From: Burkholderiales bacterium
GTDB lineage: Bacteria > Pseudomonadota > Gammaproteobacteria > Burkholderiales > Burkholderiaceae_C
Assembly (NCBI GenBank): GCA_018969975.1
Contig: JAGWXI010000025.1
Location: 1-32,008 of the forward strand
Reading direction: 5' to 3'
Length of the DNA: 32,008 bases
Positions 1 through 32,008 of this stretch are shown in pieces. The notes below the pieces were generated by a model, which worked only from the letters and a program-made list of their open reading frames with translations, did no database searches and had not been told where the DNA came from. A program made the translations under genes and the position numbers. The stretch's first letter is position 1. Each line of letters begins with the position of its first letter.

Positions 1-237
1 AACTGGACCATTGGTGCTTGGCGTGGTATCGCAGGCCCCAAAGGTTTGCCAGCCGATGTGCAAGCCAAATTAGGCACTGTGCTCAAGAAAATCTATGACA
101 GCCAAGACTACCAAGGCTTTATGCAACAGCGCGGCTTTGGCGTGGTCTATGCCGATGCAAAAGGCTTTGAGCAATTCATGGCCAAAGGTGACGCCGACAT
201 GGGTGTTGTCATGAAGTCTCTCGGATTAGCCAAATAA
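1..237 (+). CDS. Tripartite tricarboxylate transporter substrate-binding protein (Bug/TctC family), C-terminal fragment
   Basis: This is the last 78 codons of a periplasmic Bug/TctC-type receptor whose start lies before the window. The frame is open from base 1 and reads NWTIGAWRGIAGPKGLPADVQAK, the typical Bug C-terminal passage (tryptophan, then GPKGLP, then an amphipathic helix with repeated lysines). It ends in a short stretch with GFGVVYADAKGFEQFMAKGD, as Bug proteins do. Members of this family bind carboxylates in the periplasm and hand them to TctA/TctB. The stop is only six bases from tctB, so all three genes are probably one operon, and this receptor is the natural partner of that permease. 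The ligand cannot be told from this fragment. Confidence 0.9.
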   Translation, partial: NWTIGAWRGIAGPKGLPADVQAKLGTVLKKIYDSQDYQGFMQQRGFGVVYADAKGFEQFMAKGDADMGVVMKSLGLAK

Positions 238-243
238 GCGTTT

Positions 244-717
244 ATGAAAATCAATGACACCCTGAGTGGCTTAGCGCTGTTAGCGCTATCGCTACTGATT
301 CTCTACACCGTGAGCAGTTATCCAGTAATACCTGGCCAAAACATTGGCCCGGCCGCTTTTCCTGGATTGCTTGCGAGCTTGCTGGCCCTGTGTTCTGTCC
401 TTCTCATCATCAAGGGACTCAAGGCCAAGAAGCATGAGGATTGGGTGGTCATTGGCGGGTGGGTGAAATCTTGGTTTCACCTACGCAATTTTTTGATCAC
501 TGTTGGGTGTTTGTTTTTCTATATTTATTTATCGAACTTCTTGGGCTTCATCATTTGTGGAACCCTGTTGTTGGCAGTCATGTTTGCTGCCTTAGAAGTT
601 CGCCCCAAGGCTATTTTGCCTATCGCGCTCATCGTCACTTTTGTAATTCACTTTATTTTTTATAAGGGGCTTCGCGTCCCTCTGCCATGGGGTCTTTTGA
701 TGCCCATTCAGTGGTAG
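244..717 (+). CDS. tctB: Tripartite tricarboxylate transporter small membrane subunit TctB
   Basis: A 157-residue integral membrane protein of the size usual for TctB. Four hydrophobic segments are visible, roughly residues 7-25, 38-58, 79-107 and 122-142. The first is followed by the family-like passage YPVIPGQNIGPAAFPGLLA near residues 26-44. TctB is the small inner-membrane subunit of TTT carboxylate importers, which are driven by an ion gradient. It sits between the receptor (6-bp gap) and tctA (12-bp gap), the canonical tctCBA order, so function is supported more by context than by sequence, because TctB proteins are poorly conserved. The ATG start is the first available; only a weak ribosome-binding site is visible. 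Confidence 0.9.
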   Translation: MKINDTLSGLALLALSLLILYTVSSYPVIPGQNIGPAAFPGLLASLLALCSVLLIIKGLKAKKHEDWVVIGGWVKSWFHLRNFLITVGCLFFYIYLSNFLGFIICGTLLLAVMFAALEVRPKAILPIALIVTFVIHFIFYKGLRVPLPWGLLMPIQW

Positions 718-729
718 AGAAAGAAAAAA

Positions 730-2244
730 ATGACCACTGCAGTTTTGTTACAAGCCTTTTGGCTGGTGTTTGATCCCTATGTCTTGCTGGTCATTTTGTG
801 TTCAGCCCTTTTCGGACTTTTTGTAGGTGCTATTCCAGGCCTAAGCGCCACCATGGCCACGGCCCTGCTAGTGCCCATCACCTTCTTTATGCCTCCCGTA
901 CCAGCCATTGCTGCGATCGTTACTGCAACAGCTATGGCGATTTTCTCGGGTGATATTCCTGGTGCCTTGCTGCGTATCCCGGGCACGCCTGCGTCTGCTG
1001 CTTATACCGACGAGGCCTACCAAATGACACTCAAAGGTCAAGCGGAAGTCGCGCTTGGTGCCGGCTTGGTGTTTTCTGCAATTGGTGGATTATTTGGCAC
1101 CATTGTGATGGTGCTTTTCTCACCAGCTTTAGCTGAAATTGCTTTGAAGTTTTCTTCTTTTGAATACTTCTGGTTGGTTGTTCTAGGTCTTGCTGGTGCA
1201 GTATTCATTGGTAACACCAGTGTGTTGAAAGCCTCTGTGTCCTTGCTGCTTGGTTTGCTGATAGCTTGTATTGGTCTTGAAAACCCTGCCGGTCATCTGC
1301 GCTTTACTTTCGGAATGAAAGAGTTGATGAGTGGGGTGGAACTCATCCCCATGATGGTAGGCATGTTTGCCGTCTCCGAATTGCTGCGCTACATCACCAA
1401 TATGGATCCGCCACCGATGATTGCCACCGAGAAAATTGGCAATATCTTTGCGGGTATGTGGGGCTTGTTGAAAAAATACCCAGGGGCGCTTTTACGCGGA
1501 AGTGTCTTGGGCACCATCATCGGCATACAACCAGGCTCTGGGGCTGACATGGCCTCTTGGTTGAGTTATGCCATGAGCAAAAAATTCTCCAAAGAGCCAG
1601 AAAAATTTGGCACAGGCCACGTAGAAGGCATTGTGGAGTCAGGGGCGGCTAACAATTCCTCTCTGGCGGGCGCTTGGATTCCAGCCATTGTTTTTGGCAT
1701 TCCGGGTGACTCCATCACCGCGATTGCGATTGGTGTTTTGTATTTGAAAAACATGAACCCAGGGCCGATGATTTTTATCAACAACCCTGAGAACATTTAC
1801 GCGATCTTTTTGGTCTTTATTTTGGCCAACATCATCATGGTGCCGCTCGGTTGGTTGACAGTGAAAGTAGCGACCAAAATTTTGCGTGTGAAACGCAATA
1901 TCTTGATGCCGATTATTTTGATGTTCTGCATCGTTGGATCTTTCTCCATCAACAACTCGGTATGGGGTGTCACGCTGATCTTGTTTTTCGGTGTGGTGTC
2001 TTTCGTCCTTGAAGAGAATGGGTTCCCGGTCGCCCCTGCCATTTTGGGCGTGGTACTGGGCACGATGATGGAGGAGAACTTTGTGACATCGATGATCAAG
2101 TCTGACGGAGACCCTTTGGTCTTCTTCACGCGCCCAATAGCCATGTGGTTAGCAATTAGCACCATCATCATTTTGCTGTGGCCTGTGGGTACTTGGGCCT
2201 ATGACCGCATTAAAAACGGCCCTGCTCCAGAACCATCTCGCTAG
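730..2244 (+). CDS. tctA: Tripartite tricarboxylate transporter large membrane subunit TctA
   Basis: A 504-residue polytopic membrane protein, the full usual TctA length. The N-terminal half has GAIPGLSATMATALLVPITF near residues 33-52. The second half has the related GIQPGSGADMASWLSYAMSK near residue 264. This internal repeat around G-x-x-P-G motifs is the hallmark of the TctA family. A further conserved stretch, IVFGIPGDSITAIAIG, lies near residue 320. TctA is the ion-coupled translocation subunit that accepts a carboxylate from the periplasmic receptor. The ribosome-binding site is a purine run directly before the ATG. Its stop codon overlaps the stop of the convergent SDR gene in the same four bases, CTAG. 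Confidence 0.96.
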   Translation: MTTAVLLQAFWLVFDPYVLLVILCSALFGLFVGAIPGLSATMATALLVPITFFMPPVPAIAAIVTATAMAIFSGDIPGALLRIPGTPASAAYTDEAYQMTLKGQAEVALGAGLVFSAIGGLFGTIVMVLFSPALAEIALKFSSFEYFWLVVLGLAGAVFIGNTSVLKASVSLLLGLLIACIGLENPAGHLRFTFGMKELMSGVELIPMMVGMFAVSELLRYITNMDPPPMIATEKIGNIFAGMWGLLKKYPGALLRGSVLGTIIGIQPGSGADMASWLSYAMSKKFSKEPEKFGTGHVEGIVESGAANNSSLAGAWIPAIVFGIPGDSITAIAIGVLYLKNMNPGPMIFINNPENIYAIFLVFILANIIMVPLGWLTVKVATKILRVKRNILMPIILMFCIVGSFSINNSVWGVTLILFFGVVSFVLEENGFPVAPAILGVVLGTMMEENFVTSMIKSDGDPLVFFTRPIAMWLAISTIIILLWPVGTWAYDRIKNGPAPEPSR

Positions 2245-3005
2245 ATCGTCACGCCACCATCCACCACCAGGCTTTGCCCCGTCACGTAGGAGCCTGCTTG
2301 TGAAGCTAAGAAAACTGCCGCGCCAGCAATCTCGTCCGGTTCACCAATGCGTCTAAGCGGTGTTGTCACCATGCGCTCTTGCAACATCGCTTCGTCTTCC
2401 CACAGTGCGCGGGCAAAGTCGGTTTTGATCAGGCCTGGTGCGATGCAATTGACACGCACATTGTGGGGGCCGTATTCAACCGCCAAATTGCGTGCAAGTT
2501 GCATATCGGCTGCTTTGCTGATGCAGTAAGCACCGATTACGGGGGACCCCCGCAAACCGCCAATCGAAGACACGATGATGATGGAACCAGCTTTGCGTTG
2601 GATCATCTGAGGCGCAACCAAGTTGATCAACCAGTGGTTGGCCACGATGTTGTTGTCCAAGATTTTGCGAAATTGCGCGTCAGCAATACCAGCTTGCGGA
2701 CCGTAATAGGGATTACTCGCAGCATTGCACACCAACACATCGACCTGGCCCCAATGGCGCTCAGTCTCAGCTACCAAATTGGCCAGATCGTCTTTGGAAG
2801 AGATGTTGGCGGCTATCGCTATCGCACGGTCTTTGCCATATTTGTCTTGGATGGTTTTAACCACCTCTTCACAAGCAGGTGCCTTGCGCGACGACACCAC
2901 GACTTTGGCACCGTGCTCGGCCATTCTTAACGCAATCGCGCGACCGATCCCCCGCGATGAGCCGGTGATGATGGCCACTTGACCTTGAAGACTAAATAAA
3001 TTCAC
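2241..3005 (-). CDS. Short-chain dehydrogenase/reductase (SDR family)
   Basis: A 254-residue classical SDR. The N-terminal cofactor motif TGSSRGIGRAIA (residues 15-26) matches TGxxxGxG. NAAS lies near residue 94. The catalytic Ser is in IIVSSIGG near 148, with Tyr and Lys in YCISKAA near 160. C-terminal PLRRIGEPDEIAGAAVFLAS and GQSLVVDGG complete the family pattern, so an NAD(P)-dependent oxidoreductase with all catalytic residues is expected. The start is GTG at 3003-3005, seven bases after an AGGAA ribosome-binding site. It lies 14 bp after the Bug receptor gene on the same strand, so the two are likely co-transcribed. The substrate is unknown; a hydroxyacyl-CoA or hydroxy-acid alcohol is a guess from the neighbouring acid-uptake genes. 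Confidence 0.93.
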   Translation of the reverse strand: MNLFSLQGQVAIITGSSRGIGRAIALRMAEHGAKVVVSSRKAPACEEVVKTIQDKYGKDRAIAIAANISSKDDLANLVAETERHWGQVDVLVCNAASNPYYGPQAGIADAQFRKILDNNIVANHWLINLVAPQMIQRKAGSIIIVSSIGGLRGSPVIGAYCISKAADMQLARNLAVEYGPHNVRVNCIAPGLIKTDFARALWEDEAMLQERMVTTPLRRIGEPDEIAGAAVFLASQAGSYVTGQSLVVDGGVTI

Positions 3006-3019
3006 AGAACTATTCCTAA

Positions 3020-4015
3020 TTATTCCGCCCTAACGCCTGCCGCAGAAATGACTTTGGCCCATTTCACAATCTCGTCATCTAAAAACTTGCCAGCTAGCTC
3101 AGGGGAATTACCGACAGACTCAATACCCAGAGATTCAAACTTTGCGCGTAGATCAGGTGAATGGATAGCCCTCGCCGTTTCTACAGACATGCGGTTGATG
3201 ATGTCCTTTGGCACCGTTGCTTGGGTTAGAAAAAGAACCCAAGTCGAGCCTTCTATCGCTGGACCACCTGCTTCAGCGATAGTGGGGACTTCTGTCGCAC
3301 CAGGCACGCGTTTATTGGCAAACACAGCCATCGCTTTGATTTTTCCGCTGCGCACATGGGGCATGAGCGCGCTTGGCGTATCGGTCAAAATTTGCAAATT
3401 CCCGCCCATCAAATCGCTCAAGGCTGGTGCAGTGCCTTTGTACGGTACGTGCACCATATCTGCTTGGGTAACTTGTTTGAAAAGCTCTTGTGTCAAATGC
3501 GCAGCCGCTCCCACACCTGATGAGCCAAAAGACACCTTTGCAGGATTAGCTTTTGTATATGCAACCAACTCTTTCACGTCTTTAACTGGAAGATTGTTAT
3601 TGACCGTCATGAGCAAAGGCGCAATACCAACCAAGGAAACAGGCGCAAAACTTTTGACAGGGTCGTAGGGCAATCGTCCCGCATACAGCGTGGCGTTGGC
3701 GGCATGGGCACCAATGACTGTGACAAAGGTATAGCCATCAGGCGCAGCGCGCGCTGCCAGATCGGCTCCCAAAATGGAATTGGCTCCTGGCTTGTTTTCG
3801 ATGACGATGGTCCAGCCAGTTTGCTCCATGATTTTTTGTACCACCATACGCGTTGCGTTGTCGGTGATTCCGCCTGGTGGATAGGGAATGATCCATTTGA
3901 TAGGCTTATTCGGCCAAGCTTGGGCTTGGGCAAACAAAGGCAGGGCTAAGCAAAAAGCAAGGGCACTTCGGCGCACCCAAGAAACTGCTTGTTTCTGGTT
4001 GTGAATGGGATGCAT
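3020..4015 (-). CDS. Bug/TctC family tripartite tricarboxylate transporter substrate-binding protein
   Basis: A 331-residue periplasmic receptor. Residues 1-32 form a signal peptide: a basic start, the hydrophobic SALAFCLALPLFAQAQA and an AxA-type cleavage site. The mature protein begins WPNKPIKWIIPYPPGGITDNATR, which carries the Bug-family PYPPGG loop. IENKPGANSILGADLAARAAPDGYT near residues 77-101 and HVPYKGTAPALSDLMGGNLQ near 190-210 are further family motifs. The start is well supported by AGGAG six bases before the ATG. It has no permease genes beside it, so it must borrow a TctAB pair, possibly the one at 244-2244, or work as a sensor. The ligand is not predictable by eye. It precedes the SDR gene by 14 bp. 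Confidence 0.95.
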   Translation of the reverse strand: MHPIHNQKQAVSWVRRSALAFCLALPLFAQAQAWPNKPIKWIIPYPPGGITDNATRMVVQKIMEQTGWTIVIENKPGANSILGADLAARAAPDGYTFVTVIGAHAANATLYAGRLPYDPVKSFAPVSLVGIAPLLMTVNNNLPVKDVKELVAYTKANPAKVSFGSSGVGAAAHLTQELFKQVTQADMVHVPYKGTAPALSDLMGGNLQILTDTPSALMPHVRSGKIKAMAVFANKRVPGATEVPTIAEAGGPAIEGSTWVLFLTQATVPKDIINRMSVETARAIHSPDLRAKFESLGIESVGNSPELAGKFLDDEIVKWAKVISAAGVRAE

Positions 4016-4118
4016 GGATATCTCCTATCAAGCATGCAGATTTTGACCGCTTATGGGGATAAATCGCTTTGGGGTTTAACCTCTGCTCGCGTCTGATAGG
4101 CGACAGGTGTAGGGCCTT

Positions 4119-4520
4119 TTAAATAACTTTGCTGCGCCCCAACTTGGTTTCAGACAACTTCTTTTTGCGCTCTAAACGCTTACGCTGAGAGGCTAATGTG
4201 GGTTTAGTGGGGCGGCGTACCTTAGGGGGTAAGGCCACGGAATGCACCACATCCAACAATCGTGTGAAGGCTTCAAGGCGGTTCATATCTTGGCTACGGT
4301 GCTCTTGGGCCTTGATGACCAAGACACCATCGCGGGTGATACGGTTGTCATGGAGCGCCAGCAAGCGAGACTTGACGTCCTCGGGTAGCGATGATGCTTC
4401 TATGTCAAATCGTAAATGGATGGCACTCGAGACTTTGTTGACATTTTGTCCACCCGCCCCTTGGGAACGAACGGCTGTAATCTCAACCTCAGACTCTTTG
4501 ATTTGAAAACCATGTGCCAA
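4119..4520 (-). CDS. arfB: Alternative ribosome-rescue factor ArfB (peptidyl-tRNA hydrolase, YaeJ family)
   Basis: A 133-residue class-I release-factor-like protein without a codon-recognition domain. The catalytic loop GAGGQNVNKVSSAIHLRFD starts near residue 21 and contains the GGQ tripeptide that hydrolyses peptidyl-tRNA. The C-terminus is strongly basic (KPTLASQRKRLERKKKLSETKLGRSKVI), the tail that in ArfB enters the empty mRNA channel of stalled ribosomes. The length is about that of ArfB (around 140). The start is a TTG at 4518-4520. It is immediately preceded by an in-frame TGA, and an AAGGAG ribosome-binding site lies seven bases upstream, so no longer start is possible. It follows the amidohydrolase gene by 21 bp; functional linkage is unlikely. 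Confidence 0.93.
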   Translation of the reverse strand: MAHGFQIKESEVEITAVRSQGAGGQNVNKVSSAIHLRFDIEASSLPEDVKSRLLALHDNRITRDGVLVIKAQEHRSQDMNRLEAFTRLLDVVHSVALPPKVRRPTKPTLASQRKRLERKKKLSETKLGRSKVI

Positions 4521-4541
4521 TCAACAACTCCTTTTCAAGAC

Positions 4542-5411
4542 TCAGGCTTTATCTAAACCCAATAACCTGACAGCGTTATCTTTCAAGATACCAGGCATCA
4601 CTTCGGGCTTGAAACCCGCAACTTCAAAATCTTTCATCCAGCGCTCGGGAGTGATGAGTGGGTAATCGCTGCCAAATAGAACGCGGTCTTTAAGCAAGGT
4701 ATTGGCGTACTGCACGAGTTGCTTGGGGAAGTATTTAGGACTCCAACCGGATAGATCGATCCACACATTGGGCTTATGGGTCGCCACACTCAGCGCTTCG
4801 TCTTGCCAAGGAAAGCTCGGATGCGCCATCACGATTTGCATATCGGGCCAGTCGATGGCGACGTCGTCCAAATGCATGGGGTTGCTGTAGGCCAAGCGCA
4901 AACCACCGCCGCAACGCATGCCACTGCCAATGCCGCTGTGGCCGGTATGAAAAATCGCGGGCAATTTGTAATGGTTGATCACGTCGTAGATCGGCCACGC
5001 CATCTTGTCGTAAGGGTGGTAGCCCTGCACCGTGGGGTGAAACTTGAAGCCTTTGATGCCGTCTTCTTTGATCAAGCGTTCTGCCTCGCGCGCGCCCATC
5101 TTGCCTTTGTGGGGGTCGATGCTGGCGAAGGCAATCATCATGTCGCTGTTGGCTTTGGCGGCATCGGCGATTTCTTCGTTGGGGATGCGACGTCGGCCAA
5201 GTTGCGATTCGCTGTCGACGGTGAACATGACCAGGCCGATCTTCTTTTCTCGGTAATAGGCCACTGTCTCGTCAATCGTCGGCCGTCTGTCCGAGCCAAA
5301 GAATTTGTCTGCCGCGCGGTCGTATTCCTCGCCGTAGTTGTCAAAGGGGTTACGGCAACTCACCTCGGCATGGGTGTGGATGTCGATGGCGATAAGGTTT
5401 TTGTAGTCCAT
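4542..5411 (-). CDS. Metal-dependent amidohydrolase (amidohydrolase-2 / ACMSD-like family)
   Basis: A 289-residue TIM-barrel amidohydrolase. Metal-ligand candidates are in the expected order: H12 and H14 (IDIHTHAE), H155 (IFHTGHSG), H197 (MAHPSFPW) and D249 (LFGSDYPLI). This is the layout of the ACMSD/LigW/gamma-resorcylate decarboxylase group, whose members decarboxylate or hydrolyse aromatic or ring-cleavage acids. The start is backed by an AGGAAA ribosome-binding site. The gene is divergent from the crotonase and feruloyl-CoA synthase genes across a 137-bp spacer, which suggests a role in the same aromatic-acid pathway, for example a decarboxylation or lactone hydrolysis step. That link is inference; the exact reaction is unknown. 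Confidence 0.85.
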   Translation of the reverse strand: MDYKNLIAIDIHTHAEVSCRNPFDNYGEEYDRAADKFFGSDRRPTIDETVAYYREKKIGLVMFTVDSESQLGRRRIPNEEIADAAKANSDMMIAFASIDPHKGKMGAREAERLIKEDGIKGFKFHPTVQGYHPYDKMAWPIYDVINHYKLPAIFHTGHSGIGSGMRCGGGLRLAYSNPMHLDDVAIDWPDMQIVMAHPSFPWQDEALSVATHKPNVWIDLSGWSPKYFPKQLVQYANTLLKDRVLFGSDYPLITPERWMKDFEVAGFKPEVMPGILKDNAVRLLGLDKA

Positions 5412-5548
5412 GCTGGCTTTCCTGAAAAGTAGGTTTCGAGGGTAAATCCTGATTAATTAGTTATTGGACATAACCATAATCTAAATAACCGTCGAGCGCA
5501 AGCCGTCACACACGAAAAAATTTTTAAGTCCCACTTAACCCAATTGCG
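5412..5548. promoter_or_regulatory. Divergent promoter region with inverted repeat GTTAT-N5-ATAAC
   Basis: This 137-bp AT-rich spacer separates the divergent amidohydrolase and crotonase genes and must hold both promoters. At 5460-5474 it has the inverted repeat GTTAT-TGGAC-ATAAC, in the size range of MarR-type half-sites. The same cluster encodes a MarR regulator at its end, so this is a candidate operator. No convincing sigma-70 hexamer pair could be fixed for either gene. Confidence 0.4.
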
Positions 5549-6328
5549 ATGAACTCCAACCGAGATATTTTCTTCGAGATGCAAGGCAGCGTCGCCATCG
5601 TGCGACTGACACGCCCCACCAAACGCAACGCTCTGAACGACGGACTGATTGCCTCGTTGCGGCATATTTTCGAGAACCTTCCCAAGGAAGCCCGAGCTGC
5701 TGTGGTCGTTGGCGACGGAGACCACTTTTGTGCAGGCCTGGATCTGAGCGAACTCAAAGAGCGGGATGCAGGCGAAGGCCTCTACCACTCACGCTCATGG
5801 CATGTTGCACTAGATCGCGTGCAGTCGGGGCCGGTTCCGGTTGTAGCCGCATTGCATGGTGCGGTGGTTGGAGGCGGATTGGAATTGGCTAGCGCATGCC
5901 ATATTCGCGTAGCGGACGAGTCCACCTTTTACGCTTTACCTGAAGGCACACGTGGTATTTTTGTGGGCGGCGGCGGTTCCGTTCGCATACCCCGCTTGAT
6001 TGGCGTAGCCCGCATGACCGACATGATGCTCACAGGCCGTGTCTACAACGCAACAGACGGCGAACGCATTGGCATGGCGCAATATTTGGTTCCCACCGGA
6101 ACCGCTTTTGAGAAAGCCATGGAGATCGCCCAACGTGTCGCGACCAACGCACCGCTTACTAATTACGCACTGATGCATGCCCTACCCCGCATTGCCGAGC
6201 AACCCGCTGATCAAGGTTTTTTCACCGAGGCCATGATGGCTGCCATCGCCCAATCCGCCCCCGAGGCCAAACAACGCGTGCGCGACTTCTTGGAAGGCAA
6301 GGCCGCCAAAGTTGCCAAAACTTCCTGA
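5549..6328 (+). CDS. Crotonase/enoyl-CoA hydratase family protein
   Basis: A 259-residue crotonase-fold enzyme. The oxyanion-hole segments are HFCAGLDLSEL (from residue 59) and HGAVVGGGLELAS (from 103). Both acid residues of hydratases are present: E112 in GGGLELA and E132 in ALPEGTRG. The latter are the counterparts of the two glutamates of rat enoyl-CoA hydratase, so a hydration reaction is chemically reasonable. It is 12 bp upstream of the feruloyl-CoA synthase-like gene, which suggests it hydrates a cinnamoyl-type CoA thioester. It does not closely resemble the well-known hydroxycinnamoyl-CoA hydratase-lyase as I remember it, so I do not call it ech/fcs-type lyase outright. No clear ribosome-binding site precedes the ATG. 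Confidence 0.88.
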   Translation: MNSNRDIFFEMQGSVAIVRLTRPTKRNALNDGLIASLRHIFENLPKEARAAVVVGDGDHFCAGLDLSELKERDAGEGLYHSRSWHVALDRVQSGPVPVVAALHGAVVGGGLELASACHIRVADESTFYALPEGTRGIFVGGGGSVRIPRLIGVARMTDMMLTGRVYNATDGERIGMAQYLVPTGTAFEKAMEIAQRVATNAPLTNYALMHALPRIAEQPADQGFFTEAMMAAIAQSAPEAKQRVRDFLEGKAAKVAKTS

Positions 6329-6340
6329 AATGCAAAACCC

Positions 6341-8212
6341 ATGAGCACTCCCAAATTCAGACCTTTGAAGTTTGGCGTGACCCGCGTCAACATGCGCGAG
6401 GGTGCCAAGGGCGTGCGCTACATGTCGGCCGACCAAACGTTGGAAGACTATGCCACCCGCATGACCGACCGCTTGGTGCATTGGGCGACAACCAAACCTG
6501 AAGCCACCATGCTGGCCAAGCGCGTCAAAACCGCAGACGGCAGCTTGGGCGATTGGCGACACATCAGCTATGCCCAAGCCTGGCAAAGCGCGCGGGCTAT
6601 TGCCCAAGCCTTGATTGATCGCGGCCTGAACGCAGAACGTCCCGTGGTCATCCTGTCGGAAAACGATCTCGAACACGCCTTGCTCTCGCTCGGTTGTTTG
6701 GTCGCTGGCGTGCCGTTTTGCGCGGCGTCCCCCGCCTACTCCACCATCAGCCAAGACTTTGAAAAGCTGCGTCACATCTTGACGACTTTGACACCGGGTT
6801 TGGTCTTCGCCGCAGATGCCAAGCGCTATGGCAAAGCGATCGAAGCAGCAGTCGGTAAAGACATAGAAGTTGTTCTTCACAGTGGCGAGATAACAGGCCG
6901 CGCGACCACCACTTTTGAAAATCTGCTCGCCACACCAGCTACCCCCGCAGTGGATGCCGCGATGCAAGCGACAGGGCCTGACACCATCGCAAAATTCCTG
7001 TTCACCTCTGGTTCGACCAAATTACCCAAAGCGGTGATCAATACCCAACGTATGTGGTGCGCCAACCAACAGCAGATGGCGCAATCGATGCCGGTGCTGG
7101 CGCAAACACCTCCTGTCTTGGTCGACTGGTTGCCTTGGAACCACACATTTGGCGGTAACCATAACTTTGGCATGGTGCTCTACCACGGTGGCACGCTCTA
7201 TATCGACGAAGGCAAGCCCACGCCTGCGCTGATGGGTGAGACTTTGCGCAACTTGCGCGAGATTGCGCCTACGGTGTACTTCAATGTACCCACAGGTTTT
7301 GAAGCGATCGCCATCGCCATGAAAACCGACGACGCTTTGCGCAAAAACCTGCTCAGCCGCGTGCAAATGTTTTTCTATGCGGGCGCGGCCTTGGCGCAAC
7401 CCATTTGGGACAGCTTGCACGAAAGCCAAGAACGCGAGATCGGCGAGCGCATCGTCATGGGCACTGGTTTAGGCATGACCGAATCAGGCCCGTTTGCTAT
7501 TTTTGTTACCAGCCCGTTTGTGAAAGCGGGCGATTTGGGCGTTCCTACTCCGGGCATGGAGCTCAAACTTGTTCCCAACAGCGACAAAATCGAAGTGCGC
7601 TACAAAGGACCCAATATCGCCCCAGGCTATTGGCGTGCAGCGCAAGAAACACAAGAAGCTTTTGACGAAGAAGGCTTTTTCTGCACAGGCGACGCAGTGC
7701 AGTGGATCGATGAAAACGACGTCCACCAAGGTCTTAAATTCGACGGACGCATTGCTGAAGACTTCAAACTCGCCACCGGTACCTTTGTGAGCGTAGGTCC
7801 TTTGCGCGGCAAGATCATCGCCGCCGGTGCGCCCTATGTGCAGGACGCTGTCATCACAGGCTTGAATATGCATGAAGTAGGCGCCATGATTTTCCCAACT
7901 GCCGCTGTGCGCGGTTTGAGTGGGCTTGGCGCTGAAGCGACCATGGCAGATGTTTTGGCTAGCGCACCCGTGGTAGCGCATTTTCAACATGTGCTCAATG
8001 GCTTAGCCCAAACTGCTACCGGCAGCGCCTCGCGCGTAGCGCGGATGGTGTTGCTGAGCGAGCCGCCCTCTATTGACAAAGGCGAAGTGACCGACAAGGG
8101 TTCGATCAACCAACGTGCGGTGCTCAAGCATCGCGACAGTTTGGTGCATGCTTTGCACGCAGGCACTGCGCCGTATATTTTTTTCCCTCAACCTGAAGTT
8201 AAACACCACTAG
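6341..8212 (+). CDS. fcs: Feruloyl-CoA synthase-like acyl-CoA ligase (ANL superfamily)
   Basis: A 623-residue adenylate-forming ligase. The N-terminus (FRPLKFGVTRVNMRE, then YATRMTDRLVHWATTKPEATMLAKR) is the long lead typical of Burkholderiales feruloyl-CoA synthases. The ATP-binding A3 motif KFLFTSGSTKLPKAV spans about 218-232. GLGMTESGPFAIF lies near 380 and GFFCTGDAVQW near 444. The C-terminal VTDKGSINQRAVL supplies the likely catalytic lysine, K586. Such enzymes convert ferulate, coumarate or caffeate with ATP and CoA to the CoA thioester, the entry step of non-beta-oxidative side-chain removal. It is flanked by a crotonase and a Bug receptor in one apparent operon. The precise hydroxycinnamate, or another aryl acid, is not determined. 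Confidence 0.86.
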   Translation: MSTPKFRPLKFGVTRVNMREGAKGVRYMSADQTLEDYATRMTDRLVHWATTKPEATMLAKRVKTADGSLGDWRHISYAQAWQSARAIAQALIDRGLNAERPVVILSENDLEHALLSLGCLVAGVPFCAASPAYSTISQDFEKLRHILTTLTPGLVFAADAKRYGKAIEAAVGKDIEVVLHSGEITGRATTTFENLLATPATPAVDAAMQATGPDTIAKFLFTSGSTKLPKAVINTQRMWCANQQQMAQSMPVLAQTPPVLVDWLPWNHTFGGNHNFGMVLYHGGTLYIDEGKPTPALMGETLRNLREIAPTVYFNVPTGFEAIAIAMKTDDALRKNLLSRVQMFFYAGAALAQPIWDSLHESQEREIGERIVMGTGLGMTESGPFAIFVTSPFVKAGDLGVPTPGMELKLVPNSDKIEVRYKGPNIAPGYWRAAQETQEAFDEEGFFCTGDAVQWIDENDVHQGLKFDGRIAEDFKLATGTFVSVGPLRGKIIAAGAPYVQDAVITGLNMHEVGAMIFPTAAVRGLSGLGAEATMADVLASAPVVAHFQHVLNGLAQTATGSASRVARMVLLSEPPSIDKGEVTDKGSINQRAVLKHRDSLVHALHAGTAPYIFFPQPEVKHH

Positions 8213-8221
8213 GAGACCACT

Positions 8222-9223
8222 ATGAAAAACAACCGTCGTCAATTTATCCAAGCCGCCTTGGCCCCCGCCGCGGCCAGCGCGCTCACTCCCTGGAGTGCAT
8301 TCGCCCAAAGCGCTTTGCCTCTAGAAGTTGTCAAAATCGTCAACGGCTTTCCCGCTGGCGGCAGTGCGGACGTCACCAGCCGCCGTATCGGTGACAAGAT
8401 GAGCGGCACCAGCTACACCAAATCTGCCGTAGTAGAAAACAAAACGGGCGCCGCTGGTCGTATTGCGGTGGACACGGTCAAGGTTGCTAACCCCGACGGC
8501 GCCACTTTGCTACTCACGCCCTATTCCATGATGTCGATTTATCCGCACATCTACAGCAAGTTGAGCTACGACCCCTTTAAAGACTTTGTTTCTGTGGGCA
8601 TGGCATCCATGTTGTCGCACGGACTAGCCGTAGGACCCAAAGTGCCAGCAACTGTCAAAACCGTCAAAGACTATCTGGCATGGGCCAAAGCAAATCCCAA
8701 CGATGCGAGCTATGGTTCGCCAGCGGCAGGGTCCACACCCCATTTCTTGGGCGCTTTATTGGGATTGAATAACAACGTCGATCTCAAACACATTCCTTAC
8801 CGCGGCTCCGTGCCTGGTATTGCCGACATGATCGGCGGGCAACTGGCTTCTATGTTTACCCCACACGGTGACTTCATCCCCAACCATAAGGCTGGCAAGA
8901 TCCGCATCATTGCTACTTCTGGGCGCACTCGCTCTGCTTTCGTACCAGAGGTGCCCACCTTCGCCGAGCAAGGTTTCCCCGATTTGGTGGTTGAAGAGTG
9001 GTTTGGTTTCTACGCGCCTGCCAAAACTCCTGCAGCCGTTGTGGCCGCAGCCAACACCGCGATGAACTTGGCACTCAAAGACAAAGGTGTGATCGAAGGC
9101 CTTGGACTCTCTGGCATGGTGCCGGTGGGGGGCAGTCCAGATGACATGGCCCGCGACATGAAAAAACAATTTGATACTTGGGGTCCGATCGTCAAACGCA
9201 TTGGATTCACTGCAGAGTCTTAA
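8222..9223 (+). CDS. Bug/TctC family substrate-binding protein of the aromatic-acid cluster
   Basis: A 333-residue periplasmic receptor with an unusual twin-arginine-looking start, MKNNRRQFIQAALAPAAASALTPWSAFAQS. The RRQFIQ segment followed by a mild hydrophobic stretch is Tat-like, and the AFA-QS site allows signal cleavage. The Bug signature FPAGGSADVTSRRIGDK follows near residue 43, then VVENKTGAAGRIAVDTVK and HIPYRGSVPGIADMIGGQLA. The start is fixed by AGGAG six bases upstream. It lies nine bases after the ligase gene, so it probably delivers the acid that the ligase activates. No tctA or tctB accompanies it. The ligand identity is inferred from context only. Confidence 0.93.
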   Translation: MKNNRRQFIQAALAPAAASALTPWSAFAQSALPLEVVKIVNGFPAGGSADVTSRRIGDKMSGTSYTKSAVVENKTGAAGRIAVDTVKVANPDGATLLLTPYSMMSIYPHIYSKLSYDPFKDFVSVGMASMLSHGLAVGPKVPATVKTVKDYLAWAKANPNDASYGSPAAGSTPHFLGALLGLNNNVDLKHIPYRGSVPGIADMIGGQLASMFTPHGDFIPNHKAGKIRIIATSGRTRSAFVPEVPTFAEQGFPDLVVEEWFGFYAPAKTPAAVVAAANTAMNLALKDKGVIEGLGLSGMVPVGGSPDDMARDMKKQFDTWGPIVKRIGFTAES

Positions 9224-9224
9224 A

Positions 9225-9644
9225 TTGGACGCGGCGTTTTTGCAAAGTTTGCTCGGCTATAACGCCCGCCGAGCCTCGCTGGCCATCATCGAACAATTCC
9301 ACGTCGATATGGCCAGCTTTGATTTGCGGCCTGTCGATTTTTCTGTGCTCTCTTTAATTAGGCACAACCCAGGTACTACCTCGCGCCAGTTGTGCCAAGC
9401 GCTCAACATCTTGCCGCCCAATATGGTGGTTTTTTTGAAGAACTTCGAAAAACGTCAATTGGTCGACCGCGCGCCCCACCCAACCGACGGCCGCGCTATG
9501 GGGCTGACGCTGACTCAAAGCGGCGAGGCGCTCATGCAAGCAGCGGAGAAAACAGCCATGGACTCAGGTCTCAAAGCCACATCCGCACTCACCGAGAGCG
9601 AGCGCCAAACTTTGGCGCGCTTGCTGCAAAAGATTTACCTGTGA
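9225..9644 (+). CDS. MarR family transcriptional regulator
   Basis: A winged-helix regulator of about 139 residues from this start. It has an N-terminal dimer helix (LDAAFLQSLLGYNARRASLAIIEQF), then the DNA-binding part: DFSVLSLIRHNPGTTSRQLCQALNI, MVVFLKNFEKRQLVDRAPHPTDGRAMGLTLTQSG. The DxR-type wing (HPTDGRA) is the MarR hallmark. No ATG exists before residue 48 of the longest frame. I chose TTG at 9225, one base after the stop of the upstream Bug gene. Another TTG at 9171 would add 18 residues overlapping that gene. MarR proteins commonly repress aromatic-acid operons and release DNA on binding the acid or its CoA ester. Self-control of the 5549-9644 operon through the 5460-5474 repeat is a reasonable guess. 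Confidence 0.85.
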   Translation: MDAAFLQSLLGYNARRASLAIIEQFHVDMASFDLRPVDFSVLSLIRHNPGTTSRQLCQALNILPPNMVVFLKNFEKRQLVDRAPHPTDGRAMGLTLTQSGEALMQAAEKTAMDSGLKATSALTESERQTLARLLQKIYL

Positions 9645-9688
9645 GTACACTGTCAAGCTTTTTTGCTTGACTATTAAAAGGACGTCCC

Positions 9689-10039
9689 ATGAACACCACA
9701 CCCTCCGGCTTGCAATTTACCGACTCCGTCGTGGGGGAAGGCCAGGAAGCTGCTTCTGGCCAATTTGTCACTGTGCATTACACCGGCTGGCTCTATGAAG
9801 ACGGCGAACAAGGTGCCAAGTTTGACTCCAGCCGCGACCGCAACGACCCTTTTGAGTTTTCGCTAGGCGCTGGCATGGTAATAAAGGGCTGGGACGAAGG
9901 CGTCCAAGGCATGAAGATTGGCGGCCAACGCACGCTCATTATCCCGCCCGAACTCGGCTACGGTGCGCGCGGTGCGGGCGGCGTGATTCCCCCCAACGCC
10001 ACTTTGAAGTTCGATGTCGAGTTGATCGCCGTCGAGTAA
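9689..10039 (+). CDS. FKBP-type peptidyl-prolyl cis-trans isomerase
   Basis: A 116-residue single-domain FKBP without a signal peptide, so cytoplasmic. It has VTVHYTGWLYEDGEQGAKFDSS, FEFSLGAGMVIKGWDEGVQGMKIGGQRTLIIPPELGYGARGAGGVIPPNATLKFDVEL, the core beta-sheet and active-site pattern (Tyr, Phe, Asp, Trp, Tyr) of the FK506-binding fold. It catalyses prolyl bond isomerisation and may help protein folding. An AAAGGACG ribosome-binding site supports the start. It is a single-gene unit closed by the strong terminator at 10056-10081. Its position before the chaperone genes fits a folding role but is not evidence of co-regulation. Confidence 0.95.
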   Translation: MNTTPSGLQFTDSVVGEGQEAASGQFVTVHYTGWLYEDGEQGAKFDSSRDRNDPFEFSLGAGMVIKGWDEGVQGMKIGGQRTLIIPPELGYGARGAGGVIPPNATLKFDVELIAVE

Positions 10040-10055
10040 GTTCTTTTCTATTACA

Positions 10056-10081
10056 AAAAAGGGGCTCTAGAGCCCCTTTTT
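10056..10081 (+). terminator. Intrinsic terminator after the FKBP gene
   Basis: A perfect 26-base palindrome: five A, then GGGGCTCT, its complement AGAGCCCC, then five T. The GC-rich stem of six pairs (GGGGCT/AGCCCC, loop CTAG) followed by T residues is a textbook rho-independent terminator. The A run makes it able to act in both directions, though no gene reads into it from the right. Confidence 0.93.
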
Positions 10082-10114
10082 GCTTCTATTTGGTCGTTTT
10101 TTCGTCGATTCCCT

Positions 10115-10141
10115 CTTGAACTGAAGGTTTTTGCCCTCAGT
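10115..10141 (+). promoter_or_regulatory. Candidate sigma-32 (heat-shock) promoter of grpE
   Basis: CTTGAA at 10115-10120 is preceded by CCCT, matching the heat-shock -35 consensus well. After 13 bases comes CCCTCAGT, a partial match to the CCCCATNT -10. It sits 47 bp before grpE. The -35 is good and the -10 weak. Confidence 0.5.
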
Positions 10142-10187
10142 TCTTTGATAACTTCAGTCACCAACCACTTACCTTTTTTCAAAGACT

Positions 10188-10793
10188 ATGTCAGACGCCC
10201 CACCTCACAACGACCCCTTGCATTCCACGCAAACGCAAGGTCAAGCGCAACCCGGCGATCCAACTCAAACAGCAGGCAGCGCTGCCACTCCAGATGCGGC
10301 GGCTTCGCAAAACCAAGAGCCAATCGACCCTTTGACCGCAGCCCAAGCTGAAGTAGCCCTACTTCAAGCCAAAGTCGCTGAATTGCAAGACCAATTTGTG
10401 CGCGGTCAAGCTGAGGTGCAAAACGCCCGTCGCCGTGCGGACGAAGAAGTGTCCAAAGCCCGCAAGTTTGCGCTCGAGAGCTTCGCCGACAGCCTGCTTC
10501 CTGTGCTCGACAGCTTAGAAGCTGGCCTTGCCATACAAAGCGCAACCCCTGAACAAATTCGCGAAGGTGCTGAAGCGACGCTTCGCCAACTCAAAAGCGC
10601 CATGGAGCGCAACAAAATCATTGCAATTGATCCAGTAGCTGGCACCAAGTTCGATCCCGCCCAACACCAGGCTATCAGCGTGGTGCCCGCGGAACAAGAG
10701 CCCAACTCAGTTGTTTCTGTTTTGCAAAAAGGCTATCTCATCGCAGAGCGCGTTTTACGACCTGCACTTGTGACTGTCTCGGCTCCTAAATAA
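10188..10793 (+). CDS. grpE: Nucleotide exchange factor GrpE
   Basis: A 201-residue GrpE. Residues 1-45 are a low-complexity, Gln/Thr-rich, probably disordered lead. A long coiled-coil helix follows ([60 protein letters not shown]). The C-terminal beta-domain has [53 protein letters not shown], the family signature. GrpE dimers release ADP from DnaK. The gene is directly upstream of dnaK (127-bp gap), in the classical heat-shock order, with no hrcA before it. The ATG follows AAAGACT, a modest ribosome-binding site. Confidence 0.97.
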
Positions 10794-10853
10794 ATCGGCT
10801 GCGTTAAAACCGCGCTATTGCAGACTTAGATCAGCAAATACACAACGCAAAGA

Positions 10854-10880
10854 CTTGAAATCGGAAAAGTTATCCACAAC
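10854..10880 (+). promoter_or_regulatory. Candidate sigma-32 promoter of dnaK
   Basis: CTTGAA at 10854-10859 is followed after 13-14 bases by TCCACAAC, which is only loosely like CCCCATNT. It lies about 40 bp before the dnaK start. The matching -35 before grpE makes it more plausible. No CIRCE-type inverted repeat (TTAGCACTC and its complement) is visible before either gene. Confidence 0.38.
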
Positions 10881-10920
10881 TGTTCCTCATCTGAATTGTT
10901 AGAAATTACCGGAGAAAAAA

Positions 10921-12855
10921 ATGGGAAAAATTATCGGCATTGACTTAGGTACCACCAACTCGTGTGTGGCCATCATGGAAGGCAACACCACCAAGGTGAT
11001 CGAAAACGCCGAAGGCGCGCGCACCACCCCTTCCATCATTGCATACCAAGAAGATGGCGAAATTCTGGTTGGCGCTTCGGCAAAACGCCAAGCGGTTACC
11101 AACCCACGCAATACCTTGTTCGCTGTCAAGCGCTTGATCGGCCGCAAATTCGCCGAAAAAGAAGTGCAAAAAGACATCGACCTGATGCCCTACACCATCG
11201 CCAAAGCCGATAACGGCGACGCATGGGTAGAAGTGCGCGGCAATAAATTAGCACCGCCTCAAATCAGCGCTGAAATTCTGCGCAAGATGAAAAAGACAGC
11301 GGAGGATTACCTCGGCGAAGAAGTATCCGAAGCGGTCATCACCGTCCCCGCCTACTTCAACGACGCACAACGCCAAGCTACCAAAGATGCCGGACGCATC
11401 GCAGGCTTGGATGTCAAGCGCATCATCAATGAGCCGACTGCCGCTGCCTTGGCCTTTGGACTTGATAAATCTGAAAAAGGTGATCGCAAAATTGCCGTAT
11501 ACGACTTGGGTGGAGGTACTTTTGACGTCTCGATCATTGAAATCGCTGATGTAGATGGCGAAAAACAATTCGAAGTACTCTCTACCAACGGCGATACCTT
11601 TTTAGGTGGCGAAGACTTTGACCAGCGCATCATCGACTTCATCATTGCCGAATTCAAGAAAGACTCTGGCGTTGATTTGTCCAAAGACGTTTTGGCCCTG
11701 CAACGCCTCAAAGAGTCTGCCGAAAAAGCCAAGATCGAACTCTCTTCATCTACCGGCACCGACATCAACCTGCCCTACATCACAGCTGACGCATCTGGTC
11801 CTAAACACCTCAATATCAAACTCAACCGTGCCAAGCTCGAACAACTCGTTGAGGAGTTGATCGAACGCACCATCGCACCTTGCCGCACCGCCATCAAAGA
11901 TGCCGGTGTGTCAGTAGGTGACATCGACGACGTGATCATGGTCGGCGGTATGACCCGCATGCCGAAAGTGCAAGACAAGGTCAAAGAATTCTTTGGTAAA
12001 GAGCCACGCCGTGACGTCAATCCTGACGAAGCCGTTGCTGTGGGCGCTGCGATCCAAGGACAAGTGCTCTCAGGCGACCGTTCTGACGTGTTGTTGTTGG
12101 ACGTAACACCGTTGAGCTTAGGTATCGAAACCTTGGGCGGCGTAATGACCAAGATGATCACCAAGAACACCACCATTCCTACCAAGTTTGCACAAACCTT
12201 CTCCACCGCGGATGACAACCAACCCGCCGTTACTATCAAGGTTTACCAAGGCGAGCGTGAAATGGCCTCTGGCAACAAGTCTTTGGGGGAATTCAACCTC
12301 GAAGGTATTCCACCAGCTCCACGTGGCACACCGCAGATTGAAGTGAGTTTTGATATCGACGCCAACGGCATCTTGCACGTCGGCGCCAAAGACAAAGCCA
12401 CTGGCAAAGAAAACAAAATCACGATTAAAGCCAACTCTGGTTTGTCGGAAGAAGAGATCCAACAAATGGTCAAAGATGCAGAGTTGAACGCTGCTGAAGA
12501 CAAGAAGAAGTTGGAAATCGTGCAATCACGCAACCAAGCCGATGCTGCAGTTCACAGCGTTAAGAAAAGTTTGACTGAACACGGCGACAAACTCGACGCT
12601 GGCGAGAAAGAAAAAATCGAGGCCGCCGTCAAAGAAGTTGAAGACGCTTTAAAAGGCGAAGACAAAGCCGAGATCGATGCCAAAACCGAAGCATTGATGA
12701 CCGTTTCTCAAAAGCTGGGTGAAAAAGTCTATGCTGATATGCAAGCCCAACAAGCTGCTGCAGCTGGCGGCGCATCTGGCGCAGCCAATGAAAGCGCTAA
12801 GCCCGCTGACGATAACGTCGTTGATGCAGAGGTCAAAGAAGTCAAAAAAGGCTAA
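10921..12855 (+). CDS. dnaK: Chaperone protein DnaK (Hsp70)
   Basis: A 644-residue Hsp70, full length. The nucleotide-binding domain starts [21 protein letters not shown], with [18 protein letters not shown] near residue 195 and [11 protein letters not shown] near 343. A hydrophobic linker ([15 protein letters not shown], near 390) leads to the substrate-binding domain. The C-terminal lid ends in an Ala/Gly-rich tail and [14 protein letters not shown]. It binds exposed hydrophobic stretches of client proteins in an ATP cycle driven by DnaJ and GrpE. A GGAG ribosome-binding site lies before the ATG. grpE upstream and dnaJ downstream complete the KJE machine in one cluster. Confidence 0.98.
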
Positions 12856-12872
12856 TACTTTTTAACACCGTG

Positions 12873-12907
12873 CGCCGCGCCAAGGCCTATTCAGGGTCTG
12901 CGCGGCG
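12873..12907 (+). repeat. Inverted repeat (hairpin) between dnaK and dnaJ
   Basis: CGCCGCGC at 12873-12880 and GCGCGGCG at 12900-12907 are perfect complements around a 19-base loop. All stem pairs are G:C. There is no T run after it, so it is not a standard terminator. It could slow transcription or stabilise or cut the dnaK-dnaJ message so that less DnaJ than DnaK is made. Confidence 0.6.
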
Positions 12908-12933
12908 TTGGCATATTTCACAGCAAAACCACC

Positions 12934-14070
12934 ATGGCTACTAAACGCGACTTTTACGAAATTTTGGGTGTCCCCAAAAATGCCAGCGATGAAGAGATTA
13001 AAAAAGCCTATCGCAAACTGGCGATGAAGCACCACCCAGATCGCAACCAAGGTGATAAAGCCAAAGAAGCGGAAGTGAAATTCAAGGAGAGCAAGGAAGC
13101 CTATGAAATGCTCTCTGATCCGCAAAAGCGGGCTGCCTATGACCAGTATGGCCACGCAGGTGTTGATCCAAATATGCGCGGTGGCCCGGGCGGTGCTGAG
13201 TTTGCTGGCGGATTTGGTGAAGCATTTGGCGATATCTTTGGCGATATCTTCGGCCAAGCACGGCGCGGCGCGGGTGGCCGTCAGGTTTACCGCGGTAATG
13301 ACTTGAGCTATGCCATGGAGATCACGCTTGAAGAAGCTGCCAATGGCAAAGATGCCGAAATTCGCATTCCTGGTTGGGATGAATGCGACCCCTGTCATGG
13401 CACGGGTGCCAAACCAGGAACATCTGCAAAGTCATGCACAACATGTAACGGCAGTGGCCAAGTGCAAATGCGCCAAGGTTTTTTTAGCGTGCAGCAAACC
13501 TGTCCGCATTGCCGAGGCTCAGGCAAGATCATTTCAGACCCCTGTAATACATGCAGTGGCCAGGGCAAGGTCAAGAAACAAAAAACACTGGAAGTCAAAA
13601 TCCCGGCTGGAATAGATGATGGCATGCGCATACGTAGCACGGGTAACGGGGAGCCTGGTACCAATGGCGGGCCATCGGGCGACTTGTTCATCGAAATCCG
13701 TTTGAAAAAGCATGACATCTTCGAGCGCGATGGCGATGACTTGCACTGCTCTGTACCAATTAGTTTCACCACAGCTGCACTAGGAGGCGAAATACGTGTG
13801 CCTACGCTTGCCGGTGAGGCGGCCATTGATATTCCTGAGGGCACACAGAACGACAAGCAGTTCCGTTTGCGTGGCAAAGGCATGAAAGGCCTGCGGTCAA
13901 GCTTTCCTGGGGATTTGTATTGCCACATTACTGTTGAAACACCAGTCAAGCTCAGTGAACATCAACGTAAATTACTCAAAGAACTAGATGACTCCCTAAA
14001 AAAAGGTGGCTTGAAGCATTCACCTGCCGAGGGGGGGTGGGCCGAGAAGTTAAAGCGGTTTTTTAACTAA
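12934..14070 (+). CDS. dnaJ: Chaperone protein DnaJ (Hsp40)
   Basis: A 378-residue type-I J protein. The J domain (1-70) holds the HPD motif at 34-36 that triggers DnaK ATPase. A Gly/Phe-rich stretch (82-115) follows. The zinc region has four CxxC pairs: C151/C154, C168/C171, C190/C193 and C204/C207, all intact. The C-terminal substrate-binding barrels follow to residue 378. It delivers unfolded proteins to DnaK. The start overlaps no ribosome-binding site of note (AACCACC precedes the ATG). It is 78 bp downstream of dnaK with the GC-rich hairpin in between. Confidence 0.97.
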
Positions 14071-14130
14071 TTTATTTCGAGAAGATTGTCTTAAGCCGAT
14101 GGTGCCAGACCCCGCTCTATTCATCTGAGC

Positions 14131-15216
14131 TTAAGGTATTAATGTCAGGAATAAAAAGGACGCGAAAAGAACAAGATGAATTGCACCTTGCATGACATTG
14201 GTCTTACCAGAACCCAATGTAATTCCACCCACTAAAAATGTAAGTCCAAGTAGCACTACGTCTTTGGTATCGAGTCCCAGCATCAGTTCAAAATTAAAAA
14301 TAACTGAAAAAAGAATGACTAAGGGAATAGTTAAACCTATGCTTGCAAGAGCTGAGCCTATCGCTAAGTTCATGCTCGTTTGCAATCTGTCCGCCATGGC
14401 GGCTCTTAGAGCAGCCCATGTTTCTGGGAGCAGCACAATCAAAGCGATCAAAATTCCGACTATTGCACCTGGCGCGTTGTAAACAGTTACAAATGACTTG
14501 ATCGTAGGAGACAGTAATTTGGCAAATCCAACGACACACAAGAGTGATATGGACATAAGAAAAAAACTTATCCACGCCTGCTTGGAAGTTGGAGGAATTG
14601 CATGAACGGATTCATTTTGGACATCCGCAGTGGGTAAAAAATAATCTCTGTGTCGAATGGTTTGTATAAATACAAATACCAGCCACAAAGCCAGCGACGA
14701 AAGTGCAATAAATAAAAGTTGTGAGTTCGTATAGGTTCCCTCTGGAGAGCTAATGGTGTAGAGCGGCATAACCAATACCAAAACAGATAAAGTTGCCAAA
14801 GCTGCAAAACCAGAACCTGTTCCTTCTATTCGAAACAGCTGTTCCTTGTGATGCAACCCACCAATAAGTAAAGACAAACCTACGACGCCGTTACAAATAA
14901 TCATGACTGCCGAATAAATGGTGTCTCTGGGCAACGTTGCATTTTTACCGCCTTCCGTAAACATGATCGACAAAATCATGGCTGTTTCGATAACGGTCAC
15001 TGCTAATGCCAGAACCAGCGTTCCATAAGGTTCTCCCAGTCGATGTGCGATAACTTCCGCATGATGCACAGATGCAATAACTGCTACTAGCATGATGGCA
15101 AAAGCTATTGCAACAAGTAACCCCGTCATTGGTATTACCAGGAACACATATAGAAGTCCAGAACTTATTAAGGGTGTGAATTCAGGCCAATATTTATAGG
15201 GACTCAGGCGATTCAT
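14131..15216 (-). CDS. Cation/proton antiporter of the CaCA family (ChaA/y4hA-like)
   Basis: A 361-residue polytopic membrane protein with about ten hydrophobic segments and the internal repeat of calcium/cation antiporters. The first repeat has HHAEVIAHRLGEPYGTLVLALAVTVIETAMI with E77. The second has VLLPETWAALRAAMADRLQTSMNLAIGSALASIGLTIP with E265; these acidic residues are the likely ion-binding sites. The family exchanges Ca2+ (or Na+/K+) for H+ across the inner membrane. It is the last gene of a minus-strand set, 40 bp after the 150-residue unknown gene, and thus probably under the riboswitch at 16500-16643. Export of Mn2+ rather than, or besides, Ca2+ is therefore worth considering. No obvious ribosome-binding site is seen. 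Confidence 0.87.
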   Translation of the reverse strand: MNRLSPYKYWPEFTPLISSGLLYVFLVIPMTGLLVAIAFAIMLVAVIASVHHAEVIAHRLGEPYGTLVLALAVTVIETAMILSIMFTEGGKNATLPRDTIYSAVMIICNGVVGLSLLIGGLHHKEQLFRIEGTGSGFAALATLSVLVLVMPLYTISSPEGTYTNSQLLFIALSSLALWLVFVFIQTIRHRDYFLPTADVQNESVHAIPPTSKQAWISFFLMSISLLCVVGFAKLLSPTIKSFVTVYNAPGAIVGILIALIVLLPETWAALRAAMADRLQTSMNLAIGSALASIGLTIPLVILFSVIFNFELMLGLDTKDVVLLGLTFLVGGITLGSGKTNVMQGAIHLVLFASFLFLTLIP

Positions 15217-15256
15217 GGATGATAAATTCTGGCATAAAGATTTCTTATTTTAATAA

Positions 15257-15709
15257 TTAATCAGCAACCATGGCTATGCCTGCACCCATTGCAATAACGC
15301 CCACAGGCAAAGTGAGCGTTGTAGGTGATTGGGGTTGATTCTCAGTAACTTGATCTAAATTTGCACCTAATTTTGGGCGTCGAACATCAATCACTCGGGC
15401 TGTTTTAAATTCACCGCATAATTTTTTGGTGAATTCGGTTAGTGGTCCAAAGGCTGTTTTTATAAAAACTTGGGCATGTTGCTGTTTCAGCAAAGTTTCA
15501 ATTTCACAGGTAGCCTCTTGCGTCCAATCTTGACGCCATTTTTTTTGAGCAGTTTTAGATAGCCAACGTCCCCCATGCCGAGTCAATCGAGGTGGGCAAC
15601 CTACCAAGACCCAACAAACTCTGGTCTCAGGCTCTTGCGGTGTAAGCATAGGAATTATTTGCTGTAGCGCATATTCCTTGTCATCGATGTAAACAATAAA
15701 AGTTTCCAT
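15257..15709 (-). CDS. Unknown 150-residue protein in the riboswitch-led terC operon
   Basis: I do not recognise this family. The gene is real: a strong AAAGGAG ribosome-binding site lies seven bases before the ATG, and the spacing to both neighbours (26 and 40 bp) fits one operon. The protein looks alpha/beta, with strands such as TFIVYID, VCWVLVGCPP, AQVFIKTAFGP and ARVIDVRRP alternating with a helix (QKKWRQDWTQEATCEIETLLKQQ). This resembles a small Rossmann- or universal-stress-like fold, but that is only a visual impression. Residues 132-148 (LTLPVGVIAMGAGIAMV) form a hydrophobic C-terminal tail that could anchor it in the membrane. Cys residues sit at 32, 38, 68 and 98. It probably serves the metal-handling role of its neighbours. 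Confidence 0.8.
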   Translation of the reverse strand: METFIVYIDDKEYALQQIIPMLTPQEPETRVCWVLVGCPPRLTRHGGRWLSKTAQKKWRQDWTQEATCEIETLLKQQHAQVFIKTAFGPLTEFTKKLCGEFKTARVIDVRRPKLGANLDQVTENQPQSPTTLTLPVGVIAMGAGIAMVAD

Positions 15710-15735
15710 TTTTTTCTCCTTTTAGTTGAGGTAAG

Positions 15736-16446
15736 TTATGCAGAGTAAGGTTCTGATTTAGTGGCTTGTTCTTGTCGTTTTTGAGTCAAACGACTCAATC
15801 CCAAGACCCCCAAAATTGCTAAAGCATAGGTAAGTACGCGAGCGATTTGGTTGAACAATGCATCTCCGTCATACCAAGCGTCTAAAAGTTGTTCGTTGAT
15901 CAACATTTGAGCTGCGGTAAATGCAAGTACTGCAGCGCCTAAGTAAATGATGATGGGCCACCTTTCGACTAAACGCAGTACCAACCTGCTTCCCATAACC
16001 ACAATCGGAATGCTGATGAGTAAGCCTATTACCACCAAATCAAATGAACCATTGGCTGCTCCAGCGACGCCCAGAACGTTATCTATGCCCATCAAAGCAT
16101 CCGCAACCACAATGGTCTTCATGGCACTCCAAAATGTGGTTGCTGAAACGCTATGGTTGGCGTCATCGGAAGAATCAGAAATGAGCTTGTAAGCAATCCA
16201 AAGGAGACCGAGTCCACCAATGAACATGAGTCCTGGGATTTGAAGTAACCAAACAACGCAAACTGTCATCGCAGAACGTACAACAATTGCTGCAATGGTT
16301 CCCCAAACAATAGCCTTGTTTTGGTGCTCTGCAGGAAGATTACGGGCTGCAAGAGCTATAACTATTGCGTTATCTCCTGCTAAAACTAAATCAATGATTA
16401 CGATAGTCAACAAAGCTGACCACCACGGGAATGTAAATAATTCCAT
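15736..16446 (-). CDS. TerC family integral membrane protein (YkoY/YjbE-like, probable Mn2+ exporter)
   Basis: A 236-residue TerC-fold protein with about seven membrane segments. Both family signatures are present: DLVLAGDNAIVIALAARNLP with D25/N26 and VADALMGIDNVLGVAGAANG with D122/N123. These Asp-Asn pairs lie in facing helices and are thought to bind the metal. TerC proteins such as Alx and YkoY/MeeF are implicated in manganese efflux and in loading exported enzymes. The gene is the first of the minus-strand operon, directly behind a leader with yybP-ykoY riboswitch motifs, the classic arrangement for this family. The ATG has a GTAGGG ribosome-binding site that may be masked (see riboswitch). 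Confidence 0.94.
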   Translation of the reverse strand: MELFTFPWWSALLTIVIIDLVLAGDNAIVIALAARNLPAEHQNKAIVWGTIAAIVVRSAMTVCVVWLLQIPGLMFIGGLGLLWIAYKLISDSSDDANHSVSATTFWSAMKTIVVADALMGIDNVLGVAGAANGSFDLVVIGLLISIPIVVMGSRLVLRLVERWPIIIYLGAAVLAFTAAQMLINEQLLDAWYDGDALFNQIARVLTYALAILGVLGLSRLTQKRQEQATKSEPYSA

Positions 16447-16474
16447 GGAAGACCCTACAACGATCCGAACACTT

Positions 16475-16491
16475 CCACAGTAAAGCTGTGG
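16475..16491 (-). repeat. Small hairpin in the terC leader
   Basis: CCACAG and CTGTGG form a six-pair stem around a five-base loop. It lies between the riboswitch-like core and the terC ribosome-binding site, so it may be part of the expression platform. There is no T run after it. Confidence 0.5.
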
Positions 16492-16499
16492 CGCGAGAG

Positions 16500-16643
16500 A
16501 TCGAAGGTCTTGCTTTGCTTGTAGTAATCCAGTTATATGCCCAATAAACCGAGAGCCCTAAGCCCCGTAATGACGATTTATTGATTTTTTTGTGCGCTTG
16601 TTAGCTGAACTGAACACAAAAAAATTAAGCTACTCCCCAACGA
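16500..16643 (-). promoter_or_regulatory. yybP-ykoY (manganese) riboswitch in the terC leader
   Basis: Read on the minus strand, the leader begins TTGGGGAGTAGC; the invariant GGGGAGTAGC is at 16630-16639. A ten-pair arm follows (16615-16624 with 16585-16594). Then come TCGTCATTACGGGGC (ending near 16562), which resembles the conserved L3 element, and GCAAGACC (complement of 16506-16513). These elements in this order, directly upstream of a terC gene, are the hallmark of the yybP-ykoY class, which senses Mn2+ and turns expression on. The AAGACC of the aptamer's 3' end is complementary to GGTCTT lying just before the terC ATG (16449-16454). Without metal that pairing could hide the ribosome-binding site. 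The class is known; the switching model here is inference. Confidence 0.85.
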
Positions 16644-16650
16644 CGGTGCA

Positions 16651-16678
16651 ATTAAACCTTGACTATTTTTTTTGTCAA
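16651..16678 (-). promoter_or_regulatory. Probable sigma-70 promoter of the terC operon
   Basis: On the minus strand TTGACA (complement of 16673-16678) is a perfect -35. TTAATT (16651-16656) lies 16 bases downstream, or TTTAAT 15 bases downstream, as -10. A start of transcription near 16645 would put the first RNA bases right before the riboswitch motif GGGGAGTAGC, which supports both calls. Confidence 0.6.
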
Positions 16679-16744
16679 AGTTAATTCTTAAATAGCAATA
16701 GAATTTATGGGGTTATTTTTTAAATTGTGGTTATCGTTTGACAC

Positions 16745-16772
16745 ATTGAAGTCCGTAGAAATAACCTCATAT
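16745..16772 (+). promoter_or_regulatory. Candidate sigma-32 promoter of htpX
   Basis: ATTGAA at 16745-16750 is followed, after 14 bases, by CCTCATAT at 16765-16772, which differs from the heat-shock -10 CCCCATAT at one base. The start of transcription would be near 16780, about 35 bases before htpX. An overlapping sigma-70 reading (TTGAAG, 18 bases, TATGAT at 16770-16775) is also possible. The rest of the 369-bp gap 16447-16815 holds the terC promoter and riboswitch; nothing else stands out. Confidence 0.55.
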
Positions 16773-16815
16773 GATTAAAAAGCAAGTTCTTTGATTTTTC
16801 ACAAAGGGTCTTTAT

Positions 16816-17685
16816 ATGAAACGCATATTCCTCTTCATACTCACCAATCTTGCAGTCATGTTGGTGTTGAGCATAGTTGCTAGCCTTCTAGGAGTTAATC
16901 GTTACTTAACCGCGAATGGTTTAAACCTTTCTGCGCTGTTGGGCTTTTCTTTAATCATGGGCTTTGGAGGCGCATTTATCTCTTTGCTCATGAGCAAGTG
17001 GATGGCCAAAATGTCGACTGGGGCAGAACTTATTACGCAACCGCGTAATGCGGATGAGGCCTGGATCGTAGATACCGTCAAACGCTTATCGCAGCGCGCG
17101 GGTATTGAAATGCCAGAGGTTGCTATTTACGACGGCGAACCCAATGCATTCGCAACTGGTGCTTTCAAAAATTCAGCTTTGGTCGCCGTCTCCACGGGCT
17201 TATTGCAAGGCATGACTCGCGATGAAGTTGAAGCCGTTTTAGGACATGAAATTGCACATATTGCTAACGGTGACATGGTTACCCTCACATTAATTCAAGG
17301 TGTACTCAATACCTTTGTCATTTTCCTAAGCCGAGTCGTGGGTTACTTTGTGGACAACCTCACCCGAAACAAAGACGATGAATCCACTGGGCCTGGCTGG
17401 GGCTATTACGTTACCAGCATCGTGCTTGATATTGTTTTAGGTTTTGTTGCAAGCATGATCGTTGCTTGGTTTAGTCGCCAGCGTGAATTCCGTGCAGATG
17501 AGGGCTCTGCTCAATTACTGGGTCAAAAACAACCGATGATTAATGCTTTGTCTCGATTAGGACAAATGCAAGCTGGGGCCTTACCCTCCAGTGTTGCCGC
17601 AATGGGTATTACTGGTGATTTAAGTAAGTTATTCGCTACCCACCCTCCACTTGAAGAACGTATAGCCGCACTACAAAACAAATAA
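16816..17685 (+). CDS. htpX: Membrane zinc metalloprotease HtpX
   Basis: A 289-residue M48B protease. Two N-terminal membrane helices (about 4-26 and 38-60) precede the catalytic domain, whose HExxH motif is [12 protein letters not shown] with H144, E145 and H148. The third zinc ligand is E224 in [12 protein letters not shown]. Two more hydrophobic segments lie near 155-180 and 196-220. The active site faces the cytoplasm, where HtpX degrades misfolded inner-membrane proteins together with FtsH. An AAAGGG ribosome-binding site lies upstream. The sigma-32-like promoter fits the known heat-shock control in E. coli. It is 27 bp upstream of a second terC-family gene, so the two are probably one transcript, joining membrane quality control to a metal-related transporter. 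Confidence 0.96.
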
Positions 17686-17712
17686 ATTCCTTATCTAGAC
17701 GCACCACACAGC

Positions 17713-18441
17713 ATGGAACTTCTCTCCTCACCAGAAGCATGGGTAGCATTTGCGACCCTTACTGCCCTGGAATTAGTACTAGGCATCGACAATATTATTT
17801 TTATATCTATTCTTGTAGACAAACTCTCGCTTGATAAGCGTGAGCTTGCAAGAAAGATAGGCCTTTTCATGGCCATGTTCATGCGCATAGGCTTGCTTTT
17901 GGTGCTCTCATGGATCGTGGGGCTGGTTGAACCTATGTTCACACTACAAGGACACGAAATTTCTGGCAGAGATGCCATCTTGCTTCTTGGAGGTCTTTTT
18001 CTTATTTGGAAGAGTACGACTGAAATTCATCAGGTGCTGGAGGGATCACATGAGCAACAAAACGCCCAATCGAGAAATACTTTTTTTTCAGTCATCTTCC
18101 AAATCATATTGATTGATTTAGTTTTTTCATTAGATTCCATCATTACGGCGGTAGGTATGGTCGATGAAATTGAAATCATGATTGCAGCCGTTGTTACGTC
18201 TGTGGGTTTAATGATGGTTTTTGCCCGTGCTATTGGCGACTTTGTATCCAACCATCCCAGCATCAAGATGCTGGCTCTTAGTTTTTTGGTCGTTGTGGGA
18301 GTCGTTCTGATCGCTGAGGGTTTTGAGCACCATATCCCAAAAGGATATATTTACTTTGCAATGGCTTTTTCAGTATGCGTCGAAATGCTCAACATACGAT
18401 TTAGAAAAAAATCTTTATCGAGCCGTTCGCCACAATCATAA
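17713..18441 (+). CDS. TerC family protein (YoaE/YgdQ-like)
   Basis: A 242-residue integral membrane protein with seven predicted segments. The signature LELVLGIDNIIFISILVDKL has D26/N27, and the second half has LIDLVFSLDSIITAVGMVDEI, in which Asp-Ser replaces the Asp-Asn of the first TerC. The C-terminus has PKGYIYFAMAFSVCVEMLNIRFRKK, typical of the YoaE/YgdQ-like branch. It therefore belongs to another branch than the riboswitch-controlled TerC and need not have the same substrate. Its stop overlaps the convergent DUF1854 gene by six bases. It lies 27 bp after htpX and has no riboswitch of its own. Confidence 0.92.
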   Translation: MELLSSPEAWVAFATLTALELVLGIDNIIFISILVDKLSLDKRELARKIGLFMAMFMRIGLLLVLSWIVGLVEPMFTLQGHEISGRDAILLLGGLFLIWKSTTEIHQVLEGSHEQQNAQSRNTFFSVIFQIILIDLVFSLDSIITAVGMVDEIEIMIAAVVTSVGLMMVFARAIGDFVSNHPSIKMLALSFLVVVGVVLIAEGFEHHIPKGYIYFAMAFSVCVEMLNIRFRKKSLSSRSPQS

Positions 18442-18903
18442 AAACCGATCTAACAGCTTTCGGGTGTGTCTATCCAGCGAAGGCAAATGTCGGATTAAAA
18501 ACTGCACGCCATGTGCATCAACAACAATCAACGTATGACCGCTTAGACGTTTGATGTCTTCTTCACCTTTCAATACGAACTCAGTGGAGCCACGACTAGT
18601 TTGAACCCGCCAGGTGCAAGGCGTGGAAAAGCTATTGACGCTATCTAAACGCAAAATCTCAGGCATAAACTCTCGCATTTGCAAGGCTTTTTCAATTACT
18701 TTTTGATTACTTGCACTCACATTCGCTAAGTTATCTATCCAGAGTAGTTCTTTGCCTTCAGCGCTCAAAATTGAAACACTTTCTTGCGGAGCAGCTATGG
18801 GAAAAGCACGAACAGCAACAGCAGCCTCGTGCAACATGCCATCGGGGAGTTCAACTGTAAGTTGGCCTAGCGGATTAAAGCTTAAAGAAAAAGGGTCACT
18901 CAT
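18436..18903 (-). CDS. DUF1854 family protein associated with cyanophycin metabolism
   Basis: A 155-residue soluble-looking protein with no signal peptide or membrane segment. Visible features are the DPFSLSFNPLGQLTVELPDG start, then VRAFPIAAPQESVSILSAEGKELLWIDNL, FMPEILRLDSVNSFSTPCTWRVQTSRGSTEFVLKGEEDIKRL and LIVVDAHGVQFLIRHLPSLDRHTRKLLDRFL. I recognise this as DUF1854, a family found beside cyanophycin genes in betaproteobacteria. Its function is not known. The start codon overlaps the stop of the upstream ABC gene in ATGA, so the two are translationally coupled and likely act together, for instance as a regulatory or partner subunit of the transporter. Confidence 0.85.
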   Translation of the reverse strand: MSDPFSLSFNPLGQLTVELPDGMLHEAAVAVRAFPIAAPQESVSILSAEGKELLWIDNLANVSASNQKVIEKALQMREFMPEILRLDSVNSFSTPCTWRVQTSRGSTEFVLKGEEDIKRLSGHTLIVVDAHGVQFLIRHLPSLDRHTRKLLDRFL

Positions 18904-21194
18904 AAAATATCTTCTTTCCGAGCAACTTCACCTAATTTGACGCGATCTGCTTCTGCATTTTTTGCTTGCGCTTCATACAAGCGCCAATAGACACCTTGCT
19001 TGGCCAATAGAGTGTCGTGATCGCCCTCTTCCACTAATTCACCCTGCTCCAAGACTACCAGTCGATCGGCTTTGTGTAGCGTTGACAAACGGTGCGCAAT
19101 TGCGATCGTGGTTCGCCCTTGCACGAGGTTATCAAGTGCTTTTTGGATTTCTTGCTCTGTCTCTGTATCTACTGATGCTGTAGCCTCATCCAAAATGAGG
19201 ATACGTGGATTGATTAGTAATGCACGGGCAATGGAAATACGTTGCCTCTCCCCACCTGAGAGGCCTTGTCCGCGCTCACCAACCAATGAGTCATAGCCTT
19301 GGGGAAGTCGCAAAATAAATTCATGGGCATGGGCTGCACGTGCGGCGGCAACAATTTCTTGGCGACTTGCATTGGGCATGCCGTAGGCGATGTTGTCAGC
19401 GATAGTGCCGAAAAATAAGAAAGGTTCTTGCAACACCAAACCGATATGGCTGCGGTAATCAGACAAAGCGATATTGCGAATGTCTATGCCATCGACCTTG
19501 ATAGCACCTTCGCTGATATCGTAGAAACGACATATTAAATTCACCAGTGTGCTTTTGCCCGAACCACTCTGACCCACCAGTCCAATCATTTCGCCGGGTT
19601 GAATAACCAAATTCAATCCGCGAATCACAGAGCGGTTACCGTAGCGAAAACCAACATCTTGAATATCAATGCGGCCTTGTAAAGGGCTTGGTAATTTTTG
19701 TGGTTGCGCTGCCTCAGGAACGCTAGAGACGTGATCTAGTATTTCAAAAATTCGTTTAGCGCCTGCAGCCGCTTTTTGGGTAAAGGAAACAAATCGACTC
19801 ATAGAGTCTAGACGCGTGTAAAAACGTCCGATGTAGGCCAAAAAAGCAGTCAATACACCCACCGTAATTTGATGATGCGATACCAACCAAATACCAAAAC
19901 CCCAAACCACCAAAAGACCTACTTCGGTCATCAGCGTTACGGTGGGTGAAAACAAAGACCACACAAAATTAATCCGGTCATTAACTACCATGTTGTGTTT
20001 GTTTGCGTCACGAAATCGGTTAGCTTCGCGTCGCTCCTGCGCAAAAGCTTTCACCACCCTGATGCCGGGGATGGTGTCGGCCAAAACGTTGGTTAGTTCA
20101 GACCATACGCGGTCTACTTTTTCAAAACCAGTACGCAATTTATCGCGCACTACATGAATCAACCAAATAATGAGTGGTAGAGGTAATAGAGTAGCCGCAG
20201 CCAATCGCACATCAATACTGAGCAAAATAGCTGCCGTCATCAATATCATCAAGATGTCTGTGGCGAAGTCGAGCAGGTGCAAGGATAGAAAGACATTGAT
20301 TCTGTCCGTTTCAGCACCAATACGATTCATTAAATCACCCGTGCGCCTACCACCAAAATATTCCAAAGACAAACGCATCAAGTGCTCATATGCCGTGGTG
20401 CGTAAGTCTGCACCAATTCGCTCGGAGACCAAAGCCAATATATAGGATTTAGCCCATCCCAAAACCCAAGCCAAAATTGCAGCAGCAAACAATCCACCCA
20501 GGTACCACGTTACTAAATCGTGGTCAATGTCTTGGCCGTTTTGAAATGGAATCAAAATATCGTCCATCAAAGGCATCGTCAAATACGGTGGCACCAAGGT
20601 GGCTGCAGTTGATGCAATCGTTAACAAGAATCCTATTAACAACTGCCATCGGTAGGGATGAGCGAACTGCCACAAACGAAATAAACCCCAAGTCGAGAGA
20701 GGCACATGTTTTTCCCGATTACAAATAGGGCACTCTTGGCCAAGTGTTTCTAGGAGTAATTTGCACTGTGGACACCTAGCCACCAAATTATTTTGAAATG
20801 TCTGCCCGTGTGTAATCAACTCCACACGCTCTGCAAAAATCTCTTGCAAGCGCATAGCTACTACGTTGTGACTTAAGGTGAAGCGCCAGGTGGCAAGTTG
20901 CTCCACACTGTTGCGTAAAGAGAGTGTCCCAACCCCCGCGTAATCAAAATGTTCCATCACCCAACCAGACTGCAATGGCCAACTCCTCCATTCGGGTTCG
21001 GGGCTTGCTGGACCAGCTGAGAGAACACGTTGGTCTGTCACAATTAACAAACCTTTTGAAAACTGCAATTGCGTGTCTAGGTCAACTTCTAAACAAGCTA
21101 AAACGTTTTCTAGTGGTGTGAGCTGAGCCAGCGCGGATGCCTTCCAATAAAAAGGCAACATAAAGTTGGCATTAGCCGAAAGAGATGTATTCAT
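18900..21194 (-). CDS. ABC exporter with N-terminal zinc ribbon, cyanophycin locus
   Basis: A 764-residue half-transporter with fused membrane and ATPase parts, longer than the usual ~600. Residues 1-135 are an extra beta-rich domain, possibly PH-like (GLLIVTDQRVLSA). A zinc ribbon follows with CPQC at 141-144 and CPIC at 155-158. Six membrane helices occupy about 183-465. The ATPase has Walker A GQSGSGKST (541-549), signature LSGGERQ (645-651), Walker B ILILDE (665-670) and H-loop H701, all intact. It belongs to the exporter (type IV, MsbA-like) class. Overlap with DUF1854 and divergence from cphA' tie it to cyanophycin. Its cargo is unknown. The start is a plain ATG with a weak ribosome-binding site. 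Confidence 0.92.
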   Translation of the reverse strand: MNTSLSANANFMLPFYWKASALAQLTPLENVLACLEVDLDTQLQFSKGLLIVTDQRVLSAGPASPEPEWRSWPLQSGWVMEHFDYAGVGTLSLRNSVEQLATWRFTLSHNVVAMRLQEIFAERVELITHGQTFQNNLVARCPQCKLLLETLGQECPICNREKHVPLSTWGLFRLWQFAHPYRWQLLIGFLLTIASTAATLVPPYLTMPLMDDILIPFQNGQDIDHDLVTWYLGGLFAAAILAWVLGWAKSYILALVSERIGADLRTTAYEHLMRLSLEYFGGRRTGDLMNRIGAETDRINVFLSLHLLDFATDILMILMTAAILLSIDVRLAAATLLPLPLIIWLIHVVRDKLRTGFEKVDRVWSELTNVLADTIPGIRVVKAFAQERREANRFRDANKHNMVVNDRINFVWSLFSPTVTLMTEVGLLVVWGFGIWLVSHHQITVGVLTAFLAYIGRFYTRLDSMSRFVSFTQKAAAGAKRIFEILDHVSSVPEAAQPQKLPSPLQGRIDIQDVGFRYGNRSVIRGLNLVIQPGEMIGLVGQSGSGKSTLVNLICRFYDISEGAIKVDGIDIRNIALSDYRSHIGLVLQEPFLFFGTIADNIAYGMPNASRQEIVAAARAAHAHEFILRLPQGYDSLVGERGQGLSGGERQRISIARALLINPRILILDEATASVDTETEQEIQKALDNLVQGRTTIAIAHRLSTLHKADRLVVLEQGELVEEGDHDTLLAKQGVYWRLYEAQAKNAEADRVKLGEVARKEDIL

Positions 21195-21219
21195 TCTTAT
21201 AAATTTTCCGGCCTAAATC

Positions 21220-21233
21220 GTTTGTTTACAAAC
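21220..21233. promoter_or_regulatory. Inverted repeat GTTTGTTTACAAAC, candidate operator
   Basis: Perfect six-base arms GTTTGT and ACAAAC around two T, in the 182-bp spacer between the divergent ABC gene and cphA'. It is 26 bp upstream of the ABC start. A further loose TTGACT (21315-21320) may serve a cphA' promoter, with a poor -10. No regulator gene is nearby. Confidence 0.4.
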
Positions 21234-21376
21234 ACAGATCGGCAAACAAGTAGCAGGAGACTTGGCTTGTTGCACCCAACATTGAACAACATAAATTGTA
21301 TAGCTCATGATTTATTGACTGTCCATTATTTGCAATTTATCTGCTAGATCCTGTAGCAACCTAAACCTATTTATTT

Positions 21377-23620
21377 ATGGCCTTTAAAGACATCCAAATT
21401 CTGCGCGTGAATTATTTACGCGGTCCAAATATTTGGACCTACCGCCCCATCATTGAAGCCTTGATTGATTTAGGGGAAATGGAAGAACACCCCTCTAATT
21501 CCATTGAAGGTTTTAATGACCGCATCAACGCTTGGTTGCCCGGTTTGGTAGAACACCATTGCGGGGTTGGCCATCGGGGGGGATTTTTGACACGTTTAGT
21601 TGGTGGCACATGGATGGGCCACATCATCGAGCATGTCTCGATTGAATTGCAACTGCTTGCAGGTGCACGCGCTGAATTTGGTAAAGCGCGTGAGATAAGC
21701 AAACGCGGCGTTTATAAAGTGGTATTTCGCACAGAGCACGAAGACTTAGGCCGTGCCAGTTTTAAAGCTGCGCATCGATTGGTGATGTCCGCTGCTAACA
21801 ACTTAGCGTTTGATGTTGCTGCTACCGTAGAGGAGCTCAAAATAATTGTCGACACGCTTTGTTTAGGCCCGAGCACTGCTTGCATTGTTGACGCAGCAAC
21901 CGAGCGCAAAACGCCTTTCATTCGTTTGACTGAAGGTAATTTGGTGCAACTGGGCTATGGCGCACGCCAGCGTCGCATCTGGACCGCTGAAACCGATCGC
22001 ACCAGTGCAATTGCCGAGAGTATTTCCAGTGATAAAGACCTCACCAAACGCTTGCTGTCGCAGTGCGGAATTCCTGTCCCAGAAGGCCGTACTGTGACCA
22101 GCGCGGACCAAGCTTGGCAAGCTGCCCAAGATATCGGTTTGCCCGTAGCTATCAAACCCGCAGACGGCAACCGTGGTCGCGGTGTTTCTTTGAATGTTAA
22201 GACCGAGAATGCCGTACGCGCTGCTTGGTTAGCAGCTAACACCATTGGCGCGAGTTGGTCTGATACAGAAGAAAACGTTCCTGTTTTGATAGAACGCTAT
22301 GTAACTGGACAAGAACATCGCATTTTGGTGGTTGGGGATCGGGTGATAGCGGCAACCCAGGGAGAGACTGCTTATGTAGTGGGCAATGGAGTTTCAACGG
22401 TTGAAGAATTGATCGAATCCCAAATCAATACAGACCCTCGCCGAGGTGCGTCTGAAATCTTTCCTTTGGATGTGATCAATTTCACGGATTCATCACGCGG
22501 TGAAATGACGCTTTTAGAAATCCAACGCCAAGGACTGGAGCCACAAAGTATCGTTGAAGCAGGTCGTAAGGTGATCGTGCAACGTAACGGAAATCTCAAC
22601 ATAGACGTCACCGATAAAGTGCATCCAGATGTTGCAGCGACTGCCACATTAGCGGCAAGGGTTATTGGTCTAGACATAGTAGGTATTGATATCGTGACAG
22701 AGGATATTGGACGACCCATGACAGAAACACGTGGCGCTGTGATTGAAGTCAACGCGGGCCCCGGTTTGCTCATGCACGTCAAACCTGCCGTAGGACAACC
22801 TCGCCCTGTCGGTAAAGCCATCGTTGATCACTTGTTTGGGCCTAACGATTCTGGTCGAATTCCTGTCGTTGGTATTGTGGGTACTGAGCAAACAACGCAA
22901 CTTGCGCAACTCATCGCTTGGTTGCTTCATCTGTCTGGGAATCGCACGGGGCTGGCTTGCAAAGATGGTCTGTATATGAACCAACACCACCTAAGTAAAA
23001 ATGATGCGCGTGGTTTTGAAGACGGCGAACGTTTGTTGATCAACCGAGCACTAGATGCAGCTGTTTTTGAAACTACGCCCTTGCACATCTTGAATGAAGG
23101 CTTGGCTTATGACAGATGCCAAATTGGGGTGGTTACCGATATGCCAGAGACAACTCAAATCTTGATTGACCAACACGATATCCAATCACCTGACCAGATG
23201 CGAACAGTTATTCGTACCCAGGTTGATCTAGTATTGCCCGAAGGCGCGACTGTCTTGAATGCGCAAGACGATGCGGTAGTGAGTTTGGCAGACCTCAGTG
23301 ATGGAGAAGTATTGTTTTATGCACAAGATCCTAGCAACACGCATCTAACTGCACACCGTCAGCAAGGGGGGCGTGTAGTCTTTTGTCAAGAAGGCTTTGT
23401 GACCTTAGCGCGCGGTGATCAGGAAACTCCCCTCTTCCATTTAGATATGGATTTGATTGCGCGACTGCTGCAACAAGGCTTAAAAATAAATACCCTTTTG
23501 GCTGCAGTTGCATCGGGCTGGTCTCTCAACATCACCCCTTTGCTGATTCGTGCTGGTGTTAAAAATTTCGGACAAAACCTCTCTGCGGTTAGTAAAGATC
23601 TAGCAAGGATGAACGGCTAA
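21377..23620 (+). CDS. cphA': Cyanophycin synthetase-like protein CphA' with degenerate Mur-ligase P-loop
   Basis: A 747-residue paralogue of cyanophycin synthetase. An N-terminal domain (1-160) leads to an ATP-grasp domain (about 215-490) with IKPADGNRGRGVSLNV and VIEVNAGPGLLMHV, which look functional. The C-terminal Mur-ligase-like part is decayed: where CphA has GTNGKTTT, this protein has GTEQTTQL (502-509), lacking the P-loop lysine. ETARGG has become ETTPLH, and DHLG and the last ligase domain are missing. It is 110 residues shorter than the CphA next door. It should therefore perform at most the ATP-grasp reaction (aspartate addition in CphA) or act structurally. Stop and next start overlap in TAATG. 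The ATG has no visible ribosome-binding site. Confidence 0.9.
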   Translation: MAFKDIQILRVNYLRGPNIWTYRPIIEALIDLGEMEEHPSNSIEGFNDRINAWLPGLVEHHCGVGHRGGFLTRLVGGTWMGHIIEHVSIELQLLAGARAEFGKAREISKRGVYKVVFRTEHEDLGRASFKAAHRLVMSAANNLAFDVAATVEELKIIVDTLCLGPSTACIVDAATERKTPFIRLTEGNLVQLGYGARQRRIWTAETDRTSAIAESISSDKDLTKRLLSQCGIPVPEGRTVTSADQAWQAAQDIGLPVAIKPADGNRGRGVSLNVKTENAVRAAWLAANTIGASWSDTEENVPVLIERYVTGQEHRILVVGDRVIAATQGETAYVVGNGVSTVEELIESQINTDPRRGASEIFPLDVINFTDSSRGEMTLLEIQRQGLEPQSIVEAGRKVIVQRNGNLNIDVTDKVHPDVAATATLAARVIGLDIVGIDIVTEDIGRPMTETRGAVIEVNAGPGLLMHVKPAVGQPRPVGKAIVDHLFGPNDSGRIPVVGIVGTEQTTQLAQLIAWLLHLSGNRTGLACKDGLYMNQHHLSKNDARGFEDGERLLINRALDAAVFETTPLHILNEGLAYDRCQIGVVTDMPETTQILIDQHDIQSPDQMRTVIRTQVDLVLPEGATVLNAQDDAVVSLADLSDGEVLFYAQDPSNTHLTAHRQQGGRVVFCQEGFVTLARGDQETPLFHLDMDLIARLLQQGLKINTLLAAVASGWSLNITPLLIRAGVKNFGQNLSAVSKDLARMNG

Positions 23621-26193
23621 TGGAACTCTCACGTATTCGGGCTTTGCGCGGCCCCAACCTGTGGACGCGCCACACTGCCATAGAAGCATTGGTGCGATGC
23701 TTTGATGATGAATTGGATCTAAGCAAGCAGACTGACTTCGAAACTAATCTTCGCCACCTATTTCCTGGTCTTGGTCAATTAATTCCGATTGATCGCAAAG
23801 TAACCTTAACTATGGCGCATGCCATGGAGGCAGTTACATTGCATTTGCAAATCCAAGCAGGATGCCCCGTTACTTTCAGCAGAACCACTCCTACCAATGA
23901 AAAAGGTTTATTCCAAGTAGTGGTGGAATACTCTGAAGAAGAAGTTGGTTGCCTAGCTATCCAACTGGCAAAAGATATTTGCTCTGCGGCCTCGCATCAC
24001 GAGGCCTTTGATATCGAAGCAGCCATCGATCAATTGCGCGGCTTGGATGAAGACATTCGCCTAGGTCCTTCCACGGGCTCTATCGTTAACGCTGCGATTG
24101 CGAGAGGCATTCCTTTTAGTCGATTGACTGAAGGCTCTTTGGTGCAACTGGGTTGGGGTAGTAAACAGCGCCGCATCCAAGCAGCAGAAATTGACGCGAC
24201 CAGTGCCATCGCAGAATCAATTGCACAAGACAAGGAACTTACAAAAAAACTTTTGTACGCAGCAGGTGTTCCGGTACCTCGGGGCCGACCAGTCCATAGC
24301 GCTGAAGATGCATGGGCTGCTGCACAAGAAGTAGGCTTACCCGTTGTCATCAAACCGAGGGACGGCAACCAAGGAAAGGGCGTGGCTGTCAATATCAGCA
24401 CCCAAGAAGGAGTGATGGCAGCCTTCAACACTGCAATTACATTTCGTGACAGCGTCCTTGTAGAGAGGTATTTACCTGGCAGTGATTTTCGCTTGCTTGT
24501 AGTTGGTAATAAATTAGTCGCCGCGGCCAGACGCGACCCCCCGCTTGTCATTGGTAATGGGAAAAACACGGTGCGTGAATTGGTCGATCAAGTCAATTCA
24601 GATCCTCGTCGAGGCGAAGGTCACGCCACATCTTTAACCAAAATACGCTTAGATGCAATCGCGAAAAATAGACTCCAAGAACAGGGCTTAGATGAAAATT
24701 CCATACCTGCAAAAGGTGCGCGGGTTATCTTACGAAATAACGCCAACCTCTCTACAGGTGGAACAGCAACAGACGTAACTGACGACGTTCATCCTGAAGT
24801 TGCTGCGCGGGCTATCGCAGCAGCCCAAATGGTAGGGCTTGATATCTGTGGCGTTGATGTAGTTTGCGAATCGATCCTGCACCCCATGGAACAACAAAAC
24901 GGTGGTGTAGTCGAAGTCAATGCTGCTCCAGGTTTGCGCATGCACTTGAATCCATCTTTTGGTAAAGGTCGTGATGTTGGCGAAGCCGTCATCGCCACGA
25001 TGTTTCCCCATGGTGAGGACGGACGCATACCAGTCATAGCTATCACGGGTACAAATGGAAAAACAACTACTGTGCGTCTAACCTCGCACTTATTGCGCGC
25101 GCATGGATTGCGGGTAGGTATGACAAATACCGATGGGGTGTATGTCAATGGGCGGCAAATAGATAGCGGTGACTGCAGCGGACCTAGGAGTGCACGTAAT
25201 GTTCTCGCCCACCCTGATGTTGATGCAGCTGTTTTAGAAACTGCCCGAGGCGGTATGTTGCGAGAAGGTTTAGCATTTGATCGATGTCAAGTAGCTGTAG
25301 TCACCAATATAGGCATGGGCGACCACTTGGGTCTGAACTATATTTCTACCGTTGAAGATCTCGCTGTACTCAAACGGGTTATTGTTCAAAACGTGTCTGC
25401 ATCAGGTATAGCTGTACTCAATGCCACCGATCCTATCGTTGCAAATATGGCATCGAACTGCCCAGGAGAAGTCATTTTCTTTGGCCTTGACACGCACCAT
25501 CCCGTCATAGCCACACACCGAGCGCAAGGTAACCGCGTTTTGTTTGTGGAGGATGACCACATCGTTGCTATGCAAGGTCAACGTACTGTGCGCATACCCT
25601 TATCGGAAGTCCCACTAACTCGCAGCGGCGCCATCGGCTTTCAAATCGAAAACGCTATGGCGTCCATTGCTGCAGCTTGGGCGATTGGTATCCCTTGGCA
25701 AACTATATGTAAAGGGCTGGCAAGTTTTGTCAGTGACAGCCAAGGTGTGCCGGGTCGCTTTAATGTGTTTGAGTACAAAGGTGCAACAGTGATCGCCGAT
25801 TACGGGCACAACCCAGATGCGATCAAAGCTTTGGTTCAAGCCGTCACCAACCTACCTGCGCAAAGAAGAAGCGTGGTTATCAGCGGAGCTGGCGACAGAC
25901 GCGATGACGATATACGGGAGCAAACGCGCATCATTGGTGATGCTTTCGATGAAGTCGTGCTCTACCAAGACGCCTGCCAACGTGGGCGTGTAGATGGCGA
26001 GGTCCTCAAACTATTACGTCAAGGTTTAGAAGGTGCTAAGCGCACGCGTCAAGTGGACGAGATTTATGGTGAGTTTTTAGCGATCGACAAGGCCATGGAA
26101 CGTCTGAATCAAGGGGATCTTTGCTTGATTTTGATTGACCAAGTGGAAGAAGCTTTGGCGCATATTACGCAGCGGGTTGAGGCCGCTAATTAG
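23620..26193 (+). CDS. cphA: Cyanophycin synthetase CphA
   Basis: An 857-residue enzyme, in the usual size range. The N-terminal domain (1-160) is followed by an ATP-grasp domain (about 205-465) with IKPRDGNQGKGVAVNI and VVEVNAAPGLRMHL. The Mur-ligase-like half starts with VIAITGTNGKTTTVRL; P-loop 477-484 with K481. LETARGGMLREGLAFDRC (539-556) and GDHLG near 567-571 are intact, as is ADYGHNPDAIKAL in the C-terminal domain. It makes the aspartate backbone with arginine side chains (multi-L-arginyl-poly-L-aspartate), a nitrogen store. The start overlaps the cphA' stop, with an AAGGAT ribosome-binding site inside cphA'. No cyanophycinase gene is in the window. Confidence 0.96.
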   Translation: MELSRIRALRGPNLWTRHTAIEALVRCFDDELDLSKQTDFETNLRHLFPGLGQLIPIDRKVTLTMAHAMEAVTLHLQIQAGCPVTFSRTTPTNEKGLFQVVVEYSEEEVGCLAIQLAKDICSAASHHEAFDIEAAIDQLRGLDEDIRLGPSTGSIVNAAIARGIPFSRLTEGSLVQLGWGSKQRRIQAAEIDATSAIAESIAQDKELTKKLLYAAGVPVPRGRPVHSAEDAWAAAQEVGLPVVIKPRDGNQGKGVAVNISTQEGVMAAFNTAITFRDSVLVERYLPGSDFRLLVVGNKLVAAARRDPPLVIGNGKNTVRELVDQVNSDPRRGEGHATSLTKIRLDAIAKNRLQEQGLDENSIPAKGARVILRNNANLSTGGTATDVTDDVHPEVAARAIAAAQMVGLDICGVDVVCESILHPMEQQNGGVVEVNAAPGLRMHLNPSFGKGRDVGEAVIATMFPHGEDGRIPVIAITGTNGKTTTVRLTSHLLRAHGLRVGMTNTDGVYVNGRQIDSGDCSGPRSARNVLAHPDVDAAVLETARGGMLREGLAFDRCQVAVVTNIGMGDHLGLNYISTVEDLAVLKRVIVQNVSASGIAVLNATDPIVANMASNCPGEVIFFGLDTHHPVIATHRAQGNRVLFVEDDHIVAMQGQRTVRIPLSEVPLTRSGAIGFQIENAMASIAAAWAIGIPWQTICKGLASFVSDSQGVPGRFNVFEYKGATVIADYGHNPDAIKALVQAVTNLPAQRRSVVISGAGDRRDDDIREQTRIIGDAFDEVVLYQDACQRGRVDGEVLKLLRQGLEGAKRTRQVDEIYGEFLAIDKAMERLNQGDLCLILIDQVEEALAHITQRVEAAN

Positions 26194-26219
26194 TTTTTTC
26201 TTCGTTGCGCGAGAGCGAG

Positions 26220-27764
26220 CTAAGGGGGACAGAAAAGCAACTTATATTGATCGCGCAATAAATTCTTCTGCACCTTGCCCATAGTATTACGCGGCAAAGC
26301 ATCCACCACAAAACACTTCTTCGGGATTTTGAAGTTAGCCAACTGCGACTTCAAAGCAGCAATCACAGCGTCTCCAGAAACTGTGGCTCCAGGCTTGGCG
26401 ATCACAACTGCCACCCCGACTTCTCCAAAATCCGGATGCGCAACACCCACCAACGCGCTTTCGGCAACCCCAGCCATGTCGTTGATATAGCCTTCAATTT
26501 CAGCCGGATACACGTTGTAACCACCACTGATGATCAAGTCTTTGCTGCGACCAACAATCACCACATAACCGCGCGCATCGATCTTGCCGACATCTCCGGT
26601 TTTGAAAAAACCATCCGCTGTGAATTCTTCTTTGGTCTTTTCAGGCATACGCCAGTATCCTGAGAAAACATTCGGGCCTTTGACTTGAATGCCACCAATT
26701 TCACCAACCGGTAATTCGGCGCCATCGTCGCTGTGCACACGCAAATGCACGCCTGGTAGTGGAAATCCCACGGTCCCACCTCTGCGTTCGCTTTGGCCTG
26801 GATAGCGCGCATCTGCCGCGTAGGGATTCGATGTGAGCATGACGGTTTCGCTCATTCCGTAACGCTCCAAGATGGTGTGGCCCGCACGCTCTTGCCATTC
26901 TTTGAAGGTTTCGATTAACAACGGTGCAGAGCCTGCAACAAACAATCGCATGTGCGAAGCTTGTTGCTTTGTCAGAGCGGGTTCAGCCAACATCCGAACG
27001 TACAAAGTGGGGACGCCCATAAACACGGTGGCCTCTGGCATTTTTTGGATGACGAATTTCGGGTCAAACTTGGACATCCAAATCATCTTGCTGCCATTGA
27101 GCAAAGCGCCGTGAATGGCTACAAACAAACCATGCACGTGGAAGATGGGCAAAGCGTGGATCAACACATCACCAGCGCGCCAGCCCCAGTAGGTTTTTAG
27201 TGTTTGGGCGTTGCTGAGCAAATTTCCATGCGACAACATGGCACCTTTGCTGCGCCCTGTTGTTCCACTGGTATACAAAATAGCAGCCATGTCGTCTGCA
27301 GCGCTTTGAACTACCGTGTGTTTGTCTGAACAATGCACGGCACGGTCTAACAAGCTGCCGGTTCTGTTGTCGTTCAAAGTGAACACATATTGCGTTCCAG
27401 CCTTGAAGGCGATTTTGCTGACCCATCCAAAGTTTGCGCTACTGCACACCACCACTGCAGGCTCGGCGTTTTCAATGAAGTATTGAATTTCTGCACTTTG
27501 GTAAGCCGTGTTGAGCGGCAGAAAAACATAACCAGCCCGCAATGTCGCCAAGTAAAGCATCATGGCTTCGACCGATTTTTCAACCTGAACGGCAACGCGT
27601 GCGCCTTGTGGAATATTCAATCCTTCCAACAAGTTAGCCAACATGGCACTTGCTCGCTCTAAGTCGCGCCAGCTGTATTGCAGGCTCTCATCGGTTTCAA
27701 CGGCGGTTGTGTCTAAATTGCTTGGAAATTGTGCGCGCAATGCGGCATACAGGTTGTGGTTCAT
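26220..27764 (-). CDS. matB: Malonyl-CoA synthetase MatB (acyl-CoA ligase)
   Basis: A 514-residue ANL-superfamily ligase from this start. I chose the ATG at 27764 (MNHNLYAALRAQF) over a longer frame that runs back into the Bug gene. The A3 motif LYTSGTTGRSKG spans about 163-174. HALPIFHVHGLFVA, RLFVAGSAPLLIETF, ILERYGMSETVM and ISGGYNVYPAEIEGYI follow. The likely catalytic lysine K497 is in NTMGKVQKN. The sequence closely follows rhizobial MatB as I recall it, including VAVQVEKS and LPLNTAYQSAEIQYF. It converts malonate, ATP and CoA to malonyl-CoA. A malonyl-CoA decarboxylase and a Bug receptor lie upstream in the same operon, which fits malonate catabolism. The gene ends 26 bp from convergent cphA. 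Confidence 0.92.
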   Translation of the reverse strand: MNHNLYAALRAQFPSNLDTTAVETDESLQYSWRDLERASAMLANLLEGLNIPQGARVAVQVEKSVEAMMLYLATLRAGYVFLPLNTAYQSAEIQYFIENAEPAVVVCSSANFGWVSKIAFKAGTQYVFTLNDNRTGSLLDRAVHCSDKHTVVQSAADDMAAILYTSGTTGRSKGAMLSHGNLLSNAQTLKTYWGWRAGDVLIHALPIFHVHGLFVAIHGALLNGSKMIWMSKFDPKFVIQKMPEATVFMGVPTLYVRMLAEPALTKQQASHMRLFVAGSAPLLIETFKEWQERAGHTILERYGMSETVMLTSNPYAADARYPGQSERRGGTVGFPLPGVHLRVHSDDGAELPVGEIGGIQVKGPNVFSGYWRMPEKTKEEFTADGFFKTGDVGKIDARGYVVIVGRSKDLIISGGYNVYPAEIEGYINDMAGVAESALVGVAHPDFGEVGVAVVIAKPGATVSGDAVIAALKSQLANFKIPKKCFVVDALPRNTMGKVQKNLLRDQYKLLFCPP

Positions 27765-27784
27765 CGTCACACATTGATAAATTT

Positions 27785-28774
27785 TTAATCTAACTTCGCG
27801 CCTGAGGCTTTTACTACTACAGCCCATTTTTTAATTTCACTATTCACAAATGCGCCAAACTGTGGGCCCGTCAAATTGGGGAACTCAGCACCACTGTTAG
27901 CCCAACTGGTTTTAATCTCATCAGTTGCCGCGGCTTTGCGAACTTCTTCTATGGCACGCGCTTGGACATCAGCAGGTGTTCCTTTGGGAGTCCAAAGACC
28001 GTACCAAGTCGTCACGTTGTAGTCTGGCAAGCCTAATTCGGCAGCGCAGGGAATATCTGGAAAAGCGGGATTTCGCTTGTTGCCAGACACCATCAAAGCT
28101 TTGATACGCCCGCCTTTGATGTGTTGGGCTGAAGATCCGAGCCCATCAAACATCATGTCTACGTTGCCGGCGATCAGGTCTTGCAGTGCTGGCCCTGCTC
28201 CACGATAAGGAATGTGTGTGATGAATGTTTTAGTTTGAAGCTTGAAGAGTTCGCCTGCCAAATGGTGTGAAGTACCACCACCAGCAGATCCGTAGTTAAA
28301 ACGTCCGGGCTTGGTTTTAACTTGATCCATAAATGCTTTGTAATCGCTAGGCATGTTTTTAGGATTGACCACCAAAACGTGCGGCACGCTAGCGACTATC
28401 GCTAGCGGAATGAAATCGCGCTCCAGGTCGTAGTCAAGTTTGGGATACATGGAGGGCGCGATCGAGTGGTGCACGGCACCCATAAACAAGGTGTAACCGT
28501 CAGGGGCAGCTTTAGCAGCAACGCCCGCGCCCAAGTTACCTCCCGCGCCGCCTCGGTTATCGATTACCAATGATTTACCAGTGAGTTTGGAGAATTGCGC
28601 AGATAAGGGTCTGGCAAAGGTGTCCGTTCCGCCGCCGGCAGGAAATGGAACGACAAGGCTAACGGGTTTAGTGGGCCAACCGGGTTCAGCATGCAGGTCT
28701 AAGCTAAGAGCTGCAAACGCGGAAGCAGAAAACCCCAACCACTGACGACGGGATTGGATAAAGTGATTTTTCAT
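27785..28774 (-). CDS. Bug/TctC family substrate-binding protein of the malonate cluster
   Basis: A 329-residue periplasmic receptor. MKNHFIQSRRQWLGFSASAFAALSLDLHA is the export signal; its SRRQWLGF resembles a Tat motif. The Bug signature VPFPAGGGTDTFARPLSAQF follows, then VIDNRGGAGGNLGAGVAAKAAPDGYTLFMGA and HIPYRGAGPALQDLIAGNVDMMFDG. GAGGAG before the ATG fixes the start. It lies between malonyl-CoA decarboxylase (31-bp gap) and matB (20-bp gap), so malonate is the likeliest ligand, by context only. No tctAB genes are adjacent, so the membrane part must come from elsewhere. Confidence 0.94.
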   Translation of the reverse strand: MKNHFIQSRRQWLGFSASAFAALSLDLHAEPGWPTKPVSLVVPFPAGGGTDTFARPLSAQFSKLTGKSLVIDNRGGAGGNLGAGVAAKAAPDGYTLFMGAVHHSIAPSMYPKLDYDLERDFIPLAIVASVPHVLVVNPKNMPSDYKAFMDQVKTKPGRFNYGSAGGGTSHHLAGELFKLQTKTFITHIPYRGAGPALQDLIAGNVDMMFDGLGSSAQHIKGGRIKALMVSGNKRNPAFPDIPCAAELGLPDYNVTTWYGLWTPKGTPADVQARAIEEVRKAAATDEIKTSWANSGAEFPNLTGPQFGAFVNSEIKKWAVVVKASGAKLD

Positions 28775-28805
28775 AGTTGTGTCTCCTCTTTGTTTGGAAT
28801 GCCAT

Positions 28806-30242
28806 TTAGGCCTTGAAATATAAATCTTCTACTTGACTGGAAGCAGGCGTTTCGCCCAACTCTAACTGTTTTCTATTTTTATCAATGCGCTTGAGATCGT
28901 AGAGATAGTTCACCATCAAGCCGTGCGATTGTCTCAGCCCTTTGGATGAGGGGTCTGCATAAAAGTTGATGCGCTCGATACGCGCACCGTTACCCAAATG
29001 AAAACGCGCCACGGAATCTAACACCATATCTCCGTCTTTTGCACGACCTAAATATTGAGCAGCGCATCGGGTCAAAAATTCACGCAAAGGCGATTTGACT
29101 GAGAGATTGGCTAAGGTTTCAGGTAGCTCTAACGCAGCGAGTACATGAATCGAAGAAGGTGGCTCAAAACTCAAGGCGCGACCAAGAAGGGAGAGTTCTT
29201 TATCGGAGAGTTTCTCCAACATCGCCTCTAAGTTTTTCGCCAGCCATGTTCTAAATCCGGGAATAGGCGACAAAGTCGCAAAAGTTTTGAGCTTAGGGAA
29301 TTCAGAGCGCAGGGTTTCAACCACCCTTTTAATCAACGAGTCGCCAAAGCTGACTCCTCGTAATCCAGTCTGTGTAGTGCTGATGGAATAAAAAATAGCA
29401 ACGGAGGCCTTATGTAGATCTGCATTGGCAGCGGTCTCGTCTAACAAGGGCATGATGCTTTCTGCAATCTCGTCGAGCAAAGCGACTTCCACAAATATCA
29501 AAGGCTCATTGGGCAAACTTGGATGAAAAAATCCATAGCAACGTCGGTCGCTATCCAAGCGGTTCTTGAGATCCGCCCAGCTACGAATGTCGTGCACGGC
29601 TTCATACTTGATGAGCTTTTCAATCAGAGAAGCAGGAGAGTCCCAGCTGATGGTGCGCAACTCCAAAAAGGCTACGTCAAACCAGGTAGAAAAGAGATTT
29701 TCTAGTTCAGCATCTAGCGCCATCAATCTTTTATTGCTTTTGACTTGCGGCAGCATCTCCGCGCGCAAGTCCACCAAAAACCGCATGCCGCCCGGATAGG
29801 CGGCAAAGCGTTGCAACAAACGGGTACGAGGCGACACCAAGGCACGTCGCAACCGAATCTCTGCCGCGCCTTCATCAACGGTGCCCAGGGCGGCATCGTA
29901 TTCATCCCTCGCAGCACGAACTTTTGCGGGGTCTGGGCCAAATTGCTCGCTAATGAGCAACCATAAATCTTGTCTTTCACTGGTTAGCGCTTTGGCATAC
30001 CAATCCGCCAAGGCTTTTGCGCGGCGTCCGCCTTCGACTTCGCTCACTTTGGGGTCGACCACCGCTTGTAATAGCAAAAGTGTGCGGCGCAAGGAACGCG
30101 GCGATAAGGCTTCTTTTTGTTTTCGCAAGGTAGCGCCCAAGCGTTCTCGTGTGGAACGGTCAGCATCTTGCGGGGAATCACTTGCTGGCGCAGAGTTTCG
30201 TAATAAATTTAATTTGCTGCTGAGCCAATTGGTTGCGTTCAT
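28806..30242 (-). CDS. Malonyl-CoA decarboxylase
   Basis: A 478-residue enzyme from the ATG at 30242. Upstream in-frame codons run into lgt and have no family similarity, so the longer reading is rejected. The helical N-terminal domain (about 30-170) and the GNAT-like catalytic half are both present. Catalytic-site passages are [16 protein letters not shown] (240-255), [17 protein letters not shown] (281-297, active-site serine region) and [20 protein letters not shown] (411-430) with H415. The enzyme turns malonyl-CoA into acetyl-CoA and CO2, consuming the product of MatB. Its start overlaps the lgt stop in ATGA, so it is translationally coupled to lgt. It would be called matA or mcd by function. 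Confidence 0.92.
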
Positions 30243-31075
30243 TCTTTTGTCGTCTTGGTAAATGATTCTCCGTTTTGTAACACAGACACTGCCCATATCC
30301 AAGCACCTACCAATACCATGGGAACACATAACCACTGCCCCATACTCCAACCTAAAGCAAGAAGTCCTAAATGCGCGTCGGGTTCGCGAAAGTATTCGGC
30401 CATGAAGCGCATCAATCCGTACCCTATCAGGAACAAGGCAGACACTTCCCCTACACGCCTGGGTTTTCTGGCAAAGAGCCACATAACCAGAAACAACAAC
30501 AATCCTTCACCCAAAAATTGGTAGACCTGAGAAGGGTGGCGCGCCCATAGCGTGCCGCTTTGGGGAAATACCATCGCCCAAGGTAAATCAGGATCTGCTG
30601 CTCTTCCCCATAACTCTCCGTTGATGAAATTACCCACCCGTCCCGCCGCCAAACCGGTGGGCACGCAAGGCGCGATGAAATCTGTCACAACTAACCATGG
30701 TCGCTGGCGCTGCCAAGCAAACAGCGCCATGGCTGCAATCACGCCCAACATACCCCCATGAAAGCTCATTCCGCCTTCCCACACATACAACACTTCGATC
30801 GGATGTTGGGCGTAGTAGGCCAGTTTGTAAAACAGGCAATAACCAATGCGTCCACCCAAAACCACACCGATTACTCCGTAGGTCAGTAAGTCGTCGACAT
30901 CTTGAACAGCCCACTTACCCTGGGTCACCCAACCAGCAAAGGGCGCATGGTGCAAACGACGTTTGGCTAAAAACAGAAAGAGGGCAAAAGCCACTAAATA
31001 AGTGATGCCATACCAGTGAATGGAGATGGGCCCGAGTTGGAGAGCGACGCGTTCAAATTGAGGGTGCATTAGCAT
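30239..31075 (-). CDS. lgt: Prolipoprotein diacylglyceryl transferase Lgt
   Basis: A 278-residue inner-membrane enzyme with about seven hydrophobic segments. The start chosen, [23 protein letters not shown], is the usual beginning in this group. A start 27 bases upstream is also open. Key residues are H106 in [10 protein letters not shown]146 and N149 in the Lgt signature [14 protein letters not shown], and E154. It transfers diacylglycerol from phosphatidylglycerol to the lipobox cysteine of preprolipoproteins, the first lipoprotein maturation step. It is divergent from ilvD across 100 bp and overlaps the malonyl-CoA decarboxylase gene by four bases. Confidence 0.96.
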
Positions 31076-31175
31076 GCCCACCATTGTGCGCGAGGTTTGC
31101 ATAGGCGACTCAGCACCAAAAAGCCACTTCGCAGGGGGCTAAACTAAGGGTTTTTGTCCGACTGAGCACTCCACC

Positions 31176-32008
31176 ATGGCTACTTCACCTCTCAAAATCA
31201 ACCGTCGCTCCGCCAACATTACCGAAGGCAAATCACGTGCGCCCAACCGCTCGATGTATTACGCCATGGGTTACCAAGAAGGCGATTTCGTCAAACCTAT
31301 GGTTGGCGTAGCGAATGGGCACAGCACCATCACACCATGCAACAGCGGCTTACAAAAGCTAGCGGATGCTGCTGTGGCGGGTATCGAAGAAGCTGGTGGA
31401 AATGCCCAAATTTTCGGCACCCCCACCATCTCTGACGGCATGGCAATGGGCACCGAAGGCATGAAGTATTCCTTGGTCAGTCGCGAAGTGATTTCTGACT
31501 GTATCGAGACCTGCGTGCAAGGCCAGTGGATGGACGGCGTATTGGTCGTTGGCGGATGCGACAAAAACATGCCCGGCGGCATGATGGGCATCTTGCGCGC
31601 GAATGTGCCAGCGATTTACGTGTACGGCGGCACCATTCTTCCCGGCTCCTACAAAGGCAAAGACCTCAACATCGTCAGCGTTTTCGAGGCGGTAGGCGAA
31701 AACGCAGCGGGCAAACTCAGCGACGCTGATCTGCGTGAAATTGAAATGCGCGCTATTCCAGGCACGGGTTCGTGTGGCGGCATGTACACCGCGAACACCA
31801 TGTCGTCCTCGTTCGAGGCTCTGGGTATGTCCTTGCCCTACTCCTCGACCATGGCCAACCCCCATGACGAGACACAAAACTCAGCCAAGGAATCGGCCAA
31901 GGTGTTGATTGAAGCGATCAAGAAAGACATCAAGCCACGCGACATCGTCACCAAAAAATCTTTGGAAAACGCTGTTGCCGTCATCATGGCCACGGGTGGT
32001 TCCACCAA
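31176..32008 (+). CDS. ilvD: Dihydroxy-acid dehydratase IlvD, N-terminal part
   Basis: An open frame of 277 codons, cut by the window end and without a stop. It begins [38 protein letters not shown]. The iron-sulfur cysteines are at the expected places: C55 (TPCNSG), C128 ([10 protein letters not shown]) and C200 ([14 protein letters not shown]). IlvD dehydrates 2,3-dihydroxy-isovalerate and -methylvalerate to the keto acids that lead to valine and isoleucine. GPT-like variations or pseudogene signs are absent. It is divergently transcribed from lgt with 100 bp between. Whether other branched-chain genes follow is outside the window. Confidence 0.96.

Follow-up and report, generated by a model that had tools for sequence, protein, structure and literature searches.

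The question raised by this locus is whether the leader of a terC gene in a Burkholderiales bacterium, a relative of freshwater Limnohabitans, is a manganese-sensing RNA and in which way it would control the gene. The window, that is the whole stretch of 32,008 nucleotides that was analysed, carries on its minus strand a leader which, judged by its sequence, belongs to the known manganese riboswitch class as an ordinary representative, with a predicted response to Mn2+. Very probably this yybP-ykoY riboswitch turns on terC translation, the ribosome-binding site (RBS) being freed at high manganese.

The original prediction, made by eye, of a yybP-ykoY (RF00080) manganese aptamer is borne out at 16644-16500 (-); its span of 16500-16643 was correct to one base and left out the expression platform (16499-16444), which reaches the start codon, the terC ATG lying downstream of the aptamer at 16446-16444 (-). 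The three motifs follow in the order that had been claimed, GGGGAGTAGC at 16638-16629, TCGTCATTACGGGGC at 16576-16562 and GCAAGACC at 16513-16506, and the arm counted as ten pairs is P2 (16625-16584), which has 12 pairs in the predicted fold and an 8-base 5' bulge, UUCAGUUC, at 16614-16607. The switch helix P1.1 was assigned from the comparison and alignment of leaders and is made of the 5' strand GUCGUUGG (16644-16637) and the 3' strand CCUUCGAU (16507-16500), which from platform pairing is common to the platform helix; in it GUCG-UU-GG pairs with CC-UU-CGAU around a central tandem U.U. An early P1 pairing with CAAGAC, which had a bulged G, was dropped, and the leader comparison supports CGUUGG/CCUUCG. 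The 5' side of the L1 core, recognized from the sequence within GGGGAGUAGC (16636-16629), is near-invariant among leaders, while GCAAGACC comprises the L1 3' side and the beginning of the P1.1 3' strand. The P3 arm (16583-16542) holds the L3 core CGUCAUUAC at 16575-16567, and the P4 segment (16541-16514), defined by alignment and folding, is without a stable hairpin. The L1 and L3 cores thus stand in order between P1, P2 and P3, ahead of a gene assigned by family to TerC/YjbE and hence to manganese homeostasis. The core GGGGAGTAG is present once in the window, against 0.05 expected by chance; GGGGAGTAR has nine sites in the whole genome, eight of which were read as loci, and among these eight both other cores follow it only at the window site.

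The match to the RF00080 covariance model, by which the prediction could be checked, spans 16436-16650 (-) and is above the cut-off, barely, with 45.1 bits and an E value of 3.7e-9 in Rfam against a gathering score of 45; no other Rfam family reaches gathering anywhere in the 32,008-nt window. This margin of 0.1 bit means little, since the Escherichia coli K-12 mntP leader scores 41.6 bits, below the cut-off, and the alx leader of the same strain is unlisted by RF00080 at E 0.01. Herbaspirillum belongs to the same order as the bacterium of the window. For H. seropedicae, the yybP-ykoY copy Hsnc112 is reported with 47.7 bits, close to the score found here, and stands before mntP, not terC (PMC7011215); the E. 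coli mntP leader is treated as a Mn2+ riboswitch in the literature, as in PMC9603457, and a predicted copy in a Burkholderia genome is mentioned in a passage that does not name the gene (PMC3521395). The RF00080 cut-off is passed by three of 20 related leaders bearing the three core motifs, and 10 of those failing, rescanned at E 0.1, gave 31.6-40.6 bits in six cases and no match in four. RF00080 detects leaders of this lineage poorly and its marginal score is therefore neither strong support nor an objection; read from the sequences, it weighs less than the independent evidence of covariation, cores, gene family and promoter. As the cut-off misses most related leaders tried and E. coli mntP as well, the Mn2+ riboswitch class is probably under-counted by RF00080.

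The relatives of the leader were collected with the window TerC protein as query against species genomes, and the best 80 of 212 terC loci were kept; in this set the nearest TerC proteins belong to Comamonadaceae and Burkholderiales assemblies (84-85% identity), followed by Limnohabitans and others at up to 77%. All three cores (GGGGAGTAG, CGTCANNAC and GCAAGACC), searched in 420 bases upstream of terC with at most one mismatch per core, are present in 73 of these best 80 of 212 relatives, the seven exceptions being L033, L034, L039, L041, L045, L083 and L093; in order and spacing they define 71 distinct leaders, of which L018 and L040 are additional duplicates. In an alignment of 14 close leaders, 18 of 42 consensus pairs are changed on both sides, with 46 such cells against a shuffle mean of 12.9 (0/500 as high), and the consensus structure is paired in 95.7% of cells, a value equalled by none of 500 shuffles and falling to 38-45% when partners are slid. 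The double-sided changes concern 7/12 pairs in P2, a further 4/4 in its upper stem, and 7/15 in P3 (4/10 and 3/5), P1 being nearly invariant within this alignment. Evidence for P1.1 comes from covariation across 94 distinct leaders, a set that includes the window, Rfam-chosen leaders and three extra minus-strand copies: the helix is paired in 616 of 846 cells, a number that none of 1000 permutations attains, the highest being 600, and its column -3/+10 is paired in all 94, as G-C in 81, A-U in 12 and U-A in one. The outer columns -5, -6 and -7 are paired in only 48, 38 and 24 of the 94, and the top two G-C pairs carry no weight because they were built into the search motif, as the other columns were not. 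In the genus of the window the aptamer is patchy, being found in 16 of 84 genomes, the window's included, with model R1 and stricter filters; some TerC match is present in 58 of 61 genus genomes searched, mostly as more distant paralogues.

The perfect TTGACA noticed about 28 bases ahead of the aptamer lies at 16678-16673 (-), 28 bases from the first P1.1 base (16644), and matches the -35 consensus at 6/6 positions. With the -10 box TTTAAT (16656-16651, spacer 16), missed by a simple promoter scanner that requires A at the second -10 position, the promoter reaches 11/12 matches overall, and from its position the RNA start is predicted around 16645, near the first base, or foot, of P1.1. In 66 of the 94 leaders the best -10 box is located 17 or 18 bases before GGGGAGTAG, and the mean best score is 8.28 of 12 in comparison to 6.98 in shuffled sequence.

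Downstream of the aptamer, the strand 16510-16499 has an alternative partner, the platform helix 3' arm (16465-16450), in which GAUCG (16465-16461) and GGGUCU (16455-16450) pair with 16510-16505 and 16503-16499. The helix covers by pairing the Shine-Dalgarno-like AGGG (16456-16453), 6 bases ahead of the ATG, and excludes P1.1; in the unconstrained fold the AGGG bases have a pairing probability of 0.91-1.00. Since the P1.1 3' strand can pair with the terC RBS instead, a translational switch that is ON with manganese is the best mechanism. Mn2+ would dock L1 on L3 and so stabilise P1.1, which, once held, would keep 16507-16500 off the RBS, with the result that TerC and the product of the second gene would be made at high Mn2+; without the ion the long platform helix would close the site. 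Stabilisation of P1.1 by Mn2+ is described for other members of the class, where the control reported is transcriptional (PMC6754395; PMC11087558). As in riboswitch platforms that mask the RBS, the P1.1 3' strand and the RBS compete for the same bases, the sequence and length found in the window being clade-specific.

The aptamer alone folds at -33.3 kcal/mol with P1.1 forced and at -34.3 when free, and the whole leader at -55.6 and -67.6, respectively, so that the site would be closed without help; these values suggest that the choice is made during transcription, when Mn2+ bound early would hold P1.1 and the site would stay open. On paper the ON state is not clean, because two of the four RBS bases, 16454 and 16453, remain paired in a local hairpin of the forced fold (0.91-0.95). 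Among the 14 close leaders the platform helix is paired in 99.3% of 153 cells, the best slid control reaching 50.7%; it is without covariation and shuffles pair equally well, because the 5' strand is invariant and fixed by the aptamer.

The platform is 67 bases long in the window and 59-78 in the 14 leaders. With the RBS of related leaders picked by rule, the predicted site in platforms of 69-78 bases has a probability of 0.99-1.0 of pairing with the P1.1 3' strand in seven of nine distinct leaders and of 0.5 in two. Longer platforms of 101-187 bases occur in 58 of the 71 distinct terC leaders, and all but five of these 58, thus 53, have a direct pairing probability below 0.5; the platform mechanism is thus a feature of the clade and not general to terC leaders. 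As several of the longer platforms also have T runs, the same gene seems, from these sequences, to be served by different expression platforms across lineages. In ten leaders, some of which bear the label Alcaligenaceae, the platform measures 129-132 bases (L042, L050, L052, L054, L062, L068, L078, L079, L082 and L094); a T run of at least 5 is present in all ten, and in seven it starts 16-19 bases before terC. By their sequence, these leaders could act by termination. In the Hydrogenophaga leaders L030, L036, L076 and L086 the platform is very short, as 41-43 bases separate GCAAGACC from the start codon, and a smaller helix is able to reach GGAG.

For the window itself, a transcriptional platform behind the same aptamer, in which the hairpin would be an intrinsic terminator or expose a Rho site and Mn2+ would prevent termination, is unlikely. 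For Lactococcus lactis, control of transcription is reported as proven (PMC11087558), and some related leaders carry T runs of at least 5 between the aptamer and terC; however, the window hairpin ends GGGUCUUCC-AUG without a T run, the only terminator-like sites of the leader on the same strand are at the top of P3, and the platform helix covers the RBS. An intrinsic terminator was rejected at this locus, where terC is preceded by no G+C-rich hairpin that leads into a T run. There is still less reason to think that the switch responds chiefly to alkaline pH, as reported for alx of E. coli, and that Mn2+ only assists: both pH and Mn2+ act on the alx and mntP reporters, but their highest activation is reported to need the two together (PMC9603457), and the window sequence gives no pointer to pH alone.

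Chance resemblance, which could be argued from a score 0.1 bit over the cut-off, is so improbable as to be negligible in the face of the cores in 73 of 80 relatives, P1.1 pairing, covariation, a phased promoter and a rare motif, and is thus very unlikely on sequence evidence. A relic aptamer, or one with a changed ligand, would be marked by its weak Rfam score and by the reduced P4, whose segment between P3 and GCAAGACC folds at 0.0 kcal/mol versus -20.5 in alx and -9.1 in mntP. Such a loss is very improbable, as the L1 and L3 cores are intact, P2 and P3 are maintained by compensatory changes, the P4 segment is strongly conserved and mntP itself scores lower in Rfam.

The P4 segment is nevertheless where the window departs from other RF00080 members. 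With E. coli mntP and alx and the copies of L. lactis and Xanthomonas oryzae it shares L1 GGGGAGUAG, L3 CGUCANNAC, GCAAGACC, P1.1, P2, P3 and a TerC-family gene downstream, and it differs in the marginal score, the 8-base P2 bulge and the lack of a stable P4 hairpin. This hairpin is the fourth arm of the four-way junction. A four-way junction is described in the solved structures of the class (PMC6754395). P4 segment energies range from 0.0 to -20.1 kcal/mol over the parsed leaders (94 leaders, 15 unparsed) and from -1.2 to 0.0 in the 14 leaders of the alignment. The Polaromonas- and Hydrogenophaga-type leaders have mostly -11 to -15, with -2.1 in L049 (Polaromonas). There is no clean clade rule for a weak P4, because L105, of the same genus and with the same P1.1 5' bases as the window, has -10.1, and is without the P2 bulge. 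In the alignment of 14 leaders, L040 excepted, the segment is strongly conserved and is therefore not simply decaying; two or three pairs may still close it as a helix, or it may take part in a tertiary pairing.

A candidate partner is the P2 bulge. Within UUCAGUUC, UUCAGUU (16614-16608) is complementary to AACUGGA (16534-16528) of the P4 segment over seven pairs, one of them G.U, with a duplex energy of -5.8 kcal/mol. From the 94 leaders, 14 were filtered out (the one of the window, another seven with numbers under L010, L015-L017 and the three copies on the minus strand) and seven were unparsed, leaving 73, 28 with a bulge of at least 5 bases and 45 without. The bulged leaders have a weaker P4 (median -3.35, n=28, versus -7.0, n=45, relatedness not removed). 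Over the 28 bulged leaders (25 unique pairs) the mean longest Watson-Crick run between bulge and P4 strand is 4.08, in comparison to 3.47 in permutations (p 0.0015) and to 3.35 when the strands are shuffled (0/500), a statistic in which one clade drives the signal, relatedness is not removed and the bulge was chosen after being seen. When the whole P2 arm is searched, single leaders of the clade have runs of ordinary length (p from 0.05 to 0.97; 0.56 for the window). Within the clade no pair is changed on both sides, and 89.9% of cells are paired, no better than in shuffles, slid controls giving at most 37.2%; L040/L014 lost both the bulge and the P4-strand partners, and L106 and L215 keep only four of the pairs. 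The Alcaligenaceae-like leaders show by eye an apparent match GGUUC/GAACC, but their predicted folds lack such a bulge and they count among the 45. A compensation between P2 GGAG/GGUG and the P4-loop CUCC/CACC in weak-P4 leaders was rejected, as it fails, e.g., in L084, L101, L072 and L049. In the X. oryzae crystal construct the terminal loops of variable regions are reported as swapped for tetraloops, in a passage that leaves the arms unspecified (PMC6754395), and with such replacements a contact between peripheral arms could be missed in structures. That the P2 bulge and the P4 strand form a real tertiary helix is, on these sequences, a rather doubtful proposal; if true, the helix would clasp the RNA a second time, across the junction from the metal site of L1 and L3. 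The broader scheme, in which this contact took the place of a P4 helix lost in the clade, and the second gene, ORF150, is a new dedicated manganese-operon partner of a YjbE-type TerC, is equally speculative and would at best be a tentative reading of the sequences.

The gene controlled, terC (15736-16446 (-), 236 aa), belongs to the YjbE subfamily, with 156.9 bits for PF03741 and 219.7 bits for TIGR03717 (cut-off 134.8), a family named 'R_switched_YjbE', which itself points to riboswitch control. The gene family behind the switch is thus already named for such control, and the added interest is ORF150 together with the reduced P4 arm; yjbE of Bacillus subtilis is itself presented chiefly as a gene of sporulation (PMC10550928). 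TerC proteins of other bacteria are reported to export Mn2+ (PMC13274385) or to load secreted enzymes with metal (PMC10550928), and either role is a putative one for the TerC of the window. The claim that the leader directly precedes terC is confirmed; the operon that was also proposed is suggested by gaps of 26 bases between terC and ORF150 (15257-15709 (-), 150 aa, unannotated) and of 40 bases between ORF150 and the third gene, and by the conservation of the second gene, while the third is present in only two of 80 loci. This third gene (14131-15216 (-)) encodes a ChaA/CaxA-like cation/proton antiporter, above the cut-off of PF01699 and below those of TIGR00846 and ChaA. Within up to 3 kb of flank beyond terC in the best 80 of 212 loci, the antiporter gene occurs twice, and HtpX and a second TerC (17713-18441) are neighbours in two loci each; at this frequency all three are outside the conserved unit. 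On the plus strand (16816-18441) a divergent htpX is followed 27 bases on by the second TerC, which is below the cut-offs of the riboswitch-named YkoY and YjbE models and has no Alx model match at E 0.001; no Rfam match precedes it.

A homologue of ORF150 follows terC in 58 of the best 80 of 212 loci, and two of the 22 loci without it, L034 and L058, end about 210 bases past terC. Among 150 family genomes, ORF150 is found in 44 at E 0.001 (41 strong and three weak matches), a close TerC (E 1e-60) in 46, and the aptamer in 41 with a model built from the 14 leaders and stricter filters. Thirty-four ORF150 loci were read, seven from one search and 27 from the family search (45 matches, 15 left out); three weak ones without a tblastn match (L134-L136) and one that begins at a contig edge (L154) were set aside. 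In all 30 uncut loci, the window's included, a TerC gene and the ordered riboswitch cores lie upstream on the same strand, which makes ORF150 a good candidate manganese-handling partner. The protein of the window matches no Pfam or NCBIfam family at E 0.1, and 29 members give single weak matches, in one or two of them per family, none being a universal stress protein (USP) family. AlphaFold2 models the protein as an alpha/beta domain (mean pLDDT 83.8), in which the C-terminal tail (residues 133-150, under 50) is of low confidence and looks hydrophobic. In a Foldseek search of the PDB, six of the first eight rows are titled USP or USP-like, headed by TeaD (3hgm) of a TRAP transporter, with TM (query) values of 0.34-0.50 among the USP rows listed; there is no match at E 0.001 or better. 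The predicted fold has the size of a USP, without a Pfam match, and its weak likeness to this family is a lead only, because the top match has only E 5e-3 and TM 0.47.

The window switch alone would be one more operon in a known Mn2+ riboswitch regulon, while the reduced-P4 clade makes the need for a fourth junction arm in Mn2+ sensing testable. Some related loci carry a second set of cores that faces away from the terC leader on the other strand, at 2570 (-) in L049, 2654 (-) in L069 and 2647 (-) in L092; RF00080 finds neither copy in these three at E 0.01. Opposite-strand second sets are also present in L144, L147 and L152, and that of L049 precedes an Alx-family TerC gene (TIGR03718, 406.3 bits).
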